DNA from: Bacillota bacterium
GTDB lineage: Bacteria; Bacillota; Sulfobacillia; Sulfobacillales; Sulfobacillaceae
DNA: 64,000 bases
Assembly: GCA_021820965.1 (NCBI GenBank)
Contig: JAKACZ010000010.1
Coordinates: 1 to 64,000 of the forward strand
Direction of reading: 5' to 3'
Shown here: positions 1 to 64,000 of the stretch, in pieces
How positions within the stretch are numbered: position 1 is the first letter of the stretch
Layout of the letters: every line of letters begins with the position of its first letter
The notes under the pieces: model-generated
The model's input: the letters and a program-made list of their open reading frames with translations, nothing else
Told to the model about the DNA's origin: nothing
Database searches by the model: none
Made by a program: the position numbers and the translations under genes

Positions 1-396
1 TTTTCCACAACCTGGGTGGTTCCATGACAAGCGGAATCCACGATTTTCATGGTCTTGTCATTCTAAACCCGCCACCCCACGCCGTCATTGGAGAGTTCTA
101 CTATCGCTGGAAAAGAAGCGCTATAACGGAGGATAGGCCGCTTCGGTTTGTCACACACGCGTTCCGTGGCAGGGCACCCCGTCTGGAATTGCGCGACGGA
201 TGTCTTCGCAGCTCTCGGGCAGCGAAATATGCCGCACCTAGTTCTTTCAACCCAGCCGCAATCGGGAGGTCTGATGCCGTGATCCCCAGGTGTCACGGGA
301 ATCCGTCGCCTGAACAACCCGCAGGCTTTCACGAATTAAAGTATACAGGCACTCGAATGTTGCTGGCCTAAACACGCTTTGCCAACGACTTGGGGA
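1..396. other. No recognisable gene
   Basis: I see no convincing coding region in this stretch. Open frames of about 90 to 115 codons exist on both strands but have no family motifs, no ribosome site and a shadow-like composition. The stretch lies downstream of the leftward Fic gene. Confidence 0.5.
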
Positions 397-1146
397 CTAC
401 CCATTGAGCCTTTCGAAGCACTCGACCAAAAACTGCATCATCGGGGTCCCGTCTTTGGATGTGTAGAATCCCACCATCGTTGCGTGAAAACGCTGAGCGC
501 TAGCGGCGGGAATGCTGATGGCGTCAATACCGTGAGACATGAGCAGGCCGTTCATCATAAGCCGTGAGGTGCGTTTGTTGCCGTCAAAGAAGAACTGGTG
601 CAGCGCGCCAAACAAGAAGAATGCCAGACCCTGTTCAAACGGCGCAAGCTCGCCCAACGCCCGGAGACCCTGATCGAAAACCCGATTAAGCCCTGGTGCC
701 CCCGGCGTGGTGGCCAAGGGTGTGTAAAAGCCGGAAGGTCCAAGGGCAACGCGCGGCGCGTATGAATGCTCTGACCCTTCACCGCGGAAATGGCCCCACT
801 CAAGGGCCTCGTTACGCGACACAATGGCATTAAGGCGGCAAAAGGTCTCTTTAGTGAGCAAAAACGTGCCTTGCTTCACCAAACTCAAAAGGTGTTGGGA
901 ACTCTCGGCGAGGTTCAGTATCTGCTGTTCGTCTGAGATTCGGTGCCCGCCCACCGTGATACCATCGAGAAGAGTTTTCACCTCGGGAAAGGTGAAGGGA
1001 TTGCCCTCCAACACGCCCGCGTCCCAGACAAATTGCGGAAGCATTTGATGAAAGCGGAAACAAACGAGGTCCACCGAATGGGTCGATATGTTGGTAGGAA
1101 TTGCGCTTCGATCCCAGGAAAACCCGAGCGGCGAAAACACGTCCAT
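397..1146 (-). CDS. Fic-family protein (probable AMP transferase)
   Basis: Fic proteins transfer AMP or a related group to a hydroxyl side chain of a target protein. The catalytic loop is visible as HQFFFDGNKRTSR, with the histidine near residue 183, close to the HPFxxGNGRxxR consensus. Near the N-terminus, VLEGNPFT resembles the (S/T)xxxE(G/N) inhibitory motif, so this is likely a self-inhibited Fic with its inhibitory helix at the N-terminus. I chose the ATG at 1146 (MDVFSPLG); the frame stays open to 1212, but the extra 22 residues look non-coding. No antitoxin-like partner gene lies beside it. The gene stands alone next to a mobile element, which fits an accessory gene. The loop has GNKR in place of GNGR, a common variant. 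The target is unknown. Confidence 0.8.
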   Translation of the reverse strand: MDVFSPLGFSWDRSAIPTNISTHSVDLVCFRFHQMLPQFVWDAGVLEGNPFTFPEVKTLLDGITVGGHRISDEQQILNLAESSQHLLSLVKQGTFLLTKETFCRLNAIVSRNEALEWGHFRGEGSEHSYAPRVALGPSGFYTPLATTPGAPGLNRVFDQGLRALGELAPFEQGLAFFLFGALHQFFFDGNKRTSRLMMNGLLMSHGIDAISIPAASAQRFHATMVGFYTSKDGTPMMQFLVECFERLNG

Positions 1147-1365
1147 GAGTGACCACACCTTTATGCATGATACGCCCAGTATAGAATTCGCACAACAAGG
1201 GGGCAATCGCATTGGTGACTGTTTCCCAAGCCAAGGTTACGGATTTTGTCAAAGTCTTCATCCCGTTTTTCCGGGCAGGAAATCTCAATGGTTCGGCGAA
1301 GCATTTCCAAAGACACACTGAGCGCAAATCGCGCACGGCAGGAGTGGTAGGCCCGTCAATGACCT

Positions 1366-1616
1366 CCACCTGAGCCTATGGCCCGAGGTGGGGGCTTGTG
1401 AAGAGACTCTCACAATGTAAGCATTGTACTATTACCGTTTTTATGGGCGCTTCGGGACTAACGCCACGGAATGTTTCCCAAGTTCCACGAACGAGGGGGC
1501 GTGAGTATCCGCGTCAGGGGCGGTGTTCAACCGCCCGATACAGCCCGAAGTCGCAAGGTCGCTGGGACGTGGCCCGACGGGCCACACACACTCCATGATG
1601 GAGGAGGACTATCCTG
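1366..1616 (+). ncRNA. HEARO/omega-RNA-like leader of an IsrB element
   Basis: This gene-free block sits directly upstream of an IsrB-like reading frame, where HEARO (omega) guide RNAs of IscB/IsrB elements are encoded. It opens with a hairpin (CCACCTGAGCC pairing with GGCCCGAGGTGG). The first 156 bp (1366-1521) recur at 4069-4224 with equal length and few substitutions, and the copies separate abruptly after CAGGGGC. Conservation of a non-coding block in front of two related but different proteins supports an RNA. The tail, 1522-1616, holds another hairpin (GTGGCCCGACGGGCCAC) and a ribosome site GGAGGAGG before the start codon. The RNA identity is inferred from position and structure; a covariance-model search was not possible. 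Confidence 0.65.
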
Positions 1617-2750
1617 ATGCGTATTGCTGTCATCTCAATACACGGAAAACCCCTGAGTCCGACGACGCCCGCCAAAGCACGCAAGCTCATTAAGAGCGGC
1701 GGGGCCGTCTCCCGGCGAGATAAGCTCGGAACGTTTTACATTCAGCTGACCACGCCGACGGGCGAAACGATTCCCCACGAAACCGTGGTCGGCATCGATC
1801 CCGGGAAACTATACTCCGGCGTGGGAGTGCAAACGCCCCGGGCCACCCTGTGGATGGGACACTTGGTCTTGCCGTTTTCTATGGTCAAAAAGGCGATGGA
1901 GAGTCGACGGCGATTGCGCCGCTTTCGCCGGTATCGCCAGACGCGCAGGCGTCCGATCCGGTTTCGGCACCGAACCGGGCATAAGATTCCGCCGAGTATC
2001 AAAGCCAATCGCGAGCTCGAGTGGCGCGTGCTGCACGAACTCGCCCGGATTTATCCGATCACGCACGTCGTCTCCGAAGTGGTGAAGGCCCGCGGCGCCA
2101 AGTCGTTCAGCCCCGTCATGGTAGGTCAGCAGTACAGATGGACCGTATCGCCCAAAAATGGCCTCTGGAACCCCGACTCGGCTGGGACCGCCCGGCTTCG
2201 GTTGGCGTTAGGTTTGCAGAAGACCCCAAAAAAGCCGAGCGGTCCTCCGCGACTCATGTTGTCGATGGCATCGCCTTGGCCGCGAATCATATTCTGCATT
2301 ACGCCCGGCACGAGACCGCCGCTGCACACGGCCAACGCTGGGAAGGCACCTGCGACATCACCGAGGCGCCGTTTGCTATCATTCAGCATCCGCTGTGGTA
2401 TCGACGCGCTTTGCATGATCAAAACCCTGTCAAAGGCGGGCGGCGCAAGCGGTGCGGGGGCACGACCACCCTGTGGGGTTTTCGCAAGGGCGACTTCGTG
2501 GAAGCGACCAAAGCCGGTTGGGGCTATGTCTCGGCTATACAGCAACGGCCAAACAAAAGAATATCGCTGTGACCGACGCCCAATGACATCGCCTCGGGCA
2601 ATTTCTGGTCTTAAACCTCCGTCTCTTGCGGCGGTCGACACGGCTGTTGGTCGAGGCCATGCCGTCCGCGCCCTGCTTACCTCGGCAATAACGGCATTCC
2701 TCCCCCCTTCGCGGATCTTCGCTCGCCACTGGCCTCACGGCTCAGTGGGG
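1617..2750 (+). pseudogene. isrB: Decayed IsrB-like RNA-guided nuclease
   Basis: IsrB proteins are RuvC-only relatives of IscB that act with an omega RNA. The N-terminus carries the PLMP-type domain (GKPLSPTTPAKARKLIKSG), then RuvC-I (VVGIDPGKLYSGVGV), an arginine-rich bridge helix (RRRLRRFRRYRQTRRR), RuvC-II (VVSEVVKARGAKSFSPV) and, in another frame, RuvC-III (THVVDGIALA) and the C-terminal FRKGDFVEATKAG. There is no room for an HNH domain between RuvC-II and RuvC-III, hence IsrB. The conserved segments alternate between frames: frame 3 to about 2140, frame 2 near 2150-2185, frame 3 again near 2185-2235, then frame 2. A third frame carries a tail like GQFLVLNLRLLRRSTRLL from about 2600. At least three frameshifts make it inactive unless the sequence has errors. 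The start is ATG 1617 after GGAGGAGG. Confidence 0.8.
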
Positions 2751-3020
2751 GAATCCTGCCGAGTTTTTGTTTAACCCAGGACGAGGGCGTTGCCGTGAGA
2801 TGCGCGACAACGGAGAGATGGCGGGCACCGTGCGGGACCGTAGACTAAAAGAGCAGGCGTAATGCCTAAGGAGCGGGATAAACGGGTAATGGGTACCAGT
2901 ACGGTGTTTAAAAGCCTCTAAGGAAGGCTTGGCCGGTGAGGAGAGGCATGCCATCCTTCTCTCCCGTGGTACGATTGTTGCCAATACACAAGCTCACACG
3001 AAAGAGGGGGCTACAGTATC

Positions 3021-4037
3021 ATGAAGGCAGTCATTGTCAGAGATTTAGGCGAACCCGATGTGTTGTCATGGGAAGACCGGCCCGTTCCGGAACCCGGCAG
3101 GGGAGAGGTGCTTGTTCGGGTCACGGCCACTAGTGTCAACTTTGCGGATATCAAGGCACGCCGGGGGCAGTATCACGGCGCCGGAAAACCGCCGTTTATT
3201 CCTGGCCTAGACGCAGCTGGCATCATCGAAAAGATGGGACCCGGCGTAGAGAGCTTAACTACGGGGATGCGAGTGGCAGTGTTTCCCAAGGGAGGCTCCT
3301 ATGCCGAATACGTGGTAGCGGATCAGATGCTGGTTTACCCGCTGCCTGACGCGATTTCCTGGGAGGCGGCCGCCGCTTTGCCCACCGTCGGTTTTACCGC
3401 CTACACGCTGTTGACCCAGGTTGGGCAGCTGACCCCCGGCGAATCTATTCTTATTCATGCGGCAGCCGGCGGCGTGGGCACGACCGCCGTGCAGCTAGCC
3501 CGCCTGCTGGGTGCGAACCGCGTCATCGGGACCGTCAGCCGCCCAGACAAGCGCGCTGCCGTTGAGGCTATGGGAGCCGAGGTGATTGAATATGGCGACG
3601 GCCACTTTTCCGATGCAGTCAATGATATGACCAACGGCCGTGGCGTGGATGTGGTGTTGGACTCTATCGGCGGATCCGTATCGGAGGAAAGCCTCCACTG
3701 CCTAGCCCATTTCGGGCGGCTCGTCCATTTTGGAAGTGCCAGTGGACAGCCCGGTCATATTCGCGTTAGCGACCTGCATGCCAGCTGCCGCTCGGCGCGG
3801 GGCTATAGTCTGGGAACAGCTCGCGTGGAACGGCCGCAATCCATCGCCCCCACGGCACGGGCGGTATTAGAGCTAGCGGCAGAAAAAAGGCTGGTCATGC
3901 AGATCGGGCGCCACTATCCGCTGGCCGAAGCCGCCGAAGCCCATCGCTGGATGGAGAGTCGGGACAGCATCGGCAAGATAATATTGGACGTCAACAATCC
4001 CGGCCTAAAGGTCGGAGCACCACCGGTCAATCGCTGA
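3021..4037 (+). CDS. NADPH:quinone oxidoreductase (zinc-free MDR family)
   Basis: This is a medium-chain dehydrogenase/reductase of the quinone oxidoreductase type, expected to use NADPH to reduce quinones or enones in the cytosol. The N-terminal GroES-like domain covers about residues 1-125, with GLDAAGIIEKMG and SVNFADIKARRGQY. The cofactor domain has the AAAGGVGTTAVQLARLLGA fingerprint near residue 150. The cysteines that bind structural zinc in alcohol dehydrogenases are absent, as usual for this subfamily. At 338 residues the length is normal. AAAGAGGGGG precedes the ATG at 3021. The gene is monocistronic and flanked on both sides by co-oriented OMEGA-element remnants, so it may have been carried between them or simply lie between two insertions. 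The substrate cannot be told from sequence. Confidence 0.88.
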   Translation: MKAVIVRDLGEPDVLSWEDRPVPEPGRGEVLVRVTATSVNFADIKARRGQYHGAGKPPFIPGLDAAGIIEKMGPGVESLTTGMRVAVFPKGGSYAEYVVADQMLVYPLPDAISWEAAAALPTVGFTAYTLLTQVGQLTPGESILIHAAAGGVGTTAVQLARLLGANRVIGTVSRPDKRAAVEAMGAEVIEYGDGHFSDAVNDMTNGRGVDVVLDSIGGSVSEESLHCLAHFGRLVHFGSASGQPGHIRVSDLHASCRSARGYSLGTARVERPQSIAPTARAVLELAAEKRLVMQIGRHYPLAEAAEAHRWMESRDSIGKIILDVNNPGLKVGAPPVNR

Positions 4038-4068
4038 CAGTAGCTTGCAGAAGGAAGGTCAACAGCTC

Positions 4069-4224
4069 CCACCTGAGCCTGTGGCCCGAGGTGGGGGTTT
4101 GTGAGAAGACTCTCACAACGTAAGCATTGTGCTAGACCGTTTTCATCGGCGCTTCGGGACTAACCCCAGGGAATGTTTCCCAAGTTCCACAAATGAAGGG
4201 GGCGCGAGTATCCGCGTCAGGGGC
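4069..4224 (+). ncRNA. Second copy of the HEARO/omega-RNA-like leader
   Basis: These 156 bases match 1366-1521 closely, including the opening hairpin, TCTCACAA-GTAAGCATTGT, GCGCTTCGGGACTAAC, AATGTTTCCCAAGTTCCAC and GAGTATCCGCGTCAGGGGC. Many differences are single substitutions. The block is followed at once not by a full nuclease gene but by the last 72 codons of an IscB/IsrB-like protein. The RNA-like region is therefore kept while most of the protein is deleted, as in a non-autonomous element. Confidence 0.65.
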
Positions 4225-4229
4225 ACAAG

Positions 4230-4448
4230 CAACACTTTGGCTTCCAAACGGGTGATCGTGTAAGCTGTCTCGTGCCTCGCGGGAAGTCCACCGGCACCTG
4301 GACCGGCCGCATGACGGTCCGGGTCACGGGACGCTCCGACATCGCTATCAAAGGTCACAAAGTGGCCCAGGGGACTTCGTACAAATACGGCCGTGTTCTT
4401 AAACGCGGGGACGGCTGGAAGTACACCCAACGGCGCATCAGCGCCTAA
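4230..4448 (+). pseudogene. C-terminal remnant of an IscB/IsrB-like nuclease
   Basis: The frame reads GFQTGDRVSCLVPRGK, TGRMTVRVTGRSDIAI and GTSYKYGRVLKRGDGWKY before a stop at 4446. This matches the C-terminal domain of IscB/IsrB proteins, which typically reads FxTGDxVxAxVPxGKxxGxxxGRVAVRxxGxF followed by the YCRLLQRxDGY pattern. No start codon, PLMP domain, RuvC or HNH segment remains; the fragment joins straight onto the RNA-like leader at 4224. The tail differs from that of the IsrB at 1617-2750 (FRKGDFVEATKAG type), so this is a deletion product of a different but related element. After the stop, 4450-4545 holds hairpins (CTTCCCTTGCGG..., GAACGGTC repeats) that may mark the right end. 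Confidence 0.7.
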
Positions 4449-4609
4449 AAAGGAGAGCACGGCGCTCCTTCCCTTGCGGTCGCTCACTCCCGAAAGGGAG
4501 GGATGACCGTTCGTCTCCGTAAGGGGAACGGTCCCTGGCCTTAACCATGAGGTCTCCGCGCCGCGAAATTCAGATGAAACACGTGGCGCGAACGGCTTTT
4601 GCGCCAGGT

Positions 4610-5485
4610 CTACACCGACAGCTTAAGATTTCCGTCGGCCAGTCCGTCAGCGAGATGACCGAAATCAATCGCGACTTTTCCACGGTCGCGAAGGCGCGGG
4701 CAAATGATGCAGGCAGGGATGCCGGCAGCTACCAACGCCACATCAAAATCATACTGGTCGGCTTCTTGTAGAGCCGATGTAATGGATGACATGCCTTCCA
4801 CGGTAATGTGGCCAGCCACGGTGGTAAAGCCGCTATTCTCAAGGACCGTCTGTAGTTTTGCTGATCGGTTGCCGATTAGCAAAACTTTATTATTTCGCAA
4901 AATCCGCTGGTAGAGATCGGTGTGTTCATAAATCGCGTAGTTGACGACCGAGGAGGTGAGCGGCGATTGTTCGATGGGCCAGCTGTAGTGCGACGCCAGT
5001 CGAAGGAAAAGGGCGCCATAGGTCATGAATCGAGAGGTGGGAACGCCGACCAAATCTGCGCGGCTAAACGCCTCAGCCAATCGATCGCGTGCATCTAAAT
5101 CCGGGATGGTTACCCCCGATAGTTGAAGCCAGGGTGCCACAGTCTGCACCTCTTGGACCGTGAGAACCGTATCCTGAGCCAATGTTAGGAGTTCTCCGTC
5201 ACCAAACCGAATGAGTGCATATCCGTTGTCCGACAGCAGCGCTTGGTCGATACGGGAAACGACTTCATCCGTCTGCAATAGTGCAATTCTACGCGCCTCC
5301 AACTGCCGGAGCCCTTCCCTAATGACGGTTGGCAAATCGGCATTGAGGATGGAATAGCCTAACTGATGCTGGAGAATCTCTTCCCCTCCCTTAAATAACC
5401 CATAGGCGGCCGCGGTTTCAACGGGATTTTGCGAATCGAAGCCGCCTCTGGCGATCCGTCTCCAATCATCCTCCGATAGAGTCAT
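4610..5485 (-). CDS. GT-D fold glycosyltransferase-like protein
   Basis: The segment YALIRFGDGELLTL near residue 90 matches the RFGDGE signature of GT-D fold glycosyltransferases (the former DUF1792 group), in which the DGE acids bind the metal and nucleotide sugar. The following region (VGVPTSRFMTYGALFLRL, KVLLIGNRSAKLQTVL) fits the family's Rossmann-like core. It is 291 residues long with no signal peptide or membrane segment, so it acts in the cytosol. It is the last gene of the leftward glycan cluster, three bases after the preceding glycosyltransferase, so the two are surely cotranscribed. It probably adds a sugar to a surface glycan or glycoprotein; donor and acceptor are unknown. The first about 70 residues match nothing I recognise. 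Confidence 0.7.
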   Translation of the reverse strand: MTLSEDDWRRIARGGFDSQNPVETAAAYGLFKGGEEILQHQLGYSILNADLPTVIREGLRQLEARRIALLQTDEVVSRIDQALLSDNGYALIRFGDGELLTLAQDTVLTVQEVQTVAPWLQLSGVTIPDLDARDRLAEAFSRADLVGVPTSRFMTYGALFLRLASHYSWPIEQSPLTSSVVNYAIYEHTDLYQRILRNNKVLLIGNRSAKLQTVLENSGFTTVAGHITVEGMSSITSALQEADQYDFDVALVAAGIPACIICPRLRDRGKVAIDFGHLADGLADGNLKLSV

Positions 5486-5488
5486 TCC

Positions 5489-6679
5489 TTAATGGGCCCC
5501 CTTCGCATCGAGATAGCTTTGCTTCAGAAAACGAATGGTCCGATTGACCGGGTCTTCGGGTACGGTGGCGATGGTGGCGAAGCTCATCACGAAACGGAGG
5601 AAGTCCGTCGGTGGAACATCGTGCGTGAGGAGTTGAATTCCTGAAGCCGGTGTGTCGTACATACGCACGATCTCCCTTACCGACCGGCTGACCTCATCCG
5701 GATCGAAGTACAGGGATGGAATATATAATGAGACATGATGGGCAATGTTCCGACTCATTAAATCGGCCAGTGTTTCGCGCCAGCCAGACAATGTATAGGT
5801 CCAGTCCGCAACGAGAAGTGTCTGGTTGTGGCTGGGTTCCGGTGCTTTTTCCAATGCGGCGGGGGGCGTGAAGTCCTCAATCGTAAGCGGGATGTAGTGC
5901 CATTGACGGGAATATGGCGGTCTCATTTTGCCCACCTTGCGAAGAAACTTGGCGCCGTTGATACCGTAGATGTGCTCGTGTTCCCGCAGTTGGTGGTAGG
6001 TCACGGATCCGATGTGGTGGACGAACGAACCGCCAATGACGGCATTTCGGTAGCCCGCAAGTTGCGAGCGCAAGCTCCAGTCGTTGTCTTCCAGTGATCC
6101 CAGGCCAAACCAGAAATCAAGCCCGCCAATGCGGTCGAGAAGGTCGCGTCGGAAGAGGACGCACGAGGTGATGACGCGTGGGACGATAGTGGTGCGTCCC
6201 TTAGTTTTCTCCATAAATTGACGTGCGAATTGGGGCATTTCCGCCAGATCTGAATAAATCGGACCGGGCCCTTGTTCAGGAATTGAGGTGTAGGTTAAAT
6301 AAGGCACCGCCAGGCCCAAAGACCGATCCCGTACAAGGGCTTCCAACATCGCATCCAGCCATCCATAGGGAAACACCAAATCATTATTGAGGAACGCAAT
6401 AATGTCGCCCTGGCACCGGCCGATACCGATATTCATACCGATGGGAATGCCCATATTTTCCGGTAATCGTACGTACAAGCCCGATATCGGCGGGCGAGAA
6501 ACGGACGCGACGGTCTCGGGCCCGAGCACGGCCGTCTCGTCGGTCGAGCCGTTGTCTACGAGCAGAAGTTCGATATCATGCCGTCGGGTTTGGGAAGTCA
6601 ATGAGGACATCAGAGACAGAACGGCATGGTGTGTGACAGACCAATTGTTGTAACACAACATCACCAAGCTAATCTTCAC
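5489..6679 (-). CDS. Family 2 glycosyltransferase
   Basis: This is a GT-A fold family 2 glycosyltransferase. It begins ISLVMLCYNNWSVTHHAV, followed by ELLLVDNGSTDET and IIAFLNNDLVFPYGWL, where NND takes the place of the DxD metal motif. IGGLDFWFGLGSLEDNDWSLR holds the acceptor-side ED pair (EDNDW). The start is GTG 6679, seven bases after GAGGAGG; the frame is open 20 codons further upstream, overlapping the next gene, but no ribosome site supports that. The C-terminal about 120 residues (from about 280) lie beyond the catalytic domain and may be a second small domain. It lies between two other glycosyltransferases in the same operon. The sugar is unknown. Confidence 0.85.
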   Translation of the reverse strand: MKISLVMLCYNNWSVTHHAVLSLMSSLTSQTRRHDIELLLVDNGSTDETAVLGPETVASVSRPPISGLYVRLPENMGIPIGMNIGIGRCQGDIIAFLNNDLVFPYGWLDAMLEALVRDRSLGLAVPYLTYTSIPEQGPGPIYSDLAEMPQFARQFMEKTKGRTTIVPRVITSCVLFRRDLLDRIGGLDFWFGLGSLEDNDWSLRSQLAGYRNAVIGGSFVHHIGSVTYHQLREHEHIYGINGAKFLRKVGKMRPPYSRQWHYIPLTIEDFTPPAALEKAPEPSHNQTLLVADWTYTLSGWRETLADLMSRNIAHHVSLYIPSLYFDPDEVSRSVREIVRMYDTPASGIQLLTHDVPPTDFLRFVMSFATIATVPEDPVNRTIRFLKQSYLDAKGAH

Positions 6680-6728
6680 GGTCTTTCCTCCTCGGGCGAT
6701 GCCGATCAATGGAAAAGTGCGCCAACCA

Positions 6729-7589
6729 CTAGCCGCCAATCAGCCAGCGCCACGCCAAATACAAGGCACGGCGGATTTGTCGCCCGGCGCTTGCACGCGG
6801 AGGTGACTTAGCGGGTTGCAGCGGCGACGTCACAGCACTCTCAGGGGCATCGCTATGTTCTCCGGCTGCAACCGTCGGAGTGGTACGAAGCCAATCGAGG
6901 GCTTCCAAGTGATCGCCGACAATGAGCTCTGCCATGAGGTCGTGCCCGCTGTCCACGCCGTGCCAACCGTGTATTTTGTTGGTGGTTACGACATCGACGA
7001 TGTGCGCCTTGGTTATGTGCGCATTGGCCGTAACCAGCTTTGCGTAGGCTTTTGGCGGCACCGACAAATCGTCCGGTGTAATATAGCGAAACGCCGTGCG
7101 GCTTAATGCATGCGGCACCGCGGTAAGCGATGCCGTTTCAAGATGGCGGCGGCCGAGACAGACATTCAGCCAGATTTTCTGCACGGAAACAGGGTCCCAT
7201 GGATACTTGCTGACAATGGTGTCAATATCGTTCAGCGCAACATCAAATCCGGATTCGATGGCTCGAACGAAGGGCTCGAGTTCGGTCCACGGTATGACGA
7301 TGTCCGCATCGACAAAGAGCAGCACGCTGCCGGTGGCCAAGAAGGCGCCGATCGAGCGACCGACGTCATGCCCCAGCCGCTCCGAAAACTCCACCAGCCG
7401 ATGGTGGCGCTCCGCTACGATGTGGGCCGTTTCATCGCGACTCCCGTTGACTACGACAATGATCTCGCGGGGGCGCAATTGCTCCACTTCCTGTAGTACG
7501 GAGGCCATGGTAGCGGCTTCGCTCGACGCAGGGATGATGACACTGAGGTCCCGTGAATTCAACGGTGATGCATTCATTCCCGTCATCAT
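6729..7589 (-). CDS. Family 2 glycosyltransferase
   Basis: This protein carries the full GT2 set: LSVIIPASSEAATMASVLQE, then EIIVVVNGSRDETA, and VLLFVDADIVIPWTEL with the DAD metal site. SVPPKAYAKLVTANAHITKAH follows in the distal part. I chose the ATG at 7589, which overlaps the stop of the upstream gene as ATGA; a start at 7619 is possible. The last 50 residues are basic and rich in Ser/Pro. The distal VPPKAYAKL element recurs as MPPKFFAKC in the preceding gene, so the two are diverged paralogs. It is in the leftward glycan operon and probably adds a hexose to a polymer or glycoprotein. Confidence 0.83.
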   Translation of the reverse strand: MMTGMNASPLNSRDLSVIIPASSEAATMASVLQEVEQLRPREIIVVVNGSRDETAHIVAERHHRLVEFSERLGHDVGRSIGAFLATGSVLLFVDADIVIPWTELEPFVRAIESGFDVALNDIDTIVSKYPWDPVSVQKIWLNVCLGRRHLETASLTAVPHALSRTAFRYITPDDLSVPPKAYAKLVTANAHITKAHIVDVVTTNKIHGWHGVDSGHDLMAELIVGDHLEALDWLRTTPTVAAGEHSDAPESAVTSPLQPAKSPPRASAGRQIRRALYLAWRWLIGG

Positions 7590-8314
7590 TGGCGAAGGGC
7601 TTTCATCGACGCCTTCCACTCTTGGCGTCGCCTGTAAAAATCGGTAAATCCGCCACGTGTGCCTCTTTGTCGCAATAACTCATGTATGGCCTCCCTATGG
7701 CTTTGTATCAGCATATCGTCATCTTGCACCGGGTCGTTAGATTGATCCGCCCGATAAAAGGTGTCCGCCCGCATTCCTGCAAGAATGCATTTGGCGAAGA
7801 ACTTCGGGGGCATGCGCAGTTCATCAATATCGACAACGTTAAACGCGTCGCGAAGGATTCCGTGAGGAAATCGCAGAAGCGAGGCGGCGGCCAAATGAGG
7901 GTGACGTAACATGGCGTTGAGCGATAAGGCAGCGAGGTCGGCCGTGTTATCAACTTCCCGACCGTTAGGACGGTGCAATCGTAAAGCCAGGCAGAGGGTT
8001 CCGGTCAGCATGGCGGTGATATTTGGGATCTCCCAAGGGGTAAATAGATTCAGCGTATCGGAGTACAAAAGGCACCGGCCCGTTGCGTATTTCGTGCCGA
8101 TCAAGCGGTCCGCCTCGCGTTCATGGTCCAACATATTTCTCGGATAGTCCAGGCGCAGGATGGTCGGCGATATTGGTGTGGACAAAACGGACCGAACCGC
8201 GGCCGGCGTCACATAGATAACCTCCGTATTCTCGGTTGGCGCCAGGGTTGCCAACGATTCATTCATGGGGTCGTTGGCTAACCGGTTCAGTAAGATGATG
8301 GAAATCTCAGTCAT
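7586..8314 (-). CDS. Degenerate GT2-like protein
   Basis: It resembles the GT2 of the next gene in overall plan (TEISIILLNRL at the start, MPPKFFAKCIL in the distal half) but lacks the usual catalytic features. The segment that should carry DxD reads CLLYSDTLNLFTPWEI, and the early VDNGS-type motif is not seen. It may be a pseudo-enzyme that pairs with an active transferase, or a transferase with an unusual site. The start is ATG 8314 after GGAGGG with a three-base spacer, which is tight but better than the 28-codon longer open frame. Its stop overlaps the start of the next gene, implying translational coupling. It is 242 residues and soluble. Confidence 0.6.
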   Translation of the reverse strand: MTEISIILLNRLANDPMNESLATLAPTENTEVIYVTPAAVRSVLSTPISPTILRLDYPRNMLDHEREADRLIGTKYATGRCLLYSDTLNLFTPWEIPNITAMLTGTLCLALRLHRPNGREVDNTADLAALSLNAMLRHPHLAAASLLRFPHGILRDAFNVVDIDELRMPPKFFAKCILAGMRADTFYRADQSNDPVQDDDMLIQSHREAIHELLRQRGTRGGFTDFYRRRQEWKASMKALRQ

Positions 8315-8523
8315 ATACCCTCCTATGAGATTGGTCGCACAAACATCTTGCGGTAACCACGCTCCGAACCCGGGACCGGCGGTGCCTACCAACGTCACCG
8401 ACGTCTGGGCAATTGGGGCAGGTGTCTTTTGTGATTCAGACCGGCCGATGCGGTGCGCTCCCGGGTCCAGCCATCGGCCGCGTCATCTGCTTGTTTTCAT
8501 CCCCGGCGAGGTCGCGGTTCACA

Positions 8524-9798
8524 CTACGCTCCGTGGGTCAAATCCAAAAATCGCGGAACCAGCCGATAGATATGGTCCACGTCCACCGACGAATGTGCAG
8601 TCACCAGCACCGCCAAGTCGACTCCTTGCAGCAAGCGCTTTGAAAGGTCAACCGATCGCAATCTGTTGCCGGAAACGTCGATAGTGCTGACGTAGGGGTC
8701 ATGGTACATCACCCGTGCGCCCGCTTTTTGCAACCGCTCGATGACAAGTAATGCAGGCGCATTGCGCACGTCTGCCACGTCCGGCTTATAAGCAACACCG
8801 ATAATGAGTACGAGGGCTTGAGAGATGGGGCGGCCTGCTTGATTCAAAATCTCCTTGATTTGGTCCACTTCATACAGCGGCTGCCAATCGTTTGTGTCCA
8901 ACGCGTGTTCCAACAAGTATAACGGGGAATGGACGACTCGCGCACGCCAAGCCAGGTAACGGGGATCGACGGGGATGCATTCGCCGCCTACACCGGGGCC
9001 GGGCCAAAAGGGCATGTAGCCAAAGGGTTTAGTAGCGGCGGCCCGTATCACCTCATCGACGTCCAGACCCGTTTCCTGACAAAAGCGCAGGAGCTCGTTT
9101 ACCCAGGCAATGTTAATATTGCGGAACGAGTTTTCCAGCAATTTGGCGGTTTCCGCGACTTCCGGCGACGACACCGGGTAGCAGTCCGAAACAATTTGCT
9201 GATACAGGGCCACAATGTGGCGGGTACACTCGGGTGTCATACCACCGACAATGCGTGGTGTGTTATCGAGCCGATAGGCTTTGTTGCCTGGGTCAATGCG
9301 CTCGGGCACGAAACCTAAAAAGAAGTCAACGCCGACTTTACCGAGTCGGCTTTCCAGGAGAGGCAAAAGAATTTCGCGGGTTGTGCCGGGGTAGCTGGTG
9401 CTTTCCAAAATAACAGTAACCCCTGGATGCGCGTGTTCCGCCACCGTACTTGCGGCCGCTTGAAGCGCCGACAAATCGGGAATGCCGCCAGGCGCGAGAG
9501 GGGTCGGCACGCAAATGATTAGCGCTGCGCAACCTTGCAAGTGCTGCGCATTGGTTGTGGGTACAAACCAGCCGGAGTTTAAGGCGGTGGTGAGGTCATC
9601 CGCGGTTGCGGTGACGACCTCGGGGATTCCCTGGCAGAGAGCCGCAATATGGGTTTGACTGATGTCATAGCCTACTACGTGAAACCCGTGCGTCGCATAG
9701 GCCAAAGCCACCGGCAATCCCACATAACCCAACCCAACGACGCCAATCCTTTCGTCCAGATTCTGCCGACTGTCAACTGTCGTGTCTGCCCAACTCAT
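8524..9798 (-). CDS. Nucleotide-sugar dehydrogenase (UDP-glucose/UDP-ManNAc type)
   Basis: It oxidises the C6 hydroxyl of a UDP-sugar to the uronate with two NAD+ in the cytosol. The N-terminal Rossmann motif is IGVVGLGYVGLPVALAYA. The catalytic loop GVGGECIPVDPRYL carries the active-site cysteine, and the C-terminal domain has VLIIGVAYKPDVADVRNAP. The GECIPVDP pattern is more like the UDP-N-acetyl-mannosamine or -glucosamine dehydrogenases (WecC/WbpA/TuaD-like branch) than plain UDP-glucose dehydrogenase, but the substrate is not certain. The start is ATG 9798, eight bases after GGAGG; a TTG sits just before it. It supplies an activated uronic acid to the adjacent glycosyltransferases. A 209-base gap separates it from the next gene. 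Confidence 0.9.
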   Translation of the reverse strand: MSWADTTVDSRQNLDERIGVVGLGYVGLPVALAYATHGFHVVGYDISQTHIAALCQGIPEVVTATADDLTTALNSGWFVPTTNAQHLQGCAALIICVPTPLAPGGIPDLSALQAAASTVAEHAHPGVTVILESTSYPGTTREILLPLLESRLGKVGVDFFLGFVPERIDPGNKAYRLDNTPRIVGGMTPECTRHIVALYQQIVSDCYPVSSPEVAETAKLLENSFRNINIAWVNELLRFCQETGLDVDEVIRAAATKPFGYMPFWPGPGVGGECIPVDPRYLAWRARVVHSPLYLLEHALDTNDWQPLYEVDQIKEILNQAGRPISQALVLIIGVAYKPDVADVRNAPALLVIERLQKAGARVMYHDPYVSTIDVSGNRLRSVDLSKRLLQGVDLAVLVTAHSSVDVDHIYRLVPRFLDLTHGA

Positions 9799-10459
9799 CA
9801 AGGTAACCTCCGATCCTGATTATCAAAGACGCATTAAGAGGGCTCAGAGCGAAGAGAGCGGTTTCTTTCCTCGAGTAATCTCCGGCGGCAAGTACGGCGG
9901 ATTCCACGATGTATAATTGAGGGTCACCTCGGTTGGAATTACTATCTGGGTTGCGCCACGACAGTTCCCTCAACGTGCGAAGTCGGGGAAAGCCAAGGTC
10001 ATGGGACCAAGACAAAGTAGTATTGGGTCACGCATGTCGATGGCCCCAGTTGCTTGCCAATGCGGCTGGGTCGCGCCAAACGGGAGCGGTATCAGAACAC
10101 CGAAAATGGCGGTTCTTTATCACTGACCGGAGTCTATCGGTCGAAGACATGCTGGCGGACAAACGCCTGTCGAAGGCGCGTTTCGGGCCCTCGGCTGAAC
10201 CGCGTGTACCCCGCCGGAAATTGGACGGATAGCCACAGCGGGTGTCTGGGTTGATGTGCATGCTGGCGCTATCGGTTGGGTACTGTTGGGGAGGCACCGC
10301 GGTGGACGCGGTCGCTGTGATGAGTCTCGCGCTACGCAAAGATAAGTTGGAAGATATTTGAGAAATTGCCCTGGAAATGAGCCAGATGGCCCTCGCACAA
10401 TCTTCGGGGCAGGATAAGTTCTGTAAGCGTTTTAGGTCGTTCGGGCGAAACCACAGTGA
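9799..10459. other. Intergenic region with a possible transposase trace
   Basis: No intact gene is seen. On the plus strand near 10100-10170 a short frame reads KWRFFITDRSLSVEDML, loosely like a DDE transposase segment, but it is broken on both sides. The region separates the dehydrogenase from the serine recombinase and could hold one recombination end. Confidence 0.35.
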
Positions 10460-11980
10460 TTAGAGGTGGAAGAAGATTTGTAGCTCTTCGGTACGACGGT
10501 CCCAGACAAAGTGGTCGAGAATCCATGACAGAGCCGTGCGGCGCTCTTCAGTGCCTAACGCGTTATTCAGTAAAAAGGTATGAACCTGTTTGGCTTGTTC
10601 GGTGACAGATTGCAAAGACACCTGCTGGCTCGAGAGGATGGCTTCGAGTTGCTGAATCGTCGTTTCCAGCATGTGTTTTTCTTCGAGCACTCGCTGTTTG
10701 GCTTCTTTGAACTCCTCTATATCTATCACTTCCTCTTCCAACAGCTTCATTTGAGTGAGAAGCTTCTTAGGGATCCGATCCAATTTTCGTCGCGCCGCAT
10801 TTAACCGTGAAGCCGTGACCTGCCGTTCTTTTAATACAATCTGGTTAGGGGCGAGGTCAAAGCGGCCTTGCGTCAACTCCCCAATCTTGCATGCAATCAT
10901 CCGCTCCAATTCACCCATCTTAATCGCATTTCGAATGCCCTTGCAGGTGTGGTTGTAATAGCCCATACAGCAGATCCAGTCGGTATACGGCAAATCGGTA
11001 TTGGCCGGTCCCTGCGCGTTCTTTTGCCAACGATTGAAAGAGCGATACCTGGCCATGCCTGATCCGCAGATGGCACATTTGCCAAACCCCTTGAGGAGGT
11101 AATCCCCATAGGTGTTTTTTTTGCGCCGGCGATATTGGAACATATCTTGTGCGCGGTCAAACAACTCCCGGGAGACGATGGCCTCGTGAGCGTTCGGAAC
11201 GACAAACTTTTCCCCGTCGTGCGACCAGTGGAACTCGCCCAGGTAGGTGCGATTGGTTAAAATGATGCGAATTGATTGTTGTGACCATTTAGGCTTCAGG
11301 GCAAACGCGCCAAACTTGGGGAGGCCTCCTTCCCGGAGCTCAACCGCAAGGGAGAGCATGGAGCGCCGGGATAGCACGAATTGCTCATAAATCCACCGAA
11401 CGCACTGAGCCTCCTCCGGCGATATGACCAACCGGCGGGCCCTCCCGTCAATCATGTAACCGAACGGCGCAACTCCTAAGGGCTCGCCCTTAGCCGCCTT
11501 ATGGGCCATTCCCTTAATCACCTCAGTGCTAAGGTTGGCGCTGTAGAACTCCGCCAGGACTTCTAAGATTCCCTCAACCATCCGTCCCATGGGGGAACCG
11601 TCAAACCGCTCCGTCACCGATCGGACATCGATGCCCAAATCTCTCCTCAGCAGCGCCTTATATACTGCCGAGTCTTCACGGTTCCGAGCAAATCGGTCGA
11701 ATTTATGGACTAACAGAATGTCAAACGGCCGTGGATCTTTTTTAGCGACGGCCACCATACGCTGAAATCCGGGCCGCTTCGCCGTGCGGGCCGACTCACC
11801 CGCATCGACGAATTTGTCGACGATGAGATATCCGTTTTCCTGACAGTATTTCCGCATTGCCGCTTCTTGCGCTTCGAGGCTCTGCCCCTCTTCAGCCTGC
11901 TGGTCCGTGCTGACCCGAATATATAGGGCAACTCGGTTTCCTCGAAACTGCTCGAGCTCTTTTCTGCTCTTGCTCGCCAC
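10460..11980 (-). CDS. Large serine recombinase
   Basis: This is a site-specific DNA recombinase of the large serine (integrase/resolvase) family. The resolvase domain begins VALYIRVSTDQQAEEGQS, with the nucleophile Ser24, and contains VHKFDRFARNREDS, the conserved arginines of the active site. The recombinase domain follows (KGEPLGVAPFGYMID), then a zinc ribbon (CAICGSGM ... CCMGYYNHTCKG) and a long coiled coil from about residue 385 to 480. The start is GTG 11980 with AAGGAGA six bases upstream; the frame is open 20 codons longer without support. At 507 residues it is full length. It sits inside the glycan cluster with no phage or other cargo genes, so it may be a lone integrase left from a lost element. 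Att sites were not identified. Confidence 0.92.
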   Translation of the reverse strand: MASKSRKELEQFRGNRVALYIRVSTDQQAEEGQSLEAQEAAMRKYCQENGYLIVDKFVDAGESARTAKRPGFQRMVAVAKKDPRPFDILLVHKFDRFARNREDSAVYKALLRRDLGIDVRSVTERFDGSPMGRMVEGILEVLAEFYSANLSTEVIKGMAHKAAKGEPLGVAPFGYMIDGRARRLVISPEEAQCVRWIYEQFVLSRRSMLSLAVELREGGLPKFGAFALKPKWSQQSIRIILTNRTYLGEFHWSHDGEKFVVPNAHEAIVSRELFDRAQDMFQYRRRKKNTYGDYLLKGFGKCAICGSGMARYRSFNRWQKNAQGPANTDLPYTDWICCMGYYNHTCKGIRNAIKMGELERMIACKIGELTQGRFDLAPNQIVLKERQVTASRLNAARRKLDRIPKKLLTQMKLLEEEVIDIEEFKEAKQRVLEEKHMLETTIQQLEAILSSQQVSLQSVTEQAKQVHTFLLNNALGTEERRTALSWILDHFVWDRRTEELQIFFHL

Positions 11981-12071
11981 CCTTTGTCTCCTTCCACGCG
12001 AAAAGCGGCAATTTCTAGTATGCGATTTTCGGACCGGCACACGCTATTCTCGTGCGGATGATGGACAGCCG

Positions 12072-12725
12072 CTAGCGGGTTGGGTCCCGAATCAGTTGGA
12101 GGGTCACGCTGGGAAATTCAGTTTCTAAGGCCTGTTTCGCGAACCGCGAGATAATTCGCAGCTTGAGATCTTCCGGCACCTCCTCGTAGACGTTTTTGTC
12201 CGCGTCAATAAATTTTACGACCACTTGCATGCTACGTTGGCGCCTCCTCTCATCAATTGCTGATTGATATGCGCGGCTTCGGCAAGCTATGAGGGGCCGG
12301 TTGTATCCTATGCCCCGGTCGGTCAGGCGGCGTGCTTCACTCCCAGAGGTCCGATAGTAATTCCAACCGAGGGTCACCGAACAAATTTCTGGGTCAATGT
12401 CGCCGACGGTCCATCGAAGCGAGCGCATGCTTGTCGTTACCGCCAAAACCCGTGTAAAGTCCGGGTCGGGGATAGCGTAGGACGAGGGCAAACTTAGCCG
12501 AAGACTGCCCCAAACATTCGCATCCAGACTGACTTGTGTCTCTTGTATGGGGAACCGAAACAGGTCCTGAAGCGGGTATCGAATGTCCTCCGGAGCACTC
12601 AGATGCGTCGCTTCTGTGATGTCGGTGGTCAGAGGTCTGGCTAGGTGCGGCCCCCGGCTCTTCCTTCGTTTTCCGCACAACCATAACCAGACTTTGAGAA
12701 TCCATTTCACAATGCGTTGAATCAT
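12072..12725 (-). CDS. Hypothetical protein of the glycan operon
   Basis: I do not recognise a family. It is 217 residues, beginning with a hydrophobic, Trp-rich stretch (IVKWILKVWLWLCG) followed by KRRK, which could anchor it to the inner face of the membrane. The rest is mixed, with an Arg/Asp-rich C-terminal half (QVVVKFIDADKNVYEEV, KLRIISRFAKQALETEF). The start ATG overlaps the stop of the upstream glycosyltransferase gene (ATGA), so it is translated in the same operon. The serine recombinase gene starts 91 bases downstream. A role in the glycan pathway is inferred from position only. Confidence 0.6.
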   Translation of the reverse strand: MIQRIVKWILKVWLWLCGKRRKSRGPHLARPLTTDITEATHLSAPEDIRYPLQDLFRFPIQETQVSLDANVWGSLRLSLPSSYAIPDPDFTRVLAVTTSMRSLRWTVGDIDPEICSVTLGWNYYRTSGSEARRLTDRGIGYNRPLIACRSRAYQSAIDERRRQRSMQVVVKFIDADKNVYEEVPEDLKLRIISRFAKQALETEFPSVTLQLIRDPTR

Positions 12726-13951
12726 CGCTGCACCTCCGACATCGTCTGGCGCAACACCTCATGGTATACGCGGGTGGTACGCTTAAGCATGGCATCTAGT
12801 GCCCACGATTTCTGGGCCCACGCCTGGGCTTCCTGGCCGATTCTTAGGCGAAGGTTGGGAGACTCAATGAGTTGTACCAATGCTCGGGCGAGGGCCTGAG
12901 CATTTGCCGGTTCGACCAGAATGCCGGTTTTCCCCGATTCAATCATTTCCGGTATGCCTCCCACTCGCGATGCGACGATGGGTTTACCCAATATTTGGGC
13001 TTCCATGACGCTGAACGGGAGCGCGTCTTGCACCGATGGCAACACAATGATATCGGCCTTACGCATTAATTGGGGCAGGTCATCACGAGCTCCGAGAAAT
13101 TGCACGACGCGTTCGAGGCCATCATGGGAGACTTGACGCTGCAATTCGTCCTTATGTTTGCCGTCGCCGGCTAACCACAAGACCACGCGATGACGCCCCG
13201 AGATGTGTGTCAAAGCGGTAAAAAGATATTGATGACCTTTGACGGGAACCAGCCTAGCGGGACAAAGAATAATCGTATTGCCGGCCGTGTTCCCGGGAAG
13301 CGGGTCCGGGCGTTGTCTTGACTGCCGATGTAGTCGTTCGATGTCGATGCCATAGGGGATATGCGTTAGCGTTCCCTTGGGGACGCCAAACCCGGAAGTG
13401 ACCTGATCCTCGACCCAATGACTGGGGATGATTGTCTGGTCTGCCGATGTAAAGCCAAAGTACTCTTCGGCTTTGGCATAGGCATATGATATCGTGTCCT
13501 GGCTTTTAATTTCCCCCGACAAGAGGTACTCGGACGCCAAAATACCATGAATGGTGGCCACGTGGTGCACATGCGCCGGTTTAATCCGGGCAATCGCGCG
13601 AGTCGACACGATGTCCTGGGTGTGAATCAGGTCATAGTTGTTCACGCCGAGGAGTGTGGCGCACAGCTCAAAGACGTAGCGCTCGATTTCTCGCCAGCGC
13701 ACCCAAGGGTCGACTAGCGGCAATTCGTGGTGAAAGAAGCCCAGGACTTGTTCATATACGTAGTCCTTGATTTTGGCCTTATCAATGTATCGTCCGGTGG
13801 ACATCATCCAGATTTTTTGCATGTCCGGGTGGTGCGCCAGGATATCGACATGGTGACCTTGACGGGTCAGATGCTGGGACAGTTCTTCAACATAGTTATG
13901 CACCCCTCCGACATGGGGGAGGTACCAGTACGTCGCAAATAGGATCTTCAC
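12722..13951 (-). CDS. Family 4 glycosyltransferase (GT-B)
   Basis: This is a GT-B fold glycosyltransferase that retains anomeric configuration and uses a nucleotide sugar. The N-terminal domain begins ILFATYWYLPHVGGVHNYVEEL, with the glycine-rich GGV loop. The C-terminal domain has VLPSVQDALPFSVMEAQIL and KPIVASRVGGIPEMI, the E-rich donor-binding region (EX7E). At 409 residues the length is typical. It overlaps the upstream epimerase and the downstream hypothetical gene by four bases each (ATGA), which shows tight coupling. It is probably one of the first enzymes of the repeat-unit assembly made by this cluster. Donor and acceptor are unknown. Confidence 0.9.
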   Translation of the reverse strand: MKILFATYWYLPHVGGVHNYVEELSQHLTRQGHHVDILAHHPDMQKIWMMSTGRYIDKAKIKDYVYEQVLGFFHHELPLVDPWVRWREIERYVFELCATLLGVNNYDLIHTQDIVSTRAIARIKPAHVHHVATIHGILASEYLLSGEIKSQDTISYAYAKAEEYFGFTSADQTIIPSHWVEDQVTSGFGVPKGTLTHIPYGIDIERLHRQSRQRPDPLPGNTAGNTIILCPARLVPVKGHQYLFTALTHISGRHRVVLWLAGDGKHKDELQRQVSHDGLERVVQFLGARDDLPQLMRKADIIVLPSVQDALPFSVMEAQILGKPIVASRVGGIPEMIESGKTGILVEPANAQALARALVQLIESPNLRLRIGQEAQAWAQKSWALDAMLKRTTRVYHEVLRQTMSEVQR

Positions 13952-14913
13952 GGCGTTAACTCACTCTCGCTTTCTTCAGTCATGGACTTCACCACACGCA
14001 TGATGGTTTCGTCCAACGAGAACCGGGGGGTGTACCCCAACGTGTGAATCTTGGCAGTGGATGGCCTGCGGCGAAGGGGTTCCTCAAACCCTTTGCCGAA
14101 TGCCAACTCATATGGAATCAGGTGGATTTCCGAGGTGGAATGGGTGAGCTGGATAATTTTCCTGGCGAGCTCAAGTATAGTGATTTCTTGTTGGCCACCG
14201 ATGTTGTAGACGGAGCCCCAAGGAGCGCGGTTCCACATTGCCAGGGTGGCATTGACGACATCCTCGACATCGGCAAAGGTCCGAGTTTGTGTACCGTTGC
14301 CGTAAACTGGCAGCGGATCACCGCGAAGAGCACGGGCAATAAAGCGTGGGACGACCATGCCATAGGCGGCGGATTGCCCGGGACCGATCACGTTGAAGTA
14401 CCGGCCAATTTTGACGCAAACTGACCGTTCATGTGCCGCGGCCAATGCCAACTCTTCCTCGGCCAATTTGGCATAAGAATAGGTCCATGAAGGTTTGTGG
14501 GTGTTACCTAAGCAAATATCGTCCTCCTCGGATACCGGCGATTGGGCCACCTTGCCATAAATGGCCGACGACGATGCAACAAAGATCGGGATCTGTCCGG
14601 CGTCGGCGGCGTTAAGAAGATTATGCGTGCCGAGAATATTTGTGGTGAGGCTATCCCATTGGTGTGTCATCGCATGCGGCACCCCGACGACCGCTGCCAG
14701 GTGAAATATCGCGTCCACATCTTGGAGGGCTTGCCGGATCATGCGATAATCTCGGACGTCGCCTTCAATAAAGCGAACAGCAAGTCGCGAGATCCGTTTG
14801 GTGTTGCCGGTACTAAGATTATCCAATACGGTTACGCGATGACCATCGGTCAGCAGCCGCGCCGCCAAGTGGGACCCAATAAACCCTGCACCCCCTGTTA
14901 CTAATGCGTTCAC
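13948..14913 (-). CDS. NAD-dependent sugar-nucleotide epimerase/dehydratase
   Basis: An extended short-chain dehydrogenase acting on NDP-sugars, most like UDP-glucose 4-epimerase. The NAD motif is VTGGAGFIGSHLAARL at the N-terminus, the active-site Ser lies in FVASSSAIYG, and the YxxxK pair in YSYAKLAEEE. The distal NVIGPGQSAAYGMVVPRFI and FADVEDVVNATL are typical of the family. The start is GTG 14913 with GAGGAGG about eight bases upstream. It is the first gene of the leftward glycan operon. It makes the nucleotide sugar used by the transferases; whether it acts on UDP-Glc, UDP-GlcNAc or another sugar is not decidable here. Confidence 0.88.
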   Translation of the reverse strand: MNALVTGGAGFIGSHLAARLLTDGHRVTVLDNLSTGNTKRISRLAVRFIEGDVRDYRMIRQALQDVDAIFHLAAVVGVPHAMTHQWDSLTTNILGTHNLLNAADAGQIPIFVASSSAIYGKVAQSPVSEEDDICLGNTHKPSWTYSYAKLAEEELALAAAHERSVCVKIGRYFNVIGPGQSAAYGMVVPRFIARALRGDPLPVYGNGTQTRTFADVEDVVNATLAMWNRAPWGSVYNIGGQQEITILELARKIIQLTHSTSEIHLIPYELAFGKGFEEPLRRRPSTAKIHTLGYTPRFSLDETIMRVVKSMTEESESELTP

Positions 14914-14978
14914 GGGTGTCTCCTCCTCTGTCCTGATGGACTTATGCTATGCGGCCTGGGTTCAGGGGTGACAACAAA

Positions 14979-14992
14979 TCCCATAAATGGGA
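14979..14992 (-). promoter_or_regulatory. Palindrome upstream of the glycan operon
   Basis: TCCCATAAATGGGA is a perfect 6-bp inverted repeat with a two-base spacer, 66 bases upstream of the operon's GTG start. On the same (minus) strand, TTGTCA lies next to it with a TAGCAT about 19 bases on, a weak promoter candidate. The palindrome could be an operator. Confidence 0.3.
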
Positions 14993-15581
14993 ATTACACG
15001 AGCAAAAGACAAATAATTCATCTCGCGTGGCGAGAATTAGGCAACGGTCTGTGGGTGGAGAAGGTCTGACCCGCTGAGAGGTTGGTGGAGAGCTTCAGTT
15101 CCTGGCATAATTTAGGTACTTGGCGCCATCAACAGTGGAGCCGGGCCGCGGATAACCAAACGTTATCCCGAGCCCCTTTGTCTCTCATACGCGGTGGGGG
15201 TCTGTCGCCTTGATCAGACGGTCGTGCTTTCGGTGCGGGGGATTGGGAAACCAAAGCCGCCTGAATCTCGTCAGTAAAGGTGCGGAGACATCAAGGAAAT
15301 GGACGACCATCGGCGGTTCGGCTCGGCCATTGTCTTAAGACACTGAGGCCCCCAATAGCGCACCGACGCCCGAGGTCTTCGGCAACCATGGGGAGACGAA
15401 ATTCGGTTGCTAAACAAAGTTTCCCATGTAGGTCGCCCGGGGCTCCGATATGCGCTCGACGAATACCCTGGGCGCATTGGTTGGACCATTCCTGCGTGCG
15501 CCACGCTTCAGCATCCAGTACCTATCGCGACCGTATGAACGATAAGAGACGGCCGCACCCGTCCTTGGGGTGTGCGTCTCA
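14993..15581. other. Intergenic region, no gene seen
   Basis: About 590 bases with no recognisable gene. Short open frames lack motifs and ribosome sites. It separates the acetyltransferase gene from the start of the glycan operon. Confidence 0.45.
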
Positions 15582-16091
15582 TCATTCCCGACTCTGCGAT
15601 GATAGTGTCAGTTGGTATCGGTGAAATGAACGCCCGGCTTTGTCGATGCCCGACTGGGTCAAGACAAATCCGCAGCCCGTGAAAAGTCGTTGGCTACGGA
15701 CGTTGTCCGTCCAGATATGTTTAGCCTGAAGTTCTGTCCAGCCCAAATCGCGGGCTCGCTGGATTACAAGCCGGAGAACACGGGAACCGATTCCTCGGGA
15801 TCGCCATTGTGCGTCACCAATGACGATGGGCATCGTATCTTCGGCCAACGTGACATCGCCGATGGGTTGCCAGCCATCGGGGGTCTTGACCTCAATAATG
15901 TACAACTCGCCATGTGAGGCCAAAAAGCTATACATCCGGACGACGCGATCTCGCGTGAACGGCTCGGTCCCAGGCCCCTCAGAATAGTACAGCACTTCGG
16001 CATCTCGATACCATTGCAACGCCCTTCCGATGTCATCATCATTTTCTTGGTAAAGACGTAGTCGTATGACGCCGTCCGTTAACTCCATCAA
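15582..16091 (-). CDS. GNAT-family N-acetyltransferase
   Basis: GNAT enzymes move an acetyl group from acetyl-CoA to an amine. The acetyl-CoA motif A is GDAQWRSRGIGSRVLRLVIQRARDLG (R-x-x-G-x-G/A pattern RSRGIG), followed by the distal NVRSQRLFTGCGFV. The protein has the four-stranded N-terminal part with EPFTRDRVVRMYSFL. The frame is open to 16241, but the upstream 50 codons look non-coding; I prefer TTG 16091 or ATG 16088 with GGAGG about 12 to 15 bases upstream. It is close to RimJ/RimL-type sequences. It lies alone upstream of the glycan operon, so it might acetylate an amino sugar, but that is only a guess. Confidence 0.8.
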   Translation of the reverse strand: MMELTDGVIRLRLYQENDDDIGRALQWYRDAEVLYYSEGPGTEPFTRDRVVRMYSFLASHGELYIIEVKTPDGWQPIGDVTLAEDTMPIVIGDAQWRSRGIGSRVLRLVIQRARDLGWTELQAKHIWTDNVRSQRLFTGCGFVLTQSGIDKAGRSFHRYQLTLSSQSRE

Positions 16092-16260
16092 CTCGATCGC
16101 TTTCCTCCGTTTAATCCAACGAATACTGTAATTGCTAAGGACTTTTTGTCCCATAGTTCGACAACCGTACTCAAGAGATCTTGAAGCGCTCTCTCCTGCG
16201 TGCGTCTTCCTGCGCCAGCAAGTTATTCTATATTCGGACAAGTTTACCTGCTAGCACTTC

Positions 16261-16385
16261 ACTTTCTCTCCCCAGGCGTGGACGACCCTGGAAACCCCCG
16301 ACGGAGGATTCGGACCGCTCCAGCCCGACGCCCTTATTATATATAAACCAAAGTTTGACGTGTCTAGCCCGGGCTAACCCGTGAC
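16261..16385. repeat. Dispersed repeat, copy 1
   Basis: This block resembles 55294-55405: both have TCTCCCCAG-CGTGGACGACCCT, GGAA-CC-CGA-GG, CCTTATT, GTTTG(G)CGT-TCTA-CCC and GCGGG/CGGG. The copies differ by many substitutions and small indels, so the repeat is old. No coding potential is evident. Confidence 0.5.
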
Positions 16386-16636
16386 CGAAGGAAATCCCCG
16401 TGGGACTTGACCCCTTCTTGGCTTGCGCCTAAGAGCGCGCAGTATCCGCTGGATGGGAATGCGTGGGTATTGTGTTCACATCGTTAAGTATTGATTGGGC
16501 CGCTCGATCCGAAACAACGTCTTTCTGTATGTTCTCTACGGGTAATAGAGCGTTTCCCTCTGGCTACAGATAGTCGGACAGGGGCACGCCATCGACCCGC
16601 TACCTGTCCCGACGTAACTGGATCAGTGGGCGACAT

Positions 16637-16915
16637 GGTCGGCCTCGTACATGACCAACCAGCGGTGATCCGGCTTCATCCGCTCACGGAGGTTGGTGTA
16701 AATGGTGAGATTCGTGCCTACCATGTCGCAATTCATTCTAGATCCATCCGTCTGCAGTCCGTATCGCGTATCTGGGTCATCGCCAGGTAGAAGGGCCGAG
16801 CTACACTGGCGCTTTCGGCTGATTCATCCGCCGCAAAATCTCGCGAATGGATTGCTGGTGGTTGATACGGTCCTGCATGGCCCAATTCCGCTGTTGGCCC
16901 GTATGCATCACCCAA
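16637..16915 (-). pseudogene. Broken fragment resembling a DUF5694-type protein
   Basis: Two coherent coding stretches lie in different minus-strand frames: WAMQDRINHQQSIREILRR (about 16800-16880) and NLTIYTNLRERMKPDHRW followed by LVMYEADHVAH (about 16640-16735). The second resembles the C-terminal end of DUF5694 proteins (xxNLRIYTNxxRxxxPxDRxLVIYGxGH). No continuous frame joins them and both ends are missing, so it is a decayed remnant. The family match is from memory of the motif and is uncertain. Confidence 0.35.
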
Positions 16916-17049
16916 GTATAGAGTGGTTAGAAAGAGAGGGTGGGGCGATGCGCTTGGGGCGGATAGCGGCTAACGGTATCTTCCGACTGCAGTCTCGGTT
17001 CGTTTTGAGTTGGTGGCCTACGGGCATCATTTCGCATTAGACCTATTCG

Positions 17050-17919
17050 TTAGAGCAGTAACAAGTCGTAGATTTCCGCCACTTCTTTTGGAAGATCAAT
17101 TTTTTGCACTACGGTCATATCTGGAGTGAGGGCAAGCAGACATGCGTCCATAACAGAACCCGGATGTGAGGTAGCCGTTCCTCGACTTCTTGAAGTTCGG
17201 CGCATGCGGCTTACGCCCGCAAATATCCGATCTTCATTGGCCTGAAGCCCGCGTAAATATCCGTGGACCACACGGTGTAATTGGGCGGCGTGAAGGTCGT
17301 CATGATACTGCCACAAAGTGCCGGTTCCTGATTCGGCTACCAGGAAACCGCCCTGGATTGGCATCAGTGAATGGGGATGGTACAACGGCGAGAGTATGAT
17401 CGCGTCGGTACGGGTGTTAATCACACAGCCTTCACGCGTATGCTGCCAACCAAGCGTATGCTGAACACCAAAGCAGGAAACCAGAACGTCGTTATGAACT
17501 GTGGCCAGCGAGTTAAGATGGACGGGGCCTAGTGTCTGATCAGATGCCCACGCCAGATCTTCGTCGATAGTGCCTTGTGTGGTGAACCGCAGTCGAATTA
17601 GTGAATTGGTGCCCGTGGACACAACAAAGAGTTCGTCACCTATCGCAATAGCGGAGTGGCCGTCTAACACCGCCCGTAACGGGTAATATGATAGTGAACG
17701 CCATTGCGGGGCAATGAGTAATAGGCCAGTTTCTCCCGCATCATGTTGTAGAACTACTGCGATTTGAGCATCCAGCCAACATATTCCGGTTGCTCCGTTT
17801 ACCGGACGGCCAAAATCCGGCAACGTTACATACCGAAGACGAGGATGGTCCATATCGATGATACCCAGCGGCGGCAGGTCGGGCGCCACGTTACAGAAGG
17901 ACATTAGAACTTCGGTCAT
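17050..17919 (-). CDS. DUF4915/TIGR03032-like beta-propeller protein
   Basis: It has repeated short beta-strand blocks and ends with GYLRGLQANEDRIFAGVSRMR and KEVAEIYDLLLL, matching the pattern of DUF4915 (TIGR03032) proteins (GFxRGLxxxGxxxxVGLSxxR, then VxEIFDVxxL). HPHSLMPIQGGFLVAESGTG is another family hallmark. The biochemical role of this family is unknown; members often sit near glycan or peptide-modification genes, as here. It is 289 residues, with no signal peptide, so cytosolic. The ATG at 17919 has GGAGGGG about 14 bases upstream, somewhat far. It lies about 120 bases after the methyltransferase gene, same strand, likely one transcript. Activity cannot be assigned. Confidence 0.7.
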   Translation of the reverse strand: MTEVLMSFCNVAPDLPPLGIIDMDHPRLRYVTLPDFGRPVNGATGICWLDAQIAVVLQHDAGETGLLLIAPQWRSLSYYPLRAVLDGHSAIAIGDELFVVSTGTNSLIRLRFTTQGTIDEDLAWASDQTLGPVHLNSLATVHNDVLVSCFGVQHTLGWQHTREGCVINTRTDAIILSPLYHPHSLMPIQGGFLVAESGTGTLWQYHDDLHAAQLHRVVHGYLRGLQANEDRIFAGVSRMRRTSRSRGTATSHPGSVMDACLLALTPDMTVVQKIDLPKEVAEIYDLLLL

Positions 17920-18040
17920 CGTTGGTTTGGGTGTCCCCTCCGTTCTGTTTAATGGTCACAGATGATGAAAAGGTGGGTGTGTGGGCCCGGTTGTTTGTGA
18001 CCCCCGATATTCCACAGGCATAGTTTGGAGATCTGCCGCT

Positions 18041-18895
18041 TTACAGCCGTGAAGCGATAGCACGCAATTCGGTTACCGCTTGCGCTGGCGGCGCCGCAGC
18101 GTGTCGCAACGATTTTAGAACATGCAAAAATGGTTCGATGACTGTGGGAGGGTAAACTCCCACGCGATCTAGGACCTCCTGTGGCGGATCTAGGTTTATG
18201 CTTAAGTGGCGAACAATCTGATTGTACGTGTGCCATAGTGTTCCGTTTGTGGGATCGAGCCCAGCCACCAGCAGGAGCCCGGCGGGCCAGGTGTTAATGG
18301 GCAGCAAAAAGAGGTCGGGACGCACCTGCGACAGAACCGGGTACAATTTCCAAACGTCGCCCATCCAGGTGCCGGTGCGGCGTTTACGGGCGGCTTGCGC
18401 CGGATGGGCGGGAAAAGCATCGTCTAAGACGATAAGGGAGCCAGGTCCCGCGTGACGCTCGACATACATGAAATCTCGAAGAACAAACTCCAGCAAATGC
18501 ATGCCGTCGATGAATGCCATATCGACCGGGCCGGAGAGTACTTGGTGGGCTCTTTCTGAAAAAAACTGATCGGATGTCATGCTAAAGAGCTGAACCTCGG
18601 GGGCTAGAGTGGCCTTGATATCGGGAAGCGGATCGATGCCGATAGCAGGGCAATGCGCTTGTGCCAGGCTATTTCCCTGCCACACACCGATTTCCAAGTA
18701 CATCGCGGGTTCCAGTACGCGATGGATGGTGGCGAGGGTCTCCAGATATGGTGTTGTTCCTCGGGGGATCTCCTCCTCTGGTTGAGCAGGAGTGGTGGAC
18801 CCCTCCTCGGATTCAGCGACCGGTAGTGACAGGTCAATATTAGAAGCGGGCTCTACCGTAATAGAAAAAGTCTCTCCCGCAACTGCGATATTCAT
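18041..18895 (-). CDS. Class I SAM-dependent methyltransferase (Methyltransf_24 type)
   Basis: A Rossmann-fold methyltransferase. The SAM motif I is MYLEIGVWQGNSLAQA near residue 67, VDMAFIDGMHLLEFVLRD carries the acidic IDGxH motif, and SLIVLDDAFPAHPAQA follows; these are typical of Methyltransf_24 and CmcI-like enzymes that act on sugars or small molecules. The first 45 residues are a poorly conserved acidic leader (ESEEGSTTPAQPEEE). Motif HxxD-type metal ligands may be present (FIDGMH, LDDAF). The start is ATG 18895 after AGGAGG. With the DUF4915-like gene it forms a two-gene leftward unit next to the glycan cluster. It probably O-methylates a sugar, inferred from context. Confidence 0.8.
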   Translation of the reverse strand: MNIAVAGETFSITVEPASNIDLSLPVAESEEGSTTPAQPEEEIPRGTTPYLETLATIHRVLEPAMYLEIGVWQGNSLAQAHCPAIGIDPLPDIKATLAPEVQLFSMTSDQFFSERAHQVLSGPVDMAFIDGMHLLEFVLRDFMYVERHAGPGSLIVLDDAFPAHPAQAARKRRTGTWMGDVWKLYPVLSQVRPDLFLLPINTWPAGLLLVAGLDPTNGTLWHTYNQIVRHLSINLDPPQEVLDRVGVYPPTVIEPFLHVLKSLRHAAAPPAQAVTELRAIASRL

Positions 18896-19607
18896 AGGAC
18901 ACCTCCTGGGTTTACATATATGATGATGGTTCGGTTTTGTTACGGTTCCGCGTTGGGTAGGCTGGAAGACCGCGCCGCATACCCGATCGCCCGCGCGACC
19001 AGACCGATACTAACCGTATCCCTGGGAAACCGCTCAACGATCTCCGACAGCGCCTTGACCCGTTCCCGACGCGCACCTGACCGACGGTAGGAGGGAATCC
19101 CCAAGTCTGGCCCAAAAGCAGGGGGTGACCGACGGTAGGAGGGAATCCCCAAGTCTGGCCCAAAAACAGGGGACCTCTCCGCCCTAAACGCCGAGTTCTA
19201 CGGCGATCCGGATAAAAAATGATCTGTCGCCTCAGGCCGCGGTGAAGGTGCAAGCCCTAAACCCCTACAGCCCACCACAGGTTCGCGTGGCATCCGGCCA
19301 GTACAAGCGTGGAAGCGCCGAGCCTACGTACAGAAGCCAGGCGGTACGGGTCACGCTGACCATTGATCGGAGCGGTGACCCGAGTGCCCGCTCCACCTCC
19401 GCATTCTATATTAGCCATCGTCAACGTCCGCACTGTCGTGCAGACGATAAGGGCGAATTGGTGATCCGCCCGATGGATCTGTACCGAATTGGAAAAAATT
19501 TCACCGGCAAGCCTTTAGAGCAGCACTCCCCACGAACAATCCGCCCAGGCGGCGCATATAGTGCGTGCGGAGGTATCCTCCAAAATTCGAATTCAGGAGG
19601 GTTACTA
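18896..19607. other. Gas-vesicle operon upstream region
   Basis: About 700 bases separate the methyltransferase and gvpA starts, transcribed divergently. It contains the 48-bp tandem repeat at 19078-19172, a 46-codon minus-strand stretch of unknown nature (RERVKALSEIVERFPRD region, 18940-19080), and just before gvpA two palindromes, GGAGGTATCCTCC (19569-19581) and AATTCGAATT (19584-19593). No clear -35/-10 pair was found; TATATT at 19407 is a weak candidate. Confidence 0.4.
19078..19172. repeat. Tandem repeat, two 48-bp units
   Basis: The unit TGACCGACGGTAGGAGGGAA and its following 28 bases (to CAGGGGG) occur twice in a row, at 19078-19125 and 19126-19172, with one or two differences. The unit length is a multiple of three, so in any frame it keeps the reading phase; on the minus strand it reads GQTWGFPPTVG twice. 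No gene is established here. It might be a mobile-element end or a recombination relic. Confidence 0.75.
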
Positions 19608-19859
19608 ATGGCCATCAGAACAAGTACCGGTGGTTCCAGTCTGGTTGAAGTGTTGGACCGTGTTCTCGATAAAGGTATCGTTATCGACCTGTGGGCTAAG
19701 GTCAATCTCGTGGGAATTGAGCTGGTCGCCATCGAAGCTCGAGTCGTGATTGCTTCGGTTGAGACATGGCTTGTTTATGCCCGCGCCGTAGGCTTGCTGA
19801 GGCCTATCTATAGAGGGGCCGAGGAGGAAGAGGAAGCCGAGTCCACCGTCGTAGCGTAA
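19608..19859 (+). CDS. gvpA: Gas vesicle structural protein GvpA
   Basis: GvpA is the small hydrophobic protein that forms the ribbed wall of the gas vesicle. The 83-residue sequence has the family core [40 protein letters not shown] and [12 protein letters not shown], closely matching the GvpA consensus. It ends in an acidic tail ([14 protein letters not shown]) not typical of all GvpA. The start is ATG 19608 with CAGGAGGG six bases upstream. Upstream open frame to 19242 is not supported. It is the first gene of a rightward gas-vesicle cluster, with gvpN next. A palindrome GGAGGTATCCTCC in the leader at 19569-19581 overlaps a second GGAGG and might fold. Confidence 0.95.
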
Positions 19860-19923
19860 TTACGTGGGGGACGGGAGCGGCACTCTCGTCCCTGTCGCGT
19901 GCTGTTTGATAAAGGAGGGCTTC

Positions 19924-20820
19924 GTGTTGAGCACGGCCATGATACCCACACATGCACTGACGGTGGTCCGTTCGCCTTCTGTTCAAAACGTCCTTGATCG
20001 GGCCAATCTGTACTTGCGCCATGGCTTTGCCGTGAATTTGAGTGGTCCGCCCGGTGTTGGCAAGACAACTTTAGCTCTTCACCTGGCACAGACCCGTGGG
20101 CGCTCGACCTTATTTGTTCAGGGGCACAGCTCAATGGCGATTGATGATTTGGTCGGCGGATACCGCGGTTATCAATATCATAGACTGGTTGATAATTTTA
20201 TCCGGGATGTATTGAAGGTTGATGAGCGGATTGAAACCAAATGGTCGTCAGGCTGGCTAAATACGGCAATTGTGCAAGGGCAGATAGTGATATTTGACGA
20301 GTTCAATCGGGTTCCTCCACAGGTCCAAACCGTTCTGTTATCAGTCTTAGAGGAAAAAATCTTGCCCATTACCCGATTGGGCCATACAGAAAATATTAAA
20401 GTCCATCCGGAATTTCGACTCATCGTAACCAGTGGTCTCCATGGCCAATCCGGCACTTACCCCGTCTTAGAGCCACTGATGGATCGACTTGTCACCATCT
20501 CGCTCGATGTTCCCGACGAAGCGACCGAGATAGAGATTGTGAGGGCCCACGCGGGAACGACCGTTGATGAAACCCGCAAGGTGGTACGCCTGGCACGCCG
20601 TGTTCACAACGTCGAATCCGGCACGACGGATAATCCAGCATCGACGTCCATTCGCACCAGCATCGCTTTAGCACAGCTAGTGAAGTCTGAGGGATGGTCA
20701 CTGAAAGGGACAAAGTGGCCCGAAGGCTTTCCCTCTATTGTCTTGGATCTGGCCGGACCATTTTGCGGCCATACCGTGGGAGATATCAGGGAGTTCATGA
20801 AGGTCAAGCAACAACTTTAA
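19924..20820 (+). CDS. gvpN: Gas vesicle AAA+ ATPase GvpN
   Basis: GvpN is a MoxR-type AAA+ ATPase that helps gas vesicles mature and enlarge. Walker A is GPPGVGKTTLALHLA at residues 41-55, Walker B IVIFDEFNRVPPQVQTVLLSVLEE, sensor 1 region FRLIVTSGLHG and an arginine-finger stretch EPLMDRLVTI. The length of 298 residues is typical. The start is GTG 19924 four bases after AAAGGAGGG; the frame is open upstream to 19864 without a ribosome site. The gene follows gvpA by 64 bases. It acts in the cytosol during vesicle assembly. Confidence 0.95.
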   Translation: MLSTAMIPTHALTVVRSPSVQNVLDRANLYLRHGFAVNLSGPPGVGKTTLALHLAQTRGRSTLFVQGHSSMAIDDLVGGYRGYQYHRLVDNFIRDVLKVDERIETKWSSGWLNTAIVQGQIVIFDEFNRVPPQVQTVLLSVLEEKILPITRLGHTENIKVHPEFRLIVTSGLHGQSGTYPVLEPLMDRLVTISLDVPDEATEIEIVRAHAGTTVDETRKVVRLARRVHNVESGTTDNPASTSIRTSIALAQLVKSEGWSLKGTKWPEGFPSIVLDLAGPFCGHTVGDIREFMKVKQQL

Positions 20821-20875
20821 CCCCGATGATGAAATAGCCAGGGGTTTCACAGTCAAGTGCTCGGAGGGATGCACC

Positions 20876-21631
20876 ACGTACTACCTATACGGCATTACCG
20901 ACCAGCCGCTTTTGGCGCGGCTCAGTGAACTGGCAGGGATCGGAAGCCCTCCATACTCGGTTCAGACGTACCGCCTAGGCGATCATTACGTTATTGTCTC
21001 CGAATGGGAGCGGGCTGGAGTACTGACTCCAGCCGATGCTGTAGCGCATGCTCGCCTACTCGAGAACGTCGGAAAGGCTCAAACTGTTGTCCCGGTTAGA
21101 CTTGGCACCGTTGCCCAAGATCTAAAGGACCTTGACCGAGCGATCAAGGATAACGAGGGAGCGCTGTCAGACCTGCTGTATAAGCTCGCCGGGCGTATGG
21201 AAGTTGGCATAAAAGTTTACTGGACCGATAAACTTTTACAAGAAACGATAGCGAAGCACGTGGACCTTGAGCGCGCCAAGATCGACAGTTTAATGAATCC
21301 AGCCCGTGAGCGGGAAATCGCGATGGAAGTGGGGCAGGTAGCGCAGCAAATTACTGATGAGTGGCGCGAAAGGGCTCTGTCGCTGCTGATGACTAGGCTC
21401 CGTCCGCATACAGACGACGCGGTGATTGGGCGATTGACCTCGATTTATATGTTGGCCAATGTTTCGTTTCTGATTCGGCGCGATGCCGAACCTATATTTC
21501 AAGCCGAGGTGTGTCAATTGGGAGTCGACATTGGAAAGGACTTTGAGATTCACTATGCAAACAATTTGCCGCCCTTCAACTTTGCAAATTTGAATCTGAG
21601 GAGGAACGCGCATGGAGGAACTGTCTCTTAA
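20876..21631 (+). CDS. gvpF: Gas vesicle protein GvpF (start codon uncertain)
   Basis: GvpF/L proteins contact GvpA and act at the earliest stage of vesicle formation. The frame reads YYLYGITDQPLLARLSELAG, the N-terminal strand typical of the family, then VVPVRLGTVAQDLKDL, the PxRFGT-like motif, and GVKVYW/IKVYWTDKLL. The stop is at 21629, and the C-terminus NLPPFNFANLNLRRN resembles the GPWPPYNF end. The first in-frame ATG/GTG/TTG is TTG 20912, which would cut off YYLYGITDQPL. Upstream in frame there is none, back to a stop near 20798. GGAGGG at 20863-20868 sits seven bases before ACG 20876, so a non-canonical ACG start is the simplest reading; a sequencing error or frameshift is the alternative. 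It overlaps gvpG by 20 bases. Confidence 0.85.
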   Translation, partial: TYYLYGITDQPLLARLSELAGIGSPPYSVQTYRLGDHYVIVSEWERAGVLTPADAVAHARLLENVGKAQTVVPVRLGTVAQDLKDLDRAIKDNEGALSDLLYKLAGRMEVGIKVYWTDKLLQETIAKHVDLERAKIDSLMNPAREREIAMEVGQVAQQITDEWRERALSLLMTRLRPHTDDAVIGRLTSIYMLANVSFLIRRDAEPIFQAEVCQLGVDIGKDFEIHYANNLPPFNFANLNLRRNAHGGTVS

Positions 21632-21887
21632 TCTCTGGGACCTTCTATTTTTACCCGTTTCTCTGCCCCTGCGGTCAGCTATGCTAACACTGTCCTATCT
21701 TAAGCGCGAGGTAGACGAGAGTGCTTCTCAACACGGTGTGTGGGAAGAGTTGTTGGAGATTGAGGTGCTTCGGGAGATTGGACAAATTACGGACCAGGAA
21801 TATACCGAGAGGCGTTCGGGTCTGGAAGCCCAGTTATTGATATCTGATGTTAGCCTGGCGGAAGACGAGGTGAATGTGAATGAATGA
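21612..21887 (+). CDS. gvpG: Gas vesicle protein GvpG
   Basis: GvpG is a small accessory protein needed for vesicle formation and found at the nucleation complex with GvpF. The 91-residue sequence begins with a hydrophobic segment (NLWDLLFLPVSLPLRSAM) and continues in a helical EVLREIGQITDQEYTERR stretch, matching the family. The start ATG 21612 has GAGGAGGAACGCG just before, within the end of gvpF, and the stop overlaps gvpO by eight bases. It is probably translationally coupled to both neighbours. The last 20 residues are acidic. Confidence 0.9.
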   Translation: MEELSLNLWDLLFLPVSLPLRSAMLTLSYLKREVDESASQHGVWEELLEIEVLREIGQITDQEYTERRSGLEAQLLISDVSLAEDEVNVNE

Positions 21888-22140
21888 CTTGTCAACGATT
21901 GTGCAAACGGCAAGCAAACAAATTAATCATTTCACCGGGGTTACTGTCGAACGCATTGTTGGGTTGACGAAGCGAGATCAGGGGTGGTGCCTGGAATGTG
22001 AAGTGGTAGAGCGGCAGGGCATTCCGAATACGATGGATCTTTTAGGCCTTTATGAGTTCGATTTAGATGGTGAGGGTAACATTGAGCAGTTTCGCCGGAA
22101 AAGCTCACGTCACCGCGGGGACACCATCGACGCTTCATAA
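21880..22140 (+). CDS. gvpO: Gas vesicle protein GvpO
   Basis: GvpO is a small basic-to-neutral accessory protein of gas-vesicle clusters. The 86-residue sequence has LTGVTVERIVGL-type and GWCLECEVVERQGIPNTMDLLGLYEFDLDGEG segments, matching the family (GWxxxVEVVExxRIPxxxDxxxxYEVxxDxxGxL). The stop is followed by a 415-base region with no certain gene. The start ATG 21880 overlaps the end of gvpG. It is part of the main cluster and likely cotranscribed. Confidence 0.85.
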   Translation: MNDLSTIVQTASKQINHFTGVTVERIVGLTKRDQGWCLECEVVERQGIPNTMDLLGLYEFDLDGEGNIEQFRRKSSRHRGDTIDAS

Positions 22141-22555
22141 GTGATATGAAGCATGATTTGAAGGGGGCGCTCTGGAAAATAGCCGCTCTCCCAAGCCACT
22201 ACCGTAGTATGGCTCCTTGGGGTGGGATGTCCGTGCCGCGCGGCAAAGGGGGAGCGAGCGTTTGCGTGCCCGCAAAGACTGCCTGCTTCGCACATGTGAC
22301 GGGCTATGCAATCCCCGCCCAGATGCTCCTGAAAACGGGAACGCGCGACATGACGTTTCATCTCCCGCACCGTCAATGCCCTCCATGGTGTGTATCCTAC
22401 CGCTTCTTCACCGGTTCGCCGACCGTCTGCGGCACTACGGGGATAGCGGAAGAAGATTATGGATAGCTGCATGTCGCCGAGATTCTTTACATAGGCTAGT
22501 TGAAGATTTACTTGCCGATTTGTGCCAACCTTGCAAAAGGAGGTGCGGTGTCCTC
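22141..22555. other. Gene-poor spacer inside the gas-vesicle cluster
   Basis: Between gvpO and the next gvpF/L gene lie 415 bases with no recognisable gene. Open frames of about 100 codons exist on both strands, none with a family motif. The frame of the next gene is open 113 codons upstream of its start but its residues look non-coding (Arg/Cys/Pro-rich). It might be an insertion remnant or a promoter region for the distal genes. Confidence 0.45.
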
Positions 22556-23233
22556 GTGAGTACGTATTACTACTGGTATGCCATTACACCCGATCTTCCT
22601 TTCCCGCTCAACGGGGACCAATCATCGGATTCCTTGACACTGGAGCGGATTGGATATTGGAATTTATCGGCCATTGTATCCAAAATAGCGGACTCTCATA
22701 GGGATCCCTCGCCGCAGTCAGTTGCGGAACATCACCGCATTGTCGCGCGCTTATTAAATGCCTCCAATTATCGAGTGCTTCCCTTGCGGTTTGGTACGAT
22801 TCTTACACCGGACCGCATTCTCTCGCTGCTGGAAAGCCGACATGACGAATGGACCAGATTGCTTCAAGACATCGAAGGGTCCGTGGAAATGTCCCTAAAA
22901 GTATTGTGGGTCCCTCCAAAGTTTGACGTACCGTCTAGACCCTTACAATCCGCATACTTCACTCAACGCCTGCAAGCAATGCAACAGCAGAAGACTCTAG
23001 GGATTGCCTCTCGAGAAAAGATCGCCGCAATTGAAACCCGGCTTGAGGGGCTTTACCTTAAGCGGCTAATGGCGACGCCCCGGCATCCTGACCTGCTCAT
23101 AGAGGCCAACTATCTCATGCCAGAGCCCAGGGCACAGGCCTTTAAACAGGCCGTACGCACGCTTATGGAGGAAATGTCAGATTACCGGTGGCTGTGCACG
23201 GGCCCATGGCCTCCCTACCATTTTGTTTCCTAG
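22556..23233 (+). CDS. Gas vesicle protein GvpF/GvpL family, second copy
   Basis: This GvpF/L-family protein starts TYYYWYAITPDLPFPLNG and has VLPLRFGTILTPDRILSLL, the PLRFGT motif, then EGSVEMSLKVLWVP and the C-terminal CTGPWPPYHFVS, all typical. The start is GTG 22556 with AAAGGAGGT upstream at 22536-22544, eleven bases away. At 225 residues it is the normal length. It is the second of three F/L-family genes in the cluster; which is L in the strict sense cannot be told without alignment. It is followed after 12 bases by gvpK. Confidence 0.9.
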   Translation: MSTYYYWYAITPDLPFPLNGDQSSDSLTLERIGYWNLSAIVSKIADSHRDPSPQSVAEHHRIVARLLNASNYRVLPLRFGTILTPDRILSLLESRHDEWTRLLQDIEGSVEMSLKVLWVPPKFDVPSRPLQSAYFTQRLQAMQQQKTLGIASREKIAAIETRLEGLYLKRLMATPRHPDLLIEANYLMPEPRAQAFKQAVRTLMEEMSDYRWLCTGPWPPYHFVS

Positions 23234-23245
23234 GGGGTTCGCGTA

Positions 23246-23581
23246 ATGGGATCTATGGAGTCGCTGGTATCGGATAACGGTCAAGAAGCATTTCGAAAAG
23301 TCTTATCGCAGGAGGCAAATCCGCACACGGCTCTCGAGCTCGGTAACGCCGAGCACGGGCTGGCCAAATTGGTGTTAACCCTGATTGAGCTGCTGCGACG
23401 GCTTCTAGAGGAAGAAGCCATGAGGCGCGTAGACAGCGGCCAGTTGGTTAACGAGGAAATTGAGGCGCTTGGTCTGGCGTTTGAGGATTTAGACCGTAAA
23501 ATGCATGAGCTTAAACAGTTCTTTGGGTTTGCCGACCAGGATCTCAATGTGGATTTAGGTCCGTTAGGTAATTTACTGTGA
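23246..23581 (+). CDS. gvpK: Gas vesicle protein GvpK
   Basis: GvpK is a small helical accessory protein essential in many systems. The sequence contains HGLAKLVLTLIELLRRLLEE, a conserved helix, then MRRVDSGQLVNEEIEALGLAF and MHELKQFFGFADQDLNVDLGPLG, the family core. The length of 111 residues is typical. ATG 23246 has AGGGGG about eight bases upstream. The stop TGA at 23579 is followed closely by the gvpJ ribosome site. It acts in vesicle assembly with GvpF/L and GvpJ. Confidence 0.92.
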   Translation: MGSMESLVSDNGQEAFRKVLSQEANPHTALELGNAEHGLAKLVLTLIELLRRLLEEEAMRRVDSGQLVNEEIEALGLAFEDLDRKMHELKQFFGFADQDLNVDLGPLGNLL

Positions 23582-23591
23582 GGTGACACGA

Positions 23592-23921
23592 ATGCCTGAA
23601 AGTTACGTGATGAGCGCACCCCGGTCGTCTACGCTCGCGGATGTCCTTGATCGTATTTTGGATAAAGGGGTGGTGATTGCCGGGGATATTACGATACTTG
23701 TCGCCGATGTCGAGTTGCTGACCATAAAAATTAGGCTATTAATCGCATCTGTTGATAAAGCGATGGAAATCGGGGTCAATTGGTGGCAAACAGACCCCTA
23801 TCTGAATGCTCAAATGGCAAAACTCGCCGAAAGCAATCGAGCGCTCAAACAAACGGTTGACAATCCCCAAGAAGACCTATCCCAAAAGGCCAGACAACCT
23901 GATCCGGTACAGGAGCAATGA
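23592..23921 (+). CDS. gvpJ: Gas vesicle protein GvpJ (GvpA paralog)
   Basis: A GvpA-like protein with a longer C-terminus. The core TLADVLDRILDKGVVIAGDI and ADVELLTIKIRLLIASVDKA matches the GvpA fold, and the tail after residue 75 is polar (NRALKQTVDNPQEDLSQKAR), as in GvpJ/GvpS proteins that localise to the vesicle tip or nucleation complex. The start is ATG 23592 after GAGGTGACACGA; a GTG nine bases earlier is possible. A 138-base gap follows before the next gene, with no gene inside. It is likely a minor structural protein. Confidence 0.88.
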   Translation: MPESYVMSAPRSSTLADVLDRILDKGVVIAGDITILVADVELLTIKIRLLIASVDKAMEIGVNWWQTDPYLNAQMAKLAESNRALKQTVDNPQEDLSQKARQPDPVQEQ

Positions 23922-24059
23922 CAGCCCCTGGTGCAAATGAATCGTTTGTACAGTATTCGCCCTGCCGCGCTTAGTCGGCGGCCGACATGATGGGCATTCA
24001 CGGGGAGCAGCCAAAAGGCATCCCGGGCTACAAATCTTTGAAGAGAGGAGGGAACGCGG

Positions 24060-24878
24060 ATGGAGGAACACGAAGACTCTCTCATTTGGGTGTACGGTCT
24101 TTGCCGCAAGGGCGAGGAATATGTGCCAACCGTTCCAGACATTGAGGGAACATCCAATTACACCCTGGTGGCAACATCCCAAGTCGTCGCTCTGGCAAGC
24201 CAGGTACCAACTCAGGAATACGGACAATCATCCGTTCAGCAAAATATTGCCAACAACGAATGGCTTGTGCCTCGTATGGTGGCGTATGCTAATGTCATCG
24301 CGGACACATTTGAGAACACTCTTATCATGCCGTGGCGATTTGGAACCGTTTTTGAATCGGATCGCCGTCTTTTGGATGTTCTTCAGACGCATGAGCCCGT
24401 GCTGCTGCAAACATTGGAAAAGGTCCGGGGCACCGAAGAATGGGGACTCAAGGTTTTCGCCCATGTGGACAATCGTGCCGCCGCACTGGTGGAGGACCAA
24501 CTACAAACGGCGATGGCCCAGGGCATGCCGCCTGGGCGAATGCATTTTATCCGGCGAAAGCTCGCGTCTTCGATGCAGGCACAAGCCCAGGCCGAACTGA
24601 AAGCCATGGCTTTAGCCATGCATCAACGGATCGAATCCTGTGGCTATCCGACGCATATCATTGGAAAGAACAACAATGAGCGACTGAAGACTGGCGAGGT
24701 TCTCACTTTCAAAGCGGCGTATCTCGTTTCAAAGAATTCCCGTGAGCCTTTTTTTTCGTTGGTCGACAACCTTCGCAGGGAATACACCCATCAGAACATA
24801 GTTCTGGCCTTAACAGGACCTTGGGCGCCCTATAGTTTCTGCGATGGGGTGATGCCCTATTTGAACGGAGTGGACTAA
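24060..24878 (+). CDS. Gas vesicle protein GvpL/GvpF family, third copy
   Basis: A third F/L-family member, 272 residues, longer than the other two. It has the N-terminal LIWVYGLCRKGEEYV, then TLIMPWRFGTVFESDRRLL (PxRFGT), EWGLKVFAHVDNR and the C-terminal VLALTGPWAPYSFCDG, the family end motif. GAGGAGGgaacgcgg precedes ATG 24060; the same GAGG-AACGCG-ATGGAGGAAC context is found at gvpG (21600-21620), which suggests a shared origin of the start region. It ends directly before the next gene. Part of the distal half of the gas-vesicle cluster. Confidence 0.9.
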   Translation: MEEHEDSLIWVYGLCRKGEEYVPTVPDIEGTSNYTLVATSQVVALASQVPTQEYGQSSVQQNIANNEWLVPRMVAYANVIADTFENTLIMPWRFGTVFESDRRLLDVLQTHEPVLLQTLEKVRGTEEWGLKVFAHVDNRAAALVEDQLQTAMAQGMPPGRMHFIRRKLASSMQAQAQAELKAMALAMHQRIESCGYPTHIIGKNNNERLKTGEVLTFKAAYLVSKNSREPFFSLVDNLRREYTHQNIVLALTGPWAPYSFCDGVMPYLNGVD

Positions 24879-25118
24879 ATGCAGGAGCTCGATCCCGCAG
24901 ACGACCTCACGCTCTTGGATCTGCTGGACCGCGTAGTGGCCAAGGGTGTGATCATCCAGGGCGACTTGACTATTTCAGTCGCTAATATTGACCTCCTCTA
25001 TATAACTCTTCGAGTTCTCATTAGTTCGGTGTCACGGATCGAAGACGTGACAGGCCAACGGTTTGGCATGCGCGCAATTGGCCAGCCTGATAACAGCGAG
25101 TTTCTTTCGACTGAATGA
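24879..25118 (+). CDS. GvpA-like protein (GvpJ/M/S type)
   Basis: A 79-residue GvpA-family protein. LLDLLDRVVAKGVIIQGDLT and ISVANIDLLYITLRVLISSV match the GvpA/J/M core, and the divergent DLTISVANIDL (instead of the VNLVGIEL of GvpA) puts it with the J/M/S paralogs that act as minor or nucleating proteins. The ATG at 24879 directly follows the TAA of the preceding gene. It is the last gas-vesicle gene. The downstream 780 bases have no recognised gene. Confidence 0.85.
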   Translation: MQELDPADDLTLLDLLDRVVAKGVIIQGDLTISVANIDLLYITLRVLISSVSRIEDVTGQRFGMRAIGQPDNSEFLSTE

Positions 25119-25904
25119 AACGGCCAATGACCCAGCGGGAAGGAATGCGTTGGCCCCCGCAACCGCGCGTGTTTGGCGCTATAACCCTTATCGCCGGATT
25201 TTGGGTCTGATAGTGGCCGCCTACCCGGACCGACGCGCTGTGGCTTGGTTTCGGCGTGGGGCGTCCCATTTCTCAGTCGGGCATCGAGTCTCCACCATGG
25301 ATGACCTGTGTCGGTGATGATTGTGCAACGCCTCCGGTTCATCCCTAAATCAAACGTGACGACGGGCAGACCGGGATTCTCTTGCCGTTGCTGTCTGGCT
25401 TGCTCGAGCGTTTCCCAAGCGAAACGTAGGTAACGTGGGGCTCGTTTGGCGTATTGGACAGCGATAATGGTACCCACGTCCAGTACGCGCAGTAGACGAA
25501 CAGGCGCGATTAGTCATTTCCTTGCACGATGGCGGATTCGTTCTTTAGGTTCCGTGGACTGTTCGCTCTGCCCACGAGTCTCAATGCACACTCGTTCCCA
25601 GGGCAGCGATCCACGAAAAATACTCGCACACTTTTCTTTCCCTGAACTCGTATAACCCCTTAATGCGCCCCAATAGCCGCTGATGAACTTGGTAAACAAT
25701 CTCAGTCACGTCCGCGAGTACGTGGGGCGAAAGGGTCCAATCAAACCGGTTGCTATCCACCAGCATGACCTTCTCATCAACGTTATTGGATCGTGGTACT
25801 GACCCACGGCGGCTCCGACTGACCCACGGCGGCTCCGACGACGTGGCTCCTTGGTTGTACGCAGCCTCCGCGTTCGTATGGCTCAGATCAAATTCCTGGT
25901 TAGA
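25119..25904. other. Gene-poor region after the gas-vesicle cluster
   Basis: No gene is assigned. Two minus-strand stretches look partly protein-like but match no family: about 25230-25477 (RFAWETLEQARQQRQENPG) and 25581-25770 (LADVTEIVYQVHQRLLGRIK). They may be parts of a gene broken by mobile-element activity. At 25800-25839 the 20 bases TGACCCACGGCGGCTCCGAC occur twice in tandem. Confidence 0.4.
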
Positions 25905-26176
25905 AAAACCTATGATAATCTCTTTTGGCTTTTCTCGGCCCCTCACGGGACCCGCAGTCCTCACAGGATTCGTCTGCTCGGGGGTGACTTCCGCCCCATC
26001 GCGTGGGGATGTTTTTCCCCCACGCACCGCTCAAGATCCCGGCAGGAGAAGGATGGCAGGAAACTCCCATCGGTGTCCCGTCGGTGGTGCCCTGAGCCCC
26101 AGTGTTACTGGGCCCTCATCAAGATGCCCCGTCGCTCCTTTCGCCACGTGGTGGCGACGGGGGAATGAGATGTTGG
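25905..26176 (-). ncRNA. Candidate omega RNA / right end of the TnpB element
   Basis: TnpB elements encode their guide RNA at the 3' end of and just past tnpB. Here, directly after the tnpB stop, a strong structure forms at 26127-26162: CCCCGTCGC pairs with GCGACGGGG around an inner CCACGTGG. A second perfect stem lies at 26001-26025 (GCGTGGGG/CCCCACGC). The sequence is GC-rich and then falls to AT-rich, unlike a coding region. The exact boundary and the guide segment cannot be fixed by eye. RNA function is inferred from position and structure. Confidence 0.45.
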
Positions 26177-27727
26177 TCATTCGAAGAATAACGTCTTGCG
26201 ATACCCTAACCAGGCACTCAAATACTGATGGTGCGATGCCAACGTCTTCGTCATGATCCGTTTAATCCGAGCCCATGCACTCCAATCATTTTTCCGATAA
26301 GTGGGGTCGTTCCATTGATCGCGGTCTTGCATCCAGAGCCGCAAGGCTTTAGGGACGTTTTCCCGGCGGACTTTCCCGGGACTCCCGTCGGAGCCCGGGA
26401 CTTTCAGTCCGCCTCGTCGCCCGATCACGAGGGCCGCGGCGTGATGCACGCTAATCCCGTATTGCGGCTGATACTTGAACCGCCCGATAATCGAGGTATA
26501 AGCCGGTTTGACTTTCCGCAAGGTGACGCCTTCCCGCGCGGCCTGTCGTTCGACCGCCGTCAGCAAGGCCCGGTAATTAAACTGGTGCGTCACGCGGTTA
26601 AACTTGGCGCTCACATCCCGATCATGGATGAACTGCAAGTCTTCCACGACCAGTCCTGCTCGACGAGCCTTAGCCCACTGAACGGTCTCGACCGCGAGAC
26701 CTCCCACCAACGCGTCGCGTTGGGTCGATCGGACATCGAAGAGACGGGGGTCCCCGATCGTCGCGAAGGCGTGGGGATTGCCGTTCGACAACACGTGACA
26801 GAGAGCCAAAAAGGTGCGGTTGGTATCCACGCCCACCCAGCCCTGCCGAGGATCGGTCTGGATGGGCGCAGGGGCTTCTTCGACGGTAATCCGCACCTGA
26901 TACCGGCCTTGCCGCCGCAAGATTTCCACCTGATACGGATCACCCGCGGCGAGTGTCCGCCGCAGCAAGTCTTCATAGTGCCGCCCGTTGACCTGCCCGG
27001 TTTTCTTGGACACCTTGCGCGCAATGTAGAGCGGGATCTCCAGTTTCTCATACCGAGGAACTTTGGCGTCGGGTTTGCCCGGTTTGAGGCTATCTAACGA
27101 GATTTCTAACAGCCAATGGTCGGCGCCTTCCCGCACGCGCAAGAGCGGGTTGCCCTGTTTGGTGCGATCCCCCCGCGCGGACAGCCGACCATTGCGGCTC
27201 TCCTCCCAGGCTTCCCGCCACGCCTGCTGCCGTGCCTGTTCGGCGATGGGGTCATCGAGGATCTTGAACCGCTCCAACCAGCGTTTCTTGGTGCCAAACA
27301 CCACGGGAGGAAACGTGCCGGCCTCGACATGCTGTTGGTAAAACCCCTGCCGTTCTTCTTGGTGCGCCAGCTTCCGTTCTTGTCCCGCAATCCGTCGCCC
27401 ATTGGGATGGAGGGATCCTCGGAGTGCGGTCAACCGTTCGCGCGTCTTTTTGGCGCGCTGTGTCCATAAGGCGAGCCCGTCCTGCATGGCTTGATGGCGG
27501 GCCCGGATGAGGTCTTGGGCCTCCTGTACCGCATCTTTGGCATAGCGTAAAGGCAGCGTGGTGTCACTCGGCAGATGACGTTCTAAAGCGCCCACGTTGG
27601 ACAGTCCTTCAACCCAGCGCTTGAACGCAAACCGGAGCATCAAGCCATACTTGCGCATCAGGCGGCGTAATACCGTGTCGTGTTCGGGTGTGACGTCGGG
27701 CAACACGCCAAAAATGGTCGTTTTCAT
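26177..27727 (-). CDS. tnpB: TnpB-like (IS605 OrfB) RNA-guided nuclease, divergent
   Basis: A 516-residue protein of the TnpB/IS605 OrfB class. RuvC-I is WVGVDTNRTFLALCHV with Asp301, and RuvC-II is GLVVEDLQFIHDRDVSAKFN with Glu362; after it comes the RuvC-III area YGISVHHAAALVIGRRG near residue 425, where the usual aspartate (DxNAAxNI) is not evident. The CxxC zinc finger of canonical TnpB is also missing. Both changes are seen in some long TnpB-like groups of thermophiles as I recall, but activity is doubtful. The start is ATG 27727 with GGAGTG upstream; the open frame to 28141 is Arg/Gly-rich and not supported. No transposase TnpA is intact nearby. It ends at structured sequence that may be its omega RNA. 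Confidence 0.8.
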   Translation of the reverse strand: MKTTIFGVLPDVTPEHDTVLRRLMRKYGLMLRFAFKRWVEGLSNVGALERHLPSDTTLPLRYAKDAVQEAQDLIRARHQAMQDGLALWTQRAKKTRERLTALRGSLHPNGRRIAGQERKLAHQEERQGFYQQHVEAGTFPPVVFGTKKRWLERFKILDDPIAEQARQQAWREAWEESRNGRLSARGDRTKQGNPLLRVREGADHWLLEISLDSLKPGKPDAKVPRYEKLEIPLYIARKVSKKTGQVNGRHYEDLLRRTLAAGDPYQVEILRRQGRYQVRITVEEAPAPIQTDPRQGWVGVDTNRTFLALCHVLSNGNPHAFATIGDPRLFDVRSTQRDALVGGLAVETVQWAKARRAGLVVEDLQFIHDRDVSAKFNRVTHQFNYRALLTAVERQAAREGVTLRKVKPAYTSIIGRFKYQPQYGISVHHAAALVIGRRGGLKVPGSDGSPGKVRRENVPKALRLWMQDRDQWNDPTYRKNDWSAWARIKRIMTKTLASHHQYLSAWLGYRKTLFFE

Positions 27728-28657
27728 TCCGACACTCCTTCCTGAGCTCCGGTCGCCAGGGCTTGCCGCCCGGTGGCAGCGAGCTTGGTGCCCCCGCCTT
27801 GGCCGGCAATCCGTGCGGAGACCGCGTCGTGATCGCGATCCACTCGTCCACCAGGTCTTGTGGGTCATCCTGTACCGTGTGCTCCCTGACGATAATGGGC
27901 GCGCCGACGGCGTGCCGAACGGTGTCGAGATCAGCAACATCCCCCCGCGCGCGGCAATCCCGGTATTCTCCGACCCCCATGCCGACGGGTTCTGGCCTTC
28001 CGCCCAGAGCCCAATCCCGCGCTTCTCATTCCTGGCCCGGCCTCCTGTCTCCGTTCTGATGGACTGGCGCCACGCCGATCCTTGCTCCCATGCGATGTGA
28101 TGGGCCCGCGTGGACATCCTTCCCCAAGATTTGGACCACACTTCGGCCTCGAGCCTCCGCGTTGTGGCACCCCTGACCCCCTGAAGGAAGTCAGCGGTCT
28201 GCCGCCGTACACGTGCCTTTTCGATCCGGACGACGCCTCTTTGTCAATACATATGTTTGAACACAGTGTATCATGGTCCCCGTGCAGAGTCAATCCACCA
28301 TCGGAGTGGTGTCGAACGATTTGTCCTCTGGAATGGTCATGGATCCACGCAACGTTCCACGCTCGCATGGTGGCTGACACCCTGATGCCGCCACGCATTG
28401 AGAAATGTATGGATGGGGGTGGACTTACCGCGCCGCCCAAATCAATCAGGGCAAGACTTTCAAGTTGTTCTTGCTCGTGGAAAGTCGAGAGTATTATACC
28501 ATCTTTTCATAGATAACCATATATTAGTAGTAAGCAGTTTGAACCTCCCAATGCCACGACTCTTGAAACCGCGGATTTTCCGGGACAATTTGCGATGACG
28601 AGAATCTCCAGCCGCGTGTTGGCGCTCATGCGCAGGGTCATCACGTCGACTCACAGG
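27728..28657. other. Upstream region of tnpB, no certain gene
   Basis: About 900 bases without an assigned gene. Long overlapping open frames on both strands reflect high GC. It holds a good minus-strand promoter (28265-28293) and an AT-rich block near 28490-28540. Confidence 0.4.
28265..28293 (-). promoter_or_regulatory. Sigma-A-type promoter reading leftward
   Basis: On the minus strand TTGACT (28293-28288) is followed after 17 bases by TACACT (28270-28265), a good -35/-10 pair. It would transcribe toward tnpB, whose start lies about 540 bases downstream, so a long leader or a lost gene lies between. TTGACA occurs again some 24 bases further. Confidence 0.5.
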
Positions 28658-28713
28658 CCTGTCACAGGATCTGCCGGGTATTGGCGCTTCAGCGGGGGCC
28701 TGGGAACGTCGAA
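28658..28713. repeat. Dispersed 56-bp repeat, copy 1
   Basis: The sequence from CCTGTCACAGGATCTGCCGG to GGGCCTGGGAACGTCGAA matches 56003-56058 with about eight differences. The second copy lies at the 3' end of a broken DUF4338 gene, so the repeat may be the end of an insertion element whose body is missing here. Confidence 0.7.
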
Positions 28714-28729
28714 TACGATGGGGCAGGCG

Positions 28730-28840
28730 CCTGCGCTCGACAGTCATCCCCAGACTCTTAACATCGCGAGTGGTCACAACGGACACCATGAGGACACCCG
28801 AATGAGTCAAACCCATGACAAAATACGTGAGCCTTAACAC
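28730..28840 (-). pseudogene. Possible MFS transporter remnant
   Basis: A minus-strand frame reads LRLTYFVMGLTHSGVLMVSV then VTTRDVKSLGM, similar to a membrane segment of MFS permeases followed by the loop before the next helix. It is flanked by unrelated sequence and frameshifted; upstream, VVVASVSLMPGVIMW at about 28890-28920 may be another piece. A relic at best. Confidence 0.3.
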
Positions 28841-28952
28841 CGCGGTATACGGAAGGGAACGCAGAGACGCGGCGACTCACCACATGATGACACCGGGCAT
28901 GAGTGAAACCGATGCCACCACCACACCCAGGTCGTCACCGAATGTGAGACAA

Positions 28953-29286
28953 TCACCCCAATCTTGCGTCATATAAAGCGAGACTTAACACCAATGCAAT
29001 CCCGCCGCCGAGCGAGAGACCGCCCAGGCACACCCACTGCAAGCCTAACTCGGTTATGAGGGATGCAACAGCAGTCACATAGGAGTCGACCGTGGATAGC
29101 TGGTCGTCACGTGCCGTTTCCCCAAAACCCGGAAGATCTGGTGCGATGACGCGCACGCGTGCGCCAGCGGGACAAGACGGCGCCGTAGCTAATCTGGCCG
29201 CTGTCTATGCCGCCCCCGTGCAAAAGCACGAGAGCAGGCTCACCTTCACCCCCGTCTTGGAGGTGCCAACTGATGTTTGCAGCCAT
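28953..29286 (-). pseudogene. Truncated, frameshifted alpha/beta-hydrolase
   Basis: The N-terminal half of an alpha/beta-hydrolase is encoded in two frames. The first has PALVLLHGGGIDSGQISYG, the oxyanion-loop HGGG region; the second has VIAPDLPGFGETARDDQLST and WVCLGGLSLGGGIALVLSL with the nucleophile elbow GLSLGG. A frameshift near 29150 joins them, and the protein stops right after the elbow, losing the acid and histidine of the triad. It starts at ATG 29286 (MAANISWHL). It is a pseudogene in a zone of mobile-element debris. Confidence 0.65.
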
Positions 29287-29489
29287 GACCTGCCTATGTA
29301 GGATAACTGGGTCCACGTGGCCACCCCTTCGACCTCACAATATTTTGGATCAGGAGGAACTTACTGTCTAGCAATCTGGGCGTGGCATTGCCCTGTCTAA
29401 GCGGCGTTACCCGAGCGAAAGCTAGCCCAGAATCCGCGATGACCGTCTTCTTGCACACGATACATGACCAGTGGCTAGCGGCTTTCATT

Positions 29490-29760
29490 GATCCCGGATG
29501 ACTGTTCTTGAAACACGCCCACCGCGTGGTACCCATGATCCGCTTATTTTCATCCGCTGTTTGCTGGGCTGAGGAGACTCTGGTGGTCTGTGACCTGTTC
29601 CCATAATCCCCATAATCCGTTTGACGTCTCAAACCATAGGCATCGATTGGTTGGGTATGCACCTCTTGAATTTTCCCTCTCGCCGGCCACCTTCGGATGG
29701 TTTGGTTACTGACCCCTAACAGTTCGCGACTTTTCCCATCGGCAAATATTTTTCTTGTCT
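29490..29760 (-). pseudogene. Degraded IS607-type serine recombinase TnpA
   Basis: The frame reads SRELLGVSNQTIRRWPARGK, the MerR-like helix-turn-helix that opens IS607 TnpA, then after some 30 degraded codons TRVSSAQQTADENKRI, which matches the catalytic ARVSSxxQxxDLxRQ motif with its serine. The middle part is scrambled and the C-terminal catalytic domain is absent. IS607 elements pair this gene with a tnpB downstream in the same direction; the intact tnpB at 26177-27727 has the right direction but lies 1.8 kb away. Confidence 0.6.
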
Positions 29761-30073
29761 TATGGTATATATTTACACTCTTGAATATATGGCTTGTAAG
29801 ATGATTTGATCCTCGTGCTGAGACATGGTGGGGACGGCGATAGTAGTTCCAATGGAGGTTCTGCGCCGTTAGAAAATGCCAAGTGGTGTTTCCCGTCGTT
29901 TTGTGCCCATGTTTCAAGCTAAAAGCCTCGTGCGCCGTTATAGGTTTGACGCTGTTACGCGGGTCGCGTCGGCTGATCCGGTTGTAGCCAGCGGGCATCT
30001 TGCTTGTCGGAATGACATTTGTGCTTTACAATTGCAACGTGTATGTAAACTAAACATAACAGGAGTGATTGCT

Positions 30074-31048
30074 GTGAGGGGGAAAACAGCCGCGTTTATC
30101 GTGTCAGGAGCGGTAGTACTGGCAGGATGCGGTTCAGGTGCTTCCGGGCCTAAGGCCCCAACATCCCAGTCCCAGGCACCGAAATCTACAACGGCATCAA
30201 AAATCAACGTGGTCTACGCGGGCTCACTGGCCAATATCAACGACAACGTCATTGGCCCCGCTTTTCAAAAGGTGACCGGTATCACCTACCAAGGGCAAGG
30301 TGGCGGATCGTTTGCCATGGCTAAGGAATTATCGTCCCATCTCATTACCGGTAATGTGTTTGAAAGTATTGGAACGGCGCCCATCCAAAGTCTTGAGCCC
30401 AAGCAAACAACCTGGGCGGTGCGAGTGTCGTCGACACCATTAGTCATCGCCTACAATCCGCACTCACCGGATGCGCCTTACTTTAAGAGGGTTGCGGAGG
30501 GACAGGTTCCCCTGAAAAATTTCTTCGAGTTTTTGGCGTCACACCCGGTACACATCGGGCGGACAAATCCCGCCACCGATCCCCAGGGCCAGGCCTTCTA
30601 TGAGATGATGGAACTCGCCCAACTGCGATATCACTTGCCTAGCGGAACCGTCCAGAAAATACTGGGGTCGTGGAACAACCCCCGCCAAGTCTATTCCGAA
30701 GAGGGTCTTCCCACTGAACTCCAATCAGGCGGTCTCGATATTGCCAGTGCGTTTTTGCCGGAAGTCATCCAGGACAAGCTAAGCTACATTCCGCTACCCG
30801 GGTGGCTGAACTTTTCCGTGGCTAAAAACGCCTCATGGTACGCTAAGGCCTCCATTAACCTGCCCTCCGGCAAGGTGACCGGCGGCGTTCTGGCGGTGTG
30901 GGCTACGGCACTAAATCAAAGCTCGGTGGGCACCCGGTTCGTAAAGTATCTGCTGGCCCACGAAAATCTTCTCAAGAAATATGGTTATCCTCCCTTGAGT
31001 CCCGTAATACAGGGCACCGGGGCGCCGTCCGGCATTAAAAATGGCTAA
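30074..31048 (+). CDS. Molybdate/tungstate-type substrate-binding lipoprotein
   Basis: The extracytoplasmic binding protein of an ABC importer. A signal peptide ends in the lipobox VLAGCG, so Cys near residue 19 is lipidated and anchors it to the outer face of the membrane. The mature part begins INVVYAGSLANINDNVIGPAF and VTGITYQGQGGGSFAMAKEL, similar to the YAGSL start of WtpA/ModA proteins, whose serines contact the oxyanion. The start is GTG 30074 six bases after AGGAGTG. It overlaps the permease gene by eight bases. Molybdate versus tungstate versus another oxyanion cannot be resolved. With the next three genes it makes one overlapping operon. Confidence 0.8.
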   Translation: MRGKTAAFIVSGAVVLAGCGSGASGPKAPTSQSQAPKSTTASKINVVYAGSLANINDNVIGPAFQKVTGITYQGQGGGSFAMAKELSSHLITGNVFESIGTAPIQSLEPKQTTWAVRVSSTPLVIAYNPHSPDAPYFKRVAEGQVPLKNFFEFLASHPVHIGRTNPATDPQGQAFYEMMELAQLRYHLPSGTVQKILGSWNNPRQVYSEEGLPTELQSGGLDIASAFLPEVIQDKLSYIPLPGWLNFSVAKNASWYAKASINLPSGKVTGGVLAVWATALNQSSVGTRFVKYLLAHENLLKKYGYPPLSPVIQGTGAPSGIKNG

Positions 31049-31829
31049 AGTATCTAAAGCAGTGCTGGTGGGCATCACGCTGCTGACGGTTACGCTGGGT
31101 CTTGTACCTGTCGCGGTGTTGATGGGGGTGGTGGGCTGGCATGGATTTCTCCATGCCTGGCACACCTCGCCTCAGTTGGCCTCTGCCTTTTCCACCACCC
31201 TCATTTCGGGAGTTATCGCGCTGCTCATTATTCTCGCACTCGGTGGTCCGACGGTTTGGTACTTGGCCCGCCATGCTCCACCGAGGATAGCTGCGTGGGG
31301 CTTGGGATTGGTTCTGGTTCCCCTGTTTATGCCGCCCTTGGTGCTGGGTTTGGTGTTGGCCTATGTGTTGGGGCCCGATACCGCTGTCGGTATCAAGATT
31401 GCGTCCTGGGGCGTCGCGCCCACCAACTCCTGGTTTGGCCTGGTGGTGGGCCAGGTCTATGAGGCTTTGCCGTACTTCATTCTCACGGCTTGGGCGGGCG
31501 TGGCTAGTTGGCCCGCACTGGTAGAGGACGCGGCTTTGACCTTGAATCGGACTCCGCTGGACGTATTTTGGTATGTCACCCTGCCGCTGGCTGCGCCCAG
31601 TTTAATCGCCGCGTTGGCGATGACCTGGAGCCGGGTGGTTGGCGCGTTTGGCGCCGTGATTATCTTGGCCTATCACCCCAGCGGACTGCCGGTGGCTATC
31701 TGGGTGGCGCTGCAGGAGGTGGGGTTGGCGCAGGCCCTGCCGCTGGCGCTGTGGCTTTTGATGGTGGGCCTGCCTATCCCGTTAGGATTGGCTTTTAGGA
31801 GTAATCGCCATGTGGCATTTCAGCGTTAA
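31041..31829 (+). CDS. ABC transporter permease (ModB/WtpB-like)
   Basis: A 262-residue inner-membrane permease with about six hydrophobic segments. The EAA-type loop can be seen as LVEDAALTLNRTPLDVFWYVTLPLAAPSLI, followed by GAFGAVIILAYHPSGLPVAI; this is the pattern of ModB/WtpB/CysT permeases. It starts inside the end of the binding-protein gene (8-base overlap) and its end overlaps the ATPase gene by 20 bases, so the three are made together. It forms the translocation channel as a homodimer. Confidence 0.88.
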   Translation: MAKVSKAVLVGITLLTVTLGLVPVAVLMGVVGWHGFLHAWHTSPQLASAFSTTLISGVIALLIILALGGPTVWYLARHAPPRIAAWGLGLVLVPLFMPPLVLGLVLAYVLGPDTAVGIKIASWGVAPTNSWFGLVVGQVYEALPYFILTAWAGVASWPALVEDAALTLNRTPLDVFWYVTLPLAAPSLIAALAMTWSRVVGAFGAVIILAYHPSGLPVAIWVALQEVGLAQALPLALWLLMVGLPIPLGLAFRSNRHVAFQR

Positions 31830-32712
31830 CGTTAAACACCCCATCTGCCTGGCGGTTGACGTGGCCATTGATTCGGCGCATCAACCCATGTTGGCGCTTG
31901 TGGGACCGAACGGTGCCGGAAAGTCCACGTTTTTGCGGGCGTTGGCCGGGTTTTTGGGAGAGGGCCAGGGAGGACTGAAAGGCGCCCCCTGGCAACGCCC
32001 GCTGGCATGGGTTCCCCAAGATCCGGCGCTGCTGCCGCACCGGACCGTTCGCCAGCAGGTGGAATGGGTGATGAACCGAGAACTTAAGCACGCTCCAGAA
32101 CTGTCGTCCTGGATTGAACTGCTGGATGCCGGTAAGTGGCTAGACATGCGACCGAAAAAGCTCTCCGGGGGTCAGCAGCAGCGCGCCGCGCTCTTGCGTG
32201 CGCTGGCCTCCCGGCCGACCATTTTAGCCCTGGACGAAGCGCTTAGCCAAATTGATGCGCCGTCGCGCGAGGCGATAGCCGGACACCTGAGGCAATGGGC
32301 CGAACAAGCGGATGAACGACTGTTGATTATGACCACGCATCAGTTCGAAGACGTGGCCCACTGGGCGGATCGGGTTTTAGTATTAAAGGATGGGTCCGTG
32401 CTTCGCGACGATGAGCCGGCGGCGATCGTGAGAAGTCCTAGCTCGTGGGATGTCGCGGCTCTCGTGGGCTATGTGGCACGATTAATGCTCAATGGACGGC
32501 GGGTCGCGGTGAAATCGGAGGGGGTCAGCTTGTTGCCGCCCGGTGATGTCCTCCACGTACCGGTGGTTAGACATCGGCCTGCAGGGCTGGTGGTGCGACT
32601 CCCGGTCGAGGTGGGGCGTCGGGACTTTGCGCTTTCTGGTGAGCAGCCGTCTGTCGGGGACAATGCAGTGAATGTGTTTGTGCGCGGGGTTCCAGTGAGC
32701 GAAAGGGGATGA
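31810..32712 (+). CDS. ABC transporter ATP-binding protein (ModC/WtpC-like)
   Basis: The ATPase that powers the importer from the cytosolic side. Walker A GPNGAGKSTFLRALAG, Q-loop WVPQDPALLPHRTV, signature LSGGQQQRAALLRALA, Walker B TILALDEALSQID and the H-switch MTTHQFEDVAHWADR are all present. A C-terminal part after about residue 215 (VSLLPPGDVLHVPVV) may be a regulatory TOBE-like domain. The start ATG 31810 lies inside the permease gene; the stop overlaps the regulator gene by four bases (ATGA). It is 300 residues. Confidence 0.9.
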   Translation: MWHFSVNVKHPICLAVDVAIDSAHQPMLALVGPNGAGKSTFLRALAGFLGEGQGGLKGAPWQRPLAWVPQDPALLPHRTVRQQVEWVMNRELKHAPELSSWIELLDAGKWLDMRPKKLSGGQQQRAALLRALASRPTILALDEALSQIDAPSREAIAGHLRQWAEQADERLLIMTTHQFEDVAHWADRVLVLKDGSVLRDDEPAAIVRSPSSWDVAALVGYVARLMLNGRRVAVKSEGVSLLPPGDVLHVPVVRHRPAGLVVRLPVEVGRRDFALSGEQPSVGDNAVNVFVRGVPVSERG

Positions 32713-33743
32713 GCAGTTTGCCATATGCGCGATTTGGCCAGGCTGTGCAAGGCCGCCGGCGTGAACTCGGTTTAAGCCAGTCCGAGCTCTCGGGAAAGCT
32801 CGGAATTTCACGTCAAAATCTCATTGAAATTGAAGCCGGCCGGCGCCTGCCTCAGCTGCCGCTGGCACAACAGTTGGCGATGGCGTTCGGGTGGACTTTG
32901 GATCAATTGGCCGGCTTTCTTCCGGCACCTCAAGCCAGCCTTGGGCTGCACTGGGCGTTTGACCCTCCCCCCGGCATAAACACCCCCGTGGTCTGGACCT
33001 TTATTGGTGGATGCCTGACCGTGGCTTCCTCGGGTCGCCTAACGCCCGAATTTGCCATGGACGGGCTCTGGAATCCCGCTAGTGCCCAGGTGAATGAAGT
33101 GGCAGGGGCTGCCGATCCGGCGTCCACACTCTTTGTGGCGGGCTGCGATCCGTTTTTGCCATGGCTCTGGCAGCGGACGCCTCACCCGGATATACGGCTC
33201 TATATTTTTTCGATGGGCAGTCAATCCGCCCTGAAGGCACTGAAAGACGGCGCCGTTCACCTTGCCGGCACGCACCTGTTCGACGAAGCCACCGGCCAAT
33301 ATAACCGATTTGTTGAACGGTTGCCGTTTCCCGTGCGCCGCTGGCAATATCTCCATTGGGAAGAGGGTGTGATGGGAGCGGTAGAGCGTCCGGAAAACTG
33401 GGCCCTTCGCGAGCCCGGAAGTGAGGCACGGGCATTGTTTGAACGGCATCGCGGGATAGACGGTCAGGCGCATATCGAGCTTGATTCGCATTGGGCCGTT
33501 GCCCGATACATTCGGTCGCATCCGAACACGGCGGGCGTGGGCCTACGGGCGGTGGCCGACGCCTTGAATCTGCCTTTTTATCCGTGGACTCAAGAACCCT
33601 ATGAATGGGTGACACGGGAGGAATGGGCCGATGATCGGCGACTTAAGGCGTTTCAGCATTGGCTCAAGTCACCGTCGGTGATGCGAGCCATTGAGCGAGT
33701 CCCAGGCCTGACCCCATGGGATCCGGGAAGTGTGGTGCGATAA
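32709..33743 (+). CDS. XRE-type HTH regulator fused to a substrate-binding-like domain
   Basis: Residues 5-60 form an XRE-family helix-turn-helix (ELGLSQSELSGKLGISRQNL, IEAGRRLPQLPLAQQLA). The rest, from about 90 to 320, resembles a periplasmic-binding-protein fold like COG1910 (TLFVAGCDPFLPWLWQR, KALKDGAVHLAGTHLFDEAT, AGVGLRAVADALNLPFYPW). It lacks a signal peptide, so it is a cytosolic one-component sensor that probably binds the oxyanion itself and controls the operon, taking the place of ModE. The start overlaps the ATPase stop (ATGA). Ligand and operator are unknown. It is 344 residues. Confidence 0.85.
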   Translation: MSSLPYARFGQAVQGRRRELGLSQSELSGKLGISRQNLIEIEAGRRLPQLPLAQQLAMAFGWTLDQLAGFLPAPQASLGLHWAFDPPPGINTPVVWTFIGGCLTVASSGRLTPEFAMDGLWNPASAQVNEVAGAADPASTLFVAGCDPFLPWLWQRTPHPDIRLYIFSMGSQSALKALKDGAVHLAGTHLFDEATGQYNRFVERLPFPVRRWQYLHWEEGVMGAVERPENWALREPGSEARALFERHRGIDGQAHIELDSHWAVARYIRSHPNTAGVGLRAVADALNLPFYPWTQEPYEWVTREEWADDRRLKAFQHWLKSPSVMRAIERVPGLTPWDPGSVVR

Positions 33744-34430
33744 CGGGAAGTTTGGTTAACGCGCCGGGGTGTGAGGATTGCATCCGAAATACCTGCCCAT
33801 GCCAAAGGCACGCACGCCTGCCCTCCGGCTCGGTTCCCACCGCGGCAAGCGTTTGTCGTGTTGGTGAAACTGATCGGCCATGGATTGTTCCAGCCGAGCG
33901 TTAAGCTGAAGGACGGATCGGCTACTGCGCGTACGTCATCACTATGCATAGCATCGGTCAGAAGACGGATCATTCGATTCTGTCTCTCCGCGTGGTGAAA
34001 TGAGACTCTGCGAGCGATTCGGCCATTTGCCGGGCACACGTCTTGACGCAGAATGTCGAAATAGGATTTGACATGAACATAGTAAAGACGCTGAACCCGA
34101 AACACCCGACAGGCAGCAATGACCCCCCGCACCTCCACCCACCGCAGGCTCGGCGGTCGTGACAAAGTCCCTGTTTTCCGATGGGGGAGTGATGGAATGC
34201 TTGTCCTTTCCGACGTTGAGTGGCTAGCTTAAGGATCAGGCCCCACCAGCCAGGCGCAAACTGATCGGAACAATCGTACATCCTGGGAGCCCTAAATGTC
34301 ACGCCAATGAAGAATGCCATCGCTACGGGAATCCGCGGCTACTCATTTTTGCCCGTAAGGTCGCGGATCCTAAAAAGGTCGCGCTATAATACGCGTACGA
34401 TGGAGAGGCCTACGAAAGAGAGGGGTAACT
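33744..34430. other. Intergenic region with pyk promoter
   Basis: No intact gene. Minus-strand frames of 116 to 170 codons show no motifs. The right end holds the promoter for pyruvate kinase: TATAAT at 34385-34390 and AGAGGGG before the TTG start. Confidence 0.4.
34385..34390 (+). promoter_or_regulatory. TATAAT -10 box upstream of pyruvate kinase
   Basis: A perfect -10 hexamer lies 41 bases before the pyruvate kinase start. A matching -35 is not clear at 16-18 bases upstream, so the promoter may depend on an activator or on another element. Confidence 0.45.
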
Positions 34431-36161
34431 TTGCGAAAGACGAAAATCGTCGCAACCCTGGGCCCGGCATCCAACAATCCCGAGGTCTTTCGACGGCTTG
34501 TCGAGAGCGGTCTTGACGTCGCCCGGATCAATCTTTCACACGGCATGGTCGACCGCCATCGCGACGTCATTCGCATGGTGCGCACGGTCGAGCGGGACCT
34601 GGGCCGCCCGATTGGAATCCTGTTGGATACGGCGGGTCCGGAGATTCGTTTGCGCACCATTTCTGATGATGGGCTGTGGTTGAGGAATGGCATGACACTA
34701 ACGATCAGCGATAGGGCGGATGCCGATCTCAAGCCGTCCGTGCCCGGACTTGCGCGGCTCCTGAAAAGCGGTCATCAGTTAATCCTGGGAGACGGCAATT
34801 TGGCGCTGGAAGTGATCGATAGCGGTCAGCAGGCGTTGGTAAAAGTTGTGCAGGGCGGCCACTTGGACAACAACAAAAAAGTGACCGCACCGGGGCAGGC
34901 CTGGGCACTCCCGGTGCTGACCGATGACGATGTGCAATCGCTCAAGATGGGTATCGAAGAAGGCATCGATTGGATTGCGGCTTCATTTATTAGAAAGCCG
35001 GAGGATGTTGTGGACGTGCGCCGTCAATTGGAATCATGGGGCGGTGCCGCCATTCCGATCATGGCAAAGATTGAGACACGGCTGGCGGTCGAAAATCTTG
35101 ACATGATTGTGCGGCTGGCGGATGGGATAATGGTGGCACGTGGCGACCTCGGTGTGGAGTTTCCGCCGGAAGATGTTCCCTGGCTGCAAAAGACCATTAT
35201 CGACGCGGCCAACCGGGCGGGCAAGCCGGTGGTTACCGCCACGCAGATGCTGGAGTCGATGGTCCATAGCGACCGGCCGACGCGGGCCGAGGTGACTGAC
35301 GTCGCGCATGCGGTATTGGAAGGCAGTGATGCGGTGATGCTCTCGGAAGAAACCGCCATGGGAGATTTCCCGGTCCAAGCGGTCGAAGTCATGGCCCGGG
35401 CAGCCCAGTCCAGTGAGGCGCATCCCTGGGACGGGGTCGCGCGGGTACATTATGGTTCGCGAACAGTGACCGACGCCGTGTGTCATGCCGCCCTCACGGC
35501 GGCGGATGATCTAAACGCTCGCCTCATCATCACCGCCACCGAGTCCGGCCACACTGCACAGGCGATGGCTGCCCACCGCCCGCAAGTTCCCATTTTAGCG
35601 GTAACACCGTACCAAGAGGTTGGACGCCGACTAACCATTGTATGGGGGCTCAACACACAAATCATGAAGACGCGCGCCACCCTCGACGGCATGGTAGACG
35701 AAGCCCTGATTATCGCCGCCAAGACCGGGCTGGCCGATGCGGGCGATCGGGTGGTCGTGACAGCCGGGGCTCCGGTCGGGGAGCCCGGCAGCACCAACGT
35801 GCTTCGGGTCGCCAGATTGGGCCGGGTACTACTTCGGGGGCAGGGATTAGGTCCGGAGGGGGAGGTGAAGGGACCGGTGCTGGTGGTGGAAGATCCCTTG
35901 ACCGTAGATCCTCAGCAGGCCCTAGGCAAAATCTTGGTGGCAGCGCAGAGCGACGGGGATTGGACCGATTTAATGGCTAAATCCCGCGCCATTGTGGTCG
36001 AGGCGGGAGGGTTAACATCGCACGCGGCCGTTGTCGGGGTATCATTGGGCATACCGACGGTAGTTGATGTGCATGAGGCCGCTTCCCTGTTAATGACCGG
36101 CCAGGTGGTGACAGTGGATGCGGGGGCCGGATTGATTTTACAAGCGGATGAAGTTGGTTAG
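34431..36161 (+). CDS. pyk: Pyruvate kinase with C-terminal PEP-utiliser domain
   Basis: It makes pyruvate and ATP from PEP and ADP in glycolysis. The N-terminus begins RKTKIVATLGPASNNPEVF, the active-site loop is IPIMAKIETRLAVENLD, then VARGDLGVEFPPEDVPWLQK and VVTATQMLESM, and SDAVMLSEETAMGDFPVQAV. After about residue 475 a phosphohistidine-like domain follows, with GGLTSHAAVVGVSLGIPTVV, as in Bacillus/Geobacillus-type enzymes (576 residues). The start is TTG 34431 after AGAGGGG. It is followed by aspartokinase after 79 bases, maybe in one transcript. Confidence 0.97.
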   Translation: MRKTKIVATLGPASNNPEVFRRLVESGLDVARINLSHGMVDRHRDVIRMVRTVERDLGRPIGILLDTAGPEIRLRTISDDGLWLRNGMTLTISDRADADLKPSVPGLARLLKSGHQLILGDGNLALEVIDSGQQALVKVVQGGHLDNNKKVTAPGQAWALPVLTDDDVQSLKMGIEEGIDWIAASFIRKPEDVVDVRRQLESWGGAAIPIMAKIETRLAVENLDMIVRLADGIMVARGDLGVEFPPEDVPWLQKTIIDAANRAGKPVVTATQMLESMVHSDRPTRAEVTDVAHAVLEGSDAVMLSEETAMGDFPVQAVEVMARAAQSSEAHPWDGVARVHYGSRTVTDAVCHAALTAADDLNARLIITATESGHTAQAMAAHRPQVPILAVTPYQEVGRRLTIVWGLNTQIMKTRATLDGMVDEALIIAAKTGLADAGDRVVVTAGAPVGEPGSTNVLRVARLGRVLLRGQGLGPEGEVKGPVLVVEDPLTVDPQQALGKILVAAQSDGDWTDLMAKSRAIVVEAGGLTSHAAVVGVSLGIPTVVDVHEAASLLMTGQVVTVDAGAGLILQADEVG

Positions 36162-36240
36162 AGAGCTTTGCGGAAGAACCGCGGTCAGGTATCATCGGAT
36201 GAACGGATCATAGGGACACCACAAGATTGGAAGATGATGC

Positions 36241-37452
36241 ATGCGGATTGTGCAGAAATATGGCGGAAGCTCGCTGAAAGATCTGGATTTGGTGCGAATG
36301 GTCGCTGCCCGGATTCATAAAACCGTGCAAAACGGTCATCAGGTTGTGGTTGTGGTGTCGGCTATGGGTGACACCACCGATGAGCTTTTGAACAAGGCGC
36401 TTCAGGTTGACGGCCCGTCGTCGTTGAGCAACCTTGATTTTCTGATGATGACCGGAGAAATGCAGTCGGCCGCGTTGATGGCTATGGAGTTGACCCGCCG
36501 GGGGTGCCTGGCCCAGGCTGTGTCCGGTGCTCAGGCCGGCATCCGAACCGACCAAGTGTTTGGACAAGCACGTATTGTGGACGTCGACCCCAAATTTTTG
36601 GAGTCATTGCTGGATCGCGGCGTGACCCCGGTGGTTACGGGCTTTCAGGGGGTGTCGGTCGAGGGGTTTTTTACCACGCTTGGCCGAGGCGGCTCGGATT
36701 TGACCGCGATTGCTCTTGCCTCCGCGCTTAAAGCGGATTCCTGCGAAATATATTCTGACGTTGCCGGCGTTTTTACCGCCGATCCGCGAATGGTGCCGCA
36801 AGCGAAGGCGCTTGAGGCGCTATCGTATGACGAAATGCTGGAATTGGCCTCACAGGGGGCGCAGGTGCTGCAAACCCAGGCGGTCTTATACGCCCGGCAA
36901 TCGGGAGTCACCGTGAATGCTCGGTCGACGTTCGAAAGCCAGGCGGGCACGCGAATCGAGACCTTGGAAGTTGACGCGCCGCGCCCGGTGACCGCCGTTG
37001 CCCTCGATACGCATTTAACCAAGTTGGGACTGGTCGGGGTGCCGGATCGGCCTGGCGTCGCTGCGCGGGCCTGTGAGCGCCTGTCCGAGGCGGGGGTTAA
37101 TATCGACTTGGTGTTTCAAGCGCTGTCTCACGAAAACGCCCGCGCGGACATCGCTCTCACCGTGGCTGATCGGGACCGCCCCAAGGCGGTTCAAGTGTGC
37201 CAGGCGACGCTAACTGAGCTAGGCGGATTGGCATTAGTTGTGGATGGGGACATTGCCAAGATCTCGGCGGTCGGATTCGGTGTGCGCAATCATGTCGGGG
37301 TGGCTGCAACCCTATTTCGGTCGTTGGCCAACGCCGGCATTAACATTCAAATGATTAGCACCTCGGAAATTAAGGTGTCATGTATCGTGGCTCGGCAGGA
37401 TGCTCAGCGGGCTCTCAATCAAGTGCACGACGCCTTTGGACTGGACGCCTAG
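36241..37452 (+). CDS. lysC: Aspartokinase with two ACT domains
   Basis: It phosphorylates aspartate in the first step to lysine, methionine and threonine. The kinase domain begins IVQKYGGSSLKDLDLVRMVA, with the KxGGS motif, then FLMMTGEMQSAALMA and TTLGRGGSDLTAIALASALK. The C-terminal regulatory part has two ACT domains, LGLVGVPDRPGVAARACERL and SAVGFGVRNHVGVAATLFRS, the sites of feedback control by lysine or threonine. At 403 residues it is a full class I enzyme. The start is ATG 36241 with a poor ribosome site (GGAAGATG). It converges with thrB, leaving 13 bases between stops. Confidence 0.96.
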   Translation: MRIVQKYGGSSLKDLDLVRMVAARIHKTVQNGHQVVVVVSAMGDTTDELLNKALQVDGPSSLSNLDFLMMTGEMQSAALMAMELTRRGCLAQAVSGAQAGIRTDQVFGQARIVDVDPKFLESLLDRGVTPVVTGFQGVSVEGFFTTLGRGGSDLTAIALASALKADSCEIYSDVAGVFTADPRMVPQAKALEALSYDEMLELASQGAQVLQTQAVLYARQSGVTVNARSTFESQAGTRIETLEVDAPRPVTAVALDTHLTKLGLVGVPDRPGVAARACERLSEAGVNIDLVFQALSHENARADIALTVADRDRPKAVQVCQATLTELGGLALVVDGDIAKISAVGFGVRNHVGVAATLFRSLANAGINIQMISTSEIKVSCIVARQDAQRALNQVHDAFGLDA

Positions 37453-37465
37453 TAGCGCACCGTCG

Positions 37466-38446
37466 TTAGTGAAAATCGGCGTTGCCGACGTGCTCCTCGG
37501 CGCGGGTATTGAATCCCATATGTTTTCCCGTGTGCCACTGCCATCCGTCGAGCACGCATTCGGCGCCGAAGTAGCTTGGCACAACGTCGTGCAGTTTGAC
37601 GCCCTGCGGTGAATATTGATGAGCAATTTCGTCCAGGACGCGGGCCACCTGGTCTGCGCGCTCTGGTTCCACTAGTGTGACAACGGTGGGACCTGATCCG
37701 GACAGCCCGGCGAAGCTGGCACCATGTTCAAGCGCTCCTGCAATTAACGCCTGCATGCCGGGCACCAACCGCTCGCGGTACGGCTGGTGCAGCCGATCCC
37801 GTCCTGCCTCACGCAAGAGGGACCAATCGCGGCGGTTGAGCGCGTCAATCCAGAGCGCAAGCCGCTGCGCGTTAAACACCGCGTCTTCGATTGGTACCGA
37901 ACGGGGCAACACGCCGCGGGCGTCTTCGGTGGACACTTTATAGTTCGGAATAACTAACAGGCATCTTAGCTCCGGCGCGGGATAGTTGCGGACGCGAACG
38001 CGACCTCCTTCTTCCCACGCCAGGACGAATCCGCCGTAAATCGCCGCGGCGACATTGTCAGGATGGCCCTCCAGTTGAGTTGCATAGGAGAGCAGTTCCT
38101 CTTTAGTCAGCCGCGGCGAGAGAAAGGTGTTGGCTAGCACCAGTCCTGCCACGATTGCGGCCGCACTGGAGCCAAGCCCTCTCGCCAGGGGAATCCGGCT
38201 TCTGATGGTCAGCCGGCCCGACGGCATGGGGTTTCCGGTGCGTTCGCGGTGCAGACGTTCAGCGGTCTGCCACACAAGGTTTTGCGCGGTTTCGGGAACG
38301 ACGTCTGCGCCTTCTCCACGCACCGCGAACTCAGGCTCCTCACTTAATGAGAACCAACATTCCAATGGCAGTGCCAACGCCATGCCGAGGCTGTCGAATC
38401 CGGACCCCAGGTTGGCTGTACTGGCGGGAACCTTAATGTGCCACAT
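37466..38446 (-). CDS. thrB: Homoserine kinase
   Basis: A GHMP-family kinase that makes O-phosphohomoserine for threonine synthesis. The ATP loop is IPLARGLGSSAAAIVAGLVL, the N-terminal VPASTANLGSGFDSLGMAL and the C-terminal SFAGLSGSGPTVVTLVE complete the family's three motifs. I chose ATG 38446, with GGGGGAG six bases upstream inside the end of thrC; the earlier ATG at 38461 is weaker. The gene overlaps thrC by 14 bases, which shows coupling. It is 326 residues. It converges with lysC. Confidence 0.95.
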   Translation of the reverse strand: MWHIKVPASTANLGSGFDSLGMALALPLECWFSLSEEPEFAVRGEGADVVPETAQNLVWQTAERLHRERTGNPMPSGRLTIRSRIPLARGLGSSAAAIVAGLVLANTFLSPRLTKEELLSYATQLEGHPDNVAAAIYGGFVLAWEEGGRVRVRNYPAPELRCLLVIPNYKVSTEDARGVLPRSVPIEDAVFNAQRLALWIDALNRRDWSLLREAGRDRLHQPYRERLVPGMQALIAGALEHGASFAGLSGSGPTVVTLVEPERADQVARVLDEIAHQYSPQGVKLHDVVPSYFGAECVLDGWQWHTGKHMGFNTRAEEHVGNADFH

Positions 38447-39476
38447 GGACAGCTCCCCCATTCAGGAGAGTGCGAAGGGTTTCCTCAAGACGGTCCGCAT
38501 CGGTGCTCTCAGTTTTGGCCTGGGTCCATTTCAGCGGTGTGTGGCCGTCCTTCAGGCCGGTACCTGTCAGGATTGCGGCCACGATGCCGTCGGGCAGCAT
38601 ATCCTGCGCTTTTAAGCGCTTGATGCCGGCGTAGGCGGTGGCCGACGCTGGTTCGACAAACACGCCACCGGCGGCAAGCTCGCGCTGAGCGTCTAAAATC
38701 TCATCGTCTGAGACCGCCAGAAAAGCCCCGCCAGATTCCGCTACCGCCTTGACCGCGAGGTGTTTGCTGGCGGGCTTACCAATGCGGATGGCGGAAGCGA
38801 TGGTCTCAGGGTTTTCGACATCTTGGCCCGATACCAGCGGGCTAGAGCCCTGGGCTTGTATGCCCAGCATACGCGGAACGCCGTGCCCGTAGCGCTTAAA
38901 TCCCTGAAAGTACGCAGAGATATTACCGGCGTTTCCCACCGGCAGGACCAGGCTGTCGGGCGCTCGCCCCAGATCATCGACGATTTCGTACGCACCGGTT
39001 TCTTGTCCACGTAGACGCCAGGGATTGACGGAATTGACCAACGTGACAAGAGACGTGCGCTCGGCGACCTTTCGCACCATCGCCAAGGCCGCATCGAAGT
39101 TTCCATCCACAGTGAGAAACGTGGCCTGATGCACCAACGCCTGCAACATCTTTTCTTGAGTAATTTGACCGCGCGGGGCAACGACAAATGCAGGAAGGCC
39201 GGCTCGAGCCGCATAGGCGGCGGCGGAGGCGGCGGTGTTGCCGGTCGACGCACAGATAACGGCCTGGGCACCTTGCTGACGAGCGACGCTAATGGCCACG
39301 GTCATGCCCCGGTCTTTAAACGACCCGGTGGGGTTCGTGCCTTCAAGCTTTAGAAAGATGTCCGTCGTGCCCCAGGTGGCCCAGGAAATCAGGGGAGTGG
39401 ACCCCTCGCCCAAGGTGACGGCTGGCGTATCCGCCAGGTCAAGATACGGTCGATACCGTTCGATGACGCCCCGCAT
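38433..39476 (-). CDS. thrC: Threonine synthase
   Basis: A PLP enzyme that turns O-phosphohomoserine into threonine. The PLP lysine lies in GTNPTGSFKDRGMTVAISVA, the phosphate loop is VLPVGNAGNISAYFQG, and CASTGNTAASAAAYAARAGL is the substrate loop. At 347 residues it is a class II type. ATG 39476 has TGGAGG nine bases upstream. A -10-like TATGAT lies at 39519-39514 on the minus strand. It is the first gene of thrC-thrB. No homoserine dehydrogenase gene is in the window. Confidence 0.96.
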   Translation of the reverse strand: MRGVIERYRPYLDLADTPAVTLGEGSTPLISWATWGTTDIFLKLEGTNPTGSFKDRGMTVAISVARQQGAQAVICASTGNTAASAAAYAARAGLPAFVVAPRGQITQEKMLQALVHQATFLTVDGNFDAALAMVRKVAERTSLVTLVNSVNPWRLRGQETGAYEIVDDLGRAPDSLVLPVGNAGNISAYFQGFKRYGHGVPRMLGIQAQGSSPLVSGQDVENPETIASAIRIGKPASKHLAVKAVAESGGAFLAVSDDEILDAQRELAAGGVFVEPASATAYAGIKRLKAQDMLPDGIVAAILTGTGLKDGHTPLKWTQAKTESTDADRLEETLRTLLNGGAVHVAH

Positions 39477-39698
39477 ATGATAATTGCCTCCAGGATAAAA
39501 TTACAGTCATCCTATCATATTTGGACGCGATACTGCTCAGATAAAAGCAACAAATAGATGGAACAAGCGGCCGGAACTTGATGGATCCAGTGCGATTGGA
39601 TCGCCCTATTCTAAGCGTGCTCCGGTCCGTGTTACCATGATGGCAGCGGGCGCATGCAGCGCCTTCCCAGATTTGCCCTCACATGAGACAGCGGTGGT

Positions 39699-39734
39699 CT
39701 TGGCCTAGCCGACACCAGGGGGGTGCCGGCCAAG
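39699..39734. other. Strong hairpin before the aldo/keto reductase gene
   Basis: CTTGGCC (39699-39705) pairs with GGCCAAG (39728-39734), extended by GACACC/GGGTGCC inside. It is not followed by a clear U-run in either direction. It could be a transcription terminator of weak type or a regulatory leader for the gene starting at 39797. Confidence 0.4.
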
Positions 39735-39796
39735 TCGAGTTTGATCTACCTATCTTCACAGTAATTGACTAAGACGAAACAGAGGAGTTGAGTATC

Positions 39797-40768
39797 GTGG
39801 AATATCGCAATTTGGGTGCCAGCGGGCTCAAGGTGTCGGCGCTCGGACTGGGCGCCAATAGCTTTGGCGGACGCGCAGACAGGAAAACGTCCATCGATAT
39901 TATTCATGCGGCGCTGGAAAATGGCGTCACCTTGATAGATACCGCCAACGGGTATACCGGCGGCATGTCCGAAGAAATTATCGGCGAGGCACTGAAGGGG
40001 CGGCGCTATGATGCGGTACTGACCACCAAGGCGGGTCTCCCCCAAGGCGAGGGGCCCTACCATCGCGGAACTTCGCGTCGGCATTTGACCATGCAATTGG
40101 AACAGAGCTTGAAGCGGCTGAAGACCGATCATATTGACTTGTTTTATGTCCACACTTTTGACCCGGACACGCCTCAAGAGGAGACGATACGGACACTGGA
40201 TAATTTCGTGCGTCAGGGCCAGGTGCTCTATGTAGCGGCCTCGAACTACCGTCCCCATGAGCTGGCCACGGCGCTGGGTATCGCTCGCCAGCACGACTGG
40301 GTGCCATTCTGCGGAGTACAGCCGTCCTATTCTCTGCTTGATCGGACGCCGGAGCGTGAGCTCATCCCGTTAGCTCAGGCGGAAGGTATCGGCCTTGTCG
40401 CCTATTACCCTCTGGCTGGTGGAGTGTTGACCGGCAAGTACCGGGGAGGTCAAATTCCTGAGGGATCGCGGGCGGATAAGAACCCTGGATTTAGGGCCAG
40501 AGTCAGCCAACAGGTGCGTGAGGCAGGTGACAAGTTTTCCGAGATCGCGCAGAGCGCGGGCCTAGATCCGGCTGGGCTGGCGCTGGCTTGGTTAATGGGC
40601 CGCCCAACAGTTGCCAGCGCTATTGTCGGTGCCACCCGCGTTGATCAACTACTAGGCAACTTGAAGGCATTGGATATGGTGATTCCGGCCGAGGCGGCCG
40701 TGGCGCTTGAAGAGTTCAGCGCCCCATTTATCGACGGTGAGCCGTTCGGGTGGTATCGGCTCAATTAA
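39797..40768 (+). CDS. Aldo/keto reductase
   Basis: A TIM-barrel NADPH-dependent oxidoreductase. The N-terminal YRNLGASGLKVSALGLGANS, the catalytic Asp in TLIDTANGYTGGMSEEIIG, the lysine in DAVLTTKAGLPQG and HIDLFYVHTFDPDTPQEET with the conserved His are visible; the cofactor site FRARV and GATRVDQLLGNLKAL is distal. It belongs to the potassium-channel-beta/Tas-like group. The start is GTG 39797 after AGAGGAG; a TTG at 39788 is possible. It is monocistronic. The substrate cannot be predicted. Confidence 0.92.
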   Translation: MEYRNLGASGLKVSALGLGANSFGGRADRKTSIDIIHAALENGVTLIDTANGYTGGMSEEIIGEALKGRRYDAVLTTKAGLPQGEGPYHRGTSRRHLTMQLEQSLKRLKTDHIDLFYVHTFDPDTPQEETIRTLDNFVRQGQVLYVAASNYRPHELATALGIARQHDWVPFCGVQPSYSLLDRTPERELIPLAQAEGIGLVAYYPLAGGVLTGKYRGGQIPEGSRADKNPGFRARVSQQVREAGDKFSEIAQSAGLDPAGLALAWLMGRPTVASAIVGATRVDQLLGNLKALDMVIPAEAAVALEEFSAPFIDGEPFGWYRLN

Positions 40769-41040
40769 AAACTCGGGAAACCATCCCGGACTAAAGGTAG
40801 AAGTTTGCGGAACATTGCAGACTCACCGGTTGATCAAGCCCTAGCCGCCGGAACCGCAGTAGCTTTCGGATGGTCAGGCGACGGTCCGGCGCATGGACGA
40901 CGGTCTCCCCAGCGAGGAGCGGAATCCGGCACCGGAGGTGCGGAGCTAAAAATGGTAGGCTCAGCAGAACGGTTGGTATGGTACGATACCTGCAAATGGC
41001 GACGGATGGCGACAATTCGGGACCCTCTTCGAGGGTTGAA

Positions 41041-42351
41041 ATGGAAGACATGTTGGCGCTAGATCATGCGTTTGACAAAATCTATCACTCCTTCAATCGT
41101 TTCGGGCGGACCTTGGGCAGCGATGAAGAGCGGCACCCCGAATATACCCGGGTCCTTTTGGACAGCCTCGGGGGGCCGGATGGGGTGCCTTGTAACGTCA
41201 TGGTGACGGGCAGCAAGGGAAAGGGTTCCACCGCCTATTTCATAGCCAGGCTTCTTGCAACCAAAAGCCCGGCCGTTGGGCTTTTTACCAGCCCTCATTT
41301 AGTTGACTCACTCGAGCGTATCCGTGTGAATGGAAGCGTAATCTCCCAGCTGCATTTCATGCAGGCGTTTAAGGCCGTGGAACCGGCGCTGGATCGTCTG
41401 CACGACATCCTTCCGCGGGGCCGCTACATTGGACCGGTGGGCGTTTTCGCAGTCCTGGCGGCCTGGCACTTTCACCGTCGCGGGGCTCAATGGGGCGTCT
41501 ATGAAACGGGTCGTGGAGCGCGATTTGACGACGTGGCACAAGTTCAGCATCAGGCCAGCGTGATAACGGCAATTTTGCCCGAGCATTTGAAGGAGCTGGG
41601 GCCTGACGTCGAGAAGATTGCCTGGCACAAAGCCGGCGTCGTGTCATCACAAACGAAGACGCTGGTACTGGGATCGGACAACCAGGCGATGGAAAAGGCA
41701 GTGGATCGGCAGATCGAGGTCCTCGGGGCCGATCCGTACATCGTGCGCGCGCATGCGTCCGTAGGCATCCGGGATCTGAGAATTGATGCCGGGGGTAGCT
41801 GGTTTACGCTTGAATTGGCGGATGGGCGTCTATGGGTGGATCTTAGGATTCCCATGCTTGGGCGCGTGGTGGAGAACCTCAGAACGGCCATTGCGACGGT
41901 GGAAGCGGTGGCCGGTAAGCTGAACGAGGGCCAGGTGCGTAATGTGCTGGCCGGTGCGAGGTGGCCAGGCAGGGGAGAAATCATCAGCCAACGGCCTTGG
42001 GTGTTGCTTGATGCGGCTATTCGTCCCGAGTCGTTGGGCCCGCTGCTGGCGGAGCTTCCGCCGTTCGATTGTGCCGTGCTCTCCATTCCCGACGACAAAG
42101 ACCGCTCAGGTGTGGCAGCCCTCGTCAAGCGCCACAGTCGCCGGCTGATCTTAACGACTTGTTCCAATCCGCGCCTGTCATATCGTTTGGATCGCGTCCC
42201 ACCAACCGAGGGAGTTTCTGTAGTGTCGGCCGTAAACGATGCGTTAGACGAGGCGCTAAACACGCTCAGTCCGGAGTCCCGGGTGCTGCTTTGCGGCACC
42301 ATATCCTTCGTGGCCGACGTTTACCGGTATTTGGGCCGCCAAGTCGATTAA
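41041..42351 (+). CDS. FolC-like Mur ligase family protein
   Basis: A Mur-ligase-type ATP enzyme similar to dihydrofolate/folylpolyglutamate synthase. The P-loop is VMVTGSKGKGSTAYFIARLL, with SPHLVDSLERIRVNGSVIS after it and SVITAILPEHLKELGPDVEKIAWHKAGV in the middle, all in line with FolC. The region that should read ExGLGGRxD is YETGRGARFDDVAQVQ, and the DGAHN motif of the C-terminal domain is replaced by WVLLDAAIRPESLG, while DDKDRSG is kept. It may therefore ligate another acid or be a divergent FolC. I chose ATG 41041 (GAGGG five bases upstream); the frame is open to 40870. It is 436 residues. Confidence 0.75.
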   Translation: MEDMLALDHAFDKIYHSFNRFGRTLGSDEERHPEYTRVLLDSLGGPDGVPCNVMVTGSKGKGSTAYFIARLLATKSPAVGLFTSPHLVDSLERIRVNGSVISQLHFMQAFKAVEPALDRLHDILPRGRYIGPVGVFAVLAAWHFHRRGAQWGVYETGRGARFDDVAQVQHQASVITAILPEHLKELGPDVEKIAWHKAGVVSSQTKTLVLGSDNQAMEKAVDRQIEVLGADPYIVRAHASVGIRDLRIDAGGSWFTLELADGRLWVDLRIPMLGRVVENLRTAIATVEAVAGKLNEGQVRNVLAGARWPGRGEIISQRPWVLLDAAIRPESLGPLLAELPPFDCAVLSIPDDKDRSGVAALVKRHSRRLILTTCSNPRLSYRLDRVPPTEGVSVVSAVNDALDEALNTLSPESRVLLCGTISFVADVYRYLGRQVD

Positions 42352-42751
42352 CTGCCGTCAGCTACGACCATGGTAATCAGCCGGGAGTCCATCAATCCCC
42401 GTCCGCGCACGACTAACAGTTGCGCGATATTGGCGCCCAAACCTGTGCGTTCAAGGATCGCAGAGACCGCCTTCCCGTAGTAAAAAAGAAGGGGAACGTA
42501 TCGATAATCGGAAAACGTAAACAATCTCCTGAATCCGTGATGGACCGCCACCAATTCCGTACAAAACGGCGCGATATCAGCACTGTAGCAATTTGCCATG
42601 GTTCACCCAACGGGTGAGGTCGCGAAGCCCCTAAGTTGGCAGAAAAAAAGCTGGACGTAACGGTCGTGATGTGCCATCATTCGATTAAGTCCACGCCGTA
42701 AAGACTTCCAATCGGCTGAACGAGATCTTTTGGAGATGAGGTGCTCGCGAA
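42352..42751. other. Gap upstream of the IS1380-type transposase
   Basis: No gene is seen. It must contain the left end of the insertion sequence; an inverted-repeat pair was not located with confidence. Confidence 0.4.
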
Positions 42752-44146
42752 ATGGTTAGATTGCCGTTCCGTTTCCGTTACGAACCCGGCAACGATATCC
42801 TCACCGGCCAGGCTGGGCTTGGTGTCGTCGGCCAAATATTGTCCCGCTTGCCGTTCGGCAAGCGCGTCCAAACCTCTAAAGTACCGGGTGCGGAGCACCC
42901 GGATATTTCGCATCGCGACGTCGTGGTCGCCTATCTCGGCCTCCTCGCTCAGGGCAAGAACGATTTCGATCACATTGAGGCCTTTCGAAAGGATCGGTTT
43001 TTCAAGACGGCCCTCGATCTGGAACAGGTGCCATCCAGCCCTACCCTGCGGCAACGCCTCGACCAAGCGGCCGCCAACGAATCCACGGTCCGATGGGGCC
43101 AAGCCCTGAACGACAGCTCCGACGAACTCTTGCAACGCTATGCCCACTTGGAGCCTATCCAGATCGGCCAGCGTCAATATATCCCGTTAGATATGGATGT
43201 CTCTCCTATGGACAACAGCAAGACCAAAAAAGAAGGTGTGTCCCGAACGTACAAAGGCTGTGATGGATTTGCACCGAATTTTGCTTATCTGGGGCACGAG
43301 GGCTACGCCCTTGCCGTAGAATTTCGCGAAGGCAAACAACATTGCCAAAAGGGCACCCCGGCATTCCTTGCGGAATGCCTCAAACGGGCACAGCGGATCC
43401 TTCCGAAAAACCCAGAAAATCTAGAAATCCCGGAAACCGAAATGGCCGCGACCCTCTTGGTGCGACTCGATTCGGGGAACGACAGCGCGGATAATATCGA
43501 TACGTGCCATGCCGCTAAGGCGGATTTTCTTATCAAGCGGAATCTTCGGCGCGAACGCCTGGAAGATTGGCTGGCCTTGGCCAAAACGGAAGGCACCGCG
43601 GAATCTTTGCGAAAAGGGAAGACCCTCTATCGGGGCACCACGATGCGGGCACCGAAAGCAGGTCATGCTCTGGAACGAATTGTGTATGAAGTCGTGGAAC
43701 GCACCAGCACCGCCGACGGCCAACTACTGTTACTGCCGCAGATTGACGTGGCCACGTATTGGACCTCACTTCCTGATGAACCGGCGAAAGTGTTGCCGTG
43801 GTACCCCGATCACGGCACCATGGAGCAATATCACAGCGAATACAAAACCGATCTGGATCTGGAACGGCTCCCGTCGGGCAAGTTCGCGACCAATCGCCTG
43901 ATCTTACAGATGGCTTTGTTGGTCTTCAATGTGCTGCGGGTGATAGGCCAAGCGACGCTCGCCGATGCGAGCGTGCCCTTGCGAACGAAAGTCCAACGGC
44001 GCCGGCTCCGCACGATCATTCAAAATCTGGTGCTATGTGCAGCAAAACTCGTCCGCCATGGGCGGACGGTACGGGTTCGCTATGCGCGCACCAACCCGTG
44101 GGGGGATGTGATTGGGCATCTGTACACAGCCTTTGCTGACACCTGA
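42752..44146 (+). mobile_element. IS1380-family transposase, intact
   Basis: A DDE transposase of 464 residues. The three acidic residues are visible in PLDMDVSPMDNSKTKKEG, VRLDSGNDSADNI and HGTMEQYHSEYKTDLDLERL, the last with the HGxxEQxHSExKxDL pattern that marks IS1380. The C-terminal LPSGKFATNRLILQMALLVF is also typical. ATG 42752 follows GGAGATGAGG. The gene shows no frameshift or stop, so it may be active. The flanks, about 42600-42751 and 44147-44250, should contain the inverted repeats, but I could not pair them by eye. Confidence 0.92.
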
Positions 44147-44430
44147 GCGGGCCTCAGGGAAGCTCACGATTTTCGGGTAGATATCGTGGTAGGATTTTTC
44201 ACCGCTCCTGGCGAGCGGAACTTGCGTCTGCCCTTTTTCGCGCGTCCCTCAAGGAGCCACGCTGATGCCTTTGGCTTGTTCTACGATCGACAGGTTTCAT
44301 GCGAGTTAGTAGATAACACATATTACCATGTCGGTAATCGTATACCATAAATGTAAAATGCACCCATTCCCTGTCACGGATTCAGGAATCAGTCAACAAT
44401 GGATAAGCGGCGAAGAAACCACGGGAACCT
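44147..44430. other. Gap after the IS1380-type transposase
   Basis: No gene is seen. The right end of the insertion sequence should lie here. The sequence near 44310-44350 is AT-rich. Confidence 0.35.
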
Positions 44431-44949
44431 CTATTCAGAGGCACCGTCGCTAACTCGATCCCAAAAAGCCTGTACCGCTAGATTGTAGATAACTGGCTGT
44501 TGCATTTGTGCAATATGTCCAGATCCAGGAATGAGCCCCGCCTCAATCCGATGATTCAAACTGGCCATCTCACATGCTGCCTCTCGCTCATGCCTTTCCC
44601 CTGCTCCATTTAGAACCAGAGTTGGAACACTGATGCCCCGTATTTGCTCTCGGGTTACGGTCGGGTAGTTAAACGTCATGTCATCAAGGACTGCCTTCAA
44701 CGTCTTATACCACTTTGCACCGTGCAGGGATTCAAATTCCGCCGCGATTTCTGGGTTATTCTCTCGAACATTCAAAAACATGTTGTGCTGTTGCGCCAAG
44801 ATGTCTTTCATTTCCGGGGGGATGGCCGGCACATAGCCCGTAAGCACAATGCTATCGCAGAGCTCGGGATGCTCAATTGCAAGGTGGATTGCCACGGGCG
44901 CTCCAAGCGACAGCCCGACAATATGTCCGTTTCCCGGGATGTCAAACAT
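44431..44949 (-). pseudogene. C-terminal part of an alpha/beta-hydrolase
   Basis: The 172-residue frame opens almost at the nucleophile elbow (GHIVGLSLGAPVAIHLAIEH) and continues through the C-terminal half of an alpha/beta-hydrolase, with VPTLVLNGAGERHE and the catalytic His in IPGSGHIAQMQQP. The N-terminal 80 to 90 residues with the HG oxyanion region are missing, and the start (ATG 44949) lies just at the promoter of the ACAD gene. It is most likely a truncated pseudogene, cut when the acyl-CoA operon or the insertion sequence arrived. A short, active form cannot be excluded. Confidence 0.6.
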
Positions 44950-44980
44950 TCGTTAATGTTGAAAAACGGAAAGATACGGA

Positions 44981-45013
44981 CTTGTGACACAAGGGCGACC
45001 GTGGTGGTATAGT
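44981..45013 (+). promoter_or_regulatory. Promoter with palindrome before the ACAD gene
   Basis: CTTGTGACACAAG (44981-44993) is a perfect 6-bp inverted repeat with one base between arms. It overlaps the likely -35 (GTGACA, 44984-44989); TATAGT follows 18 bases later at 45008-45013. The start codon is at 45056. The palindrome is a good operator candidate for a FadR/TetR-type regulator of the acyl-CoA operon. Confidence 0.5.
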
Positions 45014-45055
45014 GAATCCAGCTTTTATTGCGCTTTTCCGCTGAGGAGGCAGGCT

Positions 45056-46255
45056 ATGGCTAAGACACCCCTCGACGAACGTCTCCGTGAGTTCATGGAC
45101 CGCTACATCTATCCGAACGAGAAGCCCTTCGAGGACTCGCTGCGGCACAATCGCTGGAAGGTTCCCGAACTAATGGAAGAACTCAAAGACAAGGCACGCG
45201 CGGAGGGATTATGGAATCTTTTTTTGCCCGACAGCAACTTCGGGGCGGGATTGACCAATCGCCAATATGCACCCTTGTGCGCCATTATGGGGCACTCACT
45301 AATTGCTCCCGAGGTATTTAATTGCAACGCCCCCGATACCGGAAACATGGAGGTACTGGTGCGCTACGGTAGTCCTGAGCAGCAGGATACGTGGCTAAAA
45401 CCGCTGCTTGACGGCAGAATCCGGTCCTGCTTTGCTATGACCGAACCGGATGTGGCGTCATCGGACGCCACCAACATCCGAACCGATATCCACGCCGACG
45501 GTGACTCTTACGTCATCAACGGCCATAAGTGGTGGTCGACCGGGGCCGGGCATCCGAGCTGCCGTATTGCGATAGTGATGGGCGTCACTAATGCGAGCGC
45601 GCCGCGATATGAGCGGCAGTCCATGATTTTGGTTCCTATGGATACGCCCGGTGTTCGGCTGGAGCGGCGGCTCAGCGTTTTTGGTTATGATGATGCACCC
45701 AGTGGTCACGGCGAAATTGTCTTTGACCGTGTTCGGGTGCCCAAGAGTCACATCATTTGGGGCGAAGGCAAGGGTTTCGCCATTGCACAGGGCCGGCTGG
45801 GCCCGGGCCGCATTCACCATGCCATGCGCCTGATCGGATCGGCCGAGCGCGCACTAGACCTGATGGTCGAACGCGTTCTCAATCGGACAGCGTTTGGCAA
45901 GCCTCTGGCCGATCAAGGGGTTATCCGGCAATGGATTGCGCTCTCCCGCATTGAAATCGAGCAGGCCCGCTTGTTAACCTTGTCGGCCGCGGAGAAGATG
46001 GACCAAGCGGGAAACAAGGCTGCGCGGCGTGAGATTGCTATGATTAAGGTGGTGGCGCCGCGAATGGCACTTAGTGTCTTGGACCGGGCAATTCAAGCGT
46101 TCGGCGGGGCCGGGGTGGGACCGGATACTCCGTTGGCGCAGCATTGGGCCAATGCCCGCACGCTTCGTTTGGCAGACGGGCCCGACGAGGTGCATCTGGA
46201 CCAGCTGGCACGGGATGAATTGAAGGCGGCTCGACAGCGGATGGAACAGTCCTAG
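45056..46255 (+). CDS. Acyl-CoA dehydrogenase, ACAD10/11-like
   Basis: An FAD enzyme of the acyl-CoA dehydrogenase fold. The N-terminal [20 protein letters not shown] and [20 protein letters not shown], then [32 protein letters not shown] and the C-terminal [16 protein letters not shown] closely follow the C-terminal half of human ACAD11. Enzymes of that group take part in phosphate loss from 4-phospho-hydroxyacyl-CoA rather than simple oxidation. ATG 45056 has GAGGAGG eight bases upstream. It is the first of four genes with an SDR, an acyl-CoA synthetase and an APH-type kinase. It is 399 residues. Confidence 0.92.
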
Positions 46256-46301
46256 CTAATTTGATGCGGATTGAGGATTCCATGGGTGTGGAGGATACGG
46301 C

Positions 46302-47072
46302 GTGAGAGTTCAAGAATTGTTCGATTTGACTGGGCAGGTGGCCGTAGTTACCGGCGGAGGACGCGGTCTCGGCGAAGCCATGGCTCGAGCTTTTGCGGAA
46401 GCTGGTGCCCGGGTTGTCATCGCGTCGCGCAAACGCGACATCGTCGAAAAAACGGCAGAGGCCTTTCACCGGGACGGATATGATGCGCTGGCTGCCAGCC
46501 TTGATGTGACAAAGCCCGAGGATATTGAGGCATTGGTGGAGCTGACCATGGAACAGTACGGCCGTATTGATGTCTTGGTTAACAACAGCGGCACTAGCTG
46601 GGGCGCTCCCGCGCTGGAAATGCCGTTGGACGCCTGGCAAAAGGTACTTGAGGTGAATGTGACCGGCACGTTTCTTATGAGTCAGCGGGTGGCACGGATA
46701 ATGAAAAATCAAGGCGGGGGCCGCATCATTAACATTGCCTCGGTGGCTGGTTTGGGCGGCATCGACTCGCGGGCATTGGATGCGGTTGGTTACAGCACCA
46801 GCAAGGGGGCAGTGATCGCCATGACTCGCGACTTGGCGCATAAATGGGCGCCCTATCACATACGGGTCAATGCTATAGCTCCAGGCTGGTTTCCTACGAA
46901 AATGTCGCAGCCGGTACTGGAGCAGAGCGGGGAGCTCTTGACACAGGCCATTCCGCTAGGACGTTTCGGCACAATGGACGATATTAAAGGCGTGGCGCTG
47001 CTTTTGGGCACTCGCGCTTCGGATTACATGACGGGCGCGGTACTGGTGGTAGATGGCGGCGTTGTGTCTTAG
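46302..47072 (+). CDS. SDR-family oxidoreductase
   Basis: A classical short-chain dehydrogenase. The cofactor site is VVTGGGRGLGEAMARAF, then NNSGTSW, the active-site serine in IINIASVAGLGG and the YxxxK in GYSTSKGAVIAMTRDL. It is 256 residues and begins at GTG 46302 after GGAGGATACGGC. It lies 46 bases after the ACAD gene. In the acyl-CoA operon it probably oxidises a 3-hydroxy- or 4-hydroxyacyl-CoA, but the substrate is not fixed by sequence. Confidence 0.92.
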   Translation: MRVQELFDLTGQVAVVTGGGRGLGEAMARAFAEAGARVVIASRKRDIVEKTAEAFHRDGYDALAASLDVTKPEDIEALVELTMEQYGRIDVLVNNSGTSWGAPALEMPLDAWQKVLEVNVTGTFLMSQRVARIMKNQGGGRIINIASVAGLGGIDSRALDAVGYSTSKGAVIAMTRDLAHKWAPYHIRVNAIAPGWFPTKMSQPVLEQSGELLTQAIPLGRFGTMDDIKGVALLLGTRASDYMTGAVLVVDGGVVS

Positions 47073-47125
47073 AAAAGGCTTGGCGGTGATGGCGGTCCGC
47101 TTTGTCGAAATGGAGGAAAGGTACT

Positions 47126-48736
47126 ATGCCGCTTGAGGAATTGGGCCGGCGGCTTTTTCCGGCTAGTGTTCCTACGGAAGTTGAAATCCCGGATTGGCGT
47201 GTTTTTGACTTGCTTCAACACAGCATGGAGACATATCCCGATCATGATGCCCTCATTTTTTATCAAGCTCGCTGGACATATCAAAAGTTGTGGCAGGATG
47301 CCAATCGATTCGCGCGGGCGCTTCAAGATCGCGGCATCCAGCCGGGCGATCGCATCGCCGTCATGCTGCCAAATTGCCCGCATTACGTGATTGCTTACTA
47401 TGGCATCCTGCTGACTGGGGCGATTGTGACCCAAGTTAACCCCTTGTTGGTGGAGCGCGAGCTGGCAGAGCTCTTATCCGACTCGGGCAGCCGGACCATT
47501 GTAGTGTGGGATGCGCTATTGCCCCGGGTGGAGGCCGTCCGTGCAGAAACCCCGCTTGAACGCGTGATTGGCGTAAGCTTTCAAGGCCAGACGGCCAGCT
47601 CGGATGTTGAGGATTTTGCTGAACTGATGGCATCGGCCTCACGAATCGTCCCAGAACCGGTGCACGTCATGGCAGATGACGTGGCGGTCCTGCAATATAC
47701 CGGCGGAACAACCGGGCGATCCAAGGGTGCCATGCTGACCCATCGCAATCTGGTGGCCAATGTTCTGCAGTCGAGTATCTTCAACCAACTCTATCGCGGC
47801 GAAGAGCGATCGCTGGCCGTTATACCGCTGTTTCATGTCTACGGAATGACCGTCGTAATGAACCTCGGGATCCATATTGGGGCAACCATTGTGCTGCTGC
47901 CCCGTTTTGAACTCACCGAGGTGTTGGATGCTATTAGGCAGCACCACATTACCTTATGGCCGGGAGTGCCTACGATGTACGTGGCGCTTTTGCAGGTGCC
48001 GGGTCTGGATCGCGGTTCCGTTTCGAGCATCCGTATATGCAACAGCGGCAGCGCGCCCATGCCGGTTGAACTGATTCAGCAATTCGAGGAGGAGACAGGT
48101 GCTGCCGTCCTGGAAGGCTATGGACTGACCGAAGCCTCCCCGGTAACGCACGGACATGCGCCCTGGATGGATCGAAAGCCCGGTACCGTCGGGATTGCCA
48201 TTCCGTCAACGGGGTTTCGCATCGTGGACCCGCACACCCTTAACGACCTGGGCCCAGGGGAGTTAGGCGAGTTGTGGATTCGTGGCCCTCAGGTAATGAA
48301 GGGCTATTGGAACCAGCCGGAAGAAACCCAGGCGACGCTGGTGGACGGTGTGTGGCTGCGTACCGGCGATTTGGCCTCTTGTGACGACGATGGGTATCTT
48401 ACCATCATGGACCGACTGAAGGACCTCATTATCGCTAGCGGATACAACGTCTACCCACGCGAAATTGAGGAAGTATTGTACCAGCATCCCGGCGTGCTGG
48501 AAGCCGTCGTAGTTGGCGCGCCGGATCCGTACCGCGGAGAAACGGTAAGGGCGATAGTGGTGCCAAAACCCGGATCGGATCTTAACGAAAGCGCTCTGAA
48601 GGAATACTTGGTCGCCAACTTGGCGGCATACAAGCGTCCCACTATCATTGAATTCCGTGCCGAACTTCCTAAAAGCGCGGTCGGCAAAATCCTGCGCCGA
48701 GTTGTGCGCGAAGAGTCGGTTCGGTTCGACTCTTGA
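47126..48736 (+). CDS. Long-chain fatty-acid-CoA ligase
   Basis: An AMP-forming acyl-CoA synthetase. P-loop YTGGTTGRSKGAMLTHRNL, GYGLTEASPVTHG, GDLASCDDDGYLTIMDRLKDLIIASGYNVYPREIE and the terminal PKSAVGKILRR lysine are all present. The start is ATG 47126 with GGAGGAAAGG upstream. It has 536 residues. It activates a fatty or hydroxy-fatty acid for the rest of the operon. The gene ends 13 bases before the kinase gene. Confidence 0.94.
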   Translation: MPLEELGRRLFPASVPTEVEIPDWRVFDLLQHSMETYPDHDALIFYQARWTYQKLWQDANRFARALQDRGIQPGDRIAVMLPNCPHYVIAYYGILLTGAIVTQVNPLLVERELAELLSDSGSRTIVVWDALLPRVEAVRAETPLERVIGVSFQGQTASSDVEDFAELMASASRIVPEPVHVMADDVAVLQYTGGTTGRSKGAMLTHRNLVANVLQSSIFNQLYRGEERSLAVIPLFHVYGMTVVMNLGIHIGATIVLLPRFELTEVLDAIRQHHITLWPGVPTMYVALLQVPGLDRGSVSSIRICNSGSAPMPVELIQQFEEETGAAVLEGYGLTEASPVTHGHAPWMDRKPGTVGIAIPSTGFRIVDPHTLNDLGPGELGELWIRGPQVMKGYWNQPEETQATLVDGVWLRTGDLASCDDDGYLTIMDRLKDLIIASGYNVYPREIEEVLYQHPGVLEAVVVGAPDPYRGETVRAIVVPKPGSDLNESALKEYLVANLAAYKRPTIIEFRAELPKSAVGKILRRVVREESVRFDS

Positions 48737-48749
48737 GAGCGGTGTAAGA

Positions 48750-49805
48750 ATGGCTGAGCTTATTTCTGTGCGTCGGGGCGAAGAATTAGACATGAGGGCG
48801 CTCGTACCATATCTGAATACGGTATTTCCCGATGATGGTGGCCCCTGGACGGTAAGACAGTATGCTGCCGGGCATTCCAACCTAACTTATCTCCTGAGTT
48901 CGCCCCAACGCTCGGTTGTGCTGCGACGGCCGCCCATGGGACCGGTCCCTCCGCGGGCCCATGACATGTTGCGCGAGTCGCGGTTTTTAACGGCGCTTCA
49001 TCCTCTGTATCCGTGGGCACCTAATGTGTTTGCCGTGTCTGATGAGACCGGCCCGTTGGGGGTACCGTTCTTTTTGATGGAGCAGCGCACCGGATCTTTA
49101 ATAGACCGAGCCTGGGCAAAACGGCGCGGACTTGCGCCGGGTGATGGGCAGCGCATCTCTGAAGTGATGGTGAGTCGTTTGGCAGCACTTCACCAAGTGG
49201 ATTGGGAACAGTCTCCGTTGGTAGAGATGGTTAAACCGCACGGGTTTCTTAAGCGGCAGGTGACGGGATGGGTGGGTCGCTATGAACGGGCTAAAACCCA
49301 GGAAATTCTGGGCGTGGACCAACTATGTCGCTGGCTGGTTGACCACATCCCGCCGGAATCCGGGGCAACCGTGATCCACTACGACTATAAGCTGAATAAT
49401 GTCTTGTTCCGCGATGATTTGACCGATTTGTCCGGCGTGTTTGACTGGGAAATGGCAACCGTAGGCGATCCGCTGGCAGACTTGGCGGTGGCCGTTAGTT
49501 ATTGGACCGAGTCCGATGATCCGGAGGTATTCAAGCAGGCGTTTGGCGAATTGCCGATCACGGTCGAACGGGGGTTTTACAGTCGTGACCAATGGATCCA
49601 GGCGTATGCACAAAAAACGGGGCGGGACATCAACAACTTCGGGTACTATTTAACCTTTGCCTACTTCAAATTGGCCGTGATTATCGCGCAAATCTATTAC
49701 CGTTATTATAAGGGGCAGACCCGTGATCCGCGTTTTCACGGCTTTGGCAAGGTCACCCGACAGCTATTGGAGGTTGCCATGGAGGTCAAGGCCAATGGGT
49801 CTTAG
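48750..49805 (+). CDS. APH-fold kinase, ACAD10/11 kinase-domain-like
   Basis: A phosphotransferase of the aminoglycoside-phosphotransferase fold. The nucleotide part has GHSNLTYLL and VLRRPP, the catalytic loop is VIHYDYKLNNVLFR and the metal DFG-equivalent is VFDWEMATVGDPLADLA. ACAD10/11 in mammals and LvaA in Pseudomonas use such a domain to phosphorylate 4-hydroxyacyl-CoA, and here it lies in one operon with an ACAD11-like dehydrogenase. The ATG at 48750 is chosen by the domain start; the frame extends back into the ligase gene. It is 351 residues. The ribosome site is weak (GAGCGGTG), which may mean coupling to the ligase. Confidence 0.88.
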   Translation: MAELISVRRGEELDMRALVPYLNTVFPDDGGPWTVRQYAAGHSNLTYLLSSPQRSVVLRRPPMGPVPPRAHDMLRESRFLTALHPLYPWAPNVFAVSDETGPLGVPFFLMEQRTGSLIDRAWAKRRGLAPGDGQRISEVMVSRLAALHQVDWEQSPLVEMVKPHGFLKRQVTGWVGRYERAKTQEILGVDQLCRWLVDHIPPESGATVIHYDYKLNNVLFRDDLTDLSGVFDWEMATVGDPLADLAVAVSYWTESDDPEVFKQAFGELPITVERGFYSRDQWIQAYAQKTGRDINNFGYYLTFAYFKLAVIIAQIYYRYYKGQTRDPRFHGFGKVTRQLLEVAMEVKANGS

Positions 49806-50390
49806 CAACCTGCCTTAGGGTCTCAGCGATTGCATGGTGGGTTACCCAGTTCTGCGGTGGGTTGCGCTTCACCTGCCCGCGCCGACCGGAAGAAGGCGGA
49901 GGAACCGGATGGTAGCTATATAGATACTGTTGTTCAAGGCATAGAAGTGCCTGAATCAACGATTGTCTCCTCAAACCCACTCTATCATAGAAAGAGACAC
50001 GGCGCGTTCCTCCTCGTCTAAAAGAGCCGAGGCTTTCGGTTGCGCCAATTTCGGTGAAAGATAGTGATTAAGGAACTGCATACCCCATCCGGCGGATGGC
50101 ATCAGGGTCCGGTTATGTGTATACGGGATTGCGAAACCTAACGGACGCTAGCGAGTTTCTACTTATGGTTTCCGTTGACCATATTTTAGTCATTTGAGTT
50201 GCCGCCACCTATTGGTGAAATTCCCGAATCCCGCGTGAGACGGTCGTTTGGGGCATTCATCAAATCTTCACTGTACCGCCCGATGCCGCCAACACCGACC
50301 CTAAGTTGTCTAATACGGGCGAAATGCTCAAAACCGTGATTCTACCGGGGTTCCAGACGTTTTGCACTCACCAACTCGGAAACTCCTGCT
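49806..50390. other. Intergenic region, no gene seen
   Basis: About 580 bases with no convincing gene after the acyl-CoA operon; short frames have no motif or ribosome site. Confidence 0.45.
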
Positions 50391-50422
50391 AGAGGACCCG
50401 ATATGGAACGGGTCCTCTTTCT
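50391..50422 (+). terminator. Rho-independent terminator-like hairpin
   Basis: AGAGGACCCG pairs with CGGGTCCTCT around a short loop, followed by TTTCT. In the plus direction it could end transcripts from the left. It also lies immediately after the stop of the leftward DUF3096 gene, where the U-run is absent. Confidence 0.6.
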
Positions 50423-50423
50423 A

Positions 50424-50567
50424 TCAGTGAATAAGTCCCAACAGCCCCACCGCGATGAGGTAAACGGCTACAATCCAGTTAAGCAGGTGCGGCCGCCAGA
50501 GGATCAGAATTCCTGCTAGCAATGCCATGGCGGCGGGGATTCTGAGAAAGTCGGTGGTAACCAGCAC
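50424..50567 (-). CDS. Small membrane protein, DUF3096-like
   Basis: A 47-residue protein with two hydrophobic segments, IPAAMALLAGILILWRP and LLNWIVAVYLIAVGLLGLI, matching the short DUF3096 family (AxxAGILILxxPxLLNYIVxxYLIxxGLxGL). The start is GTG 50567, eight bases after GAGGAGG; the longer frame to 50630 has no support. It is an integral membrane protein of unknown role. It is too short for other tests. Confidence 0.75.
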   Translation of the reverse strand: MLVTTDFLRIPAAMALLAGILILWRPHLLNWIVAVYLIAVGLLGLIH

Positions 50568-51099
50568 AAGAGACACCTCCTCATGTTGCTGTCGGATCAT
50601 ATTGTCGAGCTCGTTATTAAATTCATACATGGTAAGCGTTCAGAGAAGTTGACCCAAAAGTTGCACGGCGGCGGGCTGAAAACTGGAAAAAGGCTATGCA
50701 AAAACGAACCACCAAAACAGATAGCGAATAAGCTATCCCGCGATGACGGAGCGCCACCAGCCCGCAAGACCTTCAAAAATGTGGAAAAGGTTGGGCTAAG
50801 TGAATGTCCACCTAGGGGATGACTGGCGACGCAGATGATCGGTGGAACACTCCGCCGTGGCGGCGGTTAGCCGCACCGCCATCGTCTGGGTAACATACGC
50901 GTCGGATACGCTGTAGGCATTGTAGTCGACATGCACGTGGTGGAAAATGGGCCGTTCACTATCCGTTCGATCTGGACGCGCGTTGGGCTTGGAAGCGCAT
51001 AATGCCGCGATCAAGTCCGTGAAGGGACGGTTTCACCTTGTCATGAAACCGGTCCTACATGTCGTTGACGGCCGTCACCCCTTCGGCTATCAGTTGGAA
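50568..51099. other. Gap with a possible protein remnant
   Basis: No certain gene. On the minus strand 50850-51010 a frame reads RPIFHHVHVDYNAYSVSDAY and VTQTMAVRLTAATAE, which looks protein-like but has no recognised family, no start and is short. Confidence 0.35.
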
Positions 51100-51396
51100 C
51101 TAATGGTAGAGGTCTTTAACGAGGATGCGCGTCTCTTGATTTAATCGCTCTGCGTGTGCTATCAAGTCTTGACGCAGGCGATCCAAATAGGCTTTTAATT
51201 CGGGGTCCATAAACGTGCGTACGGTTGCCCCGTTTATCTGTTCAGCGAGTTCCAGAAATGCTTCGCTAGACGCGTATGTAATAGCCGGTGTTCCAGAGAG
51301 CTGGCGTACAATTACATTTGCGCCGCGCTCTACAGCGTTAGCACGAAAGGCCTTTACATCTCCAATGGCTGACTGCATCTGGATGACAGCCATCAT
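51100..51396 (-). CDS. Small hypothetical helical protein
   Basis: A 98-residue frame with a helical, charged composition (MDPELKAYLDRLRQDLIAHA region) and no recognised family. The start ATG 51396 or 51393 lacks a good ribosome site. It lies on the left edge of the AT-richer island and might be real or a shadow. No function is claimed. Confidence 0.4.
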   Translation of the reverse strand: MMAVIQMQSAIGDVKAFRANAVERGANVIVRQLSGTPAITYASSEAFLELAEQINGATVRTFMDPELKAYLDRLRQDLIAHAERLNQETRILVKDLYH

Positions 51397-51460
51397 GTCA
51401 ACGGTCTGCTTTACAGTCAGATACGTGATGACGCACAGGCGGTATGCCTGTGGTCTCCTG

Positions 51461-52840
51461 TCACATGTTGGTGCGTATACCGTCGTGCGAATCCAGGCTG
51501 TAGGCCTTCCGTGCGAAGACGCGTCCCAAGGTCAGGTAGTACACTGCACCAATCACAAAGAGGATGAGTGAGATGAGCAGGGATTTCCCGGACTGTTGTG
51601 TCAGAACAAACACCGAACCAATGAGCGCAAGCAGCGGAAATAGATAGCCCAGTGGAGCCTTATATGTTCGCTCGATAGTCCTATCCCGAATCTTACTGAC
51701 GATGGCAGCAATCGCGATGAAAAAGTACAGCGCGACGACAATCACCCCGATGAATGCTAAGTCGAACAAAAACGATGAGAAGAATGTCATGACGAGACCG
51801 ATGATGCCGACGACAAGAACGGCGACATATGGCGATCCGGTTTTTGGTTGCAGTTTCTGCAGGGCATTCGACATGGCGGATGGCCAAACGTGATCGCGTG
51901 CGCTCGAATAGAGGATGCGGCTGAATTGTATGGTGACCCCAAGGGTACTGTTCAGAATCGCAAAACCCGCCGCGGCGTCGAAGATGACACTTGCATTCGT
52001 ACCGAACAGTGTAGCGCCGAGAAAAGAGAGCGGGTCTTTACTGCTCAGCAGTTGAGAGACGCTCGGCGTCGCCAGGAGCATGAAGAAAATGGGGATGATT
52101 TGGAAGACGATGGCGATGGTCGCTGCCTTAACCACACCAAGTCCGATCTTTCGCGGTGTTGCGTTTGTCTCCTCAGAGACGTTCAAGGCACTGTCATAGC
52201 CGTTATATGAAAACAGTGCAATGGCTGTTGTCGTAATCACAAGCCCCCAAGTTGCGGCGACGTCATGTCCACTGCTCAAGGCTGTTGGATGCGTGTAAAT
52301 GGACAAGTTCTGATGCATATGGAAAATACTGCTCACCGTAAGCGCTGTCATCAGCAAGATCTCTAAAACCACGAAAAATCCTGTGAATTTTGCCTCTAAA
52401 GAAATCGAGAGCAAAGCGATGATGGTGACAATCAACATGACAATGAATCCAAGGGCACTCAGGGAAAGAGACGGAAACAAAGGGGCGAAATACTGTGCAG
52501 CACCGAGTGCAATCGTCGCTGGCATAAACACAGCCTGGATTAAGTAGTCCATCAACACCACAAATCCGAGGGTCGGGCCGAGAACATTCCGTGCAATACT
52601 GTAGAGACCGCCAGAATACGGATACATTGCGCCCATTTCTGAATACGTAAACGCAACGCCCCAGGTGATGATTGCAGCAAGAAGATACGCCCAAAGCATG
52701 CCGGTTCCTGCTACGCCTAAGGTCCCTTGGATGTTTACAAAGACCCCCGCGACGGGCGAAATGGTGGCAACGGCAATAAATATCTGCCCAGCCGTACCAA
52801 TGTTCCGTTTGAATGTCGTGTTGTTATTGTTGGCAGCCAA
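51461..52840 (-). CDS. APC-superfamily amino acid permease
   Basis: A 459-residue membrane protein with about 12 hydrophobic segments. The N-terminal GQIFIAVATISPVAGVFVNI and YPYSGGLYSIARNVLGPTLG are the APC hallmarks, and ALFSYNGYDSALNVSEETNATPRKIG is the conserved glutamate segment. The start is TTG 52840 after GAGGAGGAG. It is transcribed divergently from the class III aminotransferase gene, whose product may use its substrate. It likely imports an amino acid or amine. Its AT-rich codons differ from the flanking genes. Confidence 0.92.
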   Translation of the reverse strand: MAANNNNTTFKRNIGTAGQIFIAVATISPVAGVFVNIQGTLGVAGTGMLWAYLLAAIITWGVAFTYSEMGAMYPYSGGLYSIARNVLGPTLGFVVLMDYLIQAVFMPATIALGAAQYFAPLFPSLSLSALGFIVMLIVTIIALLSISLEAKFTGFFVVLEILLMTALTVSSIFHMHQNLSIYTHPTALSSGHDVAATWGLVITTTAIALFSYNGYDSALNVSEETNATPRKIGLGVVKAATIAIVFQIIPIFFMLLATPSVSQLLSSKDPLSFLGATLFGTNASVIFDAAAGFAILNSTLGVTIQFSRILYSSARDHVWPSAMSNALQKLQPKTGSPYVAVLVVGIIGLVMTFFSSFLFDLAFIGVIVVALYFFIAIAAIVSKIRDRTIERTYKAPLGYLFPLLALIGSVFVLTQQSGKSLLISLILFVIGAVYYLTLGRVFARKAYSLDSHDGIRTNM

Positions 52841-52930
52841 TTCAACTCCTCCTCGTATAAAGGTATTAGGTTTTTATCACTGTTTCGTGAGTGTCAACGT
52901 CCCAATAATTGTCACAATAGAAAGTTCTTT

Positions 52931-52974
52931 AAAATTATTATTACACACCACTGATTCGTGTGCAATAATATTTT
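52931..52974. promoter_or_regulatory. Long imperfect palindrome in the divergent promoter
   Basis: AAAATTATTATTACACAC (52931-52948) matches the reverse complement of GTGTGCAATAATATTTT (52958-52974) with one gap and one substitution. It lies 28 bases before the aminotransferase start and about 90 bases from the permease start. It is the best operator candidate in the window, likely for the RpiR regulator two genes downstream. Confidence 0.6.
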
Positions 52975-53002
52975 CATACAATCATTGAGGAGGAAAACGG
53001 CC

Positions 53003-54352
53003 ATGACAGAGACGCCGAGTTACCAACACGACACTCGGAAGTCGAGGGATGCATATGAACAAGCACGGCACATCATCCCGGGCGGAGTTCAAGGCAACAT
53101 CAAGTTTTATCAACCCTATCCATTGTCATTTGCGACAGCAAATGGGCCGTGGCTCCATGACATCGATGGAAACGCCTACGTTGACTACCTTCTCTCCTTT
53201 GGTGCCTTGATTCTCGGTCATGGGCATCCAGTTGTGCGGACAGCCGTCCAAGACGTTTGGAACATCTATGGTACTTCGTCATTCGGGGTGCCTTATCCAC
53301 TGGAACAAACTATGGCCGCAGTCATCCAAAGGCTGTACGAGAGCGTAAAACAAGTGCGTTTTACAAACTCTGGACTTGAGGCGACCCTGCTTGCCATTCG
53401 AATTGGTATGGCATATACGGGCCGGCCCTCCATCGCTAAATTCTCGGGACATTATCATGGCGGACACGAGCAGGTACTCGTCAGCACAAAAGCGACAGTC
53501 AGTGACGGCAGAGAGCCCCAAAAGGTCGCTGAATCCCTTCGTTTGCCTGATTACTTCATCGACCATACTGAGATTCTGCCTTTCAACGATATTGAGGGAT
53601 GCAGTCACATCTTGCGCAAAAATAAGGATAAAATCGGTGTTGTCATCCTTGAACCCTTCCAAAATGGATACATCCCTGCTGAACGCGAGTTCATCCTGCA
53701 ACTGCGAGAGTTGACAACAGAACTTGGCATGGTCCTTGTATTTGACGAAGTAAAAACCGGTTTTCGCATCCGACTTGGCGGCGCGCAGGAGTTTTATGGT
53801 GTATTGCCCGACTTGACAGCTCTCGGAAAAGTTTTGGGCGGAGGGTTCCCGATAGGAGCGGTAGGGGGTAAAAAAGAAATTCTAGAACTGATGGCTCCAG
53901 GCCATTCGGACAATCCGCAGGAAGTGGTATTCCATAGCGGCACATTTAACGGAAATCCCATCTCTCTGCTGGCAGGATTACGTACAATTGAGCACCTGCA
54001 AGAGGCAGGAAATTTCGAGTCGCTCTTGAACACCACTAAACAATTACGAGACGGAATTGAGTCCTTGGCAAAGGCCTATCAACTTCCGGTGCAAACCGTT
54101 GGCGAAGGCGCCATTTTCAATGTTGTCTTTACCGACTCGTCTTTGCCGGTCCAACCGAGGAATATGGTCAAGCAGGAGCTTAGTCAGCAGCATCGGCAAT
54201 TACGCGGTCAACTAGACTTTTTACTCATGCGGCATGGCGTATTCTCCAAGCCGTATAATCGGTTCTCGGTCTCCCTGAGCCACGATGACGCGGCCATTCA
54301 AGTCACCTTAGATGCCTTTGAAAAGAGCTTTGCCGCGCTGAAGAAAATGTAA
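53003..54352 (+). CDS. Class III PLP aminotransferase (GSA-aminomutase-like)
   Basis: A PLP-dependent fold-type I enzyme. GGVQGNIKFYQPYPLSF and DIDGNAYVDYLLSFGALILG open it, RFTNSGLEATLLAIRIG holds the PLP phosphate site, VLVFDEVKTGFRI the Asp that pairs with the pyridine N, and ALGKVLGGGFPIGAVGG the PLP lysine. The family includes glutamate-1-semialdehyde aminomutase, but neighbours (a permease and an RpiR regulator) suggest amino acid or amino sugar catabolism instead of haem synthesis. The start ATG 53003 follows GAGGAGG. It is 449 residues. Confidence 0.9.
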   Translation: MTETPSYQHDTRKSRDAYEQARHIIPGGVQGNIKFYQPYPLSFATANGPWLHDIDGNAYVDYLLSFGALILGHGHPVVRTAVQDVWNIYGTSSFGVPYPLEQTMAAVIQRLYESVKQVRFTNSGLEATLLAIRIGMAYTGRPSIAKFSGHYHGGHEQVLVSTKATVSDGREPQKVAESLRLPDYFIDHTEILPFNDIEGCSHILRKNKDKIGVVILEPFQNGYIPAEREFILQLRELTTELGMVLVFDEVKTGFRIRLGGAQEFYGVLPDLTALGKVLGGGFPIGAVGGKKEILELMAPGHSDNPQEVVFHSGTFNGNPISLLAGLRTIEHLQEAGNFESLLNTTKQLRDGIESLAKAYQLPVQTVGEGAIFNVVFTDSSLPVQPRNMVKQELSQQHRQLRGQLDFLLMRHGVFSKPYNRFSVSLSHDDAAIQVTLDAFEKSFAALKKM

Positions 54353-54368
54353 CAGAGGAGAATGCAGT

Positions 54369-55241
54369 TTGTCAGACGTTCCAAACGTGATAAAGACAAT
54401 GATGGATATGTATCCCCAGCTAAGTACGGCCCATAAGCAAATCACGGATGTGATTGTCCAGGCACCCGATACCGCGGCGTTTTATACCATCTCCGAACTC
54501 GCGAGGTTGGCAAATGTCAGCGATGCGACGGTAACCCGGTTTGCGCGTGCACTTGGATACAAAGGCTTTCCGGAATTGTCCCGCCAGCTGCAGGCTGTGG
54601 TGAGAATGCGTCTGACAACGAAAGAACGGCTTGAGAAGTCCCTCACGAAAGAACCTGCAGCGGACAGTGATATCATTACGCAGTCCGTCGAAGAGGATGT
54701 TCAAAATCTGCAGATGCTCCTCGACGATCTCGACGTCGAAGGCTTGGAAGTGTGCGTAAAAGATTTGCTCTCGTGCCGGAAAATCGGGATCATCTGCTCC
54801 AGAAGCACATATGCGCTCGGGATGTACTTTCAGTTTTACTTGAATTTTTTAGGAAAAACTGCACTGGTCATCAACGGAGACCCACGTACGCTTGACGAAA
54901 TTGCCGGGCTCGATGCGGTGCAGGACATTGTCCTGGCCATTGGCTTCTCTCGTTACAGCCAGTTTACGGTCAACAGTTTGAAGTATCTCAGCCAAAAGAA
55001 ACTGAAATCCTATGTCATCACAGACTATCTAACTTCGCCCTTGGCAGAGTACGCAGCGAAGACGTTTTACTGTGCAACGGGCGTTGCGTCGTATATGGAT
55101 TCGTTTGTGGCGCCCATTGCCATCCTTCAGGCAATTATCCGTCGAATGTCTTCAGAGCTGTACACCAATACGGTGAATGAATTGGGACGTCTCGAGGAAA
55201 TCTGGAATCTGTTCGGCGTGTATTATCGTTCAGAAGAGTGA
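54369..55241 (+). CDS. MurR/RpiR-family transcription regulator
   Basis: An HTH_6 DNA-binding domain is at residues 1-80 (YTISELARLANVSDATVTRF, ARALGYKGFPELSRQLQ) and a SIS sugar-phosphate-binding domain at about 125-260 (RKIGIICSRSTYALGMYFQF, DIVLAIGFSRYSQFTVNSLK). Regulators of this kind respond to phosphosugars or, in some cases, amino acid intermediates. The start is TTG 54369 after AGAGGAG, 16 bases after the aminotransferase stop, so the two are one transcript. It probably acts on the palindrome at 52931-52974. It is 290 residues. Confidence 0.93.
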   Translation: MSDVPNVIKTMMDMYPQLSTAHKQITDVIVQAPDTAAFYTISELARLANVSDATVTRFARALGYKGFPELSRQLQAVVRMRLTTKERLEKSLTKEPAADSDIITQSVEEDVQNLQMLLDDLDVEGLEVCVKDLLSCRKIGIICSRSTYALGMYFQFYLNFLGKTALVINGDPRTLDEIAGLDAVQDIVLAIGFSRYSQFTVNSLKYLSQKKLKSYVITDYLTSPLAEYAAKTFYCATGVASYMDSFVAPIAILQAIIRRMSSELYTNTVNELGRLEEIWNLFGVYYRSEE

Positions 55242-55293
55242 CGCGGGCCAACACTGAGTTCGCGTTCCACATCAAGAGCGTGACAGGCAGCAC

Positions 55294-55405
55294 ACTATCT
55301 CCCCAGTCGTGGACGACCCTTGGAAGTCCTCGAAGGGGGATCAGCCCTAGGTCCTTATTGTAAAACACTAGTTTTGGCGTATCTAACCCTGCGGGTCACC
55401 CACTT
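55294..55405. repeat. Dispersed repeat, copy 2
   Basis: A diverged match to 16261-16385, sharing TCTCCCCAG-CGTGGACGACCC, CCTTATT and TCTAACCC/TCTAGCCC. It lies just after the RpiR gene at the border between the AT-richer island and the mobile-element debris. Confidence 0.5.
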
Positions 55406-56002
55406 GCCCCTCTTTGGCTATCACCGAGGAGAATGCGCGGGTATGGTGTTCAGAGCCTCGTCAATGGTGACGGAAGATAGAGATTGCGTTAACCGTACGG
55501 ACCGCCGTGAGACAAAAAAGAACCGGATGGGTAAAAACGCTCGGCCGGGCTCTCGATGGGCAAAGCTTACGCAATCGGCCCCTGATCGCTGTCGGGAGCG
55601 TTTGGGGGGATCGGCGGCGGGGGTCGGAGGTGGGAAAACCACTAGTCCCGTTGGATGAGGGTTACGCCTTGAAAGCTCAAGGGGCACGTGCCGCCTGAAA
55701 TAGCGGCGCGGGCAAAGCCAAGCCAGCAGCCCGGTACCGAGTCTTGCGTGGTGCAACCCGCACGGCGAAGCGTAGACAGGGGTTTGCAGGCCGGAATCGC
55801 ATCAAGAGGATGATTAGCCTCGAAATCGAACGTGGTCGAAGTCGTCGATCTATCCCTCTGTGGAGAAGACAGCATCCTGCTCACCGCACTGGCCAGGGGA
55901 GCAGCGAGGCTTCCGGGGTTCGTACCTACGGCGTACAAACAATGGGCATCTTGGGAATACGTGTTGGCGCAAATGCTAATTGCCATCACTTCGACTAACA
56001 TA
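55406..56002. other. Gene-poor region left of the element graveyard
   Basis: No certain gene. A plus-strand frame at 55507-55698 ends LDEGYALKAQGARAA and might be the tail of a transposase, but no motif supports it. Confidence 0.35.
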
Positions 56003-56058
56003 CCTGTGACAGGATCTGCCGGGTATTGTCGGTTCAGAGGGGGCCTGGGAACGTAGAA
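56003..56058. repeat. Dispersed 56-bp repeat, copy 2
   Basis: The partner of 28658-28713. It overlaps the 3' side of the broken DUF4338 gene on the minus strand, so it may be an insertion-element end. Confidence 0.7.
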
Positions 56059-56101
56059 GAATCTCGTACATATTCGGCAGAGCCGGTTTTGGTGGAGAAA
56101 T

Positions 56102-56390
56102 TTAGTCGGTCTCCAAAGGCGCTGTTAAGAGGGCACGATACTGCCTGTGCAAGGGATAGACCCAAATGGTTTTGATCGGCTTCGCGTGCTGATGATAGCG
56201 GTCGGTTTTTCCTGCGCCCCTGGGTGTCGCCCATCCGAATCCAGTTGGCCGGCCAGTAACTGGTGCCGGCAAAGCGGGCCGGGTCCACAAACGTCTCCAT
56301 GAGGACGGGGCGGTAGCCGTACCGGGCCTGCCAGTCGCCGGGGAGTTGCCGCGCGAGCAGGCCCAGCGCAACGGACGCCAAGTAGCGAAT
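56102..56390 (-). pseudogene. DUF4338 (DruA-like) fragment, frameshifted
   Basis: The minus strand carries LARQLPGDWQARYGYRPVLM and ETFVDPARFAGTSYWPANWI, then in another frame PIKTIWVYPLHRQYRALL. Both match the C-terminal half of DUF4338 proteins, known from the DruA subunit of Druantia defence and from many insertion elements. A frameshift lies near 56200, and the N-terminal half is missing. The fragment joins to an HTH-transposase-like piece at about 56390. It is a remnant, so a role in defence is not claimed. Confidence 0.65.
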
Positions 56391-56399
56391 CTGGACTGT

Positions 56400-56660
56400 C
56401 CGCCGTGACTTTGATCGGCCCCTTGGGACCCGACTTAGCGGGGGCCAGCCCCCGCCAACGGGCCCCTGAAAAGCGGTGTCTGTCGCATAAAAGGTCTGGC
56501 GACTGAAGCCGAACCGGTGCGACCGCCGTCACCGACTCCCCCTCGATATGATGCGCCCGCAACATCTGGTATTTCACCTGCGCCTCGTCGTGCGCATCAA
56601 AGAACGCGGGGTATTGGTGAAACAGCGGGCCCGGGAAAACGGCGAAGCACCCCTTAGGGG
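56400..56660 (-). pseudogene. HTH-type transposase N-terminal fragment
   Basis: A minus-strand frame reads VKYQMLRAHHIEGESVTAVA, then ARWRGLAPAKSGPKGPIKVT, the helix-turn-helix and GLxGLxPxKRGPKGPxK segment of a transposase N-terminal domain. It runs into the DUF4338 fragment at one end and into the reverse-transcriptase fragment (other strand) at the other. The catalytic part is absent. Confidence 0.5.
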
Positions 56661-57109
56661 TGCCCAATGTTGCTGACCGTGCGCTACAACGCTGCGCCAC
56701 CGAGGTCTTGGGGGCCATCTACGAGCAGGACTTTCTGCCCGGTTCGTGTGGCGGGCGACCGGGCCGAGGCGCGCATCATGCACTGGCCACGTTGGACGAA
56801 TTTATGGCGCGCAAACGCGTGGGTTGGGCCTTGGAAGCCGATCTCAAGAACTTCTTCGGCAGTCTCGACCACAGATGGATGATGCGGTTTTCGGAGCACT
56901 GGGCGGAAGACCCCACGGCTCCTCCGTCTCATCCGGCGGTGGTTGTCGGCGTCCTCAAAGGCGGGCAGATACCCGCGAGTACGGAGGGAACCCCGCAAGG
57001 AAGCTCCATTCGGGTGCTCCTCAGGAACGTGTGTCTGCATTATGCCCTCGACTTGTGGTTCACCAAGGCCATTCAACCCAAGCTCTGCGGGGAGGGCTCG
57101 TATGTCTAG
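56660..57109 (+). pseudogene. Group II intron reverse-transcriptase fragment
   Basis: The frame holds NVADRALQRCATEVLGAIYE, EQDFLPGSCGGRPGRGAHHA, ALEADLKNFFGSLDHRWMMR and EGTPQGSSIRVLLRNVCLHY, corresponding to RT blocks 1-4 of group II intron maturases. It ends before the YxDD box, and no maturase or intron domain V sequence follows. The N-terminal part before VADRAL is also lost. The fragment is dead. GTPQGSSIRVLL departs from the GTPQGGxxSPLL consensus. Confidence 0.85.
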
Positions 57110-57354
57110 AGGCTTCGATACTCGTCCCCTTTGACTCGACGAAAAGAGTCCATTGGGAATGGGATATTTCGACTTTTGCGGGCCTTAGCTCTGCGCCAAT
57201 TCGTCAACCGTCATCCGAGAGGGGTATTGGCAACCGTACCGGGCTCCTGTACAAGGTCGCCGCATCAAGGAGTTCCACATTGAGGGGGTTTCGCTGAACC
57301 TGCCCGCTCTAGCTAGGGCGGGGATTCCGAGGGAACCGTGCGTGTGCCCCGGGG

Positions 57355-57360
57355 TATAAT
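57355..57360 (+). promoter_or_regulatory. TATAAT -10 box
   Basis: A perfect -10 hexamer 34 bases before the dehydrogenase start at 57394. No good -35 is seen at 16-18 bases upstream. Confidence 0.45.
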
Positions 57361-57393
57361 GGCGATAAAGTTATACGAGGGGAAGGGTATGTC

Positions 57394-58251
57394 ATGCGGA
57401 TAGCGTTTATAGGTCTGGGACAAATGGGCCGACGAATGGTGCGCCGTTTGAATCCTCAAGACACAGGGGTCTGGAACCGGAGTCGTGACATCGTAGCAGT
57501 GCTAGAAGGTGAGGGCTACCAGCCTATTACTGATTTGGAGGAAGGTGTCCGAAGCGCGGACGTTATCGTCACGATGGTTCGCGATCACCATGCTATCCGT
57601 GCGGTCGGAGAAGCGGGGTTGTTCGCGGGATTGGGGCCTCAGACGCTATGGGTGGACATGACCACCGGATCCCCGGCAGCGGCAGAGTCGTTTCATGGCT
57701 TGGCCGCCTCCCAGGGCGCTCGTTTTATCGTGGCGCCCGTGCTGGGCACGTTGGGGCCGGCGGCCTCGGGGCAGCTGACGGTTTTGGCCGGAGGCGCCCC
57801 TCAGGACGTCGACGCGGCGCAACCACTGCTTCAACGTTTTGGCACCGTACGGAACGTAGGGACCGTTCGGCAGGCGTTGGTGCTGAAACTGATGGTCAAT
57901 ACCCTGCTGGCGGCCTACATGGACGCGGTGTCTGAGTGTCTTCCCGTGGCTGACCGCGAAGGGATTGAGCGAGCCGAATTGCTTTCCATATTAGTGGAGA
58001 GCTCTGTTGCGGCACCGGTACTCAAAGGAAAACGAACCCGGTGGGAATCACACAATTACCAAGAGCCGGATTTCCCCATCCAGCTACTGGCCAAGGATCT
58101 CAACCTAATGATGGCGGTTGCCAAAGAACAGCGTTTGGATATGCCGGGCGCAGGTGCGCTGCGGGACGTGTTTGAGATGGCTTCCCGGATTGACGGCAAG
58201 GGTTCATGGGACATGGCCGGCGTGGGTGACGCCGTAGTGCCACCGATGTAA
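57394..58251 (+). CDS. Beta-hydroxyacid dehydrogenase family (3-HIBADH-like)
   Basis: An NAD(P)-dependent enzyme of the 6-phosphogluconate-dehydrogenase-like group. The Rossmann motif is IAFIGLGQMGRRMVRRL, then VIVTMVRDHHAIRAV, VDMTTGSPAAAESF and the catalytic lysine in VLKLMVNTLLAAYMDAVSE; LLAKDLNLMMAVAKEQRLDM is distal. The second motif reads APVLGTLGPAASGQLTVLAG instead of the usual APVSGG, so the substrate is not obvious. ATG 57394 follows GAGGGGAAGGG. It is 285 residues and stands alone. Confidence 0.9.
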   Translation: MRIAFIGLGQMGRRMVRRLNPQDTGVWNRSRDIVAVLEGEGYQPITDLEEGVRSADVIVTMVRDHHAIRAVGEAGLFAGLGPQTLWVDMTTGSPAAAESFHGLAASQGARFIVAPVLGTLGPAASGQLTVLAGGAPQDVDAAQPLLQRFGTVRNVGTVRQALVLKLMVNTLLAAYMDAVSECLPVADREGIERAELLSILVESSVAAPVLKGKRTRWESHNYQEPDFPIQLLAKDLNLMMAVAKEQRLDMPGAGALRDVFEMASRIDGKGSWDMAGVGDAVVPPM

Positions 58252-58449
58252 CAACTTCGATAGGGGTCGTTGCAGGTAAGTAGGTCGACCGATCCAGCGC
58301 TCGCAAGGGCGAATTCGGTGATTAATCACCATTTGCGACAATTTGAGTATTCGAAAACCTTGATCAATGTGTACTACATGATGTTAAACTAGAGATGGGT
58401 TCCACTGAACGGTAGGAACTACTCCCGTATGCATCGAGGAGGTAGTGGC

Positions 58450-59013
58450 GTGAAGCGCTCTAAGGGGATAGCCGCTGGACTTGTGGCGATGTCCGCCTTA
58501 TTGGCTGGATGCGGTGTGCAGGCGGCTCAGGCATCCCAGTATATTCATGTCCAGCCCGGTACGGACGTGGTGGCCCTTAAGGTTTTAGCCGGCTACAGCA
58601 ATGCTTTGAATATGCCGTTGATTGATGGTGTTCAGGCCGACGGCCATCTGACGATTTCTGTACCAAAAGGCTCCGTTGTTCGTATGACGGTGATCAACAA
58701 GGGACCGTTTCCGGAAGCGTATGGGATTTATAATGCGTCGTGGCAGCTGGCGTTTTCCCATGCGGGAAATCCGTACTATGCCAACTTAGGCGCGCAGTTA
58801 AATCCCGTCGATGGACTGCTATATGGCCAATCAAAAACATACACATTTACCGCATCGCACGTCGGTACGTTCACATTGGCCGATTTGACGATGAACGCGG
58901 GAGTAAACTCCGAGGCAGCTTACAGCCCGGGCGAGTCGGCCCCTGTCAGCAATATGTGGGCCACCTTCCGAGTCACACCTTCAGGCGCACCGTCATTGAC
59001 AACGACTGAGTGA
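58450..59013 (+). CDS. Cupredoxin-like lipoprotein
   Basis: A secreted lipoprotein of 187 residues. The signal peptide ends in LLAGCG (lipobox), which anchors it to the outside of the membrane. The mature part has beta-rich, cupredoxin-like segments, ALKVLAGYSNALNMPLIDG, HLTISVPKGSVVRMTVINKG, YTFTASHVGTFTLADLTMNA, as in sulfocyanin-type proteins of acidophiles. The Cys-His-Met copper ligands expected near the C-terminus are not visible (FTLADLTMNAG), so it may not bind type 1 copper. GTG 58450 follows GAGGAGG. It is transcribed alone and ends at a terminator. Confidence 0.65.
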   Translation: MKRSKGIAAGLVAMSALLAGCGVQAAQASQYIHVQPGTDVVALKVLAGYSNALNMPLIDGVQADGHLTISVPKGSVVRMTVINKGPFPEAYGIYNASWQLAFSHAGNPYYANLGAQLNPVDGLLYGQSKTYTFTASHVGTFTLADLTMNAGVNSEAAYSPGESAPVSNMWATFRVTPSGAPSLTTTE

Positions 59014-59032
59014 TGATGACTCCCAGCCAAAT

Positions 59033-59060
59033 GGGCCGTCCGCTTGGGCGGCCCTTTGTT
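59033..59060 (+). terminator. Rho-independent terminator
   Basis: GGGCCGTCC pairs with GGGCGGCCC around a GCTT loop, followed by TTTGTT. It lies between the lipoprotein gene and the convergent KimA gene. Confidence 0.85.
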
Positions 59061-59078
59061 GATAGGGCGAGCTTGGGC

Positions 59079-60902
59079 TTAGGGCTCATGCAGGTGATAT
59101 GGCACTACCGTGACACTGACTTGACGTCGGAACACCAAAATAGCCTCAAGGGTAAACGCCATATGGTTATGCAGCACGTTTTGCCAGGACTTGCCCACCA
59201 CCAGTTCGGGTATGACGACAACTACTCGCCCTTTCGCAAAAAGATTGGTAAGGTGGTCAATATAGCGAACCATGGGCCGCAGTACCGAGCGATATTGGGA
59301 GCGAATGCTGACGAACTGAATGGAGGGATCGGGCGACCATTCCTTCCAGCGCTCGGTGATCAGTTTTTCACGCTCCGCCGATGTGGCAATGTTTAGCACG
59401 ATAAGTTCGTCCGGCTTCATCGACAGGGCCGTGCTGATCGTGGCCATGCTCATCCGATTGATGCTGGCCATGGGTACAACCACGACCAGCTTTTTGGATT
59501 CGGGTTTTGCGGAGAGGTCGGAAAGCCTGAGGTAGTCCGCCACGCCTTGGTAGTGTCGGCGGATCGCTCGAAGCGCGCTAATCATCAGGGGGATGGCCAC
59601 CACCACAATCCACGCACCCTCGGTGAATTTGGAGATCACAGAGATGAGGACCACGGCACTTGTAAGGAACGCCCCCAAGCTGGCCGTAATGATGGTGGTG
59701 ACGCGGCCGGGACCTCCATTTCTCATCCGCTTCTTGACCAAACTGATCAGCGCGATGGTAAAGCTCATGTACACGCCAACCGCGTAGAGTGGTATGAGCC
59801 GGTTGGTGTTGCCCCCGAAGGCCACGATAAGGAGGATGGCGACGCTGCCTAAGACGATAATGCCGTTTTGATAGACCAGTCGGTCTCCGCGGGATAAAAA
59901 CATGCGCGGCATCCACTGGTCCCGGGCCATAATGCTGGCCAGCTGGGGGAAGCCGGCGAAACTGGTGTTAGCGGCGATGGCCAAAATGGCCATAGTCACA
60001 AATGAGAGCAAGTAGTAGAAGACGCCGTGACCAAAGAGCCTCCCGGATATCTGCTGAAGTACGGTGACCTGGTTATTGGGCACGATGCCGAGGCGATACG
60101 CTACCAGAGAGGTGCCTAAAAACATCGAACCAAGCAAGAGCCCAAGCAAAAGTAGAGTAGCGCGAGCCCGCCGTTGCGACGGATGTTGAAAAATGGGTAC
60201 GCCGTTAGAGATGGCTTCAATACCGGTCAAAGCCGATGAGCCAGAGCTGAAGGACCGTAGAATGATTACCGGCCCAACGTAGGTCAGGGAACTGGGTGCG
60301 AAGAAATCATGAACCGGTTTGGCGGTGGGGTCAACCTCAAGAAGCCCCCACACTGCCATGATTAACACCATCAAGATGAAGAGATAGGTGGGACCCGTGA
60401 AAAGCGCGGCGGACTCTTTCACCCCGCGCAGGTTGACGACCATAATAAGGATGGTGAACAAGACCGACAGCTCAACCGTCCAATGCAAAAGAAAGGGGAA
60501 CGCTGAAACCAACGCCGCCACGCCGGCGGTGACGCTGACCGCCACGGTCAGGGTATAATCAATTAATAGAGCGGAGCCGGCGACCACTCCCGACCACGGA
60601 CCCAACGTATCGCGGCCAATCACGTAGGCCCCGCCGCCATTGGGGTAGGCGGCAATGATTTGTCGGTAGTTAAACACCAAAAACGCCAACAGCAGCACTA
60701 AGACTCCCGAGATCGGCAACGAAAACCACAGCGCCGCCACACTAGCGGTACTGAGAACAATTAAAATCTCCTGGGTGCCGTAGGCGACCGACGATAGGGC
60801 GTCGGGCGCTAGTACGGACAATCCTTGCCAGACGACAACTTGCCGGCCTGTTTCTTCCGCACTCTTGAGCGGTCGGCCGAATAGAACCCGACGCCAATTC
60901 AT
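59079..60902 (-). CDS. kimA: KimA-type high-affinity potassium transporter
   Basis: A 607-residue APC-superfamily protein matching Bacillus KimA (YdaO) closely. DALSSVAYGTQEILIVLSTA near the N-terminus, YPNGGGAYVIGRDTLGP, RSFSSGSSALTGIEAISNGV and PLYAVGVYMSFTIALISL are conserved, and the C-terminal cytosolic part ends SWQNVLHNHMAFTLEAILVF and VVPYHLHEP as in KimA. It imports K+ with the proton gradient. The start is ATG 60902 (MNWRRVLFGRPLKS); the frame is open 50 codons further upstream. About 12 membrane segments are followed by a USP-like domain that binds c-di-AMP in Bacillus. The c-di-AMP riboswitch that precedes kimA in B. subtilis was not found. Confidence 0.92.
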   Translation of the reverse strand: MNWRRVLFGRPLKSAEETGRQVVVWQGLSVLAPDALSSVAYGTQEILIVLSTASVAALWFSLPISGVLVLLLAFLVFNYRQIIAAYPNGGGAYVIGRDTLGPWSGVVAGSALLIDYTLTVAVSVTAGVAALVSAFPFLLHWTVELSVLFTILIMVVNLRGVKESAALFTGPTYLFILMVLIMAVWGLLEVDPTAKPVHDFFAPSSLTYVGPVIILRSFSSGSSALTGIEAISNGVPIFQHPSQRRARATLLLLGLLLGSMFLGTSLVAYRLGIVPNNQVTVLQQISGRLFGHGVFYYLLSFVTMAILAIAANTSFAGFPQLASIMARDQWMPRMFLSRGDRLVYQNGIIVLGSVAILLIVAFGGNTNRLIPLYAVGVYMSFTIALISLVKKRMRNGGPGRVTTIITASLGAFLTSAVVLISVISKFTEGAWIVVVAIPLMISALRAIRRHYQGVADYLRLSDLSAKPESKKLVVVVPMASINRMSMATISTALSMKPDELIVLNIATSAEREKLITERWKEWSPDPSIQFVSIRSQYRSVLRPMVRYIDHLTNLFAKGRVVVVIPELVVGKSWQNVLHNHMAFTLEAILVFRRQVSVTVVPYHLHEP

Positions 60903-61327
60903 GACTCTAGATCGCCTACCTTGTTGTAGTATATTTAGTCCTAAATGGCAATCGGCTATGACGCATCGAGCGACAACTAAGATTGTCGAGTAAAGTCGGG
61001 GCGGGGTTCGCTTTGGATTGGGAGGCGGTCTAGACAGAGCGGGACGGGGCAAGTCCGGGCGTCTTCATCTTGGTGGCGGGCTGCGACTACTCAGCAAATT
61101 CGGCACCTCCGTCAAAGGCAAGGCCGAGCTGGTTTCCGGCCCGCGATAGTGCACACGTTCAAAGCTGCTGCCGAATTAGTGTGCGGTAGCAGCCACCGTC
61201 GTGCTCTTGGCGGGTATTGAACCACAGGCTCCGACTGGCGAGTTGTTATTTGACCGTATCGGCGCTATTATCATCGCGGCGATTCAAATCGTTCGACGTA
61301 ATTGGGCATCTTGGTTGGCGAGTAGAG
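60903..61327. other. Upstream region of kimA
   Basis: No gene is seen. On the minus strand near the gene a -10-like TATACT (60933-60928) and a TTTAGTCCTAAA palindrome (60934-60945) occur. I looked for c-di-AMP riboswitch hallmarks and did not find them. Confidence 0.35.
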
Positions 61328-61699
61328 TTAATCGCGGGCGGTGGACGGGATGCGGTTTTGAATGGCGGCCGCCGTTTCCTCGGGGGTGTCGACTTCTACC
61401 GTCACAGCGTGGTACATCTGCCGCCCCAGGTAAAAATCTTCCAACTCTATGGTGATCACGCGGTCTTGGTGCTCGAACGAGAGGAAGTACCAACCGTCGT
61501 CACCCATGAAGTGCCCTTCCGGCGTTGCCCCAATCGTGGTGCCGCCCAGCTTTACCAAATTGGATGGAAGGTGCAGTTCTGGATGGACACGGCGGATGTT
61601 GGCATAGGGAATGACGAGGCGCCCCTGCAAGGCTTCCAGCATGGTAAGGCCGGTTAAGATAATGGTCACGTTATCATCCTGTAATTCGATTCGCCTCAT
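61328..61699 (-). CDS. Small PH-like-domain protein
   Basis: A 123-residue protein that looks like a bacterial PH-like domain: RIELQDDNVTIILTGLTMLE, VIPYANIRRVHPELHLP, TTIGATPEGHFMGDDGWYFL, SFEHQDRVITIELEDFYLG. The last motif (ITIELxxxxYxxxxxxV) is common in small regulatory PH-like proteins. ATG 61699 follows GGGGGGAAGACGCC. Its role is unknown. It lies alone between kimA and the pirin gene. Confidence 0.7.
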   Translation of the reverse strand: MRRIELQDDNVTIILTGLTMLEALQGRLVIPYANIRRVHPELHLPSNLVKLGGTTIGATPEGHFMGDDGWYFLSFEHQDRVITIELEDFYLGRQMYHAVTVEVDTPEETAAAIQNRIPSTARD

Positions 61700-62043
61700 G
61701 GCGTCTTCCCCCCACCGTCTCATTTCATCCTACGGCATTTAGGGGCATTGGTGAATAGCCGCGGAATGCCGACCAGCCCCCAATCTTGCCATGGCTAACC
61801 AGTAGATCCGGACCGGCGGAACGGGAGCCGGCCTGCATTAAACTTCCGCGTCTACAGTGACCTCGACCAGGAACGTCTCCCGGTTATATAGAATAACCCG
61901 CATGCCGCCTTTCGTTCGTGGGCATGGGTGCTGCAATAACGTCGGCGCCGGCCGGCACCGTTTGGTAGATGGCGACCGGCTTTGGCCGCCAGCCGTTTGG
62001 GACCCAAAACACAGGGCCCCAGGCGAAGTTTCGGGCGAGCGCC
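61700..62043. other. Gap after the pirin gene
   Basis: No certain gene. A minus-strand frame (61884-62129, ARNFAWGPVFWVPNGWRPK) is open but overlaps the pirin end and has no motif. Confidence 0.35.
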
Positions 62044-63039
62044 TTAAGAGTTATCTGGCGCATCAGAATTGGTGGTCGCGAGATGGGTGGCGGGGATAGT
62101 TCCCATGCGGCCCGACTGATAGTCCTCAAAGGCCTGCACGATGTCAGCGTGCGTATTCATCACGAATGGTCCATAAGAGGCGATCGGCTCACGAATCGGC
62201 TCTCCGCCCATCAGCAAAACTTCCAGGCGTTTGCTCGGCCCCTCTGGATAGGGGCTGGCCGTGATTGTCAGAGCTCCGCCCGGGCCGAACATTACGCCTT
62301 GCCCCTCATGCACCAACACACCGGCCGGGCCCGCGCTGCCGCTTCCCGTCAACACATACGCGAGAGCATTGAAGTTTTCGGGCCAGGGCACCCTCAGTCT
62401 TGCCGAGGGCTCCAGACTGGCGTGTATCACCGTAATCGGCCTCCAGGTCACGCCAGGCCCATGATAGCCGGCTAAATCTCCCGCGATAATGCGCATAAGC
62501 GAGTCGCCCCGCTCCGACGCTACTAAGGTGACATGCGACGCTTCCAGGCTTTGGTACCGGGGAAGTGTCCACTTAAGCTTTTGTGGGAGGTTAACCCATA
62601 ATTGAATTCCGTGAAACAGGCCTCCCCTGCGCACCAATTCCTCTGGCGGCATTTCATCATGCAAAATGCCCGAGCCGGCCGTCATCCATTGCGTGTCGCC
62701 GTTGCTGATATAACCGCCTCCGCCATGGGAGTCGTGGTGTTCGAAGGCCCCGTCCATGATGTAGGTCACGGTTTCGAACCCGCGATGGGGATGCCAAGGG
62801 GCACCTTTGGCTTCACCCGGAGCGTATTCCACCGCACCCATATGGTCGAGCAATAGAAACGGATCGGCCTGACGGAAGCCGATATCGCGACTGGGCCACG
62901 GTCGGCGTACGGGAAACCCGGCGCCCTCCAAGAGGGATGGGGCGGTTGAGATGCGTTCAACCGGTCGATCCGAGACCGATTCCGGCGGCTCGGGCACGCG
63001 TGCCAAATGAGTCCAGTTGTCAGGTGTCACTGCAGGCAT
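62044..63039 (-). CDS. Pirin-family protein
   Basis: A bicupin of the pirin family. The iron ligands are seen in PWHPHRGFETVTYIMDGAFE (two histidines) and TAGSGILHDEMPPE (His and Glu), with GGYISNGDTQWM between. Bacterial pirins act as quercetinases or regulators of metabolism; the function here is unknown. ATG 63039 follows GAGGGGGCTTGTCA; a TTG six bases earlier is possible. It has 331 residues. It stands alone, divergent from the YcaQ-like gene. Confidence 0.93.
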   Translation of the reverse strand: MPAVTPDNWTHLARVPEPPESVSDRPVERISTAPSLLEGAGFPVRRPWPSRDIGFRQADPFLLLDHMGAVEYAPGEAKGAPWHPHRGFETVTYIMDGAFEHHDSHGGGGYISNGDTQWMTAGSGILHDEMPPEELVRRGGLFHGIQLWVNLPQKLKWTLPRYQSLEASHVTLVASERGDSLMRIIAGDLAGYHGPGVTWRPITVIHASLEPSARLRVPWPENFNALAYVLTGSGSAGPAGVLVHEGQGVMFGPGGALTITASPYPEGPSKRLEVLLMGGEPIREPIASYGPFVMNTHADIVQAFEDYQSGRMGTIPATHLATTNSDAPDNS

Positions 63040-63390
63040 TGACAAGCCCCCTCATGTACTTACTAAAAGGAAGTATGATGGTTTGCCAGCGAATTGTCAA
63101 TACGAAGTCGATATCTCCGGTGCTACCCCGCTCTGAGCGAACGCGCTTTTGTGGCGCTTATCGATGAAGCTTTCCCTAGATAGCAGGCCCTCATTTTCGG
63201 CCGGCCGGGGAGTGAGTATCTCTTATCGAGCGGCGCCACTGGGCCCTTCAGGCTTCCGCGATCCGTATCGTTCGAACATCAACGGCCAACAGGAAATAGG
63301 TCGTGCTGGAAGTCCAAGCCACACGCTTTGTTTTCCACTGCCTGTCGGCTAAAATGAACCCATACGTTTCCTCCGAAGGGAGTCCATGGC
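63040..63390. other. Divergent promoter region
   Basis: No gene in about 350 bases between the pirin and YcaQ-like starts. AT content rises near 63060-63110, a likely promoter zone, but no clear -35/-10 pair was fixed. Confidence 0.35.
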
Positions 63391-64000
63391 TTGCGCCAGA
63401 TAACTATTAGCCGTCAGGCTGCCCGGCGATTTTTGCTGGAATGTTTGCAGCTCGGGTTTGGTCCCCATCGACCCCGACCATTGAGACCATTGAGCCTTCC
63501 TGTGCGCATTGACCAGCTGGAAGCGGTACAAATTGACCCGGTAGCTCGGGTAGGCCGCAATCAAGACTTGGCGCTTTTGGCCCGGGATAATCGATATCGT
63601 CCGGCGGCACTTGATCACTTATTAGCCCGAGGTTTAGTGTTTGAATATCGTGCCAACGAAGCGTCCGTACTTCCCATCGAAGATTATCCGGTTTTGGCTG
63701 GCGTGCGCCGGCGGTACCGCCAACGGCTACAGCCTATCTTAGACCGCTATGCCACGGTTGTTCATGACGTCCGCCGCCGTCTGGAGAACGACGGTCCTTT
63801 GCCGTCGCGTGCCTTCATGAGTGACAAAAAGGTGCTGGGCTATTGGGATACGGGGGAGGCAACGACCAAGGAAACCTCGCACGTTCTCAATTTGCTGTAC
63901 GACGCGGGCGAACTTATGGTGGTGCGGCGCGAAGGCACCACCCGCTTTTTCGATTTACCCGAACGGGTGGTACCGGAGCCCATTTTATCCGATGCAGCCC
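63391..64000 (+). CDS. YcaQ/AlkZ-like winged-helix DNA glycosylase, 5' part
   Basis: The frame runs off the window end, so only the first 203 residues are seen. The start TTG 63391 has GAAGGGAG eight bases upstream. The sequence VRIDQLEAVQIDPVARVGRN then LALLARDNRYRPAALDHLL, FEYRANEASVLPIEDYPVL matches the HTH_42 (YcaQ/AlkZ) family, whose QxDP motif is the catalytic site for unhooking DNA crosslinks. It may instead be a non-catalytic relative. Its partner genes are outside the window. Confidence 0.8.
   Translation, partial: MRQITISRQAARRFLLECLQLGFGPHRPRPLRPLSLPVRIDQLEAVQIDPVARVGRNQDLALLARDNRYRPAALDHLLARGLVFEYRANEASVLPIEDYPVLAGVRRRYRQRLQPILDRYATVVHDVRRRLENDGPLPSRAFMSDKKVLGYWDTGEATTKETSHVLNLLYDAGELMVVRREGTTRFFDLPERVVPEPILSDAA

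What the first reader, a model, noticed from the sequence alone, without database searches (positions are those of the whole stretch)
26177..27727. Divergent TnpB without zinc finger or a clear RuvC-III aspartate
RuvC-I (D301) and RuvC-II (E362) are kept, but the third acid is not visible (VHHAAALVIGRR) and no CxxC pair exists. It could be a nuclease-dead RNA-guided regulator, like known TldR proteins, or a family with a different metal site.
Basis: partly seen in the sequence, partly recalled or inferred. Interest (0 to 1): 0.55.

Follow-up and report, generated by a model that had tools for sequence, protein, structure and literature searches.

The report
Transposon RNA-guided protein with histidine site
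A mobile DNA element in a bacterium related to Sulfobacillus carries a TnpB-like RNA-guided protein in which the third DNA-cutting acid is a histidine, a trait shared by most of a widespread family, which suggests an altered but working DNA cutter rather than a dead one.

Summary
The 516-aa gene (window 26177-27727, minus strand) has RuvC-I D301 and RuvC-II E362, no CxxC pair, and no acid in RuvC-III. The missing acid is a family trait, not decay. H428 sits exactly where sister clades carry Asp. In 65 representatives of the zinc-finger-less family (at most 85% identical), column 428 is His in 54 and Asp in 11, never anything else; E362 is kept in 65 of 65 and D301 in 64 of 65. Asp occurs in two separate places on the tree. 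The gene belongs to an IS607-type element with defined ends (25895-28548), serine-recombinase TnpA beside many relatives, different flanks at each copy, and a 282-nt reRNA with strong covariation. tnpB is under purifying selection (dN/dS 0.11-0.17). Natural His at the matching site occurs in active Thermus and Deinococcus RuvC and in Cas9 (papers). Best reading: an RNA-guided nuclease with a D-E-H metal site, probably favouring Mn2+. A binding-only protein like Cas12m2 is the main rival. The TldR reading is poorly supported. Cleavage is untested.

The parts
25895..28548 (-). IS607-type insertion element, 2654 bp; left end GGAGGTTCAAACTGCTTACT..., right end ...TTTTTCTAACCAGG
   Evidence: Right end shared by 29 distinct element ends (one, L039, deviates) and followed by differing flanks; left end shared by other copies
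26177..27727 (-). TnpB-related protein, 516 aa, zinc-finger-less, D-E-H
   Evidence: dN/dS 0.11-0.17 against copies in relatives
26825..26827 (-). RuvC-I aspartate D301 codon (GAT)
   Evidence: D in 64 of 65 representatives
26819..26821 (-). N303 codon, asparagine of the D-x-N motif
   Evidence: N in 64 of 65 representatives
26642..26644 (-). RuvC-II glutamate E362 codon
   Evidence: E in 65 of 65 representatives
26414..26458 (-). RuvC-III motif, residues 424-438 GISVHHAAALVIGRR
26444..26446 (-). H428 codon (CAT), at the column of the third aspartate
   Evidence: H in 54 and D in 11 of 65 representatives
27825..27983 (-). remnant of serine-recombinase TnpA (53 residues, 45% identical); the rest is decayed
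   Evidence: tblastn with the intact TnpA of L030
25895..26176 (-). reRNA scaffold / right end, 282 nt downstream of the stop codon
   Evidence: 98.2% of cells paired, covariation score 0.201 against 0.106 shuffled, 0 of 500
25875..25894 (-). putative guide segment (about 20 nt of host flank next to the right end)
   Evidence: position relative to the conserved end; no second match in the host genome at up to 3 mismatches over 18 nt

Best explanation
The gene is the tnpB-type gene of an IS607-family element. Its protein binds the reRNA made from the element's right end, and host sequence beyond that end serves as guide. With this it recognises the empty donor site and cuts it with its RuvC domain, which helps keep the element, as proposed for TnpB. 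Its metal site is Asp301-Glu362-His428 (perhaps with Asn303) instead of Asp-Glu-Asp. His428 would hold metal A at the start of the RuvC-III helix, as H143 does in Thermus RuvC and H983 in Cas9, so activity probably depends on or favours Mn2+. Shown here: element ends, reRNA structure, conservation, fold. Inferred: RNA binding, cleavage, metal preference, role at the donor site.
For: Residue 428 is His (54) or Asp (11) and nothing else in 65 representatives; E362 65 of 65, D301 64 of 65, N303 64 of 65. On a tree built without the RuvC-III columns, Asp members lie in two places, a least of 2 changes. Only one other column differs clearly by class, G342 against W. The fold model (pLDDT 82) has a helix at 427-437 and matches Cas12f1 Z 17.5, ISDra2 TnpB Z 15.1 and T. 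thermophilus RuvC Z 12.7. RuvC proteins have Asp or His at their third site: His in the PDB sequences of T. thermophilus and D. radiodurans. H143D raises Tt-RuvC activity (PMC3834835); D. radiodurans RuvC H139 is essential and linked to Mn2+ use (PMC9601230); SpCas9 H983 holds Mg and H983D stays active (PMC8112549). The reRNA covaries. tnpB dN/dS is 0.11-0.17. IS607-type TnpA was found in the fetched DNA of 26 of 54 His and 3 of 11 Asp representatives.
Against: No cleavage was tested. Cas12m2 with His in its RuvC triad (at the first acid) binds one Mg and does not cut, and changing the triad to DED did not restore cutting (PMC10442227). E. coli RuvC D138H loses Mg activity and keeps weak Mn activity. 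RuvC and Cas9 keep a further Asp three residues after this His; here that residue is A431. The profile comparison with RuvC was weak and did not reach RuvC-III (probability 5.7%), so the link of H428 to RuvC D138/H143 rests on motif pattern and helix position. No model coordinates were available, so ligand distances could not be measured. The window tnpA is decayed. No empty site was found for the three copies tried.
Confidence: 0.6

Rival explanations
1. Binding-only RNA-guided protein: the D-E-H site holds one metal and grips the displaced strand without cutting, as in Cas12m2, so the complex blocks transcription or regulates transposition of its own element.
For: Cas12m2 HDD site binds one Mg and does not cut (PMC10442227). 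EcRuvC D138H loses Mg activity (PMC9601230). Repeated inactivation of TnpB and Cas12 nuclease domains is reported (PMC13418256; PMC12669027).
Against: D301 and E362 are kept in 64 and 65 of 65 representatives, whereas Cas12m2 changed two of its three. His and Asp interchange at residue 428 with no other residue seen. Natural His at this site is active in RuvC and Cas9.
Confidence: 0.22
2. The third acid is supplied from elsewhere, for instance the conserved Glu456 of the C-terminal extension, and H428 has a second-shell role.
For: E456 is invariant in the 29-row alignment A2, nearly invariant in the 33-row alignment A3, and present in 60 of 65 zinc-finger-less rows.
Against: E456 is present in the Asp variants as well, so it does not compensate for His. 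The Mycobacterium, Streptomyces, Photobacterium and Pseudomonas rows lack it. The model is of low confidence around residues 440-470.
Confidence: 0.09
3. A TldR-like domesticated nuclease-dead regulator of a host gene.
For: The third acid is not present; tnpA of the window copy is decayed.
Against: Many copies with different flanks, so guides are not kept; 27 matches in the host genome, mostly fragments; the guide matches only its own flank; IS607 TnpA beside many relatives; D and E kept.
Confidence: 0.04
4. A relic: this copy is a leftover and the His has no function.
For: tnpA remnant only; most other copies in the genome are broken.
Against: tnpB frame intact, dN/dS 0.11-0.17, the same His in intact elements of other species and phyla. 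Pairwise dN/dS covers shared history and does not prove that this single copy is still selected.
Confidence: 0.05

Closest known systems
NCBIfam TIGR01766, 'IS200/IS605 family accessory protein TnpB-related protein'
   Same: Scores above the curated cut-off; the same name is given to His and Asp relatives on plasmids
   Different: A domain model that says nothing on the catalytic site; I know of no characterised member (recall, not a search result)
IS607 TnpB such as ISFba1 TnpB (PMC11061315, passages read)
   Same: IS607 element, tnpA often broken, reRNA at the right end, RuvC domain
   Different: ISFba1 TnpB is 387 aa with D194, E290, D371; here 516 aa, no zinc finger, His at the third site; no RAGATH-18 or other Rfam match
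Cas12f1 and ISDra2 TnpB
   Same: Same overall fold over about 290-320 residues; sequence profile match to Cas12f, E 2e-5
   Different: Zinc finger and third Asp absent here; no CRISPR array was searched for or seen at this locus
RuvC of Deinococcus-Thermus, and Cas9 RuvC-III
   Same: Natural His where other members have Asp (PMC3834835; PMC8112549)
   Different: They keep another Asp three residues later; they are not TnpB-family proteins
Cas12m2 (type V-M)
   Same: His within the RuvC triad of a Cas12/TnpB relative (PMC10442227)
   Different: His is at the first acid and the second is Asp; binding-only
TldR
   Same: TnpB-like, acid missing from the RuvC site
   Different: Here no tie to a host gene was seen, guides differ per copy, D and E are kept

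Membership tests
TIGR01766 TnpB-related family | score above curated cut-off 32 bits | tested here: met
   39.2 bits
Canonical TnpB (guided_TnpB NF040570) | score above curated cut-off 100 bits | tested here: not met
   48.8 bits
Canonical TnpB | D-E-D catalytic triad | tested here: not met
   D301, E362, H428
Canonical TnpB | CxxC zinc finger between RuvC-II and RuvC-III | tested here: not met
   no CxxC; TSIIGRFKYQPQYG instead
Canonical TnpB | TnpB/Cas12f fold | tested here: met
   ISDra2 TnpB Z 15.1, rmsd 5.0, 287 residues
Canonical TnpB | structured reRNA at the element right end | tested here: met
   covariation; RNA binding itself not tested
Canonical TnpB | RNA-guided DNA cleavage | not testable with these tools
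   needs biochemistry
IS607 element | serine-recombinase TnpA with N-terminal HTH | tested here: met
   intact in relatives' copies such as L030, L086, L088, L089; only a remnant in the window copy
TldR | loss of RuvC catalytic residues | tested here: inconclusive
   only the third acid is changed, to His, and that change is shared by most of the family
TldR | stable link to a non-transposon gene with a kept guide | tested here: not met
   different flanks at 28 of 28 ends that show a flank; guide matches only its own flank
Cas12m-type binding-only effector | binds target without cutting | not testable with these tools
   needs biochemistry

The most novel reading that the evidence does not exclude
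A large clade of transposon RNA-guided effectors, spread over several bacterial phyla and archaea, has His in place of the third RuvC aspartate and no zinc finger, and works as a distinct catalytic class: tuned to Mn2+, or limited to nicking or single-strand cutting, with Asp and His exchanged at least twice in evolution.
Probability: 0.4. Interest if true: 0.7.

Novelty: new variant of a known kind. Interest (0 to 1): 0.5.

Why it matters
TnpB and Cas12 enzymes are treated as D-E-D nucleases, and a missing third acid is easily read as a dead nuclease. Here a widespread family holds His at that site with Asp and Glu intact and with natural Asp sisters. That makes a direct test possible: does D-E-H cut, nick or only bind, and does the metal decide? 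It also warns against calling effectors dead from one missing acid, and may point to a compact zinc-finger-less guided enzyme with another metal preference.

Tried and rejected
TldR: rejected as best reading for the reasons under rivals. Known RNA family: Rfam gave nothing relevant (one sub-threshold frameshift-element match on the plus strand). phmmer of the single protein against PDB sequences: no match up to E 1; the profile search reached Cas12f. Profile comparison with RuvC: weak, stops before RuvC-III. Viral contigs: no relative confirmed. Empty sites: flanks of three copies (L086, L100, L090) joined and searched in 34 genomes; no match ran across a joint; the source copies hit themselves as two halves, and one right flank hit a repeated sequence. 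A residue that changes together with His/Asp and could compensate: only G342/W, not an acid. Literature: searches showed no paper on a TnpB clade with His at the third site (listings seen; only passages of the cited papers were read); the library lacks many journals. From recall, a 2023 PNAS survey of TnpB/Cas12 diversity and the first TldR paper exist; I did not read them, so I do not claim that the trait is unpublished.

Biases and dropped rows: the genome-contig scan used two patterns, one of which demands His, so its counts favour His; the other sources were profile, family and tblastn searches. For one search I kept ORFs of at least 300 aa from the 132 rows, left out five by name (a duplicate of the window gene and four fragments or wrong-frame pieces), and left out six extra pieces (two Rhizobium fragments and four Thermaerobacter frames; one of these frames shows a His motif). 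The 126 rows with at least 120 core residues were then cut to 72 at 85% identity, 7 of them canonical TnpB. MAFFT misplaced the RuvC-III column in most canonical rows (it lined up a residue two places before the Asp), so I set their label to D by hand, from their sequences. For the reRNA alignment A6 I used 20 of the 29 right ends found, leaving out nine with insertions, gaps or weak similarity; an earlier alignment A5 had wrong ends for two rows and was redone. In one search some of the 16 comparison copies are the same copy fetched twice (for instance L034 and L093), so they are not independent.

Full report
What is there. The window gene at 26177-27727 (minus) encodes 516 aa. It passes the NCBIfam cut-off for TIGR01766 but not for guided_TnpB. 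RuvC-I is GVDTN (D301), RuvC-II is VVEDLQF (E362), and RuvC-III is YGISVHHAAALVIGRR. There is no CxxC pair.

Relatives were collected from the host and 60 relatives, from 398 genomes of the phylum by profile, from species genomes by pattern (one of its two patterns demands His), and from plasmids and phages; canonical TnpB came from a TIGR01766 search. The zinc-finger-less members share TSxxGxxK...AAxxxIxRR, with a few departures. One search shows that residue 428 is His in most and Asp in a sister group ('TKDTAAAYVIARR'), with no gap between them. After reduction to at most 85% identity there are 65 zinc-finger-less rows: 54 His and 11 Asp. E362 is kept in 65 of 65, D301 in 64 of 65 (one archaeal row has His), N303 in 64 of 65. 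Apart from 428, only residue 342 differs clearly between the two classes.

Tree. With the RuvC-III columns left out, the family stands apart from seven canonical TnpB rows with full support. The least number of changes inside the family is two. There are few columns (139) and 13 of 69 inner branches are open, so the direction of change is not known. FastTree on an earlier set also placed the first Asp clade among His clades.

Hosts. His variants occur in Sulfobacillus and its kin, other Bacillota including Priestia, gammaproteobacteria, Rhizobium, Streptomyces, a Mycobacterium and archaeal MAGs.

Element. The right end is ...GGTTTTTYTAACCAGG in nearly all of 29 distinct copies; 28 show sequence beyond it, and all 28 differ. 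The left end GGAGGTTTAA is shared. Both ends carry GG, as expected for a serine recombinase that uses a 2-bp core (inference). The window element is 25895-28548. Intact TnpA with the YARVST motif is present in several relatives' copies; the window keeps a 53-residue remnant. IS607-type TnpA was detected in the fetched DNA of 26 of 54 His and 3 of 11 Asp representatives; among those with at least 900 bp upstream or from an annotated record, 21 of 37 and 3 of 10. Many loci were too short to tell.

reRNA. The 282 nt between stop codon and right end fold into 11 helices over 20 copies. 98.2% of cells pair; 18 of 76 pairs have changes on both sides; the covariation score is 0.201 against a shuffled mean of 0.106 (0 of 500 as high), and 0.025-0.044 when the partners are slid. 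The copies are related, so the shuffle is not a probability; the slid control supports the structure. Rfam has no relevant match. The window guide has no second match in its genome at up to 3 mismatches over 18 nt.

Selection. dN/dS of the window gene against copies in relatives is 0.11-0.17 where it could be computed (13 of 16 comparisons; three were saturated; some copies are duplicates).

Structure. AlphaFold2 with 33 rows: pLDDT 82, pTM 0.71; a helix at 427-437 begins just before H428. Foldseek and VIA-align list Cas12f, TnpB and RuvC.

Mechanism. In RuvC the third active-site residue is Asp in most species and His in Deinococcus-Thermus (passages in PMC3834835; sequences). H143D raises Tt-RuvC activity. 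In D. radiodurans RuvC, H139A abolishes activity and the His is linked to Mn2+ use, while E. coli D138H keeps only weak Mn2+ activity (passages in PMC9601230). SpCas9 H983 superposes on H143 and D138 and holds Mg ion A (passages in PMC8112549). The pattern H-x-A-A-A-x-V-I of this family fits D/H-x-x-D-A-L-A-I of RuvC with H428 at the D138/H143 place; this is my hand alignment. Fanzor SpuFz1 uses N385, two residues after its first Asp, as a metal ligand (passage in PMC10432273), which makes N303 a possible ligand. Against activity: Cas12m2 with HDD does not cut (passages in PMC10442227), and RuvC and Cas9 have one more Asp than this family.

Verdict. The protein works most likely as a TnpB-like RNA-guided nuclease with a D-E-H site. 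It is filed under the TnpB-related TIGR01766 family, not under canonical TnpB, because the triad and the zinc finger were tested and not met. New variant of a known kind. Whether the trait is already in print could not be settled with the searches made.

Noticed in passing
L236 906-2285 and 2300-3781: Ammonifex degensii plasmid pADEG01: an annotated iscB ends 14 bp before a His-variant TnpB-like gene, so two kinds of RNA-guided effector genes stand side by side.
   Followed up: no
L219 2608-4407: Thermus phage Lalka27a: an Asp-variant gene is followed at once by a 90-bp stretch annotated as CRISPR with two copies of a repeat of nearly 30 nt; it could belong to the guide RNA or be a minimal array.
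   Followed up: partly
L038, within the right-end RNA region: A copy in a relative carries tandem copies of a unit of nearly 50 bp inside the reRNA region.
   Followed up: no
window 25798-25837: Perfect 20-bp tandem duplication ACTGACCCACGGCGGCTCCG, two copies, just outside the right end.
   Followed up: no
L133: One archaeal relative has His also at the first acid (GIHINP), giving H-E-H.
   Followed up: no
window gene residues about 440-449, and L002, L003: A short insertion (PGSDGSPG) just after RuvC-III is seen in the host's own copies and not in most relatives' copies.
   Followed up: no
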